Of a stretch of 64,000 nucleotides of DNA, positions 1-64,000 are shown piece after piece. Made by a program: the position numbers and the translations under genes. The notes below the pieces were generated by a model. That model was not told the origin of the DNA. It did no database searches and saw only the letters and a program-made list of their open reading frames with translations. Each line of letters starts with the position of its first letter. Position 1 is the stretch's first letter. The stretch lies in NCBI GenBank assembly GCA_017694755.1, contig JADIMO010000087.1, positions 1-64,000 on the forward strand. Direction: 5' to 3'. Source of the stretch: Candidatus Cryptobacteroides merdavium. GTDB lineage: Bacteria; Bacteroidota; Bacteroidia; Bacteroidales; UBA932.

Positions 1-335
1 GTCCGTTTCATTTCAAAAACCGTGTAATTGGCTATATTTCAATAATTTCAAAGAACTATTTATCCACTTTTACGGGACAGTAGTGATGATTGGATTTAAA
101 ACATTTGTCTCAAATTTACAAAAAAATAAATTCATAATCCGTGTTTTTCATAAAAATGAATTTTTAATGGCATAAAAAACATCCGGGATTGTCAAAAAAC
201 AGAAAAAAGATGGGCATTTCAGGCGGGCAGCAGGGTGAAAAAAAGAAATACTTTCACTATCTTTGTTAAATATGGGCTGCAGTTTTTCAGCAGTTCCAGA
301 TAACCATTGTTGTTATAACACTAACTGATGATTTT

Positions 336-2534
336 ATGACAGGTCTTTTTTATCTTGTCCCGGCAGCCGCTGTAGCGGCTCTGTTCTTTGCCTGGCTTTT
401 TTTCCGTCAGATGATGAAGGAAAGCGAGGGCTCTGCCACGATGAAGGAGATTGCCCTGTATGTGAGAAAGGGGGCGATGGCCTATCTGAGGCAGCAGTAT
501 AAGGTAGTCACGATTGTCTTCGTGATACTTGCCGCATTCTTTGCGGTGCTTGCATACGGTTTCAATGTGCAGAACCCGTGGGTGCCGTTCGCCTTCCTGA
601 CCGGAGGCTTCTTTTCAGGCCTGGCGGGATTCGTGGGCATGAAAACTGCGACTTATGCTTCAGCAAGGACTGCCAATGCGGCCATGCGTTCCCTGAATTC
701 CGGACTCAAGCTTGCGTTCCGCTCCGGAGCCGTGATGGGGCTTACCGTTGTGGGGCTCGGTCTTCTCGACATTTCCTTGTGGTACATCATCCTTGATCAT
801 TTCATAGATGCCACAGGCCCGCAGAAGCTTGTGACAATCACCACGACGATGCTTACATTCGGTATGGGGGCTTCGACACAGGCTTTGTTTGCCCGTGTGG
901 GAGGCGGTATCTATACCAAGGCGGCCGATGTCGGGGCTGACCTTGTCGGAAAGGTCGAGGCGGGGATTCCGGAAGACGACCCGCGCAACCCTGCGACCAT
1001 AGCTGACAATGTGGGAGACAATGTGGGTGATGTCGCCGGAATGGGCGCCGACCTTTACGAGTCCTATTGCGGCTCGATACTGGCGGCTGCAGCCCTCGGT
1101 GCGTCGGCTTTCTACGGTATCGGAGAAGACATGCAGATGAGGGCGGTGTTTGCCCCTATGATCATTGCGGCAGTAGGAGTGGCCCTTTCCATCATCGGCA
1201 TCTATACGGTACGGACAAAGGAGGGTGCCGGAATGAGCCAGCTCCTGAAGTCTCTCGGATTCGGCACCAACCTCAGCGCAGTGCTGATTGCTGTGGCGAC
1301 ATTCGGTGTCCTGTATCTTCTCAAGCTTGACAACTGGCTCGGAATATCGTTCTCCGTAATCGTCGGACTGCTGGCCGGCGTCATCATCGGCCAGTCCACC
1401 GAATACTATACATCGCATTCATACAAGCCGACGCAGAAACTGGCTGAAAGCTCAAAGACGGGTCCGGCCACAGTCATCATTTCCGGTATCGGGCTCGGAA
1501 TGATATCCACAGCCATTCCTGTGATTACAATAGCCGTGGCCATTCTTCTTTCATATCTCTGCGCCATCAATTTCGACATGGCAAATATGCTTGACCCGCA
1601 GAATCTGAGCATAGGCCTGTACGGAATAGGCATTGCTGCCGTAGGAATGCTTTCCACTCTAGGCATCACGCTTGCCACTGACGCATACGGGCCTATAGCA
1701 GACAATGCCGGAGGAAATGCGCAGATGAGCGAACTTGATCCCGAAGTGCGCCGGCGCACCGATATTCTCGATGCTCTCGGAAATACCACGGCCGCCACAG
1801 GAAAAGGCTTCGCCATAGGTTCGGCCGCCCTGACTGCCCTTGCTCTCCTTGCTTCATATATGGAGGAAATAAAGATAGCTCTCGGCAGGACCGGTGAATT
1901 TATTACAGGAGCTGCAGGGGAAGCCGTGGAGGCGGCAAAGGCTACCATTCCGGATCTGATGGCCTATTATAATGTGGATCTCATGAATCCGACTGTGCTT
2001 GTAGGAGTCTTCATCGGGGCGATGATGTCGTTCCTGTTCTGCGGGCTCACGATGAATGCCGTCGGCAGGGCTGCCCAGAAGATGGTGGCCGAGGTGCGCA
2101 GACAGTTCCGCGAAATCAAAGGCATCCTTACGAAAGAGGCCGTTCCTGATTATGCCAGATGTGTGGAGATTTCCACGAAGGGCGCCCAGCATGAAATGCT
2201 TTTCCCGTCTCTCATTGCCATCATAGTGCCTGTTGTAGTCGGCCTTGTACTTGGAGTCGCAGGTGTCATGGGGCTTCTCATCGGAGGCCTCGGCTCCGGC
2301 TTTGTGCTTGCCATTTTCATGGCCAATTCCGGCGGGGCATGGGACAATGCCAAGAAGTATGTAGAGGAAGGGAATCTCGGCGGCAAGAATTCCGAATGCC
2401 ATAAGGCCACGGTTGTCGGAGACACTGTCGGCGACCCGTTCAAGGATACTTCCGGCCCGTCACTGAATATCCTCATCAAGCTCATGAGCATGGTATCCAT
2501 CGTCATGGCAGGACTCACCGTCTGGATTCACTGA
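336..2534 (+). CDS. hppA: Membrane-bound ion-translocating pyrophosphatase
   Basis: 732 aa multi-TM protein with DVGADLVGKVEAGIPEDDPRNPATIADNVGDNVGDVAGMGADLYES and GDTVGDPFKDTSGPSLNILIKL signatures. Confidence 0.97.
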   Translation: MTGLFYLVPAAAVAALFFAWLFFRQMMKESEGSATMKEIALYVRKGAMAYLRQQYKVVTIVFVILAAFFAVLAYGFNVQNPWVPFAFLTGGFFSGLAGFVGMKTATYASARTANAAMRSLNSGLKLAFRSGAVMGLTVVGLGLLDISLWYIILDHFIDATGPQKLVTITTTMLTFGMGASTQALFARVGGGIYTKAADVGADLVGKVEAGIPEDDPRNPATIADNVGDNVGDVAGMGADLYESYCGSILAAAALGASAFYGIGEDMQMRAVFAPMIIAAVGVALSIIGIYTVRTKEGAGMSQLLKSLGFGTNLSAVLIAVATFGVLYLLKLDNWLGISFSVIVGLLAGVIIGQSTEYYTSHSYKPTQKLAESSKTGPATVIISGIGLGMISTAIPVITIAVAILLSYLCAINFDMANMLDPQNLSIGLYGIGIAAVGMLSTLGITLATDAYGPIADNAGGNAQMSELDPEVRRRTDILDALGNTTAATGKGFAIGSAALTALALLASYMEEIKIALGRTGEFITGAAGEAVEAAKATIPDLMAYYNVDLMNPTVLVGVFIGAMMSFLFCGLTMNAVGRAAQKMVAEVRRQFREIKGILTKEAVPDYARCVEISTKGAQHEMLFPSLIAIIVPVVVGLVLGVAGVMGLLIGGLGSGFVLAIFMANSGGAWDNAKKYVEEGNLGGKNSECHKATVVGDTVGDPFKDTSGPSLNILIKLMSMVSIVMAGLTVWIH

Positions 2535-2543
2535 CAGATTTAT

Positions 2544-2575
2544 GACGGGGACTCCGGACTTTGTCCGTCCCCGTC
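2544..2575 (+). terminator. Intrinsic terminator-like hairpin after hppA
   Basis: GACGGGGAC...GTCCCCGTC inverted repeat followed by TTCTTTC. Confidence 0.7.
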
Positions 2576-2606
2576 TTCTTTCAATAACATCTTATTGCTT
2601 TAAGCT

Positions 2607-3485
2607 ATGAAAAAATTTTCAGACAAGGGACCCGGGAGCCGGTTCGTTGCGGCTGCCGCAGCCCTGTTCCTTTTTGCATCATCCGTTCATGCGCAGGTTG
2701 CGGACACGGTGTTTGTCACAGATTCGTCACGGTATGCCGGGCAATATCCGGAAGGGACAGGTGTGCTTTATTCAGATGCTGACGGGCTTGTCCTTGGCGA
2801 GTTCCGAAACGGGGTGCCGGACGGGGTCTGTACGCATTATATGCCGGACGGGAGCCGGTATTACGGCAGTTTCCGGGACGGCAGGCATTGCGGCTACGGG
2901 CATTTCTTTTCAAAGTCGGGCAAGGTGCTGGCAGGGGAATTCCGGGACGGATACGCAAACGGTCTTGATACCCTGTGGTATCCGGACGGTTCCGTATATG
3001 CCGGCAGATGCAGAAACGGCAGGCCTGTGTCAAAGTTCTCGGAGGATTATGGCAGACATTATAAAGGTATGCATGTGCCGGAGGCCATAGTTAGGGCGAA
3101 GCCTGTGTTCCGGGAACAGGAACTGACTGCAGAACAGCGTGATTTTCTTGACAATGCATATAAGGAATATGCAAGGCTGACCCGCAATGACAAGTCACCG
3201 AGATTCAGAGGACAGGACCCGAATGCCTTCAGCAGATGGATTACTTCTCAACTCAAATATCCTTCCGATGCACGCAGAAACCGCATAGAGGGTGTTGTCA
3301 TGGTGAAATTCGTCGTGGACAGGAACGGGAGTCTGGATGATGTAACTGTACTGGAATCTCCGGACGAATCCCTGTCCAAGGAGGCCTTGCGTGTGATAAG
3401 CCTGTCCCCGAGGTGGTCCCCCGGTGTGTACAAAGGTGAGAAGGTAAGGGTTTCCTATACATTCCCTGTCATATTCAAGCTGTAA
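2607..3485 (+). CDS. Secreted MORN-repeat protein with C-terminal TonB-like domain
   Basis: Signal peptide; repeated YxGxFRDGxxxGxG MORN-like motifs; C-term GVVMVKFVVDRNGSLDDVTVLESPDESLSKEALRVISLSPRWSPG typical of TonB C-domain. Confidence 0.8.
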   Translation: MKKFSDKGPGSRFVAAAAALFLFASSVHAQVADTVFVTDSSRYAGQYPEGTGVLYSDADGLVLGEFRNGVPDGVCTHYMPDGSRYYGSFRDGRHCGYGHFFSKSGKVLAGEFRDGYANGLDTLWYPDGSVYAGRCRNGRPVSKFSEDYGRHYKGMHVPEAIVRAKPVFREQELTAEQRDFLDNAYKEYARLTRNDKSPRFRGQDPNAFSRWITSQLKYPSDARRNRIEGVVMVKFVVDRNGSLDDVTVLESPDESLSKEALRVISLSPRWSPGVYKGEKVRVSYTFPVIFKL

Positions 3486-3491
3486 TCGAGT

Positions 3492-5063
3492 CTATTTTTT
3501 GATAATTATCCATGTGCCGCCTTTGGTGGGACCAACATGCTTGATTATATTTTTCAGTGCTTCAATATCGCGTTTGATGGTGCGTTCATTGGCATCAAGT
3601 CGTTCTGCCATTTCTTCTATCGTAATCCCGGGATTTTGGCGGATAAGACTGATAATGCCTTGCTGACGTTTGTGCTTTTTAATGGTTGCCTTTGTGTGTT
3701 TTTGCGCATCGTCTGATGATATGTTCAAATCATCGTCGTTCACTGTTTTTTGGGACATTTCGTCGTTTCTTGGGACATTTTCACCTGTTTCTTGGGACAA
3801 TATGTTGTTTCTTGGGACATTTTCACCTGTTTCTTGGGACACATTTGTATATGTGATAGAGAAAATGAATTGTGAACTGCTATTAATCTCAACATTATAG
3901 CCGGGATAATAAAGCGGCGCATATCGCAAAATATTGCGGGTTCCCGACCCCATATCTTCTACCCACGACAGTTCGTGAAAAACTCGTACCAAAAGCGGAT
4001 TTTTGGTATAATTGCTTAATTGTCGCAAGGTTAACTGCCCTTCAGGAATTTCGGGCAACAGTCGTGTCGGATTTTTAGTAACCACTCTGTCTTTGAACAC
4101 GTGGTAGAAACATGCATATCCTGCACTATAATCGGCATGAACACATAAATTGGCAATAATCTCACGGAATAGTTCCAGCCGCAAATCTACTCGTTGTGTT
4201 GTTCCGCTCGGCAAATAGAACTTATCCGGCAGCCACCGTTCAGTAAATTGGATTAATTGGTTGTAAACCTTTATAAGGTTACAGCGCATTGTTCTGCGGT
4301 CATCGTAGCGATTGGGGAATTGCCGCTCATCGTTATATTGGTTGTAGGTACACATATGGAACATCGCTTCAAAACGATAGCGGGGTAAAAAATCGGCAAT
4401 GGCATCGTCTGTGCCAAACAGAATCAGGGCTGCGTATTTCAGTTTCAGTTCGTCTGTGGCGGCGTCGCGCTTTGCCAGTCTGGTATGAACCAATATCTCT
4501 TCATCGCTCAGTTGGAGCCATGCGTGTTCGGGTTTCTTTACAGCAAGGATGTTTCTGCAGAACTGGAATGTATCATGGTCGAGATGCACCATTGTCAAAT
4601 CTTCTGCTATCCGTTCCTCAAACAGGTGAGGATTCTTTCGCTCAAAAACGGTCAGCATCAGTTCGGGCTGGTCGGTTATGTCAATGTCGGCATCTCCATT
4701 TCTGTCCCAATACCGGTCTTTATAACGATATACATATTGGCCGCATGGAATATCAAGATAGATAACGGTTTTACCGCAGACTGCAATTATCTGTGGCGTA
4801 AAATATGGACATGGCAAAAACAATTCCTGGTTTTTGATGGCGGTAATGATATTGGCCTTCAGCGTTTCCGCCTTTTCGGGGCTTACGCCGACAATTTCTC
4901 CATTATTGCGTACACCTACAAGAATATGTCCTCCGCTATGATTCAGGAAAGAGCATACGGTTTCGTATAGAGATTCCGAAATCTGTTCAGTACAGGTCTT
5001 GTACTCTATTGTTGCCCCTTCCCCTTTCTTGGATAGTTTTATAAAATGGTCTGCCGTCATCAT
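3492..5063 (-). CDS. AlbA_2/Schlafen-type putative DNA-binding ATPase-like transcriptional regulator
   Basis: N-term EGATIEYKTCTEQISESLYETVCSFLNHSGGHILVGVRNNGEIVG; C-term helix-turn-helix region. Confidence 0.8.
   Translation of the reverse strand: MMTADHFIKLSKKGEGATIEYKTCTEQISESLYETVCSFLNHSGGHILVGVRNNGEIVGVSPEKAETLKANIITAIKNQELFLPCPYFTPQIIAVCGKTVIYLDIPCGQYVYRYKDRYWDRNGDADIDITDQPELMLTVFERKNPHLFEERIAEDLTMVHLDHDTFQFCRNILAVKKPEHAWLQLSDEEILVHTRLAKRDAATDELKLKYAALILFGTDDAIADFLPRYRFEAMFHMCTYNQYNDERQFPNRYDDRRTMRCNLIKVYNQLIQFTERWLPDKFYLPSGTTQRVDLRLELFREIIANLCVHADYSAGYACFYHVFKDRVVTKNPTRLLPEIPEGQLTLRQLSNYTKNPLLVRVFHELSWVEDMGSGTRNILRYAPLYYPGYNVEINSSSQFIFSITYTNVSQETGENVPRNNILSQETGENVPRNDEMSQKTVNDDDLNISSDDAQKHTKATIKKHKRQQGIISLIRQNPGITIEEMAERLDANERTIKRDIEALKNIIKHVGPTKGGTWIIIKK
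3746..3846 (-). repeat. Intragenic tandem repeat in AlbA_2 protein gene
   Basis: TTTCTTGGGACA-type motif at 3746, 3766, 3788, 3808, 3830; encodes SQETGENVPRN twice. Confidence 0.85.
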
Positions 5064-5189
5064 TATGATCAGTCAAGTCTTATTGCAAAATTAAAAATTA
5101 TCCGATGAATAATTTGAAATCATAATGAAAGTGAAAGAAATATTTGGAGCCGTTTCTTTATGATTCTCTGCATAACCATCAAAAATTGC

Positions 5190-5197
5190 TATCTTTG
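5190..5197 (+). promoter_or_regulatory. Bacteroidetes -7 box for the suf operon
   Basis: TATCTTTG upstream of sufB start. Confidence 0.6.
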
Positions 5198-5213
5198 CAA
5201 GTTCCGATAAGAT

Positions 5214-6665
5214 ATGACTATGGACGAAAGGACAGAAAAAGACATATTGCAGGAGATAGCCGGTCAGGAGTATGAGCATGGTTTTGTCACTGATGTCGAG
5301 CAGGAATTCATTCCGAAAGGGCTCAACGAGGACATAATAAGGCTCATTTCCGCCAAGAAGCAGGAGCCGGAATGGCTGCTGGAGTTCAGGCTTGACGCAT
5401 TCCGGCGCTGGCAGAAGATGAAGATGCCGACATGGGCGCATCTTGACATCCCGGAGATTGATTTTCAGGACATAATATATTATGCTGCCCCGAAGAAGGA
5501 CAGCGACAGGCCGAAGGAGATAGACCCCGAGCTGGAGAAGACCTTCGACAAACTCGGCATCCCTTTGAACGAGAGGGCCGCCCTTGCCGGGGTGGCGGTG
5601 GATGCCGTCTTCGACTCTGTGTCGGTGACCACCACTTTCCGGAAGGCGCTTGCAGACAAGGGAATCATCTTCTGTTCGTTTTCCGAGGCAGTCAGGGAAC
5701 ATCCGGATCTGGTGAGGAAATATCTCGCCTCCGTAGTGCCGGTGGGGGACAATTTCTATGCTGCCCTCAATTCGGCCGTTTTCAGCGACGGTTCATTCTG
5801 CTACATCCCGAAAGGGGTGAGATGTCCGATGGAGCTTTCCAGCTATTTCAGAATCAATGCAAAGGGAACAGGGCAGTTTGAAAGGACCCTGATAGTCGCC
5901 GATGAAGGCTCGTATGTGAGCTATATGGAAGGATGTACGGCTCCTATGCGAGATGAAAACCAGCTGCATGCGGCCGTGGTGGAGATAGTGGTGGAGAAGG
6001 ATGCCGAGGTCAAGTATTCCACTGTCCAGAACTGGTATCCTGGTGATGCACGGGGCAAGGGAGGAATATTCAACTTCGTCACCAAGAGAGGAATATGCAA
6101 GGGAAGCGGAAGCCATCTTTCATGGACCCAGGTTGAAACAGGCTCTGCCATCACATGGAAATATCCGAGCACCATATTGAAAGGGGACAATTCTTCATCC
6201 GAATTCTATTCCGTGGCTGTGACCAACAATTTCCAGCAGGCGGACACGGGAACGAAGATGATCCATGTCGGGAAAAACACGAGGAGCCGCATCATAAGCA
6301 AGGGCATTTCAGCCGGACACAGCCAGAACAGCTACCGAGGGCTTGTGAAGATGCTTCCGGGAGCGGACAATGCCCGCAACTACTCCCAGTGCGACAGCCT
6401 GCTGATAGGCGACAGGTGCGGGGCGCATACTTTCCCGAACATAGAGAATGCCAACAGGACTGCCGTGGTGGAGCATGAGGCCACCACTTCCAAGATAAGT
6501 GAAGACCAGCTGTTCTACTGCAATCAGCGCGGCATCGGGCCGGAGGAGGCCGTCGGACTGATAGTCAACGGCTATGCCCGCGAAGTGCTTTCCAAACTGC
6601 CGATGGAATTTGCCGTCGAGGCCCAGAAACTGCTCCAGGTTTCCCTTGAAGGCTCTGTAGGTTAA
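5214..6665 (+). CDS. sufB: Fe-S cluster assembly protein SufB
   Basis: Full-length SufB sequence including [13 protein letters not shown] and [18 protein letters not shown]. Confidence 0.96.
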
Positions 6666-6833
6666 CGTTATTCGATTTCCGCAATAATACTCCTAACCAA
6701 ACAAGTTTGATTGCACTCGGTTTGTCGTCGGTTCAGGATCCTTTTAGGAAACAGTATTGGAAAAACAGATTAAGACCGCAGGTCTTAATGACCTTTGGAG
6801 GTAATTATGCGGATAATCTATAATTTATTATAA

Positions 6834-7493
6834 ATGAAAGAATTTTTGAACTATACGTTGTTTACCATAGGCGGGGATGTGCCGGTGCTGCTGATAGACC
6901 TGATCACTTCGGTCCTGGGGCTGACCTGTGTGTTCCTTGCCGGACGCAACAGCAAATACAATTTCTGGGTGGGTTATCTCTATACGACATTTCTGTTTCT
7001 GATGTTCTGGAACAAGAATCTGTATGCCAGCCTGCTCCTGCAGCCGGTATCCCTCGGAATCAACATTCTCGGGCATTACCGCTGGACCCATCCGAAGAAG
7101 TCGGAGGAGAGTTCGCAGGACCACAGCGCACTGAAGGTGTCCATGCTTACATGGCCGCAGCGCGGGGCTGCCGTCGTTTCGGTGTTTCTGATAGCCTGGC
7201 TCTGGGGGTGGCTCCTCAGCCAGCTCGGGAACAGGTGGTGCGTCGGGGTTTTCCCGTCCGACCCGATTCCTTATCTGGACGCCTGCGTGACCGTGCTCAT
7301 ACTTGTGGCACAGTTCCTTTCGGCCTTGAAGAAGTGGGACTGCTGGATAGCATGGCTGCTGGTGAATGTGACGCAGATGATATTGCACATATCGGTAGGC
7401 CATGTGTTCATGCCGATAGTGTCAGGCCTTTACCTCATAAACGGCATAGTTTCGCTGTACGGCTGGTACAGGCTGTATCAGAAGAAGGCATAA
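6834..7493 (+). CDS. pnuC: PnuC-family nicotinamide riboside/vitamin transporter
   Basis: ~7 TM protein with NSKYNFWVGYLYTTFLF and WDCWIAWLLVN motifs. Confidence 0.85.
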   Translation: MKEFLNYTLFTIGGDVPVLLIDLITSVLGLTCVFLAGRNSKYNFWVGYLYTTFLFLMFWNKNLYASLLLQPVSLGINILGHYRWTHPKKSEESSQDHSALKVSMLTWPQRGAAVVSVFLIAWLWGWLLSQLGNRWCVGVFPSDPIPYLDACVTVLILVAQFLSALKKWDCWIAWLLVNVTQMILHISVGHVFMPIVSGLYLINGIVSLYGWYRLYQKKA

Positions 7494-7499
7494 AGGAAG

Positions 7500-7535
7500 C
7501 AGATTCCTCGGCATCGCTCGGGATGACGGTTGAAG
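7500..7535 (+). repeat. Dispersed intergenic repeat (GATTCCTCGGCATCGCTCGGGATGACGG type)
   Basis: CAGATTCCTCGGCATCGCTCGGGATGACGGTTGA; diverged relative at 15192-15250. Confidence 0.5.
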
Positions 7536-7590
7536 GGATTGTTTTTGACTTTAAATAAATTAAATGGCGGCAGCCAAATATATTTAGAAT

Positions 7591-8340
7591 ATGAGTGACA
7601 TATTGTTGGAAATAAAAGGTCTGAGAGCTTCCGTTGAGGACAAGGAAATCCTCAAGGGAGTGGATCTTGTCATGCGCAAGGGTGAGATACATGCCATAAT
7701 GGGTCCCAACGGGGCAGGAAAGAGTACCCTTTCCGCTGTCCTTGCCGGAAGGGAGAATTTCACCGTCACGGACGGTTCCGTGACCTTCATGGGCATGGAC
7801 CTGCTGAAAATGTCCCCGGAAGAGCGTTCCAGGGCAGGGATATTCCTCTCATTCCAGTATCCGGTGGAGATACCGGGTGTGTCCATCACCAATTTCATGA
7901 AGACTGCGGTCAATGCCCACAGGGAGGCGAAGGGGCTTGAGCCGCTGAAGGCAGGGGATTTCCTGAAGCTCATGCGGGAGAAGATGGCATTTGTGCAGAT
8001 GAAGCCGGAGTTCTCCAAAAGGGAGGTGAATGTCGGATTTTCCGGAGGGGAGAAGAAGCGCAACGAGATATTCCAGATGGCCATGCTCGACCCTGTGCTT
8101 TCGATTCTTGACGAGACGGACAGCGGACTGGATGTGGATGCCCTCAGGATAGTGGCCAACGGGGTTAATTCCCTTCACACCCCGGAAAAGTCTGTCATAG
8201 TCATCACCCATTACCAGAGGCTTCTGGACTATATAGTCCCGGATTTCGTGCATGTCCTGAAAGACGGGCGCATAGTGAAGTCTGCGGGCAGGGAACTTGT
8301 GGCAGAGATAGAGGACAAGGGATACGACTCCATAAACTGA
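7591..8340 (+). CDS. sufC: Fe-S cluster assembly ATPase SufC
   Basis: Walker A GPNGAGKST, FSGGEKKRNEIFQ, DETDSGLD. Confidence 0.97.
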   Translation: MSDILLEIKGLRASVEDKEILKGVDLVMRKGEIHAIMGPNGAGKSTLSAVLAGRENFTVTDGSVTFMGMDLLKMSPEERSRAGIFLSFQYPVEIPGVSITNFMKTAVNAHREAKGLEPLKAGDFLKLMREKMAFVQMKPEFSKREVNVGFSGGEKKRNEIFQMAMLDPVLSILDETDSGLDVDALRIVANGVNSLHTPEKSVIVITHYQRLLDYIVPDFVHVLKDGRIVKSAGRELVAEIEDKGYDSIN

Positions 8341-8347
8341 CGGTGAG

Positions 8348-9019
8348 ATGGAAGGCAAAAGAACCATAACATTGGCTCCGGGGGAAAGCCTGCAGCGGGT
8401 GTTCATGCTCAGGGATCCGGCGGAGAACGCCCTCCCTTTCAGCCGTCTGGTGCTCGGGGCGGACTCCAATGCGGACATAACCGTGGTGGTGATGCCAGGG
8501 GTGAATTGTGACATCAGCCTGACGGTGGACATAGAGGGCCAGAATGCCGGATGTACAGTCCAGGGAGTCTATATCTGTCCCGGCTCCGAGAGTGTCAGGA
8601 TAGCTGTAGACATGAACCATAATGTGCCGCATTGCACTTCGCGCCAGCTCTTCAAAGGCCTTGCCGGAGGTACATCAAGGGTTGATTTCTACGGCAAGAT
8701 CATTGTGGCGCAGGATGCCCAGAAGACAGAGGCATATCAGGAAAACCACAATCTTCTTCTTTCTGATGACGCCAAGGTCAATACACGGCCTCAGCTTGAA
8801 ATCTATGCGGATGATGTGAAATGTTCGCACGGGGCGACAATCGGCCGCCTCAATGAGGAGGAGCAGTTCTATATGCGTTCCAGGGGGATATCCCTGCAAG
8901 ATGCCCGTGTCCTCCAGATGATTTCATTTGTTTCGCCTGTATTCCAACATATTCCTGAGTCTGCAGTGAAAGATGAAATTGTGGAGGAAGTGGAACGGGC
9001 CATCCGTAATAACTTTTGA
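8348..9019 (+). CDS. sufD: Short SufD-like Fe-S assembly protein
   Basis: CSHGATIGRLNEEEQFYMRSRGISLQDARVLQMISF motif; only 223 aa. Confidence 0.85.
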   Translation: MEGKRTITLAPGESLQRVFMLRDPAENALPFSRLVLGADSNADITVVVMPGVNCDISLTVDIEGQNAGCTVQGVYICPGSESVRIAVDMNHNVPHCTSRQLFKGLAGGTSRVDFYGKIIVAQDAQKTEAYQENHNLLLSDDAKVNTRPQLEIYADDVKCSHGATIGRLNEEEQFYMRSRGISLQDARVLQMISFVSPVFQHIPESAVKDEIVEEVERAIRNNF

Positions 9020-9042
9020 ACCATTACAGTCTATTTTGAATC

Positions 9043-9972
9043 ATGACAGTCTATCCTTGTGTCAAGGTCAATCTCGGCCTGAATGTGCTTCGTAAGCGGT
9101 CTGACGGATATCATGACCTGGAGACTCTCTTTGTGCCTTCCGGAGAATACCGTGATGTCCTTGAAATCATAGCAGGAGACGACTGGAGCCGCACTTCTGC
9201 CTCGCTTTTTGCGAGATACGGAGCATTTTCGTTCTCTGAGCTGTCTTCGTCCCCGTCTGTCCCGTTTCCGTCAGGGCAGGAATATGGGCCGGGAAAGCCT
9301 CTTGTTCAGGCTATTTCAGAGGACGGGAAGCTGATGATTACCATAGCGAGGAAAGAAGGAGTGGACTGGAATCCTCTTGATGACCTTTGTGCAAGGGCAT
9401 ATTTTCTTCTTGACAAGGACTTTGACCTGCCACCTGTGAAAATCTATCTTGAAAAGCTTTCTCCTGTAGGTGCCGGACTTGGCGGAGGCTCTGCAGATGC
9501 AGCCTTTGCCATAAGGGAGATTGCCCGGCTTTTTGACCTCGGGCTTGATGATGCAGCGATGGCTGGATATGCCGCCAGACTTGGCAGCGACTGTGCTTTC
9601 TTCATATATGGCAGGCCCATGTTCGGGGAGGGGAGAGGCGAGATGCTTTCGGATTTTCCCATGCCTTGCCTGGACGGATTCGAACTGAAGATAGTGGTTC
9701 CGGACGGGATATCTGTTTCCACCGCGGATGCGTACCGAGGCATAAGTCCGTGCATTCCGGAGATTCCGTTGAGGAAAGTGCTCATGCATCCGGTCAGTGA
9801 ATGGAAAGACCTGCTTGTGAATGATTTTGAAACGACTGTCTTTGCAAAATATCCTGTACTTGCCTCCATCAAGCAGTCCCTTTATGATACAGGTGCCGTA
9901 TATGCTTCCATGTCAGGCAGCGGTTCCGCCCTTTTTGCCCTTTATGAGAAATTCAAAAAAGGAAAAATATAA
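9043..9972 (+). CDS. ispE: 4-diphosphocytidyl-2-C-methyl-D-erythritol kinase
   Basis: KVNLGLNVLRKRSDGYHDLETLF, GHMP motif PVGAGLGGGSADAAFAI, C-term MSGSGSALFALY. Confidence 0.93.
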   Translation: MTVYPCVKVNLGLNVLRKRSDGYHDLETLFVPSGEYRDVLEIIAGDDWSRTSASLFARYGAFSFSELSSSPSVPFPSGQEYGPGKPLVQAISEDGKLMITIARKEGVDWNPLDDLCARAYFLLDKDFDLPPVKIYLEKLSPVGAGLGGGSADAAFAIREIARLFDLGLDDAAMAGYAARLGSDCAFFIYGRPMFGEGRGEMLSDFPMPCLDGFELKIVVPDGISVSTADAYRGISPCIPEIPLRKVLMHPVSEWKDLLVNDFETTVFAKYPVLASIKQSLYDTGAVYASMSGSGSALFALYEKFKKGKI

Positions 9973-9973
9973 T

Positions 9974-10040
9974 AAAAAAGCGAAAACTGTGGCGAAGTCC
10001 CGGAATCTGTGGTGAAAGATTTCGGGGCTTTCTCTTTTTT
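9974..10040 (+). repeat. Intergenic structured repeat element, copy 1
   Basis: AAAAAAGCGAAAACTGTGGCGAAGTCCCGGAATCTGTGGTGAAAGATTTCGGGGCTTTCTCTTTTTT; closing and internal stems; homologous to 13415-13489. Confidence 0.65.
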
Positions 10041-10069
10041 GTCTTCATTTGTTCCAAAATATTGATCAT

Positions 10070-11299
10070 ATGAAGGGAAAGGGATTTTATGCAGTTGCGG
10101 CAGTGTTGCCGGCTGCACTTGTGATGTCCTGCGGGACAATTGAGGTTGATGCTCCGGGCGATGTATCCGGAACAGGGCAGGGGCCAGGAGGCGGCCAGAC
10201 CGTTCCGCTTCCGGAGGAAAAGGAGCTCTATGTCACAGGAGTGGAATATCCGGAAGGATATGACTGGCATGCCGATGAAAACTATGGCCATGTGGCATGC
10301 AAGGTCTTTCTCATGAAAGAGGGTGAACGTATTGTCGAACTTTCCGCGGATGAACGGAATCTGGTGACATCGGATGCAGACATGCACCGGTGTGTGGACG
10401 GGCATCTTTATACCGATTATTCCACTGAGTCAGAGACTGTGATAAAGATGGACGGGGAAGAGCTGTTCCGTTATCAGGAAAGGGAGATGATCTGCGGATT
10501 TCAGGTGGTGGACGGAGATGTATATACTCTCGGCATGCCGAGAGACGGAGCTGACGGATGGACATGGAGAAGAAACGGCGATGTCATGATGTCCAGGACA
10601 TCCGGCTATATCATGAACGGTCTGTCGCTGGACAACGGCTCCATGTGGTTCACATATGTGGATCCCGTCGTGAGCGGAGACAAGGTGAAAGAGAGGTACT
10701 ACCTGGTTTCAGACGGCAAGACCATACCTGTAGGCGCTGCAGCGGATGTGGAAAAGGTGGACGACATTCTTCTGTATGGGGGCGTGACATATTACACGGC
10801 AAGACTTCAGGGCATGAACGGTCATGTGGTATATATCGGTGAGCAGGCGATGTCCGTACCGGCAGGATCTGCCAGAGAGACTCTTGGCTGCAGGATACAC
10901 TATGCGGGCCGGAGCATTTATGTCTCAGGGACCAAGCGTTTTGCAATGGACGGATCGATGGACATGCCGTCATTGTGGAAGGATTTCAAGCTGGATTTCA
11001 ACTATCAGGGCTCTTCTACTGTCATGCATGGTTATTATGTGGACTCGGATGACATCTATTGTGTATATACCGACACTCAGCATGATGAGTTGAGAGTATA
11101 CAAATCAGGTCTGGTGGATTCGGAGCATGATGCGTTTAAGTATTCATATCTTTCCCATGCCGGAGGATGTGCGGCAGACGGCCATTTCAGCCTGGCTCTG
11201 CATCCTGCTGCACCGGGTGTCCTGCCTGCATTGCTTACGGACGGGGAGGTGAAGGAATATGATTTCAACGGCTATTTTACCTCCGTATCATACTGGTAA
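10070..11299 (+). CDS. Hypothetical lipoprotein
   Basis: MKGKGFYAVAAVLPAALVMSCG lipobox; no recognised domain; earlier in-frame start at 10049 is possible. Confidence 0.7.
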   Translation: MKGKGFYAVAAVLPAALVMSCGTIEVDAPGDVSGTGQGPGGGQTVPLPEEKELYVTGVEYPEGYDWHADENYGHVACKVFLMKEGERIVELSADERNLVTSDADMHRCVDGHLYTDYSTESETVIKMDGEELFRYQEREMICGFQVVDGDVYTLGMPRDGADGWTWRRNGDVMMSRTSGYIMNGLSLDNGSMWFTYVDPVVSGDKVKERYYLVSDGKTIPVGAAADVEKVDDILLYGGVTYYTARLQGMNGHVVYIGEQAMSVPAGSARETLGCRIHYAGRSIYVSGTKRFAMDGSMDMPSLWKDFKLDFNYQGSSTVMHGYYVDSDDIYCVYTDTQHDELRVYKSGLVDSEHDAFKYSYLSHAGGCAADGHFSLALHPAAPGVLPALLTDGEVKEYDFNGYFTSVSYW

Positions 11300-11320
11300 G
11301 CCCGTTTGGCTTAGCAGAAA

Positions 11321-11746
11321 TCAGTCCTGTTCCCATGAAAGGGTACGGGACTGGTCCGGATTGACCGTTATGAAAACGCGCAATGTTTCCTCCGGCAGGA
11401 GTCCGATGATATTTTCAGGCCACTCCATGATGCAATAGTCTCCGCTGTAGAAATAGTCGTCCACACCGATATCGATGGCTTCGGCCGGCTTGCTGATGCG
11501 GTAAAAATCGAAATGATAGACAGGTTCCCCGTTCCTGGTCCTGTATTCATTTATGATGGTGAAAGTCGGTGAACATACCGTATCTTCCACACCGAGCCTG
11601 TCGCATAAGGCTGTGGTGAATGTTGTTTTCCCTGCTCCCATCGGGGCAAAGAATGCTATGATTTTTCTTCCTCCGGTCTTCTGCAGAAATTCTTCCGCGG
11701 CCCTTCCGAGGTCTGATGTGTCCTTTATTGTTACTTCCTTTTTCAT
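11321..11746 (-). CDS. tsaE: tRNA threonylcarbamoyladenosine biosynthesis ATPase TsaE
   Basis: APMGAGKTTFT Walker A, CSPTFTIINEY, HFDFYRI; ORF extends upstream but MKKEVTIKD start preferred. Confidence 0.93.
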   Translation of the reverse strand: MKKEVTIKDTSDLGRAAEEFLQKTGGRKIIAFFAPMGAGKTTFTTALCDRLGVEDTVCSPTFTIINEYRTRNGEPVYHFDFYRISKPAEAIDIGVDDYFYSGDYCIMEWPENIIGLLPEETLRVFITVNPDQSRTLSWEQD

Positions 11747-11832
11747 CTTTCCGCTGTGAAATGCATCCGGCAAAAATAGAAAGAATTGCCGGAAAAGACA
11801 ATCTGTCGGCATGTATTCGTTGCAACTTGTTT

Positions 11833-13368
11833 TCATTGCATCATATCCTTCTTGTCCAGGAAACGGAAAGATGCGGCTTCGGAGAGATGCGATATGCTGA
11901 TGTATGGGGATGAATCAAGATCGGCAATGGTACGGGATATCTTCAGTATCTTAGAACATGCACGGGCTGATAAGCCCATGTTGCCGATGAGTCTTTCAAG
12001 GAAGGCTTTCCCTCCGCTGTCAAGGTTGCAATGTCGTCCGGTGAGCTTCATGTGCATTTCAGCATTGCAGAATATGCCGTCGGAGGCAAACCTTTCTTTC
12101 TGTATCTGTCTCGCGGCAGCCACCCTTTCTGCAATCTTTGCGCTTGGTTCCCCATATTCCCTTTCCACCAGTTTTTTTGTGTCCACCGGATGCAGCCACA
12201 GGTGGATGTCAATCCTGTCCATCAGCGGTCCGGAGAGTCTTGAGAGGTATGCCATTCGCCTGGCCGGAGAGCAGGTGCACCTGTCACCTTCTCCGTAATA
12301 TCCGCACGGGCACGGGTTAGCCGCCGCCACCAGCATGAAGGACGCAGGATATTCCACTTTGCTCCTGAGTCTGGATATGGTGACTTTTCTGTCTTCAAGC
12401 GGGCTTCGGAGGGCCTCGGTTATCTTTTTGGGAGCTTCGGGGAATTCGTCGAGAAACAATACTCCATTATGCGCAAGCGATATTTCCCCTGGCATTATGT
12501 ATTCTGTCCCGCCTCCTATGAGGGCCGGCAGAGATGTGCTGTGGTGCGGAGCCCTGAATGGCCTTTCCCAAATGAGACCTCCCTCTGAATTCCCTTTCCC
12601 TGCCACGGAGTATATCTTGCTGGTCTGTATGGCCTCCTGCAAGTCCATTGCCGGCAATATCCCAGCAAGGGCCCTGGCCATTGTGCTTTTTCCTGAGCCC
12701 GGAGGACCTATCATGATGACATTGTGCCCTCCGGCGGCGGCAATTTCAAGTCCGCGTCTGGCGCCTTCCTGCCCTATTATTTCGGCAAAATCGGGAATGT
12801 CCCGGAGTGATTTCCGGCATGTCACCCTTGGCCTGTTGCGTATGAGCAGGCGGCTGCTTTCCTGCCCTGAAACAATTCGTATCACATCTCCAAGCGAGCT
12901 GACTCCGTACACGTTGATGTCTCCATACCCTATGGCCTCCATTGCGGACTCTTCAGGAAGGATGCATCCCTTGAATCCCATTTCTGCCGCCAGTTCCACG
13001 GCCGGAAGGGCTCCCGGTACCTTTCTGACAGAGCCGTCAAGCCCCAGTTCTCCCATCATGAGATATTTTCCGGCATCCGGCATCATTTCCTGTCCGGATG
13101 CCGCTATTATGCCTATTGCTATCGGCACGTCATATCCGCTGCCTTTCTTCTTTATGTCAGCAGGAGCAAGATTGATGACTATCTTTTTCCCGGGTATCCT
13201 GTATTTCATGAACTGCAGGGCGGATATTGTTCTCAGCAGGCTTTCCTTTACTGCTGTGTCGGCCAGCCCGACAAGATGTATTCCTATTCCTGATGTCATG
13301 TCAACCTCCACTGTGACCGGAATGGCCCTGATGCCTATGCATCTTGTCCCGTAAACATTTGTCAGCAT
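11833..13368 (-). CDS. comM: YifB/ComM-family Mg-chelatase-like AAA ATPase
   Basis: GPPGSGKSTMARALAGILP, FRAPHHSTSLPALIGGG, ANPCPCGYYGE. Confidence 0.95.
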   Translation of the reverse strand: MLTNVYGTRCIGIRAIPVTVEVDMTSGIGIHLVGLADTAVKESLLRTISALQFMKYRIPGKKIVINLAPADIKKKGSGYDVPIAIGIIAASGQEMMPDAGKYLMMGELGLDGSVRKVPGALPAVELAAEMGFKGCILPEESAMEAIGYGDINVYGVSSLGDVIRIVSGQESSRLLIRNRPRVTCRKSLRDIPDFAEIIGQEGARRGLEIAAAGGHNVIMIGPPGSGKSTMARALAGILPAMDLQEAIQTSKIYSVAGKGNSEGGLIWERPFRAPHHSTSLPALIGGGTEYIMPGEISLAHNGVLFLDEFPEAPKKITEALRSPLEDRKVTISRLRSKVEYPASFMLVAAANPCPCGYYGEGDRCTCSPARRMAYLSRLSGPLMDRIDIHLWLHPVDTKKLVEREYGEPSAKIAERVAAARQIQKERFASDGIFCNAEMHMKLTGRHCNLDSGGKAFLERLIGNMGLSARACSKILKISRTIADLDSSPYISISHLSEAASFRFLDKKDMMQ

Positions 13369-13414
13369 GATTTTTTTCTGGCAAATATTGCCTTGAAAAA
13401 AAGAAAAAACAGTT

Positions 13415-13489
13415 AAAAAGAGAAAAATGTGGCGAAATCATGGATGCTATGGCGAATATTTTCTCGGGACGTTTCAGGCATTTTCTCTT
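13415..13489 (+). repeat. Intergenic structured repeat element, copy 2
   Basis: AAAAAGAGAAAAATGTGGCGAAATCATGGATGCTATGGCGAA...CGGGACGTTTCAGGCATTTTCTCTT; AAGAGAAAAATG/CATTTTCTCTT closing stem. Confidence 0.65.
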
Positions 13490-13610
13490 CCGGCTGACAT
13501 TTCCTGTGCAGAATAAGGGCTATCTTGATCAAATTTATTAATTTTGTTTCTTTGTGGACCATGTGTCGGGAGATGTGTGCAGATGGAATGATGTCATTTG
13601 AGCATTCAGT

Positions 13611-14357
13611 ATGATAAGAAGATTTTTGGAAGCCGTCGGGAGCTACTGTCTTTTTCTTAGGATGGTGTTCCGCAGACCGGAGAAATGGAAGATTTTCTGG
13701 AAACAGTTTGTCATAGAGACTGACAAGCTGATACTTTCGTCAATAATAATAGTGGGCGTCATCTCGGTCTTCATAGGCGGGGTGCTTGTCATCCAGACGG
13801 CATCAAACATGTCCAATCCGATGCTGGACCGGATGCTTGTCGGATATATGGTCCGGGAGACCCTTGTGCTGGAATTCTGTTCCACGGTGGTGGCTCTCAT
13901 TCTGGCGGGCAAGATGGGATCAAACATCGCTTCTGAAATCGGAAGCATGAGGATTTCGGGGCAGATTGATGCCATGGACATGATGGGGGTCAATTCTGCA
14001 GGATTTCTGGTACTGCCGAAGGTGATGTCGGCGACCTTGCTCAGTCCGCTCTTGATGATGTTCAGCTTTACTCTCGGCATTTTCGGCGGATGGTGTGTGG
14101 TAGAGATGACGGAGATCATCCCGGCGGCGAAATACATTGCCGGGCTGAAATATTCCTACAACGGGTTCTATGTGTTCTACAGCGGGTTCAAGATGTCTCT
14201 GTTCTGCTTTCTGATATCCTCTATTTCGGCTTATAACGGCTATTATGCCGAAGGCGGTTCCCTTGGCGTCGGCGCTTCGAGCACGAGGTCCATCGTGGTG
14301 ACCAGCATCCTCATCCTGTTGTTCGACCTGATAGTAACCCAGCTCATGTTGTACTGA
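13611..14357 (+). CDS. mlaE: MlaE-family ABC transporter permease
   Basis: GGVLVIQTASNM..., LVLEFCSTVVALILAGKMGSNIASEIGSMRISGQIDAMDMMGV. Confidence 0.92.
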   Translation: MIRRFLEAVGSYCLFLRMVFRRPEKWKIFWKQFVIETDKLILSSIIIVGVISVFIGGVLVIQTASNMSNPMLDRMLVGYMVRETLVLEFCSTVVALILAGKMGSNIASEIGSMRISGQIDAMDMMGVNSAGFLVLPKVMSATLLSPLLMMFSFTLGIFGGWCVVEMTEIIPAAKYIAGLKYSYNGFYVFYSGFKMSLFCFLISSISAYNGYYAEGGSLGVGASSTRSIVVTSILILLFDLIVTQLMLY

Positions 14358-14404
14358 CATTCCCTGTTATGATAAATTTGCCGGACCGGCGTTAACATAA
14401 AACC

Positions 14405-15169
14405 ATGATAAAAGTTGAGCACCTTTACAAGAGTTTTGGAGACCTGCATGTCCTCAAGGATTTGAACCTTGATTTCGAGGCGGGGAAATGCAATATGATC
14501 ATAGGTGCAAGCGGCTCGGGCAAGACCGTCCTGCTGAAGAACCTTATCGGCCTGCTTGAACCTGATTCAGGCGAAATATGGTACGGGGGCAAGATGCTTT
14601 CCGGCATGGGCTATGATGAAAAGTCCAGGCTCAGGCAGAAAATCGGGGTGCTTTTTCAGGGCTGCGCCCTCTTTGACTTCGAAACCGTGCTTGGCAATGT
14701 CATATTCCCGATGAACTTTTTCACCGACTGGACAGAAAAGGAGAAGATAGAAAGGGCGAGATTCTGTCTTGACAGGGTGAATGTCAAAGGAGCGGACAAC
14801 AGGTATCCCAGTGAACTGAGCGGCGGGATGCAGAAAAGGGTAGGGATAGCCAGGGCGATTGCCCTCAATCCGGACTTCCTGTTCTGCGACGAGCCGAATT
14901 CGGGACTGGATCCATACACTTCAAGTTTGATCGACAATCTTATACATGGAATTACTGAAGAGTTCAACATCACTACGGTGATCAATACGCATGACATGAA
15001 TTCCATACTCGAAATAGGGGACAGCATAGCATTTATCTGCAACGGGACAGTCATGTGGAAGGGTGACAGGCATTCCATCATGCATACTACCTGTCAGGAA
15101 CTTCGTACATTCGTTGGAGCCAATGTGCTTGCAAGGCACATGATAGATGATTCCGGGGCCGGTTCATGA
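14405..15169 (+). CDS. mlaF: MlaF-family ABC transporter ATP-binding protein
   Basis: GASGSGKTVLLKNLIGLL, LSGGMQKRVGIARAIALNP, CDEPNSGLDP; adjacent to mlaE. Confidence 0.92.
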   Translation: MIKVEHLYKSFGDLHVLKDLNLDFEAGKCNMIIGASGSGKTVLLKNLIGLLEPDSGEIWYGGKMLSGMGYDEKSRLRQKIGVLFQGCALFDFETVLGNVIFPMNFFTDWTEKEKIERARFCLDRVNVKGADNRYPSELSGGMQKRVGIARAIALNPDFLFCDEPNSGLDPYTSSLIDNLIHGITEEFNITTVINTHDMNSILEIGDSIAFICNGTVMWKGDRHSIMHTTCQELRTFVGANVLARHMIDDSGAGS

Positions 15170-15255
15170 TAACCGCTACGCATCTGTCAGTCAGATTCTC
15201 TGGCTGCGTTCGGGAAACCGGTTGGGGCTTTGTCCGGGATGACGGTTGAGGAGTG

Positions 15256-16572
15256 TCAGAGCCTTATGCGGAGTCCTGCTTCAAATCCGAGCATAAGAGG
15301 CTGTACTTTTCTGATGCTGTTCGGCTGGCTGCTTTCGAAATAATACCTGACGCTAGGGTCGATGTATATGCCGAGCCTGTTCCCGACTGTGAATTCCACA
15401 CCGATGCCGGCATTGGCAGAAAGTTGTACTCCCGTGCTCTTTTCATGGTGGCTGATTATCCGGTCAGTGGCATCGATCAGATATTTGTCGTCCACGCATT
15501 TTTCCACTGTGCCTCCGGCATATGCATAGAAGTCCACGAAACTGCCCTTGCAGATGCTGTAATAGACATTGACCGGGATTCCGATATAATGCTGGCTGTT
15601 TCTGATGTCTGAGTCAGTGAAGGCCGTGCCCTCGTTGTCGTAGTAGGTGCCGTCGAATGTCCTTGTCAGGAGAGTGTAGTTGACCCCTATGCTCATTGTC
15701 CATCTGGGGGTGAAGCCTATTCTTGCCCCGACACCGAATGACATCGGGATGCCATAGGAAGTTGCATGGCTTTCCACTATTTCGTCCCTGATGATCCTTC
15801 CCTGGCTCTGCATCGGAGGAATTGCCTCTCCGTTTCCATCCGAGGCGCTGTTGCTGATGGCATTGCCGAACATGGCGAGTGAAACATCCGGTCTTTTCTT
15901 TGTCATTTCATCGTCCGGGAACTCTGCTGCAAATTCTGCTGCAGGGTCCGGCAGGCTGTATGTCCGGGATGATGTCTCTTCTCCGGATATATTTTCCGTG
16001 TCGGAAGTATTGCCGGAAGAAAGTCCGGCCATCTTGTCCGGTCGGGCTTCTGCTTTCTTGTCAGAGGTTTCCGCAGGGGTGTCAAGCACAGACTGCGGTA
16101 TTGAAGATTGTTTTTCAGCTTTTGGTGCTTCTGCAGGTGATGCCGCTGCCGCAATGAGGGCCGCTGCCGCTTTCCGGCTTGTCTCCGCCATGTCTTCCGG
16201 AGCGGAGGCGGCTCCTTGTCCTGTCACCTGTGATGCCTTTCCGTCATTCCTGCTTCCGCCGGAGAGCTTCTGGCCGCGGCGGATGCCTGTCTGCGTTTCC
16301 GGAGCCGTGGATACCACCGCTATGGCACTGGTGTCCGGCACAGGCTCTTGCCTGATGCCGAACACCGCCGCCACGGCCACGGCCGCTGCGGCAGCAACGC
16401 CGATGCCGGCGTTGCGCAGCCGTATCAGCATTGTCCTCCTGTGTTTCCCGGCATTGATTTCAGAGAGTCTGCCGCTGACGGCATCCCATACGCGGTCGGG
16501 AACTTCTTCCCGGCCGTCTTCCATCATTGACCGAATCTTCAGGTCGAATTCTTTATCCCGGTCTTCAAGCAT
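15256..16572 (-). CDS. Single-TM protein with N-terminal putative anti-sigma region and C-terminal outer-membrane beta-barrel-like domain
   Basis: N-term charged helix, TM IGVAAAAAVAVAAVFGI, long disordered Ala/Pro/Glu linker, C-term SFGVGARIGFTPRWTMSIGVNYTLLTRTF...GLRIRL. Confidence 0.7.
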   Translation of the reverse strand: MLEDRDKEFDLKIRSMMEDGREEVPDRVWDAVSGRLSEINAGKHRRTMLIRLRNAGIGVAAAAAVAVAAVFGIRQEPVPDTSAIAVVSTAPETQTGIRRGQKLSGGSRNDGKASQVTGQGAASAPEDMAETSRKAAAALIAAAASPAEAPKAEKQSSIPQSVLDTPAETSDKKAEARPDKMAGLSSGNTSDTENISGEETSSRTYSLPDPAAEFAAEFPDDEMTKKRPDVSLAMFGNAISNSASDGNGEAIPPMQSQGRIIRDEIVESHATSYGIPMSFGVGARIGFTPRWTMSIGVNYTLLTRTFDGTYYDNEGTAFTDSDIRNSQHYIGIPVNVYYSICKGSFVDFYAYAGGTVEKCVDDKYLIDATDRIISHHEKSTGVQLSANAGIGVEFTVGNRLGIYIDPSVRYYFESSQPNSIRKVQPLMLGFEAGLRIRL

Positions 16573-17146
16573 CTTTTTTCATTTCTTTTATCTTGTTCTG
16601 CAGCCACACTCTTGCCCTGCTCAACTGTGTCCGGGAAGTGGTCTCGGAAATATTCAGCATGTCGGCTATCTCCTTATGTGAATATCCTTCTATCACATAC
16701 ATGTTGAATACCGTCCTGAATCCGGTAGGCAGGGAGGTTATGAGCTTCATCAGCTCCTTGTACCCGATGTTGTCCATCTGCGAGGAGATGTCCGTGCTCA
16801 GGTTGCGGGCAGTCTCCAGTTCGTCGCTCATCTTCAGGGCATCCTTTTTCCTCAGGTACATGAGTGCAGTGTTGACAAAGATCTTTCTCGCCCAGCCTTC
16901 AAAGGAACCGTCTCCCTTGAATGTTTCCAGCCTTGTGAAAAGTGTCACGAACCCCTCTTGCATAATGTCCTCCGCCGCATTCCGTTCTCCAACATATCGG
17001 ATGCATACGGGGAACATTCTGGAAGCCAGCCGGTCATATAATGCCTTCTGGGCCATCCTGTCTCCTTTTATGCACCGGTCAATCAGTTCATGCTCAAGGT
17101 TTACGGTCACAGTACAGTCTCCACTTGCCAGGTTTCGTATACACAT
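16565..17146 (-). CDS. ECF sigma-70 family RNA polymerase sigma factor
   Basis: HELIDRCIKGDRMAQKALYDRLASRMFPVCIRYVGERNAAEDIMQEGFVTLF; region 4 GYSHKEIADMLNISETTSRTQLSRAR. Confidence 0.93.
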   Translation of the reverse strand: MCIRNLASGDCTVTVNLEHELIDRCIKGDRMAQKALYDRLASRMFPVCIRYVGERNAAEDIMQEGFVTLFTRLETFKGDGSFEGWARKIFVNTALMYLRKKDALKMSDELETARNLSTDISSQMDNIGYKELMKLITSLPTGFRTVFNMYVIEGYSHKEIADMLNISETTSRTQLSRARVWLQNKIKEMKKDA

Positions 17147-17274
17147 TCCCGCGAGATAGAAGATGCAGCCTTGCGGCAGAATGTTGCATCTTCACTGAAA
17201 TTCTTTCAGACGCGTTCTGCAAATATAAGAGATTTTGTGCTATTTTTGCAATTCGTCGTGACCATAGTGTTGAC

Positions 17275-18987
17275 ATGAAAATGAAGGGGACAATCATATA
17301 TCTGGCGCTGGCTGTGCTTCTGTTCATGCCGGCAAGGGCTTATGCCCAGGAGGAAGACAAGACCCGCATAGCTGAAAACAAGATCATAACTGCGGTGGAG
17401 AGATACAATGAAAGGGATTTCGGCAAGGCTTCCGGAATATTGCGTGGAGTCATAGCCGAATTTCCCGGCAATGATGCCGCGCATTTCTATCTCGGGCTCT
17501 CGGAATTCTGCATGAACCATATGGATGCGGCCGAAGCGGAGCTTAAGAAGGCAGTGGCCATAGATTCCTCCAATTTCTGGTATCGGTACCGGCTTGCAAT
17601 GGTGTATTCCGCCACTGACAGGAAGGAACTGACAACCGCCATGTTTGAGGACCTTCTTGAAGACTTTCCCAAGAAGAGCGAACTGTATTACAGCCTTATA
17701 GACCTGTATATATCCCAGGGGCAGACAGACAGGGCCCTGGAGACGCTTTCGCAGATAGAGACTGTCTTCGGCAAAAACGAGGCGACGGCCCTTACGAGAT
17801 TTGACCTGCTCCGTTCCTCGGGAAAGCAGACGGAGGCGTACGAGTCGCTCAAGGAGTTCAACAACGAATATTCTTCTCCGCAGGTCCTCGCCATCCTGGG
17901 TGACTGGCAGATGTCCATGTACAATGATTCCCTTGCCCTGAAATCCTATGGTGAGGCCCTTGAACTGGAACCGGATTATGCTCCGGCACTGTTGGGAAAG
18001 GCGGAGGTGTTCCGCGTCACGAGAAGGTATGATGAATATTTCTCTCTTATGGACAGATTCCTGACTTCGCAGTCCGTAACCGTCGCGGGAAAGGCGGACT
18101 ATCTGAAGTCGCTCTTCCAGAGTTCCGACCCGATGTTCCTGAAGACATTCTCATCGCGGATAGACTCCATGGTGACGGGATGTCTTGACCTTTATCCCAG
18201 AGACAGTTCAATGCTCATGACTGCAGGCATATATTATTATGGGACAGGCAGGGCGGCCGAGGCAAAGTCCATTTTCAGGAAGAATATGGACCTTTATCCG
18301 GAAAGTCTTTCCGCAGCGGCCAATTTTGTCGAATTGCTGATGTATACCCATGAGTGGGAGGAACTTTCTTCCGAGGGCCGGAAAGCTTTCGGCAAATTCC
18401 CTTCCGAGCCGGCATTCCTGGAGATGGCCAGTCTGGCAGACTATAATCTCGGGGACTACGGCAAGGTGCTTGACATCTGCGACACGGTGCTGCTTGTCTG
18501 TGAGGGAGACAGTCTGCGCACGCTCAACGCCTATACCACCATGGGAGACATGTACCATCAGCTCGGGGACAACAAGAAGGCATACAAGGCGTATGAAGCA
18601 GCATTGAAAATAAATCCGACATATGTGCCCGTGCTCAACAACTATGCCTATTTCCTGAGCATCGAGGGCCGGAAACTCAAGAAGGCCTACGACATGAGCA
18701 AGATAACGGTGGAGAAGGAGCCTGACAACCCGACTTACCTCGATACATTCGGATGGATTCTTTATCTTCAGGGCAAGCCTCTGGAAGCCAAGCCTTTCTT
18801 CAAGCATGCAATGCTTTACGGAGGCAAGGACAGCGCAGTGATTCTTGACCATTATGCCGAGGTGCTTTTCGCCTTGAAGGAATATGACCTTGCATTTGTC
18901 TATTGGACGCAGGCCCAGTCCAGGAACAACGGTGAGATAGAGGGCCTTGATGAAAAGATAAGACAGCGCAAGTCAGAAATGAAATGA
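17275..18987 (+). CDS. Secreted tetratricopeptide repeat protein
   Basis: Signal peptide MKMKGTIIYLALAVLLFMPARAYAQ; multiple TPR units. Confidence 0.87.
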   Translation: MKMKGTIIYLALAVLLFMPARAYAQEEDKTRIAENKIITAVERYNERDFGKASGILRGVIAEFPGNDAAHFYLGLSEFCMNHMDAAEAELKKAVAIDSSNFWYRYRLAMVYSATDRKELTTAMFEDLLEDFPKKSELYYSLIDLYISQGQTDRALETLSQIETVFGKNEATALTRFDLLRSSGKQTEAYESLKEFNNEYSSPQVLAILGDWQMSMYNDSLALKSYGEALELEPDYAPALLGKAEVFRVTRRYDEYFSLMDRFLTSQSVTVAGKADYLKSLFQSSDPMFLKTFSSRIDSMVTGCLDLYPRDSSMLMTAGIYYYGTGRAAEAKSIFRKNMDLYPESLSAAANFVELLMYTHEWEELSSEGRKAFGKFPSEPAFLEMASLADYNLGDYGKVLDICDTVLLVCEGDSLRTLNAYTTMGDMYHQLGDNKKAYKAYEAALKINPTYVPVLNNYAYFLSIEGRKLKKAYDMSKITVEKEPDNPTYLDTFGWILYLQGKPLEAKPFFKHAMLYGGKDSAVILDHYAEVLFALKEYDLAFVYWTQAQSRNNGEIEGLDEKIRQRKSEMK

Positions 18988-18991
18988 ACAT

Positions 18992-20179
18992 ATGACCATG
19001 TCTTTCCTCAGGATATTCATAGCCGCCATTGTGCTTTTTTTCTCCATGTCATGGCTTGATGCCCAGGACACGGGGGCATACAAGGCTCGTGTGGCGGCTC
19101 TGGAAAAGGAAATGGCCATCATTGACAGGCAGCTTTCGGACAATGCCTCCAAAAGCCGCAGCCTTCTGTCCGACCTCACTCTCATCAGAAAGCGGATATC
19201 CAACAGGAAGGAACTCATAAACGCCGCCGACAGGCAGATAAGGGTGTATTCCGACGGCATATATTCAGCCCAGAAGCAGATAAACCGTCTTGAAGAAAGG
19301 ATAGATACCTTATCTGAGCATTACGGCAGGCTGGTCAGGAGCGCATACAAGAACCGAGACGCCAAGATATGGTACATGTATATCCTCGCCAGCGAGAATC
19401 TCGGCCAGGCTTTCCGCCGGTACGGATATTTCAAGAACCTTTCCCGCGAGATAAATGAACAGGCGGTCAGGATAGAGGAGGCCAGGGCGGAGCTCGAGGC
19501 CGAGAAGGAGCGGCTGCAGCAGCTGAGGAAGGAGACTGAGCAGGTGCGCGGCCAGCGTGCCCGGGAACTCGCCTCACTTCAGGCGGATGAGAGGCGTGCC
19601 GAGAACACGGTAAGCACGCTCAAGCGTGACAGGAGAAAGTATGAACGGCAGCTTGCTGAGAAAAAGAAGCAGGTGGATGCTCTTAACAGGGAGATAAAGA
19701 GGCTTGTGGCAGCTGCGATGAAAGGCTCTGAAGACAAATCCGGTGACCGGCCTGTGGATTATAAGCTCGCTTCGGAATTTTCCAAGAACCGCGGAAAGCT
19801 TCCGTGGCCGGCAAACGGTCCTGTAGTGGATGGATTCGGCCAGCGCTATCATCCGGTATTTACCAAGATAAAGCTGCCATTCAACAACGGTATTGACATA
19901 GCCCTTTCTCCGGGAACATCTGTGAATGCCGTCTTTGACGGGGTGGTGAAGCAGATTGTGGTGATGCCCGGCTACAATATATGTATCCTTGTCCAGCACG
20001 GGAACTATTTTTCATTCTACTGCAAGCTTCAGACAGCGGCGGTGAAAGCCGGAGACAAGGTGAAGACAGGACAGAAGATGGGGACTGTGGATACGATAAA
20101 CGGCGAGACGAAGCTCCATTTCCAGATATGGCAGGACCAGTCACCGCAGGACCCTGAGCTGTGGCTCAGAAAGAAATGA
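18992..20179 (+). CDS. EnvC-like murein hydrolase activator, coiled coil + M23 peptidase domain
   Basis: Signal peptide, coiled coil, C-term GRGKLPWPANGPVVDGFGQRYHPVF...NNGIDIALSPGTSV. Confidence 0.88.
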   Translation: MTMSFLRIFIAAIVLFFSMSWLDAQDTGAYKARVAALEKEMAIIDRQLSDNASKSRSLLSDLTLIRKRISNRKELINAADRQIRVYSDGIYSAQKQINRLEERIDTLSEHYGRLVRSAYKNRDAKIWYMYILASENLGQAFRRYGYFKNLSREINEQAVRIEEARAELEAEKERLQQLRKETEQVRGQRARELASLQADERRAENTVSTLKRDRRKYERQLAEKKKQVDALNREIKRLVAAAMKGSEDKSGDRPVDYKLASEFSKNRGKLPWPANGPVVDGFGQRYHPVFTKIKLPFNNGIDIALSPGTSVNAVFDGVVKQIVVMPGYNICILVQHGNYFSFYCKLQTAAVKAGDKVKTGQKMGTVDTINGETKLHFQIWQDQSPQDPELWLRKK

Positions 20180-20211
20180 GACGAATTTGAGACGAATTAT
20201 TATATGCACTT

Positions 20212-21669
20212 ATGAAGAAAACCGTTTTTTTGACCGGTGCAACCGGAAATATGGGTTGGGCCGGCTTTCAGGAATTGTATGCAAGAAAAGAAAAATTCAA
20301 GATAAGGATACTGGCAAGGCGTAGCCGGAAAAATGAAAAAATGCTCACACCGTATCTTTCAGATCCGGCAGTCGAGATAGTATGGGGTGACCTTACACGC
20401 TATGATGATGTGCTTGCCGGAGTCGCGGGGGCAGACTATGTGCTTCATGTCGGAGGCATGGTGTCGCCAAAGGCTGACTCCTATCCGGAAAAGACACTGA
20501 AGGTGAATGTGTCGGCAGCAAGGAACATCGCGGATGCCGTCCTTGCCCAGCCGGACCGGGACAAGGTCAAAGTGGTGTACATAGGCTCGGTGGCGCAGTG
20601 CGGGGACAGGATGCCGCCTTTCCATTGGGGATGCGCAGGAGACCCTGCATATGCAAGTGCATTCGACATGTATGCTGTCTCCAAATGCGAGGCGGAAAGG
20701 ATAATAGCCGATTCCGGGATCAGGCATTGGGTGTCACTGCGCCAGTCCGGCATATTGTATCCCGGCATTTTCATGCAGATCAGTCCGACGCTGTTCCATG
20801 TACCGGTAAAAGGTGTGCTTGAATGGGCTACTATAGAGGATTCAGGCCGTCTGCTGGCCAATGTGTGTGAGGACTGGGTGCCGGATGAATTCTGGAACAG
20901 GATATACAATATCAGCAGCGGGGAGCAGTACCGCATGACCAACTATGATTTTGAAAGCAGGATGCTCAGCCCGATAGGAATAAAATCCATAGAAAAGGTG
21001 TTTGAGCCCCGGTGGTTTGCCACCCGGAATTTTCACGGGATGTGGTACACCGATGCGGATATTCTTGAGAACTATCTGCATTTCAGGGAGAATCTTCCGC
21101 TGGAGGACTATTTCAGACGCCTCACATCAAAGCTGCCGTGGTATTTTTCCCTTGCCAGATATGTCCCGGCTTCCCTCATCAAGGCGTTCCTGCGGCCTTT
21201 GGCTTATAGAAAGGGTCTCGGAACGCAGAGCTGGTTGAAGGATGATCCGGAGAAACTCGCAGCTTATTACGGATCCGAGGAAGAATACAGAAGCATAACG
21301 GGTTGGGAGCAGTTACGTCCGGCCCATATGGAAAAGAATCTGGACAGGGCTCTGGCTACAGGCGAGGCCGTTGTCCTCGACCATGGCTATGACACATCGA
21401 AGCCGGTGCATGAACTTTCCGCAGATGAGCTGGAAAAGGCTGCGGCTTTCCGTGGAGGCAGGTTCCTTGGCCCGGAAGAGTCCATAGGCACAAAAGGAGC
21501 TGTCTTTGAGTGGGAGTGCGAGAAAGGGCACAGGTTCAAGGCTTCCCTTGAATATGTCCTGCTCGGAGGAGGCTGGTGTCCTGAGTGCAATGCTGACAAT
21601 GCGGAAAAGGCAAGTACCGGAAGGAACCGGTTCATTTCGCAGATATTGTCTTCACCGTGCCGGGAATGA
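20212..21669 (+). CDS. NAD-dependent epimerase/dehydratase with C-terminal zinc-ribbon-like module
   Basis: N-term FLTGATGNMGWAGFQEL Rossmann motif, YAVSKCEAE; C-term WECEKGHRFKASLEYVLLGGGWCPEC. Confidence 0.8.
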   Translation: MKKTVFLTGATGNMGWAGFQELYARKEKFKIRILARRSRKNEKMLTPYLSDPAVEIVWGDLTRYDDVLAGVAGADYVLHVGGMVSPKADSYPEKTLKVNVSAARNIADAVLAQPDRDKVKVVYIGSVAQCGDRMPPFHWGCAGDPAYASAFDMYAVSKCEAERIIADSGIRHWVSLRQSGILYPGIFMQISPTLFHVPVKGVLEWATIEDSGRLLANVCEDWVPDEFWNRIYNISSGEQYRMTNYDFESRMLSPIGIKSIEKVFEPRWFATRNFHGMWYTDADILENYLHFRENLPLEDYFRRLTSKLPWYFSLARYVPASLIKAFLRPLAYRKGLGTQSWLKDDPEKLAAYYGSEEEYRSITGWEQLRPAHMEKNLDRALATGEAVVLDHGYDTSKPVHELSADELEKAAAFRGGRFLGPEESIGTKGAVFEWECEKGHRFKASLEYVLLGGGWCPECNADNAEKASTGRNRFISQILSSPCRE

Positions 21670-22147
21670 TATCTTCCTCTTTTTCTTTCAGATAGATTAT
21701 TCTCTGGTTGGAACTGCCCCTGAAAAGCAGTTCCGTATCTCTTTTTTCCAGGATGAAAGGTCCGTCCACGATGACATCCAGATATGGCAGGATCATGGAC
21801 AGCCTTTCGTCTGCCCTGATTTCTTCGATGGTGAAGCCGGTGTAGCACCATATCGTCTTGTCCGACTTCTCCTTGATTTTTCTTGCCAGTTCGGTAAAGG
21901 CTTCCACCTGATATAAAGGATCTCCTCCGGTGAATGTCACATTGCTGAATTCATCATCCAGGATTACTTTCAGCAGGTCGTCCACTTCCATGGGATGTCC
22001 GCCCGACATGTCCCATGACTGCGGGTTGTGGCAGCCCGGGCAGTGGTGCAGGCACCCTGCACAATATATTGAAGTACGGAGACCAGGGCCGTCGGCCATG
22101 GTCTCCTCCAGAATGTCAAGTATCCGTATTGTCATATTGCTGAACAA
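21632..22147 (-). CDS. nrdG: Anaerobic ribonucleoside-triphosphate reductase activating protein
   Basis: DGPGLRTSIYCAGCLHHCPGCHNPQSWD radical SAM motif; adjacent nrdD. Confidence 0.94.
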   Translation of the reverse strand: MFSNMTIRILDILEETMADGPGLRTSIYCAGCLHHCPGCHNPQSWDMSGGHPMEVDDLLKVILDDEFSNVTFTGGDPLYQVEAFTELARKIKEKSDKTIWCYTGFTIEEIRADERLSMILPYLDVIVDGPFILEKRDTELLFRGSSNQRIIYLKEKEEDIIPGTVKTISAK

Positions 22148-22177
22148 GAACTGCCCTATACAGGGACTGAGGTTGTC

Positions 22178-24385
22178 TTATTTGTGTACCACACGGTCTT
22201 TCAGTTCGGCGAGCTTGGCGCTGTTCCACCTGTTGGTGGTGCCGACGAGATATCCTGTGATGCGCTGGAGCTTGTCAATCCTGTGGCTGTGGCAGTGAGG
22301 GCATTCCTCAAGGTCTGCATCCGCATTCTCGAATCCGCAGTCCATGCACCTGTTTCTGTTGTGGTTCACGGAGCCGTAGCCGATGTTGTATTTGTCCATG
22401 AGGTCCACAATGGCCATGATGGCTTCCGGGTTGTGGGTTGCATCCCCGTCGATTTCCACGTAGAATATGTGCCCGCCCCTTGTGAGATCATGATAAGGAG
22501 CCTCGATTTCAGCCTTGTGCTTAGGGGTGCAGTGGTAGTAGACCGGCACATGGTTCGAGTTGGTGTAATATTCCTTGTCGGTGACTCCCGGGATGATTCC
22601 GAACTTTTTCCTGTCAGCCTTGGTGAATTTCCCTGCAAGCCCTTCTGCGGGAGTTGCAAGCACGCTGAAATTGTGCTGGAACTTCTCTGAATATTCGTTT
22701 GCCTTGTCACGCATGTAGGTGATGATTCTGAGACCGAGCTCCTGTGATTCCTCCGACTCTCCGTGGTGCTTGCCGGTGAGGGCGATGAGTGCCTCTGCAA
22801 GTCCGATGAAGCCGATTCCCAATGTGCCCTGGTTGATGACAGATTCGATGGAATCCTCGTCATTCAGATTCTCGCTTCCGAGCCACAGCGCACCCATAAG
22901 GAGAGGGAACTGCTTCTTGAGTGCTGTCTTCTGGAAATCATATCTTTCGCAGAGCTGCCTTGCCGTGATGTCAAGGGCCCAGTCCAGTTTGTGGAAGAAT
23001 TTTTTGAGCCTTTCATTCCTGTCCTCCTCGTTCATGCATTCTATGGCAAGACGGACAAGGTTTATTGTAGTGAATGAAAGATTGCCCCTTCCGATGGATG
23101 TCTTCGGTCCGAACCTGTTCTCGAATACCCTTGTGCGGCATCCCATCGTGGCCACCTCATACTGGTAGCGTTCCGGGTCATCCTCTCTCCACAGTTCATG
23201 CCTGTTGAACGTGGCATCGAGGTTGAGGAAGTTGGGGAAGAACCTTCTTGCGGACACCTTGCAGGCAAATTTGTAGAGATCGTAGTTCTTGTCTTCAGGC
23301 AGATAGCTGACACCGCGCTTCTTCTTCCAGATCTGGATAGGGAAGATGGCCGTCGAGCCGTTGCCGACCCCTTCATATGTGGTGTTGAGGATTTCGCGAA
23401 TCACGCAGCGCCCTTCAGCGGATGTGTCTGTACCGTAGTTGATGGAACTGAACACCACCTGGTTGCCACCCCTTGAGTGGATTGAGTTCATGTTGTGTAC
23501 GAATGCTTCCATCGACTGGTGTACTCTGCTTACAGTCATGTTGATGGCATGCTGGATAACCCTTTCCTCCCCCTGTATGCCCAGAAGGTCGTGCTTGATG
23601 TAGTCATCTATATGGACATCCTTGAGATGGCTGTAGTCCTCTCCGCTGATTTCGCTTATCTTGTCGATCTCTTCATGGAATGTCTTTCTTACGAAGGGTG
23701 CCATGTAGAAGTCAAAGGCGGGTATCGCCTGTCCTCCGTGCATCTCGTTCTGCACTGTCTCCATCGATATGCAGCCGAGGATGCTGGCGGTCTCTATCCT
23801 CTTGGCCGGCCTTGATTCACCGTGTCCTGCAAAGAACCCGTTCTTCAGGATCTTGTCCAAAGGATGCTGAACGCAAGTGAGACTCTTGGTAGGATAATAA
23901 TCCTTGTCATGCACATGTATATATGAGTTCTGCACGGCTTCCTTCACATCTTCCGACAGCAGGCATTCGTCTACGAATGACTTTGTGGATTCCGAGGCAA
24001 ACTTCATCATCATGCCGGCCGGCGTGTCCGCATTCATGTTGGCGTTTTCCCTGGTCACGTCCGTGGCCTGGGCTTCGATGATTTCCTTGAATATCTCGCG
24101 TGACTTTGCCTTCCTCGCGAGGTTCCTCTGGTTGCGGTAAGCAATGTATTTCTTGGCGACCTCCTTCCTCGGGCTGTTCATCAGTTCCATTTCGACATGG
24201 TCCTGGATGTCCTCCACGCTCATGCTTTCCGTCTCGATCTTTGAAACGGTGGCGGCAATCTCGGCAGCAAGCACTATGTCTTCCCCTGCCTCTGTAACAT
24301 CCATTGCCTTGAGGACAGCATCAATGATTTTTCTCTTGTCGAAGTCAACGACCCTTCCGTCGCGTTTGATTACAAATTTCACCAT
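22178..24385 (-). CDS. nrdD: Anaerobic ribonucleoside-triphosphate reductase
   Basis: N-term ATP-cone (VIKRDGRVVDFDKRKI); C-term Zn site CMDCGFENADADLEECPHCHS, RITGYLVGT. Confidence 0.97.
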   Translation of the reverse strand: MVKFVIKRDGRVVDFDKRKIIDAVLKAMDVTEAGEDIVLAAEIAATVSKIETESMSVEDIQDHVEMELMNSPRKEVAKKYIAYRNQRNLARKAKSREIFKEIIEAQATDVTRENANMNADTPAGMMMKFASESTKSFVDECLLSEDVKEAVQNSYIHVHDKDYYPTKSLTCVQHPLDKILKNGFFAGHGESRPAKRIETASILGCISMETVQNEMHGGQAIPAFDFYMAPFVRKTFHEEIDKISEISGEDYSHLKDVHIDDYIKHDLLGIQGEERVIQHAINMTVSRVHQSMEAFVHNMNSIHSRGGNQVVFSSINYGTDTSAEGRCVIREILNTTYEGVGNGSTAIFPIQIWKKKRGVSYLPEDKNYDLYKFACKVSARRFFPNFLNLDATFNRHELWREDDPERYQYEVATMGCRTRVFENRFGPKTSIGRGNLSFTTINLVRLAIECMNEEDRNERLKKFFHKLDWALDITARQLCERYDFQKTALKKQFPLLMGALWLGSENLNDEDSIESVINQGTLGIGFIGLAEALIALTGKHHGESEESQELGLRIITYMRDKANEYSEKFQHNFSVLATPAEGLAGKFTKADRKKFGIIPGVTDKEYYTNSNHVPVYYHCTPKHKAEIEAPYHDLTRGGHIFYVEIDGDATHNPEAIMAIVDLMDKYNIGYGSVNHNRNRCMDCGFENADADLEECPHCHSHRIDKLQRITGYLVGTTNRWNSAKLAELKDRVVHK

Positions 24386-24462
24386 GATTTTCAGAGTAAA
24401 AATTTATGAAGACCAGGATGGCACCGCCAGCCTCGGCCTCAGTCGGAGTTTGTTTGCCATTG

Positions 24463-24481
24463 CCGGCAGATGACCTGCCGG
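24463..24481 (-). promoter_or_regulatory. 5' UTR hairpin of nrdD
   Basis: CCGGCAG-ATGAC-CTGCCGG perfect stem between the -7 box (24492-24499, minus) and the nrdD start. Confidence 0.5.
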
Positions 24482-24557
24482 AGTGTGAGGACAAATATAG
24501 TTCAAATATGCTTACCTTCTCGGGAAAGTGCCTTTAAAAGTTTTCAACATATATAAA

Positions 24558-24591
24558 AATAATCTGTTAACTTGCTTGTTAACAGATTATT
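24558..24591 (-). terminator. Perfect 14-bp inverted repeat, likely terminator of the PPTase gene
   Basis: AATAATCTGTTAAC-TTGCTT-GTTAACAGATTATT; on the minus strand followed by TTTAT. Confidence 0.6.
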
Positions 24592-24669
24592 ATAAAGAAA
24601 TCAAATTTGAAAAATTCAAAATTGTATAACAAGTTTGTTCCGTTGGGGACAATGGATCAAGAAGCCCCG

Positions 24670-25308
24670 TCAGCCTACCACCCAGACCAGGACATGCCTG
24701 TCAAAAGTGATGTAGCTGAGTTCAAAATCCTCTTCGTACCCGTCCTTGTGGATGAATGTCGCGTCAAGTTCACCTTCGTCTTTCGGATTGAATCTTTTTA
24801 CCCTGATCTGCTCTGCAAAGTCCACCTTGCTTTGGGACATCCTCTTGAATATGGCTTCCTTGGCGCACCAGTAGAGTGCGAGCTGCTCGTTAAGTCTGTC
24901 GTCCTCGTCAAGGTCTTCCCTTTCGTCCTCGGAGAGCGCCTTTTCCTTTACCGTGCTGAAGTCCCTGTCCACCGACTCCATGTCAATGCCGAGATCTTCC
25001 TCCTGATGGGTGATGATGGCCACATATCTGTCGGTGTGTGTGATGCTTATGTTGGTTATGCAATTTTCGAGGAACGGCTTCCCGTTGTCATGGTGGCTGA
25101 GGTACACCTTGTCTTCAAACACTTCGTTGAGCAGGGCGCGGACGGCAAGCCTCTGCTTCCGCATGTTTTCATTCCTTATGAGGGATATCTCCTCCATCTC
25201 GTCTGACGGCACCGAACTCAGCTGTATGAGTTCCTCTTCCGTTTCGGTTATCTTCCATACCGAAACTTCTGCCTTGTTGTCAAGTGTTTTTCTAAAATAC
25301 AGTCCCAT
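24670..25308 (-). CDS. 4'-phosphopantetheinyl transferase superfamily protein
   Basis: ISITHTDRYVAII, DLGIDMESVDRDF, YWCAKEAIFKR motifs. Confidence 0.88.
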   Translation of the reverse strand: MGLYFRKTLDNKAEVSVWKITETEEELIQLSSVPSDEMEEISLIRNENMRKQRLAVRALLNEVFEDKVYLSHHDNGKPFLENCITNISITHTDRYVAIITHQEEDLGIDMESVDRDFSTVKEKALSEDEREDLDEDDRLNEQLALYWCAKEAIFKRMSQSKVDFAEQIRVKRFNPKDEGELDATFIHKDGYEEDFELSYITFDRHVLVWVVG

Positions 25309-25377
25309 TATAATAAAGACATATCAATTCAAGGTCATGACAAAGTGTCCCCGGTGACTCCAATATACGACAATCCT

Positions 25378-25492
25378 GTGCGTGCCGACCAGGCACACAC
25401 AAGGCAACGCTCCGATTCATCATCGGAGTCCGCATTAAGTATCATATAGATGCGGTCCGACAGCGGATCTTCTGAGATTGATTCCGCCGCTG
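25378..25492 (-). ncRNA. Four-hairpin structured leader or ncRNA candidate upstream of PPTase
   Basis: Stems at 25378-25400, 25410-25428, 25430-25455 and about 25461-25492; promoter with -7 at 25551-25558 on minus. Confidence 0.5.
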
Positions 25493-25549
25493 GCTGATTC
25501 GTCAATATAGGACTGGGAGGTTCCACTTGTCTTACAATAATTAATTTCC

Positions 25550-25615
25550 GCAAATATAGTCAGAAACCGAGAGCAGAGCAAATTTATTTGCTATGCCGAG
25601 GCGCCACAGTATAAA
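25550..25615 (-). promoter_or_regulatory. Promoter-embedded palindromic repeat, copy A
   Basis: Minus: TTTATACTGTGGCGCCTCGGCATAGCAAATAAATTTGCTCTGCTCTCGGTTTCTGACTATATTTGC. Confidence 0.75.
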
Positions 25616-25649
25616 TGACCGTCAGGTCAAATATAGTCATTTTTTTTAT

Positions 25650-25657
25650 TATATTTG
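25650..25657 (+). promoter_or_regulatory. -7 box for mdh
   Basis: TATATTTG about 40 nt upstream of mdh ATG. Confidence 0.55.
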
Positions 25658-25696
25658 CAGTCTGTCAGACAATACATGTTCTAAATTATAGTTATT

Positions 25697-26692
25697 ATGA
25701 GTTTTTTGACCAATGACAAACTGACCATTGTCGGCGCAGCCGGAATGATCGGTTCAAATATGGCCCAGACGGCCATGATGATGAGGCTTACGCCTAATCT
25801 CTGTCTATATGACCCGTACGGGGCAGGTCTTGAGGGCGTGGCAGAGGAGATGTACCACTGTGCATTTGAAGGAGCCAACATCACTTACACCACAGACATG
25901 AAGGAGGCTCTTACAGGTGCAAAATATGTGATTTCATCAGGCGGAGCTCCGCGCAAGCAGGGAATGACCCGCGAGGATCTTCTCAAAGGCAACTGCGAGA
26001 TCGCCGAGCAGCTCGGAAAGGACCTCAAGGCATATTGTCCGGATGTGAAGCATGTGGTGATCATCTTCAACCCTGCTGACCTCACAGGTCTCGTGACACT
26101 TCTCCATTCAGGCCTTAAGCCTTCTCAGGTCACTACCCTTGCGGCTCTCGACTCCACCCGTCTCCAGAGTGCCCTCGCACAGGAGTTCGGTGTACAGCAG
26201 AGCACTGTGAAGAACTGCCACACCTACGGCGGGCACGGCGAGCAGATGGCAGTCTTCGCTTCCAAGGTGACTGTAGACGGCAAGCCTTTCTCCGAACTGC
26301 TCGGCACCAAGCTTCCTCTCGTAAGATGGGAAGAGATCAAGGGCAATGTGATCCAGGGCGGAAAGAGGATCATTGAGCTCCGCGGCCGCTCTTCATTCCA
26401 GAGCCCGGCATATGTTTCAGTTGAAATGATAGCTGCGGCAATGGGCGGAAAGAAGTTCGAATGGCCTGCAGGATGTTATGTGAATACAGAGAAATATCAC
26501 AATGTGATGATGGCCATGCCTACGGTAATCGACGAGACAGGAGTCCACTATGGTGAAATCGAGGGTACTGCAGAAGAAATGGCTGCCCTTGACGCATCCT
26601 ACGCACACCTTTGCGCAATGCGTGACGAGATCATCGGCCTCGGCATCATCCCGCCTGTGGCAGAATGGAAGACAGTCAATCCTAATCTCTGA
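25697..26692 (+). CDS. mdh: Malate dehydrogenase
   Basis: TIVGAAGMIGSNMAQTA, SSGGAPRKQGMTREDLLKGN, CHTYGGHGEQM. Confidence 0.88.
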   Translation: MSFLTNDKLTIVGAAGMIGSNMAQTAMMMRLTPNLCLYDPYGAGLEGVAEEMYHCAFEGANITYTTDMKEALTGAKYVISSGGAPRKQGMTREDLLKGNCEIAEQLGKDLKAYCPDVKHVVIIFNPADLTGLVTLLHSGLKPSQVTTLAALDSTRLQSALAQEFGVQQSTVKNCHTYGGHGEQMAVFASKVTVDGKPFSELLGTKLPLVRWEEIKGNVIQGGKRIIELRGRSSFQSPAYVSVEMIAAAMGGKKFEWPAGCYVNTEKYHNVMMAMPTVIDETGVHYGEIEGTAEEMAALDASYAHLCAMRDEIIGLGIIPPVAEWKTVNPNL

Positions 26693-26816
26693 GACATGTT
26701 GTGCGCCGCATCCTTTCCGCCAAGGTAAGGATTTCATGATAAATCAGTTGTGGAATTCTATACTTATCTATAAGTCTATAAGGAAAGGGACCTTGCATGC
26801 ATCTGAGAACATATCG

Positions 26817-26849
26817 GAGGGTGAACCGGAAATTTCGTGGTTCACCCTC
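26817..26849 (+). terminator. Strong hairpin downstream of mdh
   Basis: GAGGGTGAACC...GGTTCACCCTC, 11-bp perfect stem, followed by TTCTGTTTG. Confidence 0.55.
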
Positions 26850-27113
26850 TTCTGTTTGTGCAGGCTGGCCGGATGTCTGTACGGGCTGGCCGGACCTGTT
26901 CCGGAGTCCCCGTACCACGTAAGGAAAAATCATTGTCCGGGCACTTCGTCTGCATTCCGTTTCGCATATCCATTTTCCGGTATGGTCATCAAATAATTTT
27001 CAGAATCAGGAAAAAATAAGTAGATTTGTCCGTCTGTGCAAAGGTTTTGCGCTGACTCCCGGAATTTGCCCGGGGCAATGTCTCCCGGGTGCAATAAAAT
27101 ATTATATACAGCA

Positions 27114-27959
27114 ATGGCTAATATTGATGAATTGCAAAGGATCTCTTCCCAGGTGAGAAGGGACATCATCCGTATGGTGACATCTGCCGGTTCCGGACAT
27201 CCCGGCGGCTCCATGAGCAGTGCCGATTTTCTGACGGCCTTGTATTTCAATGTCATGAATCATGACCCGGCTTCATGGACCCGTGAAGGCAAGGGTCAGG
27301 ACATCTTCATCCTTTCCGCCGGTCACCTGACACCGGTGTATTATTCACTCCTTGCAAGGTGCGGCTATTTTGATGTTTCCGAGCTGGGGACATTCAGGAA
27401 GCTCGGCACCAGGCTTCAGGGACATCCGAGTGTGGACAGCGGGGTCCCGGGCATATTCCAGGCGTCCGGCTCACTTGGCCAGGGGCTTTCTGCCGCCGCC
27501 GGGGCAGCTCTCGGAAAGAAACTTGACGGAGACTGCAACCGTGTGTATGTCCTGCTTGGAGACGGTGAGTGTGAAGAGGGGCAGATCTGGGAGGCGGCAA
27601 TGTTCTGCGCACATCACAAGATTGACAATCTCGTGGCCATTACTGACTGGAACAGGCAGCAGATTGACGGCCGTGTTGAAAATGTGGCCGGACTGGTGAA
27701 CCTGAAAGGCAAATGGGAGGCTTTCGGCTGGGAGGTCCTGGAGTGTGACGGCCATGACTTTGCAGAAATCCTTGATGCCTATGCCGAGGCAGGGAAGCTG
27801 TGCGGCAAGGGCAAGCCGGTGATGATACTCATGAAGACGGAGATGGGCAAAGGAGTGGATTTCATGGAAGGCACTCACAAATGGCATGGGAAAGCCACTG
27901 ACCCGGAGCAGTGCGAAAAGGCGCTTTCACAGCTTGAGGAAACTCTCGGAGACTATTAA
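27114..27959 (+). CDS. Transketolase N-terminal subunit
   Basis: SAGSGHPGGSMSSADFLTALYF, GDGECEEGQIWEAAMF. Confidence 0.94.
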   Translation: MANIDELQRISSQVRRDIIRMVTSAGSGHPGGSMSSADFLTALYFNVMNHDPASWTREGKGQDIFILSAGHLTPVYYSLLARCGYFDVSELGTFRKLGTRLQGHPSVDSGVPGIFQASGSLGQGLSAAAGAALGKKLDGDCNRVYVLLGDGECEEGQIWEAAMFCAHHKIDNLVAITDWNRQQIDGRVENVAGLVNLKGKWEAFGWEVLECDGHDFAEILDAYAEAGKLCGKGKPVMILMKTEMGKGVDFMEGTHKWHGKATDPEQCEKALSQLEETLGDY

Positions 27960-27978
27960 TCTGATAAAGGCAAGGGAT

Positions 27979-28932
27979 ATGAAACAATATGTCAATACAG
28001 GCAACAAGGATACAAGAAGCGGTTTCGGAGCCGGACTTCATGAGGCAGGAAAGGCGGATGCAAGGATTATGGCCTTGACTGCGGACCTTGAAGGCTCTTT
28101 GAAGATGAGTGATTTTGCCAAGGAATTTCCGGAGAGGTTCATCCAGTGCGGTATTGCCGAGGCAAATATGATAGGCGTGGCTGCCGGTCTTGCTGTCACT
28201 GGAAAGATCCCGTTCGTGGGTTCGTTTGCCGAGTTCGTCACAGGCCGTGTCTATGACCAGATAAGGCAGGAAGTCGCATACGGGCGGACAAATGTAAAGA
28301 TAGCTGCCTCACATGCAGGTATTACTCTCGGTGAGGACGGAGCGACCCATCAGACCATGGAGGACATTGCCCTGATGCGTGCTCTTCCCGGTATGGTGGT
28401 CATCAATCCGTGCGACTACAATCAGACGAAGGCTGCCACCATTGCTGCGGCGAAGTATGACGGTCCGGTCTATCTGCGGTTCGGCCGTCCGGGCGTTCCG
28501 AATTTCACTCCTGCGGATGCCGGGTTTGAAATAGGCAAGGCCATAGTGATGAATGAAGGTACTGATGCCACAGTCTTTGCCACAGGTCATCTCGTATGGG
28601 AGGCGATACAGGCTGCCGCCCTTCTTGAAGCCGAAGGCATTTCCCTTGAGGTTGTGGACATTGCCACTATAAAGCCTCTTGACGAGGCCGGTGTCCTGGC
28701 TTCGGTGAGGAAGACCGGGGCTGCCGTGTGTGCCGAGGAGCACAATTCTGCGGGCGGGCTTGGAGAGCTGATTGCCGGCGTGGTCGTGGAACATGAGCCT
28801 GTTCCGATGGAATTCATCAATGGTGGAGACCGGTTCGGACAGTCGGGTACTCCGGCTGGACTTATGGAGGCCTATGGACTTGATGCCGCACATATAGTCG
28901 GGGCCGTCAGGAAAGCCGTCGCACGGAAATAG
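27979..28932 (+). CDS. Transketolase C-terminal subunit
   Basis: FIQCGIAEANMIGVAAGLA, GITLGEDGATHQTMEDIALMR. Confidence 0.94.
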   Translation: MKQYVNTGNKDTRSGFGAGLHEAGKADARIMALTADLEGSLKMSDFAKEFPERFIQCGIAEANMIGVAAGLAVTGKIPFVGSFAEFVTGRVYDQIRQEVAYGRTNVKIAASHAGITLGEDGATHQTMEDIALMRALPGMVVINPCDYNQTKAATIAAAKYDGPVYLRFGRPGVPNFTPADAGFEIGKAIVMNEGTDATVFATGHLVWEAIQAAALLEAEGISLEVVDIATIKPLDEAGVLASVRKTGAAVCAEEHNSAGGLGELIAGVVVEHEPVPMEFINGGDRFGQSGTPAGLMEAYGLDAAHIVGAVRKAVARK

Positions 28933-29097
28933 CGGACGGGGCCGCCAGGGCCGATGTCTGCGGCAGGGTTTCCTGTGTCTGGTATGCGGACCGGTATTGC
29001 CGGAAGACGATGCGGTGGAATATGTGGAAAGAGGGGTGACGATGAGTGGCGGCAGGAGATGATGTGGAGATAAGATTGGTGATGACGAGGAAACAAG

Positions 29098-29637
29098 ATG
29101 AGTGACGAGGAGATCATAGGTTTGTACCGCAGGGGCGAAAGGGAAAAGGCTTTCAATGAGATTGTGCGCAATTACAGTGAAAGGCTTTATTGGCATGTGC
29201 GCAGTTTTGCAGGCTCACATGATGATGCGGACGATATCCTTCAGGACATATTCATTAAGATATGGAACGCGCTTCCCCATTTCAGGGGGGAGGCGCGTCT
29301 TTTTACATGGCTATACCGCATTGCGACCAATGAGGTGCTCAATTTTCTGCGTAAAAGGAGGCTCAAGTATGTGCTGTCCTTCACTTCGGAGGAGAAGGCT
29401 TGGGTGGAGAGTCTGGAAGCCGACCCGTATTTCAACGGGGATGATGCGCAGAAGAAGCTGATGCTTGCAGTGGGCAGGCTTCCGGAGAAGCAGAGGCTTG
29501 TCTTTGTGATGAGATATTTTGAGGAAATGGAATATCAGGAGATTTCAGAGATACTGGATACTTCGGTCGGCTCCCTCAAGGCCTCATATCATCATGCGTA
29601 TATGAAAATAAAGAATGAAATTGAGGGTGGCTTTTAA
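29098..29637 (+). CDS. ECF sigma-70 family RNA polymerase sigma factor
   Basis: SHDDADDILQDIFIKIW..., PEKQRLVFVMRYFEEMEYQEISEILDTSVGSLKASYHHA. Confidence 0.94.
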   Translation: MSDEEIIGLYRRGEREKAFNEIVRNYSERLYWHVRSFAGSHDDADDILQDIFIKIWNALPHFRGEARLFTWLYRIATNEVLNFLRKRRLKYVLSFTSEEKAWVESLEADPYFNGDDAQKKLMLAVGRLPEKQRLVFVMRYFEEMEYQEISEILDTSVGSLKASYHHAYMKIKNEIEGGF

Positions 29638-29690
29638 CTTTTCATGATTTCTGTGTCTAATATAAGTGTCGGCAAAAAAACAAATGTTGC

Positions 29691-30101
29691 ATGAAAAAGT
29701 CACCGTTTACAGTTCCGGAAGGATATTTTGAAGACTTTGCAGGAAAGATGCGTCCGTGGGAGACGGCAGCCGGGCAAAGGGGATCTGTTGCGCGCAGGGT
29801 CCTCCGTGTCTGTGCTGTTGCGTCTGCGGCTGCAGTCATTGTTGCCGGGGTCTTGCTGTCGCCGGAACTTGTCCGTGACGAAGACATGGATATGGAGGAT
29901 TCTTATTTCGGCTTCCTGTATTCCGACCTCGTTTCCGAGGCTGACCCGGAATTGCTGTTCATTCCAGGAGAAGACCTGCAGGAGGATGCCGGATCTGATT
30001 CCGTAATTACGGAAGATGACATAGTTGAATATCTGATCACTTCCGGAACCTCCATAGAAGAGACATTGCAGCTCCTTGCTGCCGGCGAATCAGGACAGTA
30101 A
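29691..30101 (+). CDS. Small single-TM acidic protein, putative anti-sigma factor
   Basis: Directly downstream of sigma gene; TM VCAVASAAAVIVAGVLL. Confidence 0.55.
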   Translation: MKKSPFTVPEGYFEDFAGKMRPWETAAGQRGSVARRVLRVCAVASAAAVIVAGVLLSPELVRDEDMDMEDSYFGFLYSDLVSEADPELLFIPGEDLQEDAGSDSVITEDDIVEYLITSGTSIEETLQLLAAGESGQ

Positions 30102-30122
30102 ATAGTATCAAAGTTATCACTC

Positions 30123-30605
30123 ATGAAAAGATTCTTGTTTTCAGCAGCCGTGCTGCTTGTTGCATTTGTATCTGTAAATGCCCAGCCACACAAGAGATGC
30201 GAGGACTGGAGAGACCGTTTCAGGAGCGAAAGGGTCGCATTCCTGACAGCGGAGATGGACATCACTCCTGCGGAGGCGGAGAAATTCTGGCCGGTATACA
30301 ACCAGCTTCAGGAAGAAAGGGATAAGGCCCAGAAAGAAGTAATGGATGCATACAGGGAACTTGAGACTGCAGTTGCAGAGGGCAAGACAGGGAAGGAAAT
30401 GGCCTCTGCCCTCGACCGTTACCGCGATGCCGTCAAAAAACGTCATGAAATCAGCGATGCCACCTGCGACAGGCTGAAGAAGGTGCTGCCCGTTGAAAAG
30501 GTGGCGAAATATTATGTTTCTGAAGAAAAATTCCGCAGGGAACAGATACACCGGCTCCATCGCAACGACCATTGTGGTCCGGAACGGCCTGATCCAGTCA
30601 GATGA
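30123..30605 (+). CDS. Periplasmic Spy/CpxP-like (LTxxQ-type) helical protein
   Basis: Signal peptide; FLTAEMDITPAEAEKFWPVYNQLQEERDKAQ. Confidence 0.65.
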   Translation: MKRFLFSAAVLLVAFVSVNAQPHKRCEDWRDRFRSERVAFLTAEMDITPAEAEKFWPVYNQLQEERDKAQKEVMDAYRELETAVAEGKTGKEMASALDRYRDAVKKRHEISDATCDRLKKVLPVEKVAKYYVSEEKFRREQIHRLHRNDHCGPERPDPVR

Positions 30606-30704
30606 CAGGCATGTGCTGTCATTCAGAAACAGTCTGTTGGCGAACTCTCTTGTATGTGACATTTGCCGGAGGCTGTCCGGGAATTGACAGGAAAACCGTA
30701 ACAG

Positions 30705-31568
30705 TCAGAAATTGACCAGAAAATCAGAAAGGAGGGACTTGTACTCAGGAGTATAGGCCCCTCCATCCTGTATTGTCAGCATGTCTTCTGCCATGTCTGC
30801 CGTGCGGTATCGCAGAAATTCTGCCACCGTCCTTCCCGGTGCTTTCCTGTGCACGGTCCTTATGTGCAACAGCCTTGATGCATAGAGCCCTTTCATTGCG
30901 GCATGGCGTATCAGGTTTCTTTCCTGATCAGACGGCAGGATGAGTGCAAGCCTCCCGTCTTCAGACAGGAACTTTTCTGCAAAATCCGTGATGTCCTGCC
31001 ATGACATCGAACCGGAATGTCTTGCATTGCACCTTCTCATGTCGGGAGCTTTCAGGTCTCCCGTATAGTATGGAGGGTTGGAGCAGATGAGGCAGAACCT
31101 CGTTTCCGGAGTGAGGACTGCGGCATATTCATCAAGCGACAGGTGTGCAGCTTTCAGATGCCCGCTCCATTCCGTACGGCTGAAATTCCAGGCTGCCTCT
31201 TCAGCCGAATCTTTGTCTATGTCTATTCCGGTGATCATGAAGCCGATATTGCCTGCGATGCCGGTATCGGCACCGGAGCGGCAGTCTTTCTCGTCTCCGT
31301 CTGTCCCGTTGAATCTGTCTTGTCCGGTCTGTAGGGCGGTGTCTTTCCCCTTCAGGATGTCCGATATTCTTTGGGCTGCCATCAGAGCTATCGTTCCTGT
31401 TCCTGTGCCGATGTCGAGGATATGCCTTTCATCTCCGGTGATGGTCATGGCCGCCCCGAGGATCACCCCGTCAGTGTTGACCTTCATCGCGGATCGTTCG
31501 TTCCGGACCGAGAACCTTTTGAACCTGAATTCCCCTGGTTCATGTCTTGTTCCTGTCTTCGTTACCAT
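30705..31568 (-). CDS. trmN6: tRNA1(Val) A37 N6-methyltransferase-like
   Basis: FRFKRFSVRNERSAMKVNTDGVILGA; NPPY motif ICSNPPYYTG. Confidence 0.87.
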   Translation of the reverse strand: MVTKTGTRHEPGEFRFKRFSVRNERSAMKVNTDGVILGAAMTITGDERHILDIGTGTGTIALMAAQRISDILKGKDTALQTGQDRFNGTDGDEKDCRSGADTGIAGNIGFMITGIDIDKDSAEEAAWNFSRTEWSGHLKAAHLSLDEYAAVLTPETRFCLICSNPPYYTGDLKAPDMRRCNARHSGSMSWQDITDFAEKFLSEDGRLALILPSDQERNLIRHAAMKGLYASRLLHIRTVHRKAPGRTVAEFLRYRTADMAEDMLTIQDGGAYTPEYKSLLSDFLVNF

Positions 31569-31576
31569 CAGCCGCC

Positions 31577-32242
31577 TTATTCTCTTGTTTCAGAAAGAAA
31601 AAGTCCGTCCTGCATGTAAAGAGAACGGTCGCACATGGCTGCAAGGTCAGGGTCGTGGGTCACTATTATTATTGTCTGCCCGTATTTGTCCCTCAGGGAA
31701 AAGAAAAGCTTGTGAAGTTCTTCCTTGGTGCGGCTGTCGAGATTGCCGGAAGGCTCGTCTGCGAACAGAACCGAAGGCTTGTTTACAAGTGCCCTTGCAA
31801 TCGCCACCCTCTGCTGTTCTCCTCCTGACAGTTCCGATGGCTTATGGGACATCCTCTCCGACAGTCCGAGGTCTTCTAGTAGTGTCTCTGCTGCTTCCTT
31901 GGCTTCTTTCTCCGGTCTTTCTGCAATCAGAGCCGGTATCATCACGTTTTCAAGGGAAGTGAATTCCGGCAGCAGATGATGGAACTGGAATACGAATCCT
32001 ATCTTCCTGTTGCGGAATTCCGAGAGCCTGCTGCTGTTGAGTTTCAGGACATCTGTCCCGTCTATGGTGAGTGTGCCGGAATCAGGCCGCGACAGTGTAC
32101 CGAGTATCTGCAGCAGTGTTGATTTTCCCGCCCCCGATGCTCCCATTATGGAAACGACCTCTGATCGTTTTGCGCAGAAATCCAGTCCTTTAAGTACTTC
32201 GAGATTCCCGAATGACTTTCTTATTCCGTGAGCTTCTATCAT
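31577..32242 (-). CDS. lolD: LolD/MacB-type ABC transporter ATP-binding protein
   Basis: [45 protein letters not shown]. Confidence 0.9.
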
Positions 32243-32303
32243 CTTTTTCTCTATTTGTCTTCACCGTTCCCGACCTCTTGGCGTCACACTTTAGTGGTGC
32301 AGG

Positions 32304-32370
32304 GCAAATATACGCAGAAGCCGAGAGCAATGCAAACTTGTTTGCAATTGCCGAGGCGCAACAGTATAAA
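32304..32370 (-). promoter_or_regulatory. Promoter-embedded palindromic repeat, copy B (drives lolD)
   Basis: Minus: TTTATACTGTTGCGCCTCGGCAATTGCAAACAAGTTTGCATTGCTCTCGGCTTCTGCGTATATTTGC. Confidence 0.75.
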
Positions 32371-32588
32371 AGTCAGTCACGGGAACGGGCAAACATTACC
32401 GGGACAATGAGTCCATGAACATTTACGCAGATGTCATAGCCGAAGCCACTTGGCTTTCTGAAGCCGAAATAAACCTGTTGTAATCCTGAAAGCTGGGTGT
32501 ATAACGGATTTTTGTTCTGAACAGGCATAAAAGTGTTTGTTCAAAACATTTTTTTCTCAATTTTTTTTGCTTTTTGGAAAAAACAGTG

Positions 32589-32596
32589 TATCTTTG
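32589..32596 (+). promoter_or_regulatory. -7 box for tRNA-Pro
   Basis: TATCTTTG about 50 nt upstream of the tRNA, TTTG further upstream. Confidence 0.6.
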
Positions 32597-32646
32597 CAGT
32601 CCAATTCAGAAAGATTGCGGCAGTGAGGCAGAGGAATTGGAAAAAT

Positions 32647-32720
32647 CGGGGTGTGGCGCAGTTGGCTAGCGCATCTGGTTTGGGACCAGAGGGTCCTGTG
32701 TTCGAGTCACAGTACCCCGA
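32647..32720 (+). tRNA. tRNA-Pro (TGG)
   Basis: CGGGGTG acceptor / TACCCCG; anticodon arm TCTGG-TTTGGGA-CCAGA; T arm CTGTG-TTCGAGT-CACAG; no encoded CCA. Confidence 0.96.
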
Positions 32721-32722
32721 CA

Positions 32723-32762
32723 AAGCGACGGAGACAGAATCATCTGCCTCCGTCGCTTTTTT
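32723..32762 (+). terminator. Intrinsic terminator after tRNA-Pro
   Basis: AAGCGACGGAG...CTCCGTCGCTTTTTTA. Confidence 0.9.
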
Positions 32763-32872
32763 ATATCCACCTGATTTTTATATCTCCCTGGCAACAAGTC
32801 GATTTTTTGGAGTATATTTGCAAATTGTGGAGGACTGCGGAAGGCAGTCCGGAAGGATTCATATTTTTTCAT

Positions 32873-34660
32873 ATGAAGAACATAAGGAATTTTTGCATAA
32901 TAGCGCATATTGACCACGGGAAAAGCACGCTGGCAGACAGGATGTTGGAGATAACAAACACGCTCAGCAGCCGTGACATGGAGGCGCAGGTCCTTGATTC
33001 GATGGACCTTGAAAAGGAAAAGGGAATCACCATAAAGAGCCATGCCATCCAGATGGAATATGTCCATGGAGGCGAGAAGTTCGTGTTGAACCTGATCGAC
33101 ACTCCGGGGCATGTGGATTTCTCGTATGAGGTATCAAGGGCGATTGCATCATGTGAAGGGGCGCTTCTGGTGGTGGATGCGACTCAGGGAATTCAGGCGC
33201 AGACGATTTCCAACCTTTATCTTGCAATAGAGCATAATCTGGAAATAATACCGGTTCTGAACAAGATTGACATGGACGCTGCCATGCCTGATGTGGTGAC
33301 GGACCAGGTGGTGGACCTTCTCGGCTGCAAGCCTGAGGATGTGCTGCGGGCTTCCGGCAAGACCGGGGAGGGCGTCAGGGAGATTCTGGATGCCATAGTG
33401 GAGAGGGTTCCGGCTCCGGAAGGCGATCCGCAAGCTCCGCTTCAGGCACTCATCTTTGATTCTGTGTTCAATTCCTTCAGGGGCATCATTGCCTATTTCA
33501 AGGTGAAGAACGGGTCCGTGAAGAAAGGCGACAAGGTGAAGTTCTTCAATACCGGAAAGGAATATGAGGCCGATGAGGTCGGAGTGCTGAAGATGAAACT
33601 CTGTCCTCAGGACGAGATCCCTTGCGGAAGCGTAGGATATATCATTTCAGGAATAAAGACAGCCTCGGAAGTAAAGGTGGGAGATACAGTCACACATGTG
33701 GACAGACCGTGCGCGGAGGCGATTGCCGGATTCGAAGAGGTGAAGCCGATGCTTTTTGCGGGTGTGTACCCGGTGGAGACGGACCAGTATGAGGAACTGA
33801 GGTCTTCGCTGGAGAAGCTGCAGCTGAACGATGCATCCCTTGTCTTCGAGCCTGAGTCTTCTCTTGCACTCGGATTCGGATTCAGGTGCGGCTTTCTCGG
33901 GCTTCTGCATCTGGAGATAGTGCAGGAAAGGCTTTTCAGGGAGTTCGGGATGGATGTCGTCACTACCGTGCCGAATGTTTCATATAAGGTATATACGACC
34001 CAGGGCGATGTGGTCGATGTGCACAATCCTTCCGGGCTTCCGGCACCGACTCTGATATCAAAGATAGAGGAGCCGTATATCCGTGCGCAGGTGATTTCCA
34101 AGGCGGAATTCTACGGTCCGATCATGAAGCTTTGTCTCGACAAGAGGGGAGTGCTGATCAACCAGCATTACATCACTGCGGACAGGCTCGAACTTACATA
34201 CGAGATGCCGCTTTCGGAGATTGTCTTTGATTTCTATGACAAGCTTAAGTCCATATCGAAAGGATACGCCTCGTTTGACTATCATCTTATCGGATTCAGG
34301 GATGCAAGGCTGGTCAAGCTCGACATCCTGCTGAACGGGGAGCCTGCCGATGCACTTTCGAGCCTGATACATCAGGACCATGCTTATGATTTCGGAAGGA
34401 AGATCTGCGAAAAACTGAAGGAGCTGATTCCTAGACAGCAGTTTGACATAGCCATCCAGGCGGCGATTGGGTCGAAGATAATTGCGAGGGAGACTGTCAA
34501 GGCCGTCAGGAAGGATGTGACGGCAAAGTGCTACGGAGGTGATATCACCAGAAAGCGCAAGCTGCTTGAAAAACAGAAGCAGGGAAAGAAGAGGATGCGC
34601 CAGATAGGTACGGTGGAAGTGCCGCAGAGTGCATTCATGGCTGTTCTGAAACTTGATTGA
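32873..34660 (+). CDS. lepA: Elongation factor 4
   Basis: [43 protein letters not shown]-term [35 protein letters not shown]; start moved from ORF track past the tRNA. Confidence 0.97.
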
Positions 34661-34665
34661 CGGAT

Positions 34666-35505
34666 ATGGAAGTCGCCGTGCTCATGTCCGTCTTCAACAG
34701 GAGGGAGAAGACCCTTGCCTGCCTGTCGGCCTGCTTTGCCCAGTTTGAGGTGATGAAGCCGGACAGGAAATATTCTTTTTCGGTTTATATGACTGAGGAC
34801 GGGTGTACGGACGGGACATCTGATACCGTGTCAAGCCTTTTCCCGTCTGTGCATATTATCCACGGGGACGGCACATTGTATTGGAACAGGGGAATGTGTG
34901 CAGCCTGGGAAGAAGCCGCCAAGTCAGATCCGGACTTCTACATCTGGCTGAATGACGATACAATGCTCAGGGAAGGTGCGCTTTCTGTCCTGCTGGAGAT
35001 TTCTGCAGCCCTCGGTCATAAGGCAATAGTGGCAGGTACTGCGGCAGGCTCGGACGGAAGCCTTACATACGGAGGGCGGACTTCCGGCGGAAAGATCATA
35101 GTCCCGGATAAGACTATTCCGGTCGGCTGTGATATCTTCAACGGCAATCTTGTCCTGGTTCCGCGTCATGTTTTCAAGAAGTTGGGCACCATGGATCCGG
35201 TTTTCAGCCACAGTTTCGGAGACTATGATTATGGTGTGCGGGCGGAAAAGGCAGGAATAACATCAGTAGTCGCTCCGGGCATTCTTGCATCCTGTGACAG
35301 GAATCCTGGGCTTCCGTCATGGCGGGATGCGTCCTTTTCCTTGAAACAGCGTTATGCTGCCCTGATGAGCCCGAAAGGGCGTCCTTTAAAGGAGCAGTTC
35401 ATCTATGACCTCAGGAGTGCCGGTCCGGTAAGGGCGGCGCTTCACTTTGTCACGTTGAACATGCGGGTGCTTTTCCCTGTGAGGAAGCGCCAGGAAAAGG
35501 GTTAG
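34666..35505 (+). CDS. Family 2-like glycosyltransferase
   Basis: EVAVLMSVFNRREKTLACL, YMTEDGCTDGTSD, FYIWLNDDTML. Confidence 0.85.
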   Translation: MEVAVLMSVFNRREKTLACLSACFAQFEVMKPDRKYSFSVYMTEDGCTDGTSDTVSSLFPSVHIIHGDGTLYWNRGMCAAWEEAAKSDPDFYIWLNDDTMLREGALSVLLEISAALGHKAIVAGTAAGSDGSLTYGGRTSGGKIIVPDKTIPVGCDIFNGNLVLVPRHVFKKLGTMDPVFSHSFGDYDYGVRAEKAGITSVVAPGILASCDRNPGLPSWRDASFSLKQRYAALMSPKGRPLKEQFIYDLRSAGPVRAALHFVTLNMRVLFPVRKRQEKG

Positions 35506-35526
35506 GGCCAATGCCAATTCAAATGC

Positions 35527-35641
35527 AAATGGAGCATTCCCTTCTCAAGGAACGCTCCATTTAAAACCTCAAATTCTTTGAGGACTGAGGGAGACTCTAA
35601 GTCAGAATTGCACACATTACCCAGAAATCATCTTCCCTCAG
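35527..35641. other. Multi-hairpin intergenic region, structured RNA candidate
   Basis: AAATGGAGCATTCC/GGAACGCTCCATTT, CCTCAAA-TTC-TTTGAGG, CTGAGGGA(35585)...TCCCTCAG(35641). Confidence 0.45.
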
Positions 35642-35768
35642 ATTGAGACGAATAAGATTCTTAACCGGACACAAAGATCGGAAACCATCCCGTTCCGCCT
35701 GTTGTCGTTCGTGTTGTTTTAGTTGTTGTTTTAGTTGTTGTAGCGCGTACAAGGCCGTTTTTGAAGAA

Positions 35769-36677
35769 ATGAAGAAAGTAAAATATTATGTCGTTGCCAT
35801 GAGGCTGCGGACTCTGCCGCTTTCATTGGCCGGAGTCATTTTGGGGCTTATGCTGGCTGCCGCCGATTATCATGTCAGGTGGGGAGTGGTCATCTTCACG
35901 ATGCTCACCGCGGTCTCACTGCAGCTGCTGTCCAATGTCTCGAATGAACTTGGGGATGCTCTCAGAGGGACAGACAGGGCAGACCGTCAGGGGCCTGGAT
36001 ACACTGTCTTGACCGGACTTCTGGAGCCGAAGGATCTGAAACGGATGATATGGGCATACGCCATACTTTCTGTCTGCTTCGGCCTTGCAATGATAAAATG
36101 CTCTTTCGGTACCTTGCTTTCACTTGAATCCATCCTTCTCATGATACTCGGCGCCTGTGCCATATCCGGGGCGATGAAATACACCCTAGGAAGCAACCCT
36201 TACGGGTACAGGGGGCTCGGGGATGTGTTTGTCTTCATATTCTTCGGCATTGTGGCGGTCCTCGGGTCCTATTTCGTTGCTGCTCACGATATCCCGTCCC
36301 GGTATCTGCTCCTTCCGGCAGTTTCCATGGGGGCTTTCAGTGTGGCTGTCCTGAATGTGAACAATATAAGGGATATGAAGACAGATGCGGCCACAAGGGT
36401 AACCATACCTGTTAAAATAGGGGAGAAATGGGCCAAGGTCTACCAGACTGCCCTGATAGTTGTCGGATGGGCCTGTATGTTTGCATACGCATTTTCACGG
36501 ATGCACAGCCTGTGGCACTATCTGTTTGTGCTGACTCTGCCTCTGTTTGTCATGCACGTAGCCGGGGTGTGGAAAAGGCATGGAAAGGATCTTGATCCCA
36601 TGCTGCCGCTGCTGGTGATGTCCACTTTCCTCTTTGCCGTCCTCGGAGGATCGGGATTCGTGGTCTTTCTCTTTTGA
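35769..36677 (+). CDS. menA: 1,4-dihydroxy-2-naphthoate prenyltransferase
   Basis: LRTLPLSLAGVILG, NVSNELGDALRGTDRADRQGPG, NNIRDMKTDAATRVTIPVKIG. Confidence 0.92.
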   Translation: MKKVKYYVVAMRLRTLPLSLAGVILGLMLAAADYHVRWGVVIFTMLTAVSLQLLSNVSNELGDALRGTDRADRQGPGYTVLTGLLEPKDLKRMIWAYAILSVCFGLAMIKCSFGTLLSLESILLMILGACAISGAMKYTLGSNPYGYRGLGDVFVFIFFGIVAVLGSYFVAAHDIPSRYLLLPAVSMGAFSVAVLNVNNIRDMKTDAATRVTIPVKIGEKWAKVYQTALIVVGWACMFAYAFSRMHSLWHYLFVLTLPLFVMHVAGVWKRHGKDLDPMLPLLVMSTFLFAVLGGSGFVVFLF

Positions 36678-36763
36678 TGCCCCGGTAGACTTTTCTATTT
36701 CCCGGGCCGGCGGAACGCACATCCGGTTGGTGTCATGGCCTTTCCATGCAACCGATGCTGCAC

Positions 36764-37468
36764 TCAAGGACGGATCCCGGTGTACATGCGGCAGATGCCG
36801 AAGGTGAATGCCTTGTGCCTGACTTCAGAATATCCGCATCCTGACATCATCTTCATGAAAGCCTCAGGTTTGGGAAAGTGCAGCACTGAGGCCGGGAGAT
36901 ATCTGTAGGCCCCCTTGTTTCCGGACACTTTGCCTCCTATGGCTGGCAGAATATGCAGGAAATACAGCTTGTAGAGAGCCAGGAGCAGCGGATTGGAAGG
37001 GACGGAAAGCTCCAGTATCACGAGTTTCCCTCCCGGCTTCAGGACACGCAGCATTTCACTGAGCCCTGTTTCAAGGTGTTCGAAATTCCTTACTCCGAAG
37101 GCCGCTGTCACGCGGTCGAATGTGCCGTCAGGGAAAGGCAGGGCCTCGCAGTCCCCTACCTGCATGGAAATCATGCCGGAGAGTCCCTCCTTGGCAACTT
37201 TTTCCCGGCCTATCTTCAGCATGCCTTCAGAAAGGTCGATGCCTGTGATGTGGCTTCCGTCGGCAGCCTTGCGGGCCGTCCCTATGGCAAAGTCCCCGGT
37301 TCCGCTGGCCACATCCAGTATTTTGATGGGAGTGTCCTTTTCCACGATTTCGCGGATGGCCTTGCGCCGCCAGCTCTTGTCTATGTCGAGGGAAAGGATA
37401 TGGTTCAGCTTGTCATAATCGGGGGCAATGTCGTCAAAGAGGGTTCTTATCTTTTCTTTTTTCGGCAT
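36764..37468 (-). CDS. ubiE: Demethylmenaquinone methyltransferase
   Basis: VRTLFDDIAPDYDKLNHILSLDIDKSWRR, LDVASGTGDFAI, AFGVRNFEHLE. Confidence 0.95.
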   Translation of the reverse strand: MPKKEKIRTLFDDIAPDYDKLNHILSLDIDKSWRRKAIREIVEKDTPIKILDVASGTGDFAIGTARKAADGSHITGIDLSEGMLKIGREKVAKEGLSGMISMQVGDCEALPFPDGTFDRVTAAFGVRNFEHLETGLSEMLRVLKPGGKLVILELSVPSNPLLLALYKLYFLHILPAIGGKVSGNKGAYRYLPASVLHFPKPEAFMKMMSGCGYSEVRHKAFTFGICRMYTGIRP

Positions 37469-37488
37469 GTTCAGATGCTGATTTAAAA

Positions 37489-37782
37489 TTATTTCTTGTC
37501 CTGTTTTAGCGGTGTTCCGAAGATTGTGCATCTGTCCGGGACTGGATCATATCCGCTGCCGCCCCAAGGATGACATCTGCCGAGCCTTCTGACGGTAAGG
37601 AACAGGCCTTTGACTGGACCGTGCCTGCGGAAGGATTCAAGGGCATATTCGGAGCATGTCGGGGAGAATCTGCATGATGGCGGTTTCAGCGGGGATATGC
37701 ATACCCGATAGAACCGGATCAGAATGACGAACGGGAAGATGGGGACTTCCTTCAATATTTTCCTTATCCTGCCGGTGTCCAT
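37489..37782 (-). CDS. yidD: Membrane protein insertion efficiency factor
   Basis: FYRVCISPLKPPSCRFSPTCSEYALESFRRHGPVKGLFLTVRRLGRCHPWGGSGYDPVP. Confidence 0.96.
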   Translation of the reverse strand: MDTGRIRKILKEVPIFPFVILIRFYRVCISPLKPPSCRFSPTCSEYALESFRRHGPVKGLFLTVRRLGRCHPWGGSGYDPVPDRCTIFGTPLKQDKK

Positions 37783-37783
37783 G

Positions 37784-38167
37784 TCAGGCTTGCGCTTTTT
37801 CAGAACTGTTGATGCGCTCGATGATCTGGCCCATCGAGGAATATATCTCACTGAAAGGCAGTATTTCCTTCGTGTTATATACAAACATCAGGTCCGCATG
37901 GTCCGCAGCCGTAAGCTTTTCTTTCTGCAGACGGTAACTTTCCCGGAGTCTCCTTTTCAGGAGGTTGCGCTTGACTGCTCTCTTGAAGAGCTTCTTGGGT
38001 ACGGAGACCAATATCCTGTCACAGTCCGCGTCATTCTTCGGCAGACAGCAGTATCTTATGCATCCCGCTGTCCCGAACTTGCCTTTGGCAAGAAGCCGTG
38101 AAATGTCTTTCTTGCCGCATAGCCGTTCTTTTTTGGTGAATGTCTTGCGGAGCCGGCTGTTCATCAC
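37784..38167 (-). CDS. rnpA: Ribonuclease P protein component
   Basis: LVSVPKKLFKRAVKRNLLKRRLRESYRL. Confidence 0.92.
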   Translation of the reverse strand: MMNSRLRKTFTKKERLCGKKDISRLLAKGKFGTAGCIRYCCLPKNDADCDRILVSVPKKLFKRAVKRNLLKRRLRESYRLQKEKLTAADHADLMFVYNTKEILPFSEIYSSMGQIIERINSSEKAQA

Positions 38168-38904
38168 ATGTTCTTTTCCAGATATATTTCTATCGCCCTG
38201 GAAACGGACGGAGCCTCAGCCGTAGGGGCTGAAATGGCTATGTCAAGCCCAGCCTCCTGCATGGCCTTGATGACAGACTTTCCATAGGATACAAAGCGTA
38301 TCCCGTCAGCCTTGAAATCAGGGAAGTTTTCGAACAGGGACTTTACATCGGCAGGGTTGTAGAGGACAATCATGTCATACGAACGGATGTCCGTGGCGGT
38401 GAGGTCCTGGGACACGGACTTGACGAAGATGGCGCTTTCGTATTCAAATCCGTTTTCCTGGAATATGCGCGTGATGTCATTGTTTGCCGAGTCAGAAGTG
38501 GCTATCAGGAACTTTTCACCCTTGTGCTTGCTTCCGATCTGGGCAAGTATGGATGCCGGAGTCCCGTCGCCGAAGAAGATTTTCCTTTTCCTGTAGACAA
38601 TATGCTTCTGGAGGTACATCGCCACGGCTTCGGAGCTGCAGAAGTATTTCATTGTCTCCGGAATCTTTATCCTCAGCTCTTCACAGATATGGAAAAATGC
38701 GTCAATGGTGGAGCGGGCGGAAAAGACTATCGCCGAATGGTCCAGAATGTTTATCCGCTGTGCCCTGAACTCGCGGGATGACAACGGCTCTATCTTGAAA
38801 AAGGGTATGAAATCAAAGTGTACTCCGTATTTTTCCGTGATTGATGAATACGGTGAAACCGCCTTGGGTGGCTGTTGGGAAATGAGAATGTTCTTGATGC
38901 TCAT
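38164..38904 (-). CDS. hemD: Uroporphyrinogen-III synthase
   Basis: NILISQQPPKAVSPYSSITEKYGVHFDFIPFFKIEPLS, HSAIVFSARSTIDAFF. Confidence 0.88.
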   Translation of the reverse strand: MSIKNILISQQPPKAVSPYSSITEKYGVHFDFIPFFKIEPLSSREFRAQRINILDHSAIVFSARSTIDAFFHICEELRIKIPETMKYFCSSEAVAMYLQKHIVYRKRKIFFGDGTPASILAQIGSKHKGEKFLIATSDSANNDITRIFQENGFEYESAIFVKSVSQDLTATDIRSYDMIVLYNPADVKSLFENFPDFKADGIRFVSYGKSVIKAMQEAGLDIAISAPTAEAPSVSRAIEIYLEKNM

Positions 38905-38938
38905 CGTTTTATAAACAGTATGGCCGAGGCCAGATAAT

Positions 38939-39766
38939 TTAAGGCAATATTGCCGGGACCGTCAGGACGGCCATTGGCAAAATTTCAAGGGTGCAAAGAT
39001 ACAAAATTGCTGAAAATAGAGAGCACGAGTTTTTAAAAATCTGCATTTTCCTGAACAGGAACACCAGCCACACGGCCGCGCATTCGTAGATCATGGTCAT
39101 TTTGACGGTCTGGCCGGTGCAGCCGGCAAATGACATTGCCCCTGCACTCGCCAGGACAAGGAGCGCAGCCGTTATAAAATAAGTATAGAGGGCATCGTTC
39201 GCCGCTTTCCATGTCTTGCCGTTCATTCCGGATGGCCTCATTGTCTTTATCAGGAGAGTCCTCACAAGCAGGAAGACAACCAGTGCGGCAGCCGTGACGG
39301 GAATCGATGTCAGCAGCTCATGTCCGCCGATGAATGACGGGGACCAGATATTGTAGCGTGCCGCCGTGACGCAGAAGGCGGGGAAGAGGATGAGGGCGAA
39401 CCTGTCCCTTTCCCGGCACATCTTCACGCTGTCTTCGATGTTAAGGTTTTCTTTCCAGCGGAAAAGGCTGCCTAAGACCATCGGCATCACATTCAGTATC
39501 CCTTTCATGTAAATGATGAACACCATTGCCATCAATGCCAGTATGGTATCTGCGGCCAAGTCTCCGTATGTGCCTGCGCCATGTTCGTGCCGGCTTTCTT
39601 TCTGCCGGTATGGCTCAGTGACTATGCTTCCGGTGAGGAATGCACTGTCGGCAGGGAGGACTTTGGCGGTGCCGGGCATTGCACTGCTGACACAGGTGTC
39701 TGTTGCGATGCTGTCGCTGACAACCGCTGCCGTGCTGTCGAAGACATATGTGCTGCCGTTAACCAT
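38939..39766 (-). CDS. DUF4271-like multi-TM protein
   Basis: Hydrophobic; position between hemD and YciH-like gene as in other Bacteroidetes. Confidence 0.65.
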   Translation of the reverse strand: MVNGSTYVFDSTAAVVSDSIATDTCVSSAMPGTAKVLPADSAFLTGSIVTEPYRQKESRHEHGAGTYGDLAADTILALMAMVFIIYMKGILNVMPMVLGSLFRWKENLNIEDSVKMCRERDRFALILFPAFCVTAARYNIWSPSFIGGHELLTSIPVTAAALVVFLLVRTLLIKTMRPSGMNGKTWKAANDALYTYFITAALLVLASAGAMSFAGCTGQTVKMTMIYECAAVWLVFLFRKMQIFKNSCSLFSAILYLCTLEILPMAVLTVPAILP

Positions 39767-40119
39767 CAGTTCCCCCGCTTTGCCTTGTAGCCCATCTCAT
39801 TAAGAAGTGCGGTGACCTTGTCGCGGAAATCTCCCTGGACGGTGATTTCCCCGTTTTTGGCCGAGCCTCCGACCCCGCATCTGACCTTAAGCTTCCTGCC
39901 GAGCTCCGCGAGGTCTTCTTCCCTGCCGATGAAGCCGCTCACAAGCGTCACCTGCTTTCCTCCGCGGTTCCTCCTGTCGATAGTGACGGTCAGCCTTTGG
40001 GCGGAAGGTTCCGGGGTGACGGCTTCCTCTTCCGTTTCTTCCTCATATTTATATCCCGGATCGGTCGAATAGACCACTCCAAGCCTCTTTTTCCAGTCGT
40101 TGTCTGCCATAGCGAGCAT
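39766..40119 (-). CDS. SUI1/YciH-like translation factor
   Basis: RLTVTIDRRNRGGKQVTLVSGFIGREEDLAELGRKLKVRCGVGGSAKNGEITVQGDFRDKV. Confidence 0.93.
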   Translation of the reverse strand: MLAMADNDWKKRLGVVYSTDPGYKYEEETEEEAVTPEPSAQRLTVTIDRRNRGGKQVTLVSGFIGREEDLAELGRKLKVRCGVGGSAKNGEITVQGDFRDKVTALLNEMGYKAKRGN

Positions 40120-40145
40120 TAATTTTCTGCAAATATAATCATTCC

Positions 40146-40189
40146 AGGCAACCTTGTTTGCAATGCTCTCGGTTTCTTTCTATCTTTGC
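40146..40189 (+). promoter_or_regulatory. Promoter-embedded palindromic repeat, copy C
   Basis: AGGCAACCTTGTTTGCAATGCTCTCGGTTTCTTTCTATCTTTGC; TTTG-N20-TATCTTTG. Confidence 0.75.
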
Positions 40190-40206
40190 CCGGATGTAGT
40201 TGAACA

Positions 40207-43200
40207 ATGATTATGGAGAAGAGAAAATTCGATCTTTGGAGCAGGGTATCCGCTGCATTTGTCTTTGTGGTGTCTGCGGTAACCTATCTGATGACAATAG
40301 AACCTACGGCATCTTTCTGGGACTGCGGGGAATTCATAGCATCATCGTACAAGCTTGAGGTGGGGCATCCGCCGGGAAATCCTGTATTCCAGCTTATTGC
40401 GAGATTCTTTACCATGTTCGCCGACAATATGCATGCGGCGGTGGCCGTGAATGCGATGAGTGCCCTGTGTTCTGCGCTAACGGTATTTTTCCTTTATCTG
40501 ACGATAGTGTTTCTGGCCAAAAGGCTTGTGAAACCGTCTGAGGACGGGAAATACACGGTGCCGCAGGCGATTGCCATATATGGCGCGGGCATAGTAGGTT
40601 CCCTTGTATACTGCTTCTCCGATACATTCTGGTTCTCTGCGGTCGAGGGCGAGGTATATGCCATGTCGTCCCTTTTCACCGCAATGGTGTTCTGGGCCAT
40701 GACCAAATGGTATGAACAGGCGGACCAGCCATATGCAAACCGCTGGATAGTGCTGATAGCCTTTCTTATAGGCCTTTCCATAGGCATTCACCTCCTCAAC
40801 CTGCTCGCGATTCCTGCCCTGGTCTTCCTCTTCTATTATAAGAAAAGGGAGAACGGCCATTATTCTTTCTGGGAATATGTGAAGATTTTTCTCGTCTCCT
40901 GCGTGATACTGGCGCTTATCCTTTTCGTGATAATCCCATATCTCCCGAAGACGGCGGCATATTTCGACCTTCTGTTCGTGAATACCTTCGGACTGCCGTT
41001 CAACAGCGGAGCCATCTTCTTCATGCTGCTGCTTTTCGCCCTCTGCTTCTGGGGCATCTTCGTTACGATGAAGAAAAAGAAGGTGTTCTGGAATACCGTT
41101 CTCCTATGCTTCACGACGATAGTCATAGGCTTCTCCATATTTTCAGTGGTTGTGATAAGGTCTTCTGCCAAGACTCCTACCAATGAGTATCAGCCGGACA
41201 ATCCTTTCACTCTCGTACGTTATCTTGCGAGGGAGCAGTACGGCACCACGCCTCTGATCTACGGACAGTATTTCGATGCCCCGTATGACTGGAAGGACGG
41301 GAAATACTGGGCTCCGCTTGGTGACAGGTATGTCCATGCGGAATCCACCGGAAAGCCTGTTTACCGCAGTGAGGGCAAGATGCTTTTCCCTCGTATGTGG
41401 AACGGCACGGACAGCAAGTATGTGGACTTCTACAATGCATATATAAAGAAAGGAAAGCCTGTGCCCGGTGCGGAGCACAACAAGCCTACTTTCGGCGACA
41501 ATATGCGCTTTTTCTTTGACTACCAGCTCAACTGGATGTACTGGAGGTATTTCATGTGGAATTTTGCCGGCAGGCAGAATGAAATACACAGTCCGACTCC
41601 GGGAGATATTTTCATCGGCAACTGGGAGAGCGGCATAGGCTTCATCGACAAGGCCCGTCTCGGAGACCAGAGCGATGCCCCTGCCTACCTGAAGGACAAC
41701 AAGGGCAAGAATCATTATTACATGCTGCCGCTGCTCCTTGGAATAATAGGCATCTTCTTCCAGTTTGCAAGGGACAAGAGAGGGTCGTGGGTGACTTTCC
41801 TGCTCTTCTTCATGACCGGCATAGCCGTGGTGATCTACCTGAACCAGCCTCCTTACCAGGTGAGGGAAAGGGACTATGCCTATGCAGGATCGTTCTACGC
41901 CTTTTCGATATGGATAGGGCTGGCGGTACTGGCGATATATTCATGGATAGAGAATGCTCTGTCCGGCAAAGGGGAAGCCGCATCCGCTTCTGGCAAATAT
42001 GTGGCCGCCGCCTCTGCGGTTTCGCTTCTCTGTCTGGGAGTGCCGGTGCTCATGGCACAGCAGAACTGGGATGATCATGACAGGAGCAACAGGTACACGG
42101 CTGTCGAGATGGCGAAGAACTATCTCAATTCGGTCGGCCCGAACGGCATCCTTGTGACACACGGGGACAACGATACCTTCCCTCTCTGGTATGCCCAGGA
42201 AGTGGAGGGAGTGCGTACCGATGTCCGCATCTGCAACACGTCCCTTCTCGGTACGGACTGGCATATAGACCAGATGAAGTATGCCTGCAACGAGTCTGCG
42301 CCTCTCGACCTGCAGATAGGACCGGAGCAGTATCTGTACGGCACCAATGATTATGTGATCATCCATGACACCAGGGACCAGGCGCTTCCGATAGCCGATG
42401 TGATGAAGCTTTTCCGTCATCCTGACGTGAAACTCATGATGTCCGACGGCAGCAAGGTGGACTATCTCATATCCAGGAAGCTGATAGTGCCGGTAAACAA
42501 GGAGAATGTGCTGAAGTATGGCATACTTGACGGGAAATATGCCGACCAGATCCCTGACGAGATTGTGCTCACCATTCCGAAGGACAAGCAGTTCCTCTCG
42601 AAGCCGGAGCTCTTCATGCTCGACCTCCTCTCCAATTATCAGTGGGACAGGCCGATCAACCTTCTTCAGATGGGCGGGGAAATCAACATCGGAATCAAGG
42701 AGTATCTTATGTATGACGGATTCTCGTTCAGGTTCGTGCCGATAAAGAACAAGATGAGCCTTTCAAATATCGGCTTCTCGGATCCTGATGACCTTTACGC
42801 CAAGATGACCGGTGTCTTCACCTGGGATGCTCTCAAGCGTACGGATTATTTTGTAGACTACCAGAATGTGACTACATTCTGCGGGGTGATGTCGCAGCGC
42901 AGGCTGTTCTATAATGTGGCTGAAGAGCTTTATGAGGCAGGTGAGAATGCAAAGGCCGAAGAAATCCTGGACAAATGTCAGGAGTGCGTTCCGGAGAGCA
43001 GCTATCCTCTCGACCTTTCCTATCTGAGGACGGGAAATGAACTTGCTGTGGTGCAGATGATAGACCTTTATTACAGGCTTGGAGCTACAGAAAAGGCTAC
43101 TGAACTTGCCGGTAAGCTTGCTGACGGACTCTTCTCTTCGATAAGGTTCTATCTGGAATTCTATGACTATGCCAAACCGAATTTCGAGGAGAGTGCCCAG

Positions 43201-43305
43201 TATATCTACTATATTGCCGACATCATGAGGACCGGAGGCGAGACCGAGGCTGCTGACGCCCTGGAGGCGAGACTTGATTCGCTGCTGGAAGAGTTTGTCT
43301 CTTAG
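40207..43305 (+). CDS. DUF2723-family large membrane protein (O-mannosyltransferase-like)
   Basis: VTYLMTIEPTASFWDCGEFIASSYKLEVGHPPGNPVFQLIARFF. Confidence 0.88.
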   Translation: MIMEKRKFDLWSRVSAAFVFVVSAVTYLMTIEPTASFWDCGEFIASSYKLEVGHPPGNPVFQLIARFFTMFADNMHAAVAVNAMSALCSALTVFFLYLTIVFLAKRLVKPSEDGKYTVPQAIAIYGAGIVGSLVYCFSDTFWFSAVEGEVYAMSSLFTAMVFWAMTKWYEQADQPYANRWIVLIAFLIGLSIGIHLLNLLAIPALVFLFYYKKRENGHYSFWEYVKIFLVSCVILALILFVIIPYLPKTAAYFDLLFVNTFGLPFNSGAIFFMLLLFALCFWGIFVTMKKKKVFWNTVLLCFTTIVIGFSIFSVVVIRSSAKTPTNEYQPDNPFTLVRYLAREQYGTTPLIYGQYFDAPYDWKDGKYWAPLGDRYVHAESTGKPVYRSEGKMLFPRMWNGTDSKYVDFYNAYIKKGKPVPGAEHNKPTFGDNMRFFFDYQLNWMYWRYFMWNFAGRQNEIHSPTPGDIFIGNWESGIGFIDKARLGDQSDAPAYLKDNKGKNHYYMLPLLLGIIGIFFQFARDKRGSWVTFLLFFMTGIAVVIYLNQPPYQVRERDYAYAGSFYAFSIWIGLAVLAIYSWIENALSGKGEAASASGKYVAAASAVSLLCLGVPVLMAQQNWDDHDRSNRYTAVEMAKNYLNSVGPNGILVTHGDNDTFPLWYAQEVEGVRTDVRICNTSLLGTDWHIDQMKYACNESAPLDLQIGPEQYLYGTNDYVIIHDTRDQALPIADVMKLFRHPDVKLMMSDGSKVDYLISRKLIVPVNKENVLKYGILDGKYADQIPDEIVLTIPKDKQFLSKPELFMLDLLSNYQWDRPINLLQMGGEINIGIKEYLMYDGFSFRFVPIKNKMSLSNIGFSDPDDLYAKMTGVFTWDALKRTDYFVDYQNVTTFCGVMSQRRLFYNVAEELYEAGENAKAEEILDKCQECVPESSYPLDLSYLRTGNELAVVQMIDLYYRLGATEKATELAGKLADGLFSSIRFYLEFYDYAKPNFEESAQYIYYIADIMRTGGETEAADALEARLDSLLEEFVS

Positions 43306-43341
43306 GCTGTTTCATTTCCGGAATAAGGTACAGTTTGTGTC

Positions 43342-43752
43342 ATGGAAGAATTTTCTCTTGCAACACCGACACTGCTTTTTTCGGCAGTGTCGCTCATAAT
43401 GCTGGCATACACCAACAGATTCCTGTCATATGCGCAGCTTGTACGCAATCTGAAAGACCAGTATCTGCAGAACCGCTCCGAAGTGACAGCCGCCCAGATA
43501 ACGAATCTGAGGAAAAGGCTGTATCTGACCAGGAGTATGCAGATTCTCGGTATCTCCAGCCTGTTTTTCTGTGTGATTTCAATGTTCCTTGTTTACATCA
43601 ACCTGAGGATGCTTTCAGTCTATGTGTTCGGCTTCGCTCTGTTGCTTCTGATAGCTTCGCTCGGCGTTTCGATCAGGGAGATAGTGATTTCCGTCAAGGC
43701 TCTGGAACTGCATCTGAAGGACATTTCAGGCGGAAGGAAAAATGATGGATGA
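43342..43752 (+). CDS. DUF2721-like small membrane protein
   Basis: 136 aa, three TM segments, LANTPTLLFSAVSLIMLAYTNRFLSYAQLVR. Confidence 0.7.
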   Translation: MEEFSLATPTLLFSAVSLIMLAYTNRFLSYAQLVRNLKDQYLQNRSEVTAAQITNLRKRLYLTRSMQILGISSLFFCVISMFLVYINLRMLSVYVFGFALLLLIASLGVSIREIVISVKALELHLKDISGGRKNDG

Positions 43753-43802
43753 TACAGGCATGTATCAAAAAATTTGATTTTTTGAAATTAATGCATATCT
43801 TC

Positions 43803-43898
43803 GCGGTTTGAAAACAGAATGTGGAGAGATTTGGCTGCTTGCAACCACACAAAAAAATGCTAAAATGTTGACTTTATGGTCAATCCTGTTTCGACCGT
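43803..43898 (+). promoter_or_regulatory. SAM-I-type riboswitch upstream of metK
   Basis: GTGGAGAGA...GCTTGCAACCAC...AATGCTAAA core; P4-like TTGAC-TTTATG-GTCAA; P1-like CGGTT..ACAG / CTGTTTCGACCG. Confidence 0.85.
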
Positions 43899-43928
43899 TA
43901 TTCAATATTTATGTTTTTGTGTATATGG

Positions 43929-43952
43929 GCTCCAGTTTCTTGGAGCTTTTTT
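43929..43952 (+). terminator. Riboswitch expression-platform terminator
   Basis: GCTCCA-GTTTCT-TGGAGC-TTTTTT about 90 nt upstream of metK. Confidence 0.85.
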
Positions 43953-44041
43953 CTTGCCTGCAGGTCATATGGAGAGAGGGATTGAGGATGGCATTTCTGT
44001 TTCCCTCCGTTGTGACTGGTTTAATATAACAAAATAAGAAA

Positions 44042-45376
44042 ATGAAATATCTTTTTACATCAGAATCGGTGTCCGAAGGACATCCGGACAAGGTGTCCGA
44101 CCAGATTTCGGATGCCATACTTGATGAGTTCCTGAGACAGGACCCTGAATCGAAGGTGGCCTGCGAGACTTTCTGCAGCACCGGTCTTGTGGTCGTCGGC
44201 GGCGAAGTGAGGTCGGAGCATGCGTATGTGGACATCCAGAGCGTTGCCAGGAGGGTGATCAACCGTATAGGATACAACAAGGCGGATTATATGTTTGACG
44301 GAAATTCCTGCGGTGTGCTTTCTGCCCTGCATGAGCAGAGCCAGGACATCAACAGGGGAGTGGTAGTGGAGAACCCTGACGAGCAGGGGGCCGGCGACCA
44401 GGGAATGATGTTCGGCTATGCCTGCTGCGACACCGAGGACTATATGCCGCTTCCGCTTGCCCTCTCGCATCTTGCTTTGAGGATACTCGCAGACATCCGC
44501 AGGAACAGTCCTGAGGAGATGCCTTATCTGAGGCCGGACTCCAAGTCGCAGTTTACGGTGGAATATGACGATGCCGACAACCGTCCGGTGCGTATCCATA
44601 CCATAGTCATCTCCACCCAGCATGACGAGTTCGTTCCTGTGGAGCTCGGACGGATGACCTATGCGGAAGCAGTGGCCCAGTACGGGGCGAAGAAGGTGGA
44701 TGCCGCCATGCAGGCGAAGATCCGGAAGGATGTGGAGGAAATCCTGCTTCCGAGGCTTGTGGCGCAGCTCCCGCCTCAGACTGCAGCATTGTTCAAGGGC
44801 GACTATATCCTGCATGTCAATCCGACAGGCAAGTTCGTCATTGGCGGCCCTCACGGTGACACCGGCCTTACCGGAAGGAAGATCATCGTGGACACCTACG
44901 GCGGCAAGGGTGCGCATGGCGGAGGGGCATTTTCCGGAAAGGACCCTTCCAAGGTGGACAGGTCTGCGGCGTATGCGGCAAGGTACATTGCCAAGAACAT
45001 GGTGGCTGCCGGAGTCGCAAGGGAGATGCTTGTGCAGCTCTCATATGCCATCGGTGTGGCACGTCCGCTCAGCATTTATGTCGACACATACGGCACTGCG
45101 GCCTGCGGGGCTGACGGCAAAAAGTTCAGCGACGCCTTCATCGCGGAGAAGATCGGGGAACTCTTTGACCTCCGCCCGGCAAGGATAATAGAGAAATTCC
45201 AGCTGAAAAAGCCTATATATGAGCCTACTGCGGCATACGGCCATGTCGGACGCAAGCCATACAGGGCCAATGTGGAGCTTCATGTCGGCGGAAAGAAAAC
45301 CATGGAGAATGTGCAGTTCTTCGGATGGGAACTTCTTGACTCGGTCGACAGGATAAAGGAGAGTTTCGGCCTGTAA
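44042..45376 (+). CDS. metK: S-adenosylmethionine synthetase
   Basis: [62 protein letters not shown]. Confidence 0.98.
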
Positions 45377-45409
45377 AAAATTTTTAAAAATATTTATTGA
45401 CACCGCGGA

Positions 45410-45441
45410 TGCCCCTCAGGTTGATTCCTTTGGGGCATTTG
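45410..45441 (+). terminator. Terminator-like hairpin after metK
   Basis: ATGCCCC-TCAGGTTGATTCCTTT-GGGGCAT followed by TTGTCCTTTT. Confidence 0.6.
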
Positions 45442-45486
45442 TCCTTTTCATGAGCTCCTGACTGTCGGGTGAGGATGGCTGCGGGC

Positions 45487-45517
45487 TTTGAATTTACAGG
45501 AAATAATGATATATTTG
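45487..45517 (+). promoter_or_regulatory. Orphan Bacteroidetes promoter
   Basis: TTTG(45487)-N19-TATATTTG(45510-45517), no CDS downstream on the same strand. Confidence 0.6.
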
Positions 45518-45523
45518 TGAAAT

Positions 45524-45611
45524 ACCTCATGATTATAACACAATTCTAACTCAACCATAAAGTGGCATGGCCACAACGGAGTGAGCGGCATTTTTTGCCG
45601 CTCTCACTTTT
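45524..45611 (+). ncRNA. Candidate small RNA between metK and miaA
   Basis: Begins after orphan promoter; hairpin GTGGC-ATG-GCCAC (45562-45574); ends at AGTGAGCGGCA..TGCCGCTCTCACTTTT. Confidence 0.5.
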
Positions 45612-45657
45612 CCTCCCCGGAAATTTTCCTGTTTTATGTCCGTCATTCAGATGTGGT

Positions 45658-46782
45658 TCAGACCCTGGTCCAGTGGATGCGCAGTCCCTTGCGTTCCATG
45701 CCGCGGAACCATGTCATCTGCCGTTTGGCGAACTGGTGGATGGCGATGGCGAGCCTGTCCCTCATCTCTTCATATTTCAGATCCCCTGTGAGGAAAAGGG
45801 TGACGAATTTGTATTCGAGTCCGTAATATATGAGGTCTTCGGCAGGGATTCCCCTGTCGAGTAGGCCTTTGACTTCTTCCACCATGCCTTCCCTGAGGCG
45901 GGCATTCAGGCGGCGGTCTATGCCGGCGTTGCGTTCTTCCCTGCTTACGAGGGTCCCTATATAATAGGTGTCCTTGGGCAGGAAATGGGTGGTGTCCACA
46001 GGGTGGGACTGTTCGTAGATGGCGATTTCAAGGGCCCTGATGAGCCTTTTGCGGGTGTCGTAGTCCGTAGAGTTGTGCAGGGGTTTGAGGGCGGCGAGTT
46101 TCCGGATGAGGGTCTCCGTATCTTCCTTATCGAGCCTGGCGCGGAGTTCATGGTCGGCGGGTACATCGGGCAGGGAATATCCGCAGGTGACGGCTTCGAT
46201 GTACAGTCCAGAGCCGCCGCAGAGAATGGGGATACCGCCCCTTTCCCTGATGTCCCTGTAGGCTTTTTCAAAGTCGTGCTGGTACTGGAAGATATTGTAC
46301 TTTGTCCCGGCCTCGGCTATGTCTGTCAGGTGTACCGGAATCTCGCCGTATTCGGAAAGGTCCTTGCCGGTGCCTATGTCCATCCCCCTGTATACCTGCC
46401 GGGAGTCGGCTGAAATGATTTCGGCTCCTGTTTCCGGGGAAAGCCTTGGGCCTTCTGCAGGCTTGATGCCGGACATCAGCGCCGTGTCGGAAAGCATGGA
46501 ATTCAGCCTGCGGGCCAGATTCACGGCATATCTTGTCTTGCCGGATGCAGTGGGCCCGAGGATGCAGATGAGGTCCGTTTCTCCTGAGGCATACATTCTC
46601 AGAATGGCTTCCGGGTCGATGTTTTCGGACAATGGCAGCTCGGCAGGCGGCGGAACGCCCTTTTTCCTGCTTTCCTTTCCATGTGCTTCTGTCCGCATTG
46701 TTCCGTTTTCCTGTTTCATCTGCATAATGTCATGAAAATGCCCCGTCCTGCTATCCAATCCTTCTATTGCTGCCGGATTCAA
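45658..46782 (-). CDS. miaA: tRNA dimethylallyltransferase
   Basis: ICILGPTASGKTRYAVNLARRL, EIISADSRQVYRGMDIGTGK; N-terminal start uncertain. Confidence 0.93.
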   Translation of the reverse strand: MNPAAIEGLDSRTGHFHDIMQMKQENGTMRTEAHGKESRKKGVPPPAELPLSENIDPEAILRMYASGETDLICILGPTASGKTRYAVNLARRLNSMLSDTALMSGIKPAEGPRLSPETGAEIISADSRQVYRGMDIGTGKDLSEYGEIPVHLTDIAEAGTKYNIFQYQHDFEKAYRDIRERGGIPILCGGSGLYIEAVTCGYSLPDVPADHELRARLDKEDTETLIRKLAALKPLHNSTDYDTRKRLIRALEIAIYEQSHPVDTTHFLPKDTYYIGTLVSREERNAGIDRRLNARLREGMVEEVKGLLDRGIPAEDLIYYGLEYKFVTLFLTGDLKYEEMRDRLAIAIHQFAKRQMTWFRGMERKGLRIHWTRV

Positions 46783-46946
46783 TAGGACGGTGGTGCAAAA
46801 ATAGAAGAATATTCCGAAAAATCAGTAAATTTGCAGTCCCTTTGTCCGCAGCGGGAAGTGTTTCCGCTTCTTGTTCTTGACGGCATGAGGGCCGGACCGC
46901 CATGTGACCGGATTGTTCAGGACAGAAGAAATTTGGAGGATACGAT

Positions 46947-47402
46947 ATGCCGAAAGCAAAGAGCAATGTGGAAATAAAGAACCGCAGGGCCTCGTTTGAC
47001 TACGAGTTCCTGGAGACTTATACTGCCGGCATTGTCCTCAGCGGCACGGAAATCAAGTCCATCCGTGCCGGGAAAGCCTCCCTCGTGGATGCCTTCTGCT
47101 ATTTCAATAACGGTGAGCTGTATGTCAAGAACATGCATGTGGCGGAATACCACTGGGGCAGCTGGGGCAAGCATGACCCGCGCCGCGACCGGAAGCTGCT
47201 CCTGAACCGCAAGGAACTGAACAAGCTCCAGCGTGCCGTGAAGGAAAAAGGGCTCACCATTGTCGCAATCAAGCTGTATATAGCCCAGAACGGCTATGCC
47301 AAACTTCTCATAGCCCTTGCCCGCGGAAAGAAGGAATTTGACAAACGCCAGTCCATCAAGGAAAAGGACCTCCGCCGCGAAATGGACAGGGCAGGGTACT
47401 GA
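46947..47402 (+). CDS. smpB: SsrA-binding protein
   Basis: [42 protein letters not shown]. Confidence 0.97.
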
Positions 47403-47439
47403 TTCCGGACTTTTCGGATGATGTGGCGCATAAAATACT

Positions 47440-47465
47440 GAAAGCAGGCCGCTAAGCCTGCTTTC
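47440..47465. terminator. Bidirectional terminator-like hairpin between smpB and tRNA-Ala
   Basis: GAAAGCAGGC-CGCTAA-GCCTGCTTTC perfect 10-bp stem. Confidence 0.75.
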
Positions 47466-47474
47466 ATTGTGTTG

Positions 47475-47548
<74 letters not shown>

Positions 47549-47737
47549 GAATGAGGTTGCAAATATAATACTTTTCTTTCAAATGCAATACTGTCACGGA
47601 TGATTTGTGCTCCGGGATTGGATCTGTGCGTGGCAGAACCCGCATTTGTGCCTCAGAATGGTGCAGGGACGGATGAAGATATTGTTAAATATTGCATAAA
47701 ATACATGCTTGTTTTTCCGGATTTCGGTTAATTATTC

Positions 47738-47745
47738 TATTTTTG
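47738..47745 (+). promoter_or_regulatory. -7 box for TonB-receptor module 1
   Basis: TATTTTTG about 35 nt upstream of the ATG. Confidence 0.55.
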
Positions 47746-47780
47746 CGGTGTCGAAAACAACTTAATAAAACCAAGTTATT

Positions 47781-50700
47781 ATGAAACAAGCATTTATGCT
47801 ATTCGTGGCTGTGGCCATAGGCATGTTCATGCCATTGGTTGTCGTCGCACAGGTCACAACATCCAGCCTTAACGGACATGTTGCTGATGAGGCAGGAGAG
47901 CCTCTCATCGGGGCTGCCGTCGTGGCTGTCCACACACCTTCCGGTACTCAGTATGCGGCTGTCGTCAACGAGGAAGGGCGCTTCGTAATCAACGGTATGC
48001 GTTCTGGAGGACCCTACAAGATAGAGGTGTCCTACATAGGAATGTCCACCATCGAGTACACGGATGTCGTCCTGAAGCTGGGCGAGCCGTATGAACTTAA
48101 TGTAGTGATGACAGCTTCAAATGAACTTGATGCAGTCGTTGTGGTCAGTGAAAGTTCTTTCAATGCCAGCAAGACAGGAGCCGGAGCAAGTTTCAGCCTC
48201 AGAACAGTTGAAACCACGCCTTCCATTGACAGAAGTGTCTATGATGTGGTCAAGTACACTCCGCAGGCCACATTGAACAAGAACGGAGGTATCTCTTTTG
48301 CCGGATCCAACAACCGATATAACAGTTTCCAGGTGGACGGTGCGGTGGCCAATGACTCATTCGGGCTTTCTTCATCAGGAACCAACGGCGGCCAGACGGG
48401 AGCCAATCCTATTGCATTGGATGCCATTGAGGAAATCCAGGTGGTGGTTGCTCCTTTTGATGTGCGCCAGTCAGGATTTACCGGAGGTGCCATCAATGCC
48501 ATTACGAAATCCGGTACAAATACCGTAAAAGGCTCTTTCTACTCCTATTTCAACAATCAGGATTTCATCGGTACCACGGCCGGTCCTCTCGAGGACGGTG
48601 AAAGCCGTGAAAAATATGATACCCAGCTTGCACAGACATATGGTTTTACCGTAGGTGCTCCTATCATAAAGGACAAGCTCTTCATCTTTGCCAGTGCCGA
48701 ATATTACAAGACGACACATCCGAATGTATATTCTCCGGACAACGGCTCCTATGACGGGATATTGCTCAATGAAGAGGTCATTCTTCCAGACGGCACATCC
48801 CTCGGAAGATATTTCAACAGCGCCATGGCTGCCGCGATGATCAACCACTATGAGAAGAATTACGGAATCTCAAATACCGGGGAATCTTTCTCTCAGCATC
48901 AGGTGACCGACCAGTCCATCAATGCAATGGCAAGAATCGACTGGAACATCAGCGATGCACACAAGTTCATGTTCCGCTACCAGTTCATGGACGCTTTTGC
49001 AGATCAGTATGATTCAGGTGCATACGAATACACTTTCAATAATTCTTCATACAGGCAGTCCAACCGCACCAACACTCTTGTGGCTGAGCTGAACTCCCGC
49101 ATATCCGATGAGGTGTCAAATGAATTCCGTGCCACTGCCGTCTTTGTAAGGGACAAGAGGTCTGTCGCATATGGCGGGGCCAACATCTATATCCAGGATG
49201 CGTTGACAGTAAATCTCGGTACTGATTATTCTTCAGGTGCCAATGCGATGAATTCAGACACCTATACGATCACGGACAATGTGTCCATCTTCAAGGGCAA
49301 CCATAACATAACGGTCGGAACATATAACGAGATTTTCCGTTTCTACAATGTGTTTCTCCAGGGAGCTTACGGTTCGTATGGCTTCAATACCGTCAATGAT
49401 TATTTCAACACTGACATCAGCCAGTATGGGTATCGCTATGCAGACCCGGATCTGACCGGCGGTGACACAAGGTGGGGCGCGACCACATGGGCTGCCCAGT
49501 TCGGCCTGTATGCCCAGGATGAGTGGAAGCCGAATTCCAATTTCACCTTTACCTACGGTCTCCGTGTGGACATGCCTGTGCTTCTCAACAAGCCTACTGC
49601 AAATCCTGAATTCAATGCAAGTGAGATAGCAGTCAACAACAACCAGTATGTGGGCACGACACCGAAGCCTAATGTACTCTTTTCTCCGAGGGTAGGTTTT
49701 CGCTGGTATATGGACAAGGCCAAGAAGTCCCTTCTTCGCGGAGGTGCCGGTCTTTTCACTGGACGCGTTCCTTTCGTATGGCTCTCCAACGCATACAACA
49801 ATACGGGTATGGAGGCTAAGTCAGTGACTGTCAATCAGCCGGACAGCGATTTCCCTCTTACAAGCAATCCTTATCAGGACATCATTGAGTCCGGAGTCGC
49901 TTCAGCTGGCGGAAGGGCCACCATCAATACCCTGTCTGAGGATTTCAAGTATCCGCAGGTGTTCCGTGTGAACCTCGGTTATGAGCAGGAGTTCGGCCAG
50001 GGATGGAAATTCACATTTGATGCTCTCTATTCAAAGACATTCAACAATGTGTTCTTTGAGAATCTTGCCCTGTCAAAGACCGGGACAGTCTATGCCGTGA
50101 GTCCGTCGGCTGCGAATGAAAGCAATGTCGCTCCTTATTATAGTGTGGACGGCACATATCAGGCTGTAGTCGCATTGAAGAATACCAACAAGGGATATAC
50201 CTATTCCCTCAGTGGAAAGATTGAGAAGAGCTTTGACTTCGGTCTCGACATCATGGCTTCCTATACCTTCGGCCATGCGTATTCAGTGAATGACGGGACT
50301 TCTTCCGTGGCTCTCTCCAACTGGCAGTACAACTATTCGGTTGACACCAATTCACCTGAGCTTTCACATTCGCTCTTTGACCGTCCTCACAAGGTGATGG
50401 CTGCGATTTCTTATACCACTCCTATGTATGCCAACGGTCTGCAGACCTCCATATCCCTGACATACAACGGCGGAAGCGGACAAAGGTTCTCATATACTAT
50501 GGATGAGGATGCCGACTTCAACGGTGACGGACGCACCGGCAACTCGCTTCTATACATTCCGACACAGGCTGAAATCGGCCAGATGTCATGGGCAAACCCT
50601 GGCGATGCCGCCGCCTTCGAGCAGTACATCCGCAACGACAAGTATCTCAGCAGCCACAGGGGACAGTGGTCTCAAAGATATGGCGGAATCGGCAAGTTCG

Positions 50701-50990
50701 AGCATCATTTCGACCTGCATATAGCCCAGGACTTCTATTATGACAAGAAGCATGGACGCAAACTCCAGTTCGTGGTGGATTTCCTGAACATCAGCAACCT
50801 CTTCAACCGTGAATGGGGACTGTATTACAATGCGGCATGGAATCTCCAGATCCTCAATGTCACCAAGCTGACTGAGGACGCACAGGGCAACATGACCCCT
50901 ACTTATTCATTCCAGAGCCCGCAGTCTCTCAGCCTGAGCGATTTCTATTCACGGTGGAGATGCCAGCTCGGCTTCAGGCTTACATTCTAA
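47781..50990 (+). CDS. Oar-like TonB-dependent receptor with N-terminal CarboxypepD regulatory-like domain
   Basis: Signal peptide, SSLNGHVADEAGEPLIGAAVVAVH, plug FQVDGAVANDSFG..., C-terminal aromatic F. Confidence 0.9.
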   Translation: MKQAFMLFVAVAIGMFMPLVVVAQVTTSSLNGHVADEAGEPLIGAAVVAVHTPSGTQYAAVVNEEGRFVINGMRSGGPYKIEVSYIGMSTIEYTDVVLKLGEPYELNVVMTASNELDAVVVVSESSFNASKTGAGASFSLRTVETTPSIDRSVYDVVKYTPQATLNKNGGISFAGSNNRYNSFQVDGAVANDSFGLSSSGTNGGQTGANPIALDAIEEIQVVVAPFDVRQSGFTGGAINAITKSGTNTVKGSFYSYFNNQDFIGTTAGPLEDGESREKYDTQLAQTYGFTVGAPIIKDKLFIFASAEYYKTTHPNVYSPDNGSYDGILLNEEVILPDGTSLGRYFNSAMAAAMINHYEKNYGISNTGESFSQHQVTDQSINAMARIDWNISDAHKFMFRYQFMDAFADQYDSGAYEYTFNNSSYRQSNRTNTLVAELNSRISDEVSNEFRATAVFVRDKRSVAYGGANIYIQDALTVNLGTDYSSGANAMNSDTYTITDNVSIFKGNHNITVGTYNEIFRFYNVFLQGAYGSYGFNTVNDYFNTDISQYGYRYADPDLTGGDTRWGATTWAAQFGLYAQDEWKPNSNFTFTYGLRVDMPVLLNKPTANPEFNASEIAVNNNQYVGTTPKPNVLFSPRVGFRWYMDKAKKSLLRGGAGLFTGRVPFVWLSNAYNNTGMEAKSVTVNQPDSDFPLTSNPYQDIIESGVASAGGRATINTLSEDFKYPQVFRVNLGYEQEFGQGWKFTFDALYSKTFNNVFFENLALSKTGTVYAVSPSAANESNVAPYYSVDGTYQAVVALKNTNKGYTYSLSGKIEKSFDFGLDIMASYTFGHAYSVNDGTSSVALSNWQYNYSVDTNSPELSHSLFDRPHKVMAAISYTTPMYANGLQTSISLTYNGGSGQRFSYTMDEDADFNGDGRTGNSLLYIPTQAEIGQMSWANPGDAAAFEQYIRNDKYLSSHRGQWSQRYGGIGKFEHHFDLHIAQDFYYDKKHGRKLQFVVDFLNISNLFNREWGLYYNAAWNLQILNVTKLTEDAQGNMTPTYSFQSPQSLSLSDFYSRWRCQLGFRLTF

Positions 50991-51009
50991 TCATCAACAG
51001 GTTGAAATC

Positions 51010-52524
51010 ATGAAAAATATATCGAAAATATTTCTGTCTGCGTTTGCATGCCTTGCCTTGTTCTCCGCATGTACCGGACAGACTGAAGAACTTGGAACAT
51101 CAGTGAGCATAAATCCTGAAAGTTTGAACTTTGACGGGACCAATGCTTCATCCGAAACAGTGACCGTAACTGCCGAGGGCGAATGGCTTGCCGTTGCCCC
51201 TGAATGGCTCACCGTCTCGCCTAACTTCGGCTCCGGGACGACAACCGTAACAATCACGGCTGCCGACAATATTGACCCTGCCGACAATGCCCTTGCCGCC
51301 GCAAGGACTGCGGAAATCACCTTTGAAGTGAACGGGAAATATGCGGCTCTTGCCGTTTCCCAGGAAGGCGATCCTGACAAGGCTCCTGCCGAGATTCGGA
51401 AAGTCACTGTCGCAGAGTTTCTTGCCTTGCCTGAGACCCAGACATATTATGAACTTACGGGTACCATAAGCAACCTTGCCAATACCCAATACGGCAATTT
51501 CGACCTTGTAGACGAGACCGGCTCGGTATATTGCTATGGTCTGCTCACCGGAGAGGGCGGACAGAGCGGGCAGTTTGCCTCGCTCGGCCTTGCTGAAGGA
51601 GACCTGCTCACCTTGCGCGGAAGACGCTCTTCCTATGGCGGGACACCGCAGATCGGCGGCGCATATTATGTGTCACATGTCCCTTCTCTCCTTGTGGTAG
51701 GGAAGAATTCATACGAGCTCGAGAAGGAAGCCGGCACATTCTGCGTGGCTACCGTGGTGAAAGGTGATGTTATCCTTGCCGATACTGAAGCGGATTGGCT
51801 CAAGCTTGTCGGAACAAGCCAGGACGGGGATACTACCAGGGTGGTGTTCTCATATTCAGAGAATACCGGCGCCGCTCCTAGGTCTGCTGCAGTCACCCTG
51901 TCCTCAGTGAGATTCGGCGAGACTGAAGAGGACAACCAGACTTCCGAGATCAATGTTTCCGTGCGCCAGATGGGGAATACCCCTGAGGTGTCATCCATTG
52001 CGGATGCAATTTCTGCAAATGCTTATGCCAACCTTAACGGTACCATAACTGCCGTCTGTGAGAGAGGCTTTATCCTGACGGATGCTTCGGCGTCCATCCT
52101 TATATATTATAGTGCAGGATATGACGGAGAGTACGGTATCGGGGACGAGGTACAGGTGGCCGGACAGGTCGGCTCATACAACAACGGCCCTCAGATCAAC
52201 GGTCCGGACATTGTGAAGCTCATCAAGGACGGTGACTCATATGACTATCCTGCGCCGGTGAAGCTTGACGCTTCTGCAATTGATGCTCTGGCCGGGGCTT
52301 CCGGGCTCATGACAATCACTTATTTTGAAGCTACAGGAACTCCTGGAGGACAGTATCACAACATCGCTGTGAATGGAACATCCGTTGCACTTGCCTTCTA
52401 TTATGTGCCCGACAGCTTCAATGTCGGCAGCTATGACGGCAACGAAATCACAGTCCGCGGATATTATATCACAAGGCAGAGCGGAAGGATCAACTTCATT
52501 GTCACGGAGATTCAGGCTGAATAA
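51010..52524 (+). CDS. Lipoprotein with BACON-like and OB-fold-like domains
   Basis: Lipobox ALFSACTG; SVSINPESLNFDGTNASSETVTVTAEGEW..; TGTISNLANTQYGNFDLVDETGSVYCYG...GDLLTLRGRRSSYGGTPQIGGAYYVSH. Confidence 0.75.
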   Translation: MKNISKIFLSAFACLALFSACTGQTEELGTSVSINPESLNFDGTNASSETVTVTAEGEWLAVAPEWLTVSPNFGSGTTTVTITAADNIDPADNALAAARTAEITFEVNGKYAALAVSQEGDPDKAPAEIRKVTVAEFLALPETQTYYELTGTISNLANTQYGNFDLVDETGSVYCYGLLTGEGGQSGQFASLGLAEGDLLTLRGRRSSYGGTPQIGGAYYVSHVPSLLVVGKNSYELEKEAGTFCVATVVKGDVILADTEADWLKLVGTSQDGDTTRVVFSYSENTGAAPRSAAVTLSSVRFGETEEDNQTSEINVSVRQMGNTPEVSSIADAISANAYANLNGTITAVCERGFILTDASASILIYYSAGYDGEYGIGDEVQVAGQVGSYNNGPQINGPDIVKLIKDGDSYDYPAPVKLDASAIDALAGASGLMTITYFEATGTPGGQYHNIAVNGTSVALAFYYVPDSFNVGSYDGNEITVRGYYITRQSGRINFIVTEIQAE

Positions 52525-52556
52525 GCGGCATTTCCCGGACGGGATGATTGAAGATG

Positions 52557-52590
52557 GAAAGGTGGGTCACATCAGTATGGCCCGCCTTTC
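52557..52590 (+). terminator. Terminator after module 1
   Basis: GAAAGGTGGG...CCCGCCTTTC-TTTATTTG. Confidence 0.75.
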
Positions 52591-52733
52591 TTTATTTGTG
52601 TTTTCCGGTGGAGTATTGTCTCATATATTCAATTCAGGGAGGGGAGACATTCCTTTGGGAAGGGGATTATTAATATTCTGTTAAAATTCATCTGAAAAAT
52701 CGGTCAGACACTTGTTGCTGTCCATAAAATGTC

Positions 52734-52741
52734 TATATTTG
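52734..52741 (+). promoter_or_regulatory. -7 box for TonB-receptor module 2
   Basis: TATATTTG about 50 nt upstream of ATG at 52790. Confidence 0.6.
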
Positions 52742-52789
52742 CCGCCGAAAACGGGACGGAAGAATACATTAATTTATATATTCCCACTT

Positions 52790-55700
52790 ATGAAACAAAC
52801 ACTTAAAGGTTTTTTGCTCGCACTTGCGGCAATTTTCGTAGGGGGGGATTTGTATCAGCTCAGGTAACAACTTCGTCTCTTAACGGTCTTGTGGCCGATG
52901 AAAATGGAGTACCTGTGCCTGGAGTGGCGGTTCTTGCCACCCATCAACCCTCCGGAACTGTCTATGCTGTAATTACAAATGAGGATGGCCGTTATACCGT
53001 GAACGGCATGCGTTCAGGCGGTCCTTATTCGGTGGAATTCTCATGCCTCGGCTATCAGTCGGTGACCTACACGGATGTGACTCTCCAGCTTGCCGAGACC
53101 TACAGCCTGAATGTCAACATGAAAGAAGACAGCGAGATGCTCAGTGAAGCTATAGTCATCGCATCGGCTGCTTCCAAGTTCTCGGCAGAAAAGACAGGCG
53201 CGTCCACCAATATCTCAAACACGCAGATGACATCACTTCCTACGGTAAGCAGGAGTATTGATGATGTCACAAGGCTTTCTCCATACGGAGGAAACGGGAT
53301 GAGCTTTGCCGGTACCGACGGACGTACGGCCAATTTTACCGTGGATGGAGCGAACTTCAACAACAACTTCGGCCTCAACGACGGTCTTCCTGGGGGCGGC
53401 AGCCCTATATCACTCGATGCAATCGAGGAGGTTCAGGTGGTGATATCTCCTTATGATGTCCGCCAGACCAACTTCATCGGCGGTGGTGTGAATGCCATTA
53501 CCAAATCCGGTACAAACACCTTCAAGGGTACTGCATATATTTATCACCGCAACGAAAACATGCGTGGAAGCGCCGTTGAAGGCGAGGAAATCGCAGGTGC
53601 AAGAGAGAGGGACAGGAACACCACATACGGTTTCACTCTCGGCGGCCCTATCGTGAAGAACAAGCTCTTCTTCTTCGTGAACTTCGAGCAATCCCGCATC
53701 CCTACCGTGGCCAACCGCTGGAGGGCATCAGTGGACGGTGTCGCTGACCCGGATGCCTACATTTCCAGGACGACGGAGGCTGACCTCGAGAGGATTTCAG
53801 CTTTCGTGAGGGACAGATACGGGTATGACACAGGCTCTTATACAAGCTTCCCTGCCAATGAGAGCAATACCAAGGTGCTTGCCCGTCTGGACTGGAACAT
53901 CAACCAGGACCACCATCTTGCAGTACGCTACAACTATACCCTCAACAAAGGGTGGAATCCGCCTAACGCATCTTCCAGCGACGCCGCACAGCGTACGGTA
54001 TATGCCAGAATGTCAGAATACTCCATGTCCTTTGCAAACTCCATGTACTCAATGGACAATCTGGTGCATTCAGTGTCATTCGACCTTAACAGCCGTCTCG
54101 GGGACAACCTCTCCAACCAGCTGCTTGCCACTTTCTCAAAGCTGGACGATGTCAGGGGCACGAATTCAGATGTGTTCCCGTTCATAGACATCCTTGACGG
54201 CACTGACACAGTGACTCCTTACATGTCTCTCGGATACGAGCTGTTCACATACAACAATGCAGTGCACAACACCGTATTCAACATAAAGGATGACCTCACC
54301 CTCTATGCCGGCAACCATACCATAACAATGGGTGCAAGCTACGAATATCAGATGGCCGACAACTCATACATGAGGAACGGTACCGGATATTACCGCTACA
54401 GGAGCATGGATGACTTCATCAACGGTGCAGCTCCTGAGACTGTCTGCCTTACTTACGGCTACGACGGGGAAGATGCCCCTGCTGCAAGGGTGCGTTTCCA
54501 CAAGGTCGGCGTATATGCACAGGATGACTGGAGCCCGAATGAGAAATTCAAACTTACTGCCGGTCTCCGTATTGACGGACTGTTCTTCAGCAACAAGGAC
54601 ATCATGACCAACAATGCCATCCTTGCCCTTGACTACAACGGCCGTCACATTGACACCGGACTCTGGCCGTCAGGCAAGGTGTCTGTATCGCCTCGCATCG
54701 GATTTACATGGGACATATTCGGTGACAAGAGCCTCAAGTTCCGCGGCGGTACAGGTCTTTTCTCCGGCCGTCTGCCTCTGGTATTCTTCACCAACATGCC
54801 TACCAACTCCGGCATGGTGCAGAACAATGTCAAAATCCAGGCAGGAAACGAACTTCTTGACGAATTCAGAGGCGGTCTTGTGGTGGATGCCAACGGAAGG
54901 CCGACAATTGAAGCCCTCAAGGACAAGCTCTTCGGACTTGGATATCCTTCCACCATCACTCCTGAAGACGGTACTGCCGGCTCTACATTCGCAGCCGTAG
55001 ACCGCAAGTTCAAGATGCCTCAGGTATGGAAGACCTCCGTGGCTCTCGACTATGCTTTTCCTACCTCATTCCCGATGAGCATCACCGGAGAGTTCATATA
55101 CAACAAGACTGTGAATGCAGCCTGCATCTCCAACTGGAATGTGATGCCTGTGGATGGCTTCACAAGACTGAACGGACCGGACAACAGGCCGATTTACCCG
55201 GCTGAGCACAAGTACACCAGTACGGATGCCTTTGTCCTCACCAACACCCAAAAGGGCTACGGATATTCAGCCAATGTGATGTTCAACATCAGTCCTGTGG
55301 AAGGTCTCGACCTGACCGCATCCTATACGCACCTTGTATCCAAGGAACTCACCGGAATGCCGGGATCTGATGCTTCCAGCGCATTCACATATATCCCTAC
55401 TGTAGACGGCCCGAACAATCCGGTCCTCCACAATTCACAGTATGTGACTCCGGACAGGTTCTTCGCTTCGCTCACCTACAGGGACAGGAGCAACAACACC
55501 TTCAGCCTCTTTTATGAGACATGGCGCGGCGGATACAACTACACCTACATGTTCGACGGAGACCTCAACGGCGACGGCTACAACTACGATGTGATTTATA
55601 TCCCGAACAACAGTGATGAGCTCCAGTTCGTGTCAGATGACGACCGTGACCGTTTCTGGGCATATGTCGAGAAGGACAAGTATCTCAGCAGGCATAAGGG

Positions 55701-56049
55701 CGAGTATGCAGAGGCATACAGCGTTTATTCTCCATGGGTGCACAGGCTTGACTTCCATTACGGACATGACTTCAAGATAAAGATAGGCAAGACCACCAAC
55801 ACTCTTCAGCTCAGTGTGGACATCAAGAACCTTCTCAATATCTTCAATTCGTCATGGGGCGTTTCCAAGCAGCTGAATCCTTATCTCAATTCAGGACGAA
55901 TCCTCTCCCTTGATCATATTGATTCAGAAGGCCGCCCTGTATACAGTACAAACAGCGCCGTAAGCGGTGCAACAGACATCTGGACATATAACCATGCCAT
56001 CGGACAGTGCTGGTATGCTCAGGTTGGTATCAAATATATGTTCAACTAA
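52790..56049 (+). CDS. Oar-like TonB-dependent receptor, out of frame at a G7 tract in the signal peptide
   Basis: ATG at 52790 gives MKQTLKGFLLALAAIFVGGDLYQLR-stop; with one extra G it reads ...AAIFVGGGFVSAQVTTSSLNGLVADENG joining ORF 52891-56049. Confidence 0.85.
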
Positions 56050-56068
56050 TCTGTAAAACAATCGCTAT

Positions 56069-57676
56069 ATGAAACTTAAATATGCATTGGCAGCGGCTGC
56101 TTCCGGAATCTTCCTGCTTGCGGCCTGCACACAAGAATATGAAATTTCGTATCTTGACGAAATCAGGCTTTCCGAGACTTTCGTGAGCATTCCGGTGGAC
56201 GGCTCATCAGTCACAGTGAATCTTACAGCCAACGCCGACTGGAATATTGTAGCTGAAGTGCGTGCAGAAAACGAGGAAGGCGATGATATCAAAGACGAGA
56301 ACGGCAACTTCGTATATGAGGAGGTTGACCTTCCGGAATGGTTGACAATCACACCTCTTTCCGGAGCTGCAGGTGAGCATACGCTGACTTTCAGTGCCGA
56401 TCCTACAGATGCGGGACGCGAGACGAATCTTGTTATCTATGCCGGAGGCAAGAAACAGAACATCACCGTGAGGCAAGGCGAGATTGTAGCCACTGCCGCT
56501 ACTTGCCAGGAAGTACTGGACGGCCCTGACGGCAAGTCATTCATTGTGACGGGAACATGTACAAGGATAGCCAACACGCAGTATGGCAACTGGTATCTTG
56601 CGGATGAGACAGGTGAAATCTATATCTACGGGACAGTTGATGCCACAGGTTCATACAACTGGACAAGCTTCAATATCGAGGTGGGTGATGTCGTTACTGT
56701 AAGAGGTCCGAAGACCACATACAACGGCATTGTAGAGCTGGTGGATGTGAGGGTCGTTTCCGTTGAGAAATCCCTGCTTCAGAGTGTGGCTACCGAATTT
56801 ACCGTCACAAAAGACGGCGGTGAAGTGGAAGCGCAGTTTGTAGTCAAGGGTGACGGCCTGCAGTTTGACCTTCCTGCCGAACTCAGCTCATGGATAAGCA
56901 TCAATAATATCCGTACATTTGAGGATGAGGATGGTGAAAATACGATAACTGCTGTCACAATCTCCGTAGGTCCTAATGACGGGGATGCCCGCGTGGCTTC
57001 TATTCCATTCTCTTCTTCAAACTCCGAAGGTTCATCGTCAGCCACTGTCACTATCACACAGGAAGGCAACATCTCTGACAGGACTGTCGCAGAGCTGCTT
57101 GCAATGGAGCCGAGTGACATTGACTATTACAGGCTGACCGGCAAGGTCTCCGACATCACCAATACCGTATATGGCAATTTCAACCTTGTGGACGGTACCG
57201 GCTCGATTTATGTCTATGGACTTACCGCCACACAGCAGGAGAGCAATGACAAGACATTCGCGTCTCTCGGCATAGAGGAAGGGGACATCCTTACTCTCAT
57301 CGGTACGCGTGATGAGTACAACGGGACTCCTCAGGTAGGCGGACCGGCCTATTATGTAAGTCATGTCGGCCATACTGAGGCAACAGTTGCAGAGGTCCTT
57401 GCAGCAGCTGAGGATGACACCTGGTACAAGGTGACAGGAACCGTTTCGAATTTAGTGAATACCGAGTACGGCAACTTCGATCTGGTGGACGGTGCCAGTT
57501 CAATTTATGTCTATGGTCTGACAAATGCCCCTGTGGACAGCAATGACAAGTCATTCGCATCTCTCGGCATCAAGGAAGGCGATACAGTCACCCTGATCGG
57601 CAAGAGAGCCTCATATGGCGGGAATCCTCAGATTGCAGGTGCATATTATTTCAGTCATACTGCTGCCGGTGAATAA
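56069..57676 (+). CDS. Lipoprotein with BACON-like domains and three OB-fold-like repeats
   Basis: Lipobox LLAACTQ; three copies of (T/V)TG..xxxxNTxYGN(F/W)xLxDxxxxIYxYG...GDxxTxxGxxxxYxG. Confidence 0.75.
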   Translation: MKLKYALAAAASGIFLLAACTQEYEISYLDEIRLSETFVSIPVDGSSVTVNLTANADWNIVAEVRAENEEGDDIKDENGNFVYEEVDLPEWLTITPLSGAAGEHTLTFSADPTDAGRETNLVIYAGGKKQNITVRQGEIVATAATCQEVLDGPDGKSFIVTGTCTRIANTQYGNWYLADETGEIYIYGTVDATGSYNWTSFNIEVGDVVTVRGPKTTYNGIVELVDVRVVSVEKSLLQSVATEFTVTKDGGEVEAQFVVKGDGLQFDLPAELSSWISINNIRTFEDEDGENTITAVTISVGPNDGDARVASIPFSSSNSEGSSSATVTITQEGNISDRTVAELLAMEPSDIDYYRLTGKVSDITNTVYGNFNLVDGTGSIYVYGLTATQQESNDKTFASLGIEEGDILTLIGTRDEYNGTPQVGGPAYYVSHVGHTEATVAEVLAAAEDDTWYKVTGTVSNLVNTEYGNFDLVDGASSIYVYGLTNAPVDSNDKSFASLGIKEGDTVTLIGKRASYGGNPQIAGAYYFSHTAAGE

Positions 57677-57733
57677 AGACAACTCCCGCAAGGGAGCCCG
57701 ATAAGTTGTTTTCGACAAAGATAACTTGGGGGA

Positions 57734-57760
57734 GCCATCCGCATTGCGGATGGCTTTTTT
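57734..57760 (+). terminator. Intrinsic terminator after TonB module 2
   Basis: GCCATCCGC-ATT-GCGGATGGC-TTTTTT. Confidence 0.9.
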
Positions 57761-57767
57761 GATGTTG

Positions 57768-58991
57768 TCAGCCGTTTCTTTTCCGGTTTTTCAGTTTCCA
57801 GTTTTTCAGTTTCCGGTTTTCGAGATATACGGCCGTGCAGGACAGGAAATAGTAAACTGCCGTCTGGGCGGCGAGCCCGCGGATCTGGGGTCCGGCCATG
57901 GCGAGGTCGGCACCGGCTGAGCTGATGTTGACAAAGGCGCGGGAAGCGAAGGTGGACGGGAATATGCATGAGAACAGTTTCCAGAACAGGGGGAAGTTGC
58001 TTGCCGGCCATGAGCATCCTGTCAGGAACAGGCATATCGGGGTGATGAACAGGAAAATGACGAATGCTGTCTCCCGGCGGCGGATGAAAGTGCTGAAGGT
58101 AAAGCTGAATACGATGCATGCAGGGATATAGGCGAGCAGGAGGATGAATATGTCGCCCGGATTCCCGTTCTGCGGAAGATGGAACAGGCGCGGTATGAGG
58201 ACGGCGGTGTATATCCCCATGATGATGTAGATCAGCCAGTAGGCAGTGCCGCGGCCGAGGACGGTACGGTTGATGCCCCGGCCTTTGAGCCTGTCAGGCA
58301 TCAGTGCGAAACTGTGGTTCTGTTCCCTCATGGTCCCTGCAAGCATGGATACCCCGAAGAACATTGTCTGCTGCAGGATTATCATCAGTACTGCCGGTAT
58401 GAAGAACAGCGTGTAGGAGAATGTGCCGTTGTACGGAATGACAGCTTCCGTCTTTATCGGCTTCACCGCCTGATCCGTCTGCCTGTCGCCGTACCCTGCG
58501 GCCGAGAACCTCTTTTCCTGGATGTCGTGCATTTCGCTGATCATCACATTGCCTGTGGCCATTGTAAGGTTCTTGTAATAGAGGAAGCTGCTCATGTCGG
58601 CATATGTGGATATGACGGCCGGTTCCATTGCGGCCAGCCTGTCGTCATAGTCTTCGGGAAACATGACTATCCCGTTCACTTTCCTTTCCATGAAAAGTCC
58701 TTCGGCTTCAGCCATGTCAGTGCACCTGTATGCCACATCGAGCTCCCTGGTGGCATCCATTTCCCGGATGAACCTTCGGCTTCCCGTGCCTCCTGAGCGG
58801 TCTACGACCGCAACAGGCATGCCGTTCAGGACACCCTCCCCATATATCAGATTGTAAAGGACAGGGTATACGAATCCGGCAAGGAAGAATATTATCAGGA
58901 CGCCGCTGTCGCTGAATATCATCCTGAGTTCGTTGATGAAGATGGCGTTCCAGTCGGAGAGCCATTGTCTTATGTATTTTAACCTTTTCAT
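57768..58991 (-). CDS. ABC-2 type transporter permease
   Basis: N-term TM, large periplasmic loop, C-term TM block; paired with next gene. Confidence 0.82.
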   Translation of the reverse strand: MKRLKYIRQWLSDWNAIFINELRMIFSDSGVLIIFFLAGFVYPVLYNLIYGEGVLNGMPVAVVDRSGGTGSRRFIREMDATRELDVAYRCTDMAEAEGLFMERKVNGIVMFPEDYDDRLAAMEPAVISTYADMSSFLYYKNLTMATGNVMISEMHDIQEKRFSAAGYGDRQTDQAVKPIKTEAVIPYNGTFSYTLFFIPAVLMIILQQTMFFGVSMLAGTMREQNHSFALMPDRLKGRGINRTVLGRGTAYWLIYIIMGIYTAVLIPRLFHLPQNGNPGDIFILLLAYIPACIVFSFTFSTFIRRRETAFVIFLFITPICLFLTGCSWPASNFPLFWKLFSCIFPSTFASRAFVNISSAGADLAMAGPQIRGLAAQTAVYYFLSCTAVYLENRKLKNWKLKNRKRNG

Positions 58992-59022
58992 CTTATCTGG
59001 TGTCAGTCCGTTCCTTATCATT

Positions 59023-60192
59023 TCAGTTTTTCGGATAGTCCATCCGGTACCATGCCCTGCGGAGCCTGCGCCATACTGTGAAAGGCAGCAGCAGGAACAT
59101 GAGCATGTATGTCATCTGCGCATGCCATCCGGCGAAACCGTTTCCAAGAATTGCTTCATGGACATGGAATTCATAATAATGCCTTAAAGGGAATATGGCG
59201 GAAAGTCCCTGTATATATGGAGGCATGGATTCCACGGGGAAAGTGAATCCCGTGAGTGAGAATGCAAGGGTGCTGAACATTGCGGCGATGCTTATGGCCA
59301 CCCTGAGCACCGGCAGGGTGCCGATGATGAACACGGCCACGGCTTCACTTGCCAGGACAAGGAGGAATGTCATGAGGAACATGTTCAGTATGGATCCCCG
59401 TATCGGCAATCCGGTCTGCCGGCAGAGTATCAGGTCGCATGTGATGCCCAGCAAAGTGAAAAATACGGTGTATGGCAGAAGCTTGCCGGCAAGTGCCGCG
59501 GCCATTGAATCTCCGGATTTTTCCATGAGATGTACGGAGGTGCCGTATTTGAGTTCCGATCCCAGGGCATATACGGTGACGAGGATTATGATGAGCTCCA
59601 GCATGCCGGGAATCATCACATTTGAGAGATAGACCATATAGTCCGTAGCCGTATTTCCTATCTGGTGACAGTCGATTGTTATCGGCCTGACCTGTCCGAT
59701 GAGGGCTTCACCGTTCATTCCTTTTGCCTGGAGGGCCTGCATCTGTACCGCTCCGGAGAACAGGTTTGTCATCGAAAGCAGGTTCTTGTACGACAAAGCC
59801 CCTCCCACAAAATAAAGGGTGTTGACATAAAATGTCAGGGTGGGCTGTCTTCCTGACAGCGCGTCCTCATACATGTTCTCAGGCAACACGCAGAATGCAC
59901 TGATCTCACCTTTCTGCAGTGCTTTCCTGGCTTCCGTGCAGTCGCCGAACATGACAGTCCGGCCAAGCTGTGTGGCATCCAGCTGCCTTGTCATGTTTCT
60001 TGACATGGACGAGCAGTCATGATCCACCACCCCTATCGGCAGGTTGTCCGGAAGCCCTTCCTTCAGCAGGGTGAAGAAGAACAGCATGCTGAATGCCATT
60101 ACGCATACCGGAGCCACGACATATATGGGTCTCTGCCGCATAAGCCTGATTTCCCTGCGTATGACGGCAATGGTGTTTTTTATGAATTTCAT
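59023..60192 (-). CDS. ABC-2 type transporter permease
   Basis: IAVIRREIRLMRQRPIYVVAPVCVMAFSMLFFFTLL; FSLTGFTFPVESMPPYIQGLSAIFPLRHYYEF. Confidence 0.88.
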   Translation of the reverse strand: MKFIKNTIAVIRREIRLMRQRPIYVVAPVCVMAFSMLFFFTLLKEGLPDNLPIGVVDHDCSSMSRNMTRQLDATQLGRTVMFGDCTEARKALQKGEISAFCVLPENMYEDALSGRQPTLTFYVNTLYFVGGALSYKNLLSMTNLFSGAVQMQALQAKGMNGEALIGQVRPITIDCHQIGNTATDYMVYLSNVMIPGMLELIIILVTVYALGSELKYGTSVHLMEKSGDSMAAALAGKLLPYTVFFTLLGITCDLILCRQTGLPIRGSILNMFLMTFLLVLASEAVAVFIIGTLPVLRVAISIAAMFSTLAFSLTGFTFPVESMPPYIQGLSAIFPLRHYYEFHVHEAILGNGFAGWHAQMTYMLMFLLLPFTVWRRLRRAWYRMDYPKN

Positions 60193-60200
60193 CATGACAG

Positions 60201-61226
60201 TCATTCCGGAAGGCAAGGCCTTTCCCCGTTATCCGTTATCCTCCGCGTCAGTATTGCCGTCATGCCCGGCCGAATGCCTTCTATGGGGCCTTGCGGGACT
60301 GCCCGCACTTCAAATGTCCTGGCATCGAAGCTTCCTGTGTCCCTGGTCGCTCTCCATGTCGCATATGATTCGAGGACACTGATATATGTGACGGTTGCCA
60401 CGCAGTTGTCCATGCCGAGAGCCGGGATTGAGAGGGAAAGCCTGTCACCGGTCTTCATTCCTTTCAGCATGTCTTCCCTGATGTTGAATGTGAACCATAC
60501 ATCGTCAAGGTCTGTCACTGCCATTATGGGGGCACCCTGGCCCACAAGTTCTCCCGTTTTGGGAAATCTTGCCGATACGATCCCGTCTGCGGGGGAGGTC
60601 AGGCAGAGTTCACCCAAGTAGGATTCCACTTCTGCAAGGGCTGCCGCAGCCTGTTTCACGAGGGCTGCCGCAGCGGCCTTGTCTTCTTCCCTTGCGCCTT
60701 TGACTGCCATTTCATATTGGGATTTTGCTGCCGCACATGTTGATCTTGCCGCCTGATATTGTGCTTCTGCCTCATCATGCTTCTGAGCGCTTATTACCTT
60801 CTGCGCATACAGGGCATGAGCCCTCTCGTATGCTTTCCTGGCAATTTCTTCCCCGGCCATTGCCTTTTGCCAGAGTTCGTATGCGGCGGCGGTCTCTTCC
60901 TCCCTTGCTCCGGCGACCGCCTTTTTCTCCTGTGCTTCCGCTGTTGCCTTGAGGGCTTCAGCCTGCGCAAGTCTTGCCCTTGTTTCCGGGCTGTCAATGA
61001 TGACAAGCGTGTCGCCTTTGCGGACATGATCCCCTTCTGATACGCAGAACCTTTCCACTCTTCCCGGAACTTTCCCCGATATCCTGTATTCTGTGGCTTC
61101 CGCCTGTCCCTGGATCAGTGCCGGTTCCGGTCTGGATACCGCGTATCCGATGAGGGAAACTGCCGTGACTATGGCGAGCAGTGTGGCTGCTCCTATGAGC
61201 AGATTGTAGTTTTTCTTCTGTTTCAT
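60201..61226 (-). CDS. HlyD-family membrane fusion protein
   Basis: TEYRISGKVPGRVERFCVSEGDHVRKGDTLVIIDSPE; coiled-coil; start at MKQKKNYN preferred. Confidence 0.9.
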   Translation of the reverse strand: MKQKKNYNLLIGAATLLAIVTAVSLIGYAVSRPEPALIQGQAEATEYRISGKVPGRVERFCVSEGDHVRKGDTLVIIDSPETRARLAQAEALKATAEAQEKKAVAGAREEETAAAYELWQKAMAGEEIARKAYERAHALYAQKVISAQKHDEAEAQYQAARSTCAAAKSQYEMAVKGAREEDKAAAAALVKQAAAALAEVESYLGELCLTSPADGIVSARFPKTGELVGQGAPIMAVTDLDDVWFTFNIREDMLKGMKTGDRLSLSIPALGMDNCVATVTYISVLESYATWRATRDTGSFDARTFEVRAVPQGPIEGIRPGMTAILTRRITDNGERPCLPE

Positions 61227-61293
61227 GACATTTATTATTTGTTTTTCGATTGTCTTATGCCATTGCATGTTTTCCGCAAGCCGTTTTACCATG

Positions 61294-62808
61294 TCATTCA
61301 TGCGCGGCCGTGCCGGGGACCGGTGCCCGGCCTTCTGCGATGGCAAGGTCTGATGCGCACATCTGCAGTTCGATTCCTGCGTCAATATATTCTGAATGCG
61401 CCTGCATCCATGCCGTCTGTGCCTGCATGACGGTGTTGGCCGGCACTGTCCCTTCCGTGAAGCCTATCCTGGCGGTGCGCAGGTTTTCTTCTGCGCTGTC
61501 AAGATTGCTGCCCGCCATGGCAAGCTTTTTTAACGCCTCGTCATGCTGCATGCGCAGCCGGGACACCTGAAGGCTTATTGTTTCCTTGGCGTCTTCAATC
61601 CTGTATCTTGTCAGGACGGCTTCCGCCTTTGCCTTGTTGACCTTCTGTCTTGCGCTGCATCCGTGTATTATAGGTATGCTGACGGTGACCCCTACATTGA
61701 ATGTCCCGCCGAAGTCGTTCCTGAACCCGTTGTACACATTGGGGTTTGACAGTATATAATTGGCGGTGAGAGCCACATGCGGTATCATGTCTGCCCTTGC
61801 GATGGCTGTCTTCCTGTCGTATATTTCTGCCGCCAGTTCCAGGCTTCTTATTTCCGGCCTTGAACTGAAAATTTCGTCATTGCTCATTTCCGGGACGGCC
61901 TGCGGCATCTGCAGCCTGTCAAGTCCCTCGTCAGCCAGTTCTATGTCCGTATTGAGGTCCATGCCGCAGATCCTGCACAGGAGCATCCTGCTGAGCGAAA
62001 CCCCGTTTTCGGCTTTTGTGAGCATCATTGCCGCTTCGTTTGCCTTTACTTTTACGGCAAGGACATCGGCTTCGGTGGCGATGCCTGCCGCGGCCATTTT
62101 TTCTGCATCATCCAGAAGCTGGCGGAGCAGCGCGTCATATTCTCTGGCCAGCTGAAGTTTTTCCGATAGGGAAACTGTCTGCCAATATACTCTGTCGACT
62201 TCCGAAATGACAGCCCTGTATTCCGTTTCATATCTGGATTCTGCGAGATCTCCTGCCAGCGCGGCGGCCTTGTCTGCCGCCACAATCTTTCCACCCATGA
62301 ATACGGGCTGCCTTAATGATACGGTACCGAGGAACATGTTGCTTATGTCCAGGTGCAGGGCGTCATTCAGTTCTGCCCCTATCGCATTGGCCGGTCCTGC
62401 CACATCGGTTTCGGACAGCTTTCCCAGGAGTTTCATCATTTCCGGGCTGTTCATGATAATGCTGCCTGTTTCCGGGTCGGCAAGGAGATTTCCGATTCCT
62501 TCTGCCAATGCCCCCTGCAGTGCATTTCCTGCATTCGTCAGCTTTTCTGACCTTTCCTGTCCTATGAGGTCAATGTCGCGGGTATTGTACATATAGCCTG
62601 CATTTATTGAGATGTCGGGAAAATAATTGGCCCTTGCAGCCCTTTTCCCGTATTCCGCGATGACGATTTCCTGCCCCGCCATCTTGAGGCTCCTGTTGTT
62701 TGCTGCAGCGGAGTCCCTGCACTCCTGCAATGTCATGACCTGTCTTGCTTCCGTGCAGAATGGAAGAAATGTGAGCATGGCTGCTGCAATGATTCTGTCT
62801 TTTTTCAT
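61294..62808 (-). CDS. TolC-family outer membrane efflux protein
   Basis: Signal peptide at MKKDRIIAAAML; TLQECRDSAAANNRSLKMAGQEI; helical TolC repeats. Confidence 0.9.
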   Translation of the reverse strand: MKKDRIIAAAMLTFLPFCTEARQVMTLQECRDSAAANNRSLKMAGQEIVIAEYGKRAARANYFPDISINAGYMYNTRDIDLIGQERSEKLTNAGNALQGALAEGIGNLLADPETGSIIMNSPEMMKLLGKLSETDVAGPANAIGAELNDALHLDISNMFLGTVSLRQPVFMGGKIVAADKAAALAGDLAESRYETEYRAVISEVDRVYWQTVSLSEKLQLAREYDALLRQLLDDAEKMAAAGIATEADVLAVKVKANEAAMMLTKAENGVSLSRMLLCRICGMDLNTDIELADEGLDRLQMPQAVPEMSNDEIFSSRPEIRSLELAAEIYDRKTAIARADMIPHVALTANYILSNPNVYNGFRNDFGGTFNVGVTVSIPIIHGCSARQKVNKAKAEAVLTRYRIEDAKETISLQVSRLRMQHDEALKKLAMAGSNLDSAEENLRTARIGFTEGTVPANTVMQAQTAWMQAHSEYIDAGIELQMCASDLAIAEGRAPVPGTAAHE

Positions 62809-62948
62809 ATCCGTTTCTGTCATTTGTCTGTGACGGGTGTGGGGCGGATACAAAATAATTGCCCGTATGGCTTGTTTTTCTTTCTTATTGGCTTTAATAA
62901 TTGTCAAAAGGTCGAAAATTCCTGTAAAAGCATTATATTTGCTGTCCC

Positions 62949-63926
62949 ATGTCCGCCCTTTGCGGCATGCATATGTTTTACAATAAGGATGACAGGATGG
63001 CACGCACTTCTTCTCAAGACAGGACGATGTATACTCTGGATCTCATAAGATTCCAGCAGCTTTTTCCAATTTCAAATTGCATAAGCATGGGGGATGACCT
63101 CTGTGTGGTGGATCTCAAATATGACCCGAACCTGAAATTTCTCGGACAGCCATGCAAGTTCGACGGTTTCATAGCCTTTTTCTGCATTTCAGGCGAATTC
63201 CGGATTTCCATAAACATGACCGAATTCAATGTGGTGGAGAACTCCCTGTTCATCAACCTTCCGGGCAACATTCTCCGTGTACTTGAAATCGATGATTCGC
63301 AGAAGGAAAACCTGCATTTCGTAGTCATGGCCATGACCAGGTCCTACATGCAGAGCATCAGGGTGGACATAAACCGGCTTGCGGGGAAGGGGGCCATGCT
63401 GTTCGACAACCCGTGCTTCATCCTCGGCGAGGAGGAACGGGCCGTGGCAAAGGATTATGTCATGCTGGCGATCAAGGTCCTGCGTTCCAATCTTATGCAC
63501 AAGCGGGAGTGCATATCTTCCCTGATCTCGTCGATATTTTATCTCGCAGGAGGAATGATGGAGCAGAAGGTTGCGGATGCCTTTGTGCATACGGACATGA
63601 AAACCGGACATGGCAAGGACATTTTCAACAGATTCCTGTCTCTCGTCGTGGAATACCATACGGTTGAGCGTAATGTGTCCTTCTATGCGGACCGTCTCTG
63701 CCTGACACCGAAATACCTCTCCAAGCTCATCAAGAGTGTCAGCGGCTATTCTGCCCCCGAATGGATAGATGCCTATGTCATCCTTGAGGCCAAGAGCATG
63801 CTCATGTATTCCGGATGCACAGTGAAACAGATTGTCTCGGACCTCAATTTCCCCAACCCTTCCGCCTTCAACAAATTCTTCAAGAAAAAGACGGGACTCA
63901 CCCCTGTCCAATACCGCAAGCAATGA
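62949..63926 (+). CDS. AraC-family transcriptional regulator
   Basis: C-terminal AraC HTH ADRLCLTPKYLSKLIKSVSGYSAPEWIDAYVILEAKSMLMYSGCTVKQIVSDLNFPNPSAFNKFFKKKTGLTPVQYRKQ; start uncertain. Confidence 0.92.
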   Translation: MSALCGMHMFYNKDDRMARTSSQDRTMYTLDLIRFQQLFPISNCISMGDDLCVVDLKYDPNLKFLGQPCKFDGFIAFFCISGEFRISINMTEFNVVENSLFINLPGNILRVLEIDDSQKENLHFVVMAMTRSYMQSIRVDINRLAGKGAMLFDNPCFILGEEERAVAKDYVMLAIKVLRSNLMHKRECISSLISSIFYLAGGMMEQKVADAFVHTDMKTGHGKDIFNRFLSLVVEYHTVERNVSFYADRLCLTPKYLSKLIKSVSGYSAPEWIDAYVILEAKSMLMYSGCTVKQIVSDLNFPNPSAFNKFFKKKTGLTPVQYRKQ

Positions 63927-64000
63927 CCGGGACTGTTGTCATCTGTAAATGTGCTTCAACCAATATTCAAAGACGGGATCTTGAATTTCAATATTTTTGC

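Follow-up and report, generated by a model that had tools for sequence, protein, structure and literature searches.

A mobile repeat family of Bacteroidales that targets and regenerates -7 promoter boxes, with a Y1 enzyme as its likely mover

Copies A, B and C, three intergenic sequences in a window of 64,000 nucleotides from Candidatus Cryptobacteroides merdavium, are best explained as copies of a non-autonomous mobile repeat that inserts beside a -7 promoter box and rebuilds the promoter, with a Y1 enzyme as the likely mover. We put the probability of this explanation at roughly 0.7. That the repeat is mobile and promoter-targeting is held firmly, and its movement by a Y1 enzyme of the type encoded in one clade-mate (genome G029) is likely, from one locus only. 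Taken as a whole, the family is best read as REP-like, made up of single-strand (HUH-Y1) elements that target promoters and regenerate them.

The first-pass annotation had described the three copies as a palindrome followed by a conserved spacer and a -7 motif. Their positions, the palindrome, the upstream block common to A and B, and the distance of exactly 20 nt from TTTG to TATnTTTG in all three were confirmed by sequence. The pattern TGCTCTCGGYTTCTNNNTATNTTTGC matched exactly at 25550-25575 (-), 32304-32329 (-) and 40164-40189 (+), with a chance expectation in the window of 0.00 (100 dinucleotide shuffles), and the right end of each copy fits the Bacteroidetes housekeeping promoter consensus, a -7 TAnnTTTG with a -33 TTTG (PMC7366714). 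Copy A is longer than first described, reaching upstream to a second TATATTTG. According to the family covariance model, A scored 90 bits, B, which is complete apart from a decayed left hairpin, 77.8 bits spanning 32305-32400, and C, a truncated copy, 21.9 bits. The features are listed below.

25551..25638, minus strand: complete unit of copy A, including the left (target) box (covariance model R1, 90 bits; empty site in genome G082)
25551-25627, minus strand: inserted body of copy A (empty site in the sister genome G082)
25628..25635, minus strand: left box of copy A, TATATTTG, the target -7 box, which stands alone at the G082 empty site
25609..25638, minus strand: hairpin P1 of copy A, including the left box and the guide ATTTATAC (covariation; DNA fold, z = -2.9)
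25574..25595, minus strand: hairpin P2 of copy A (CATAGCAAATAAATTTGCTCTG), whose right arm is the -33 TTTG (sequence, covariation, DNA fold)
25551..25573, minus strand: right end of copy A, spacer CTCTCGGTTTCTGAC and right box TATATTTG (pattern match)
25551-25558, minus strand: right box of copy A, TATATTTG (-7)
32305..32370, minus strand: copy B, which retains guide, P2, spacer and right box but has a decayed left box and P1
32305-32312, minus strand: right box of copy B
40146..40188, plus strand: truncated copy C, with P2, spacer and right box; P1 lost (element-free orthologue in G082)
40181-40188, plus strand: right box of copy C, TATCTTTG
25335..25526, minus strand: small GTG-started ORF of 63 aa, the first frame downstream of A, 24 nt from the -7 box
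24670..25308, minus strand: second ORF downstream of A, 212 aa, phosphopantetheinyl-transferase-like by eye only
31577..32242, minus strand: LolD-like ABC ATPase gene downstream of B (TIGR02211, 266.6 bits, below the cut-off of 307.75)
40207..43305, plus strand: gene for a 1032-aa protein downstream of C, with orthologues in 59 of 61 genomes

No NCBIfam match was obtained for the 212-aa ORF or for the part tested of the 1032-aa protein. The 63-aa ORF (VEPPSPILTN...) lies between copy A and the phosphopantetheinyl-transferase-like gene, and in relatives, too, its first residues are found upstream of that gene.

In promoter orientation, a unit runs from a -7-type box through hairpin P1, a guide, hairpin P2 and the spacer CTCGGCTTCTGCG to another box. 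The left half is made of the left box TATATTTG, a GGCC-loop-GGCC hairpin and the guide ATATAC, and the right half continues with TGTTGCGC, CTCGG, the palindrome P2, CTCTCGGCTTCT, GCG and the right box TATATTTG. P1 as a whole is a palindrome containing the left box, the right arm of P2 supplies the -33 TTTG, and the guide of copy A, ATTTATAC, is complementary to the box. The conserved spacer, which had been thought unusual for a simple promoter, is the element's end and not a regulator site.

The genome of the window (G000) is a MAG of 2.5 Mb in 140 contigs and is 89% complete. It holds 39 family copies at up to 3 mismatches, compared with 0 for a reversed-pattern control, and the suspicion of a family extending beyond A, B and C was thus borne out. 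The count is a minimum, because long forms of the element occur, some of them at contig ends. These carry a structured insert of about 110 nt between the P2 arms and were found in about ten places (L005, L010, L011, L012, L014, L015, L027, L028, L029 and L076); several contigs break inside the long form (C127 at both ends, C24). Many of the 39 copies are arranged in tandem at a spacing of 78-85 bp, corresponding to a unit of about 80 bp. Among 48 same-genus relatives the distribution is patchy, with 36 copies in G041, 11 in G029 and 0-1 in most, and copies are present in the closer clade-mates G082, G084 and G085. Using the covariance model, the family was detected in at least 33 of 393 sampled Bacteroidales genomes from 16 genera, a lower bound with about 11 candidates scored per genome. 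Named carriers include Candidatus Cryptobacteroides spp., Muribaculum sp. An289, Candidatus Merdivivens and Candidatus Pullibacteroides, and both the consensus and the tandem spacing are lineage-specific among the Bacteroidales carriers. A subfamily with TATCTTTG boxes, the guide AGATAC and a 74-bp tandem spacing occupies loci L283-L294 of G072, which belongs to a distant family. Carriage by phage was considered and discarded, as viral contigs gave 0 exact matches and no relative of the TnpA protein described below.

Comparison with the sister genome G082 locates the point of insertion. The empty counterpart of copy A is AATGACTATATTTGC, to which the filled site adds 77 bases and a second box: G082 reads AATGACTATATTTGCAC, where G000 reads AATGACTATATTTG, 77 bases ending in a second TGACTATATTTG, and then CGG. 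Other empty sites in G082 are those of rarA (TTTCGTATTTTTGCGG), the NUDIX-like gene of L018 (GTTTCTATATTTGCAG), ftsE (TTTGACTATATTTGCGG) and rsfS (GTTTATCTTTGCGG). In 18 of 55 comparisons, the element-free orthologue had a TAnnTTTG no more than 20 nt from where the right box would be expected, whereas the motif occurred in 0.35% of control windows (n=289). The unit therefore inserts at the -7 box, whose role passes to the right end of the unit. At rsfS, trxB, hisS and gltX, the G082 orthologue has TATCTTTG as its box where the filled site has TATATTTG on the right, so the element usually brings the right box with it; rarA is the exception, both of its boxes being the variant TATTTTTG. As to a target-site duplication of fixed length, an 8-bp box stands on both sides, the right copy being mostly element-borne, and a simple 8-bp duplication is contradicted at all four genes named, with rarA again the exception. 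Because a unit ends in its own -33, spacer and -7 box, an invaded gene would keep a complete housekeeping-type promoter, presumably active, at about the same distance from its start. In the arrays at L061, L070, L072, L107 and L113, the internal boxes are GATATTTG, with one T, the first, lost, whereas the gene-proximal box is an intact TATATTTG, as expected if selection acts on the last promoter only. In arrays with GATATTTG, the guide of the next unit can carry a compensating ATATCC.

Across subfamilies, the internal guide varies in step with the right end: the right ends CGTATCTTTG, CACTATCTTTG and CGCTATATTTG go with the guides AGATAC, AGATAGG and ATATAGC, respectively. In units without an upstream unit and with differing flanks, the guide matched the right end 39 times and the left end 10 times, a count that comes from automatic parsing and whose statistics ignore phylogeny. 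Copying of the guide from each target was rejected, as the guide follows the right end and not the left flank. In single-strand DNA folding, the guide of one family member pairs with the right box and that of another with the left box. The family thus shows a guide complementary to target and right end, hairpins near both ends and insertion beside a fixed short target, all looked for as marks of an IS200/IS605 derivative; guides of this kind are used by IS200/IS605 elements (PMC6006769).

Both hairpins are kept by compensatory changes. In 29 diverse units, aligned by MAFFT without structure, two-sided changes were found at 15 of 22 pairs and 87.8% of cells pair; covariation was 0.266, compared with 0.123 (sd 0.011) in shuffled alignments and at most 0.077 in slid ones, the latter control being somewhat flattering because the structure was drawn from family members. 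When arms were re-dealt among units, the mean P2 score of 5.3 compared with 2.34 and a maximum of 3.10, and the P1 score on variable bases of 2.21 compared with 1.52 and a maximum of 1.81. Such arm changes would be intolerable to a protein that reads sequence and tolerable to one that reads structure. Together, two hairpins and a guide appear to be the anatomy of a single-stranded HUH-Y1 (IS200/IS605 or RAYT) substrate. The copies are short imperfect palindromes, numerous and intergenic, and in the family consensus the hairpin feet are CTCGG, with neither a GTAG nor a CGTC tag. The first-pass suggestion of a dispersing, promoter-carrying, MITE-like repeat agrees with the dispersal, patchy distribution, tandem arrays and empty sites. 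The MITE label itself does not fit: on inspection, the unit alignment showed ends of GCC... and ...CTTCTGCG without terminal inverted repeats, and a Y1/HUH enzyme is the likely mover.

The copies are found in front of genes: downstream of 115 of the 135 array-terminal units, an ORF of 150 codons or more begins within 150 nt, and under a stricter cut (ORFs of at least 200 codons) 75 of the 135 face an ORF start and 8 an ORF end. The genes served in G000 include trxB, hisS, rsfS, rarA-like, prfB, lolD-like, trpS, lpxK, ftsE-like, gpsA, ispD, gltX and holA, a set of unrelated housekeeping functions in which no regulon is seen. The other first-pass suggestion, a dedicated transcription factor reading palindrome and spacer at a coordinated set of promoters, would account for the fixed 20-nt geometry, the conserved spacer and the promoter orientation of the copies upstream of genes. 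Nevertheless, the palindrome arms vary with compensation, targets such as trxB, hisS, rsfS, prfB and trpS have no common theme, and orthologues in this patchy distribution are often element-free, those in G082 having neither palindrome nor spacer at their promoters; we therefore regard a dedicated regulator as highly improbable. Ancient tandem promoters with no present mobility, spread or kept alike by homologous recombination or gene conversion, would agree with the orthologous sites of sister genomes that hold different internal modules (L002 and L076; L037 and L080), but unrelated genes share one junction at clean empty sites with a single box, and copies with a lineage-specific consensus occur in distant families, which makes this improbable as well. 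That the covarying hairpins belong to a structured RNA leader or terminator and not to a DNA element is hardly credible, given that no Rfam covariance model matched the units, that P1 uses the -7 box as one of its arms, and that transcription from the last promoter is predicted to start beyond the hairpins, so that the gene-adjacent unit would not be transcribed from it.

The evidence for a mover comes from G029, in which a gene found with a RAYT model at relaxed threshold, a Y1/RAYT-like tnpA, lies between two arrays. Gene and arrays form a block of 1,446 bp that sits at a -7 box, and on either side of tnpA the same two units stand in identical order. The filled site reads ...GCATATATTTG / block / TATATTTACCG..., while in G460, with flanks 83-87% identical, the block is absent and the site is GGATAATTTATATATTTGCCGGG; in G085 the site is likewise empty. 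TnpA of G029 has 290 aa and the motifs NHVH and YVMRNP, and is the putative catalyst of the movement. Its 18 homologues have NHVH and YxxRNP motifs in which N, both H, Y, R and N are invariant, and all match NF047646 below its cut-off. G029 TnpA itself stays under the curated cut-offs (41.5 of 80 bits and 20.7 of 23) and matched no solved structure significantly. Relatives of this gene are widespread in the genus, in 340 of 400 genomes. A cognate Y1 gene flanked by copies was seen once, in G029, and not in G000, G041, G082 or G084. These four carriers had no homologue of G029 TnpA and no protein matching PF01797 or NF047646 (one or both models searched), PF01797 (Pfam Y1_Tnp) being absent from G000 and G041; for G000 this is an absence from a genome that is 89% complete. 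NF047646 found no protein in the carriers G173 or G416, an IS200-type TnpA with PF01797 above cut-off was not found in a carrier, and no second pair of tnpA and element was present in the examined loci (1.2 Mb) or near 20 other Y1-like genes. Loci L378-L406 encode numerous Y1-like proteins of about 300 aa, several with unrelated palindromic repeats of their own on either side, and are probably a series of RAYT-repeat pairs.

With one locus linking enzyme and repeat, tnpA is the likely mover. An IS200-like element nested in a four-unit array could mimic the association, and the same repeat might then be moved by a tyrosine recombinase or a DDE transposase, the tnpA of G029 being a chance insertion. 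Carriers such as G000, G041 and G173 without a detectable Y1 homologue would agree with this, as would a box on both sides resembling a recombination core or target duplication, the single variant shared by both rarA boxes, and the unrelated palindromes flanking relatives of G029 tnpA. We nonetheless find another mover unlikely: the tnpA flanks hold identical unit pairs in one order and the whole block replaces one -7 box, terminal inverted repeats are absent, and a guide with two hairpins is what a Y1 enzyme reads (PMC6006769).

Under the preferred reading, movement by a Y1 enzyme, the repeat would insert next to a host TAnnTTTG box, and its right end would bring a -33 TTTG, the fixed spacer and a new TATATTTG. 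The guide between the hairpins may pair with the left box, closing P1, or with the right box, enclosing P2. The enzyme, most likely the RAYT-like Y1 transposase of about 290 aa seen once, would read the hairpins on single-stranded DNA, position the box via the guide and join the unit at TAnnTTTG. As the new box is itself a target, repeated insertion at it would build tandem arrays, which may also arise by recombination between units. We give even odds to the broader idea of an element class aimed at the core promoter. In this view the guide, in single-stranded element DNA, pairs with the -7 box, the unit is inserted there by a RAYT-like Y1 enzyme, and the unit's end restores -33, spacer and -7. 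Essential genes would then rely on a promoter supplied by the parasite, and copies would be protected from removal.

The family works like REP/RAYT systems and IS200/IS605 derivatives, and fails the tag, the usual REP location and the subclass 2.6 signature. Like REP/BIME sequences with RAYT (TnpA_REP), it consists of short intergenic palindromes in many copies and regularly spaced clusters, with one HUH-Y1 gene flanked by copies (REPtron-like, G029). In contrast, it has no GTAG/CGTC tag, carries a promoter and lies upstream of genes at -7 boxes, whereas REPs are mostly downstream of coding regions (PMC3733652). Classical RAYT/REP membership was rejected on the missing tag and the absence of PF01797 from G000 and G041. 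The TnpA_Y1 subclass 2.6 of Bacteroidetes, described with 'atypical secondary structures', shares the phylum, the lack of GTAG and atypical flanking hairpins with further genome copies, but its proteins have about 179 aa, NH[LIV]H and YIH[QN]NP (PMC6006769). With about 290 aa, NHVH and YVMRNP, G029 TnpA lacks that signature. IS200/IS605 elements and their transposase-less derivatives (PATEs) are alike in subterminal hairpins, a short adjoining target and a guide pairing with target and right end; they differ from the present family, whose unit is only about 80 bp, whose single guide appears to serve both ends, whose target is a core promoter box and whose enzyme is only distantly similar. Small mobile repeats that can bring promoters are also known as the Correia repeats of Neisseria, a MITE with terminal inverted repeats and TA target duplication. 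The BrickBuilt MITE of Porphyromonas gingivalis is likewise an intergenic, promoter-carrying tandem repeat in Bacteroidales, with terminal inverted repeats like those of ISPg1, 23-nt direct repeats and bidirectional promoters, and the parts of its description consulted report no targeting of -7 boxes (PMC4596501). A literature search, with most subscription journals outside its scope, returned no description of the present family.

To our knowledge, most mobile repeats avoid or damage promoters. A repeat that lands in the core promoter yet restores it would offer a selfish element low-cost spread in gene-dense genomes, and could rewire housekeeping promoters throughout an order of gut bacteria. 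Such repeats complicate promoter prediction in Bacteroidales and may provide a natural, possibly guide-programmable, system for promoter placement. They also bear on the spread of REP-like elements and Y1 enzymes, because the block with tnpA appears to have moved in one piece.

Two known RNAs were also located. A SAM-II riboswitch (Rfam RF01726, 62.7 bits) lies at 43815-43873 (+) in the window, upstream of an ORF at 44042, and a Bacteroidales small SRP RNA (RF04183) lies at 174-281 (-) of L268, about 0.8 kb from a two-unit array in G082.
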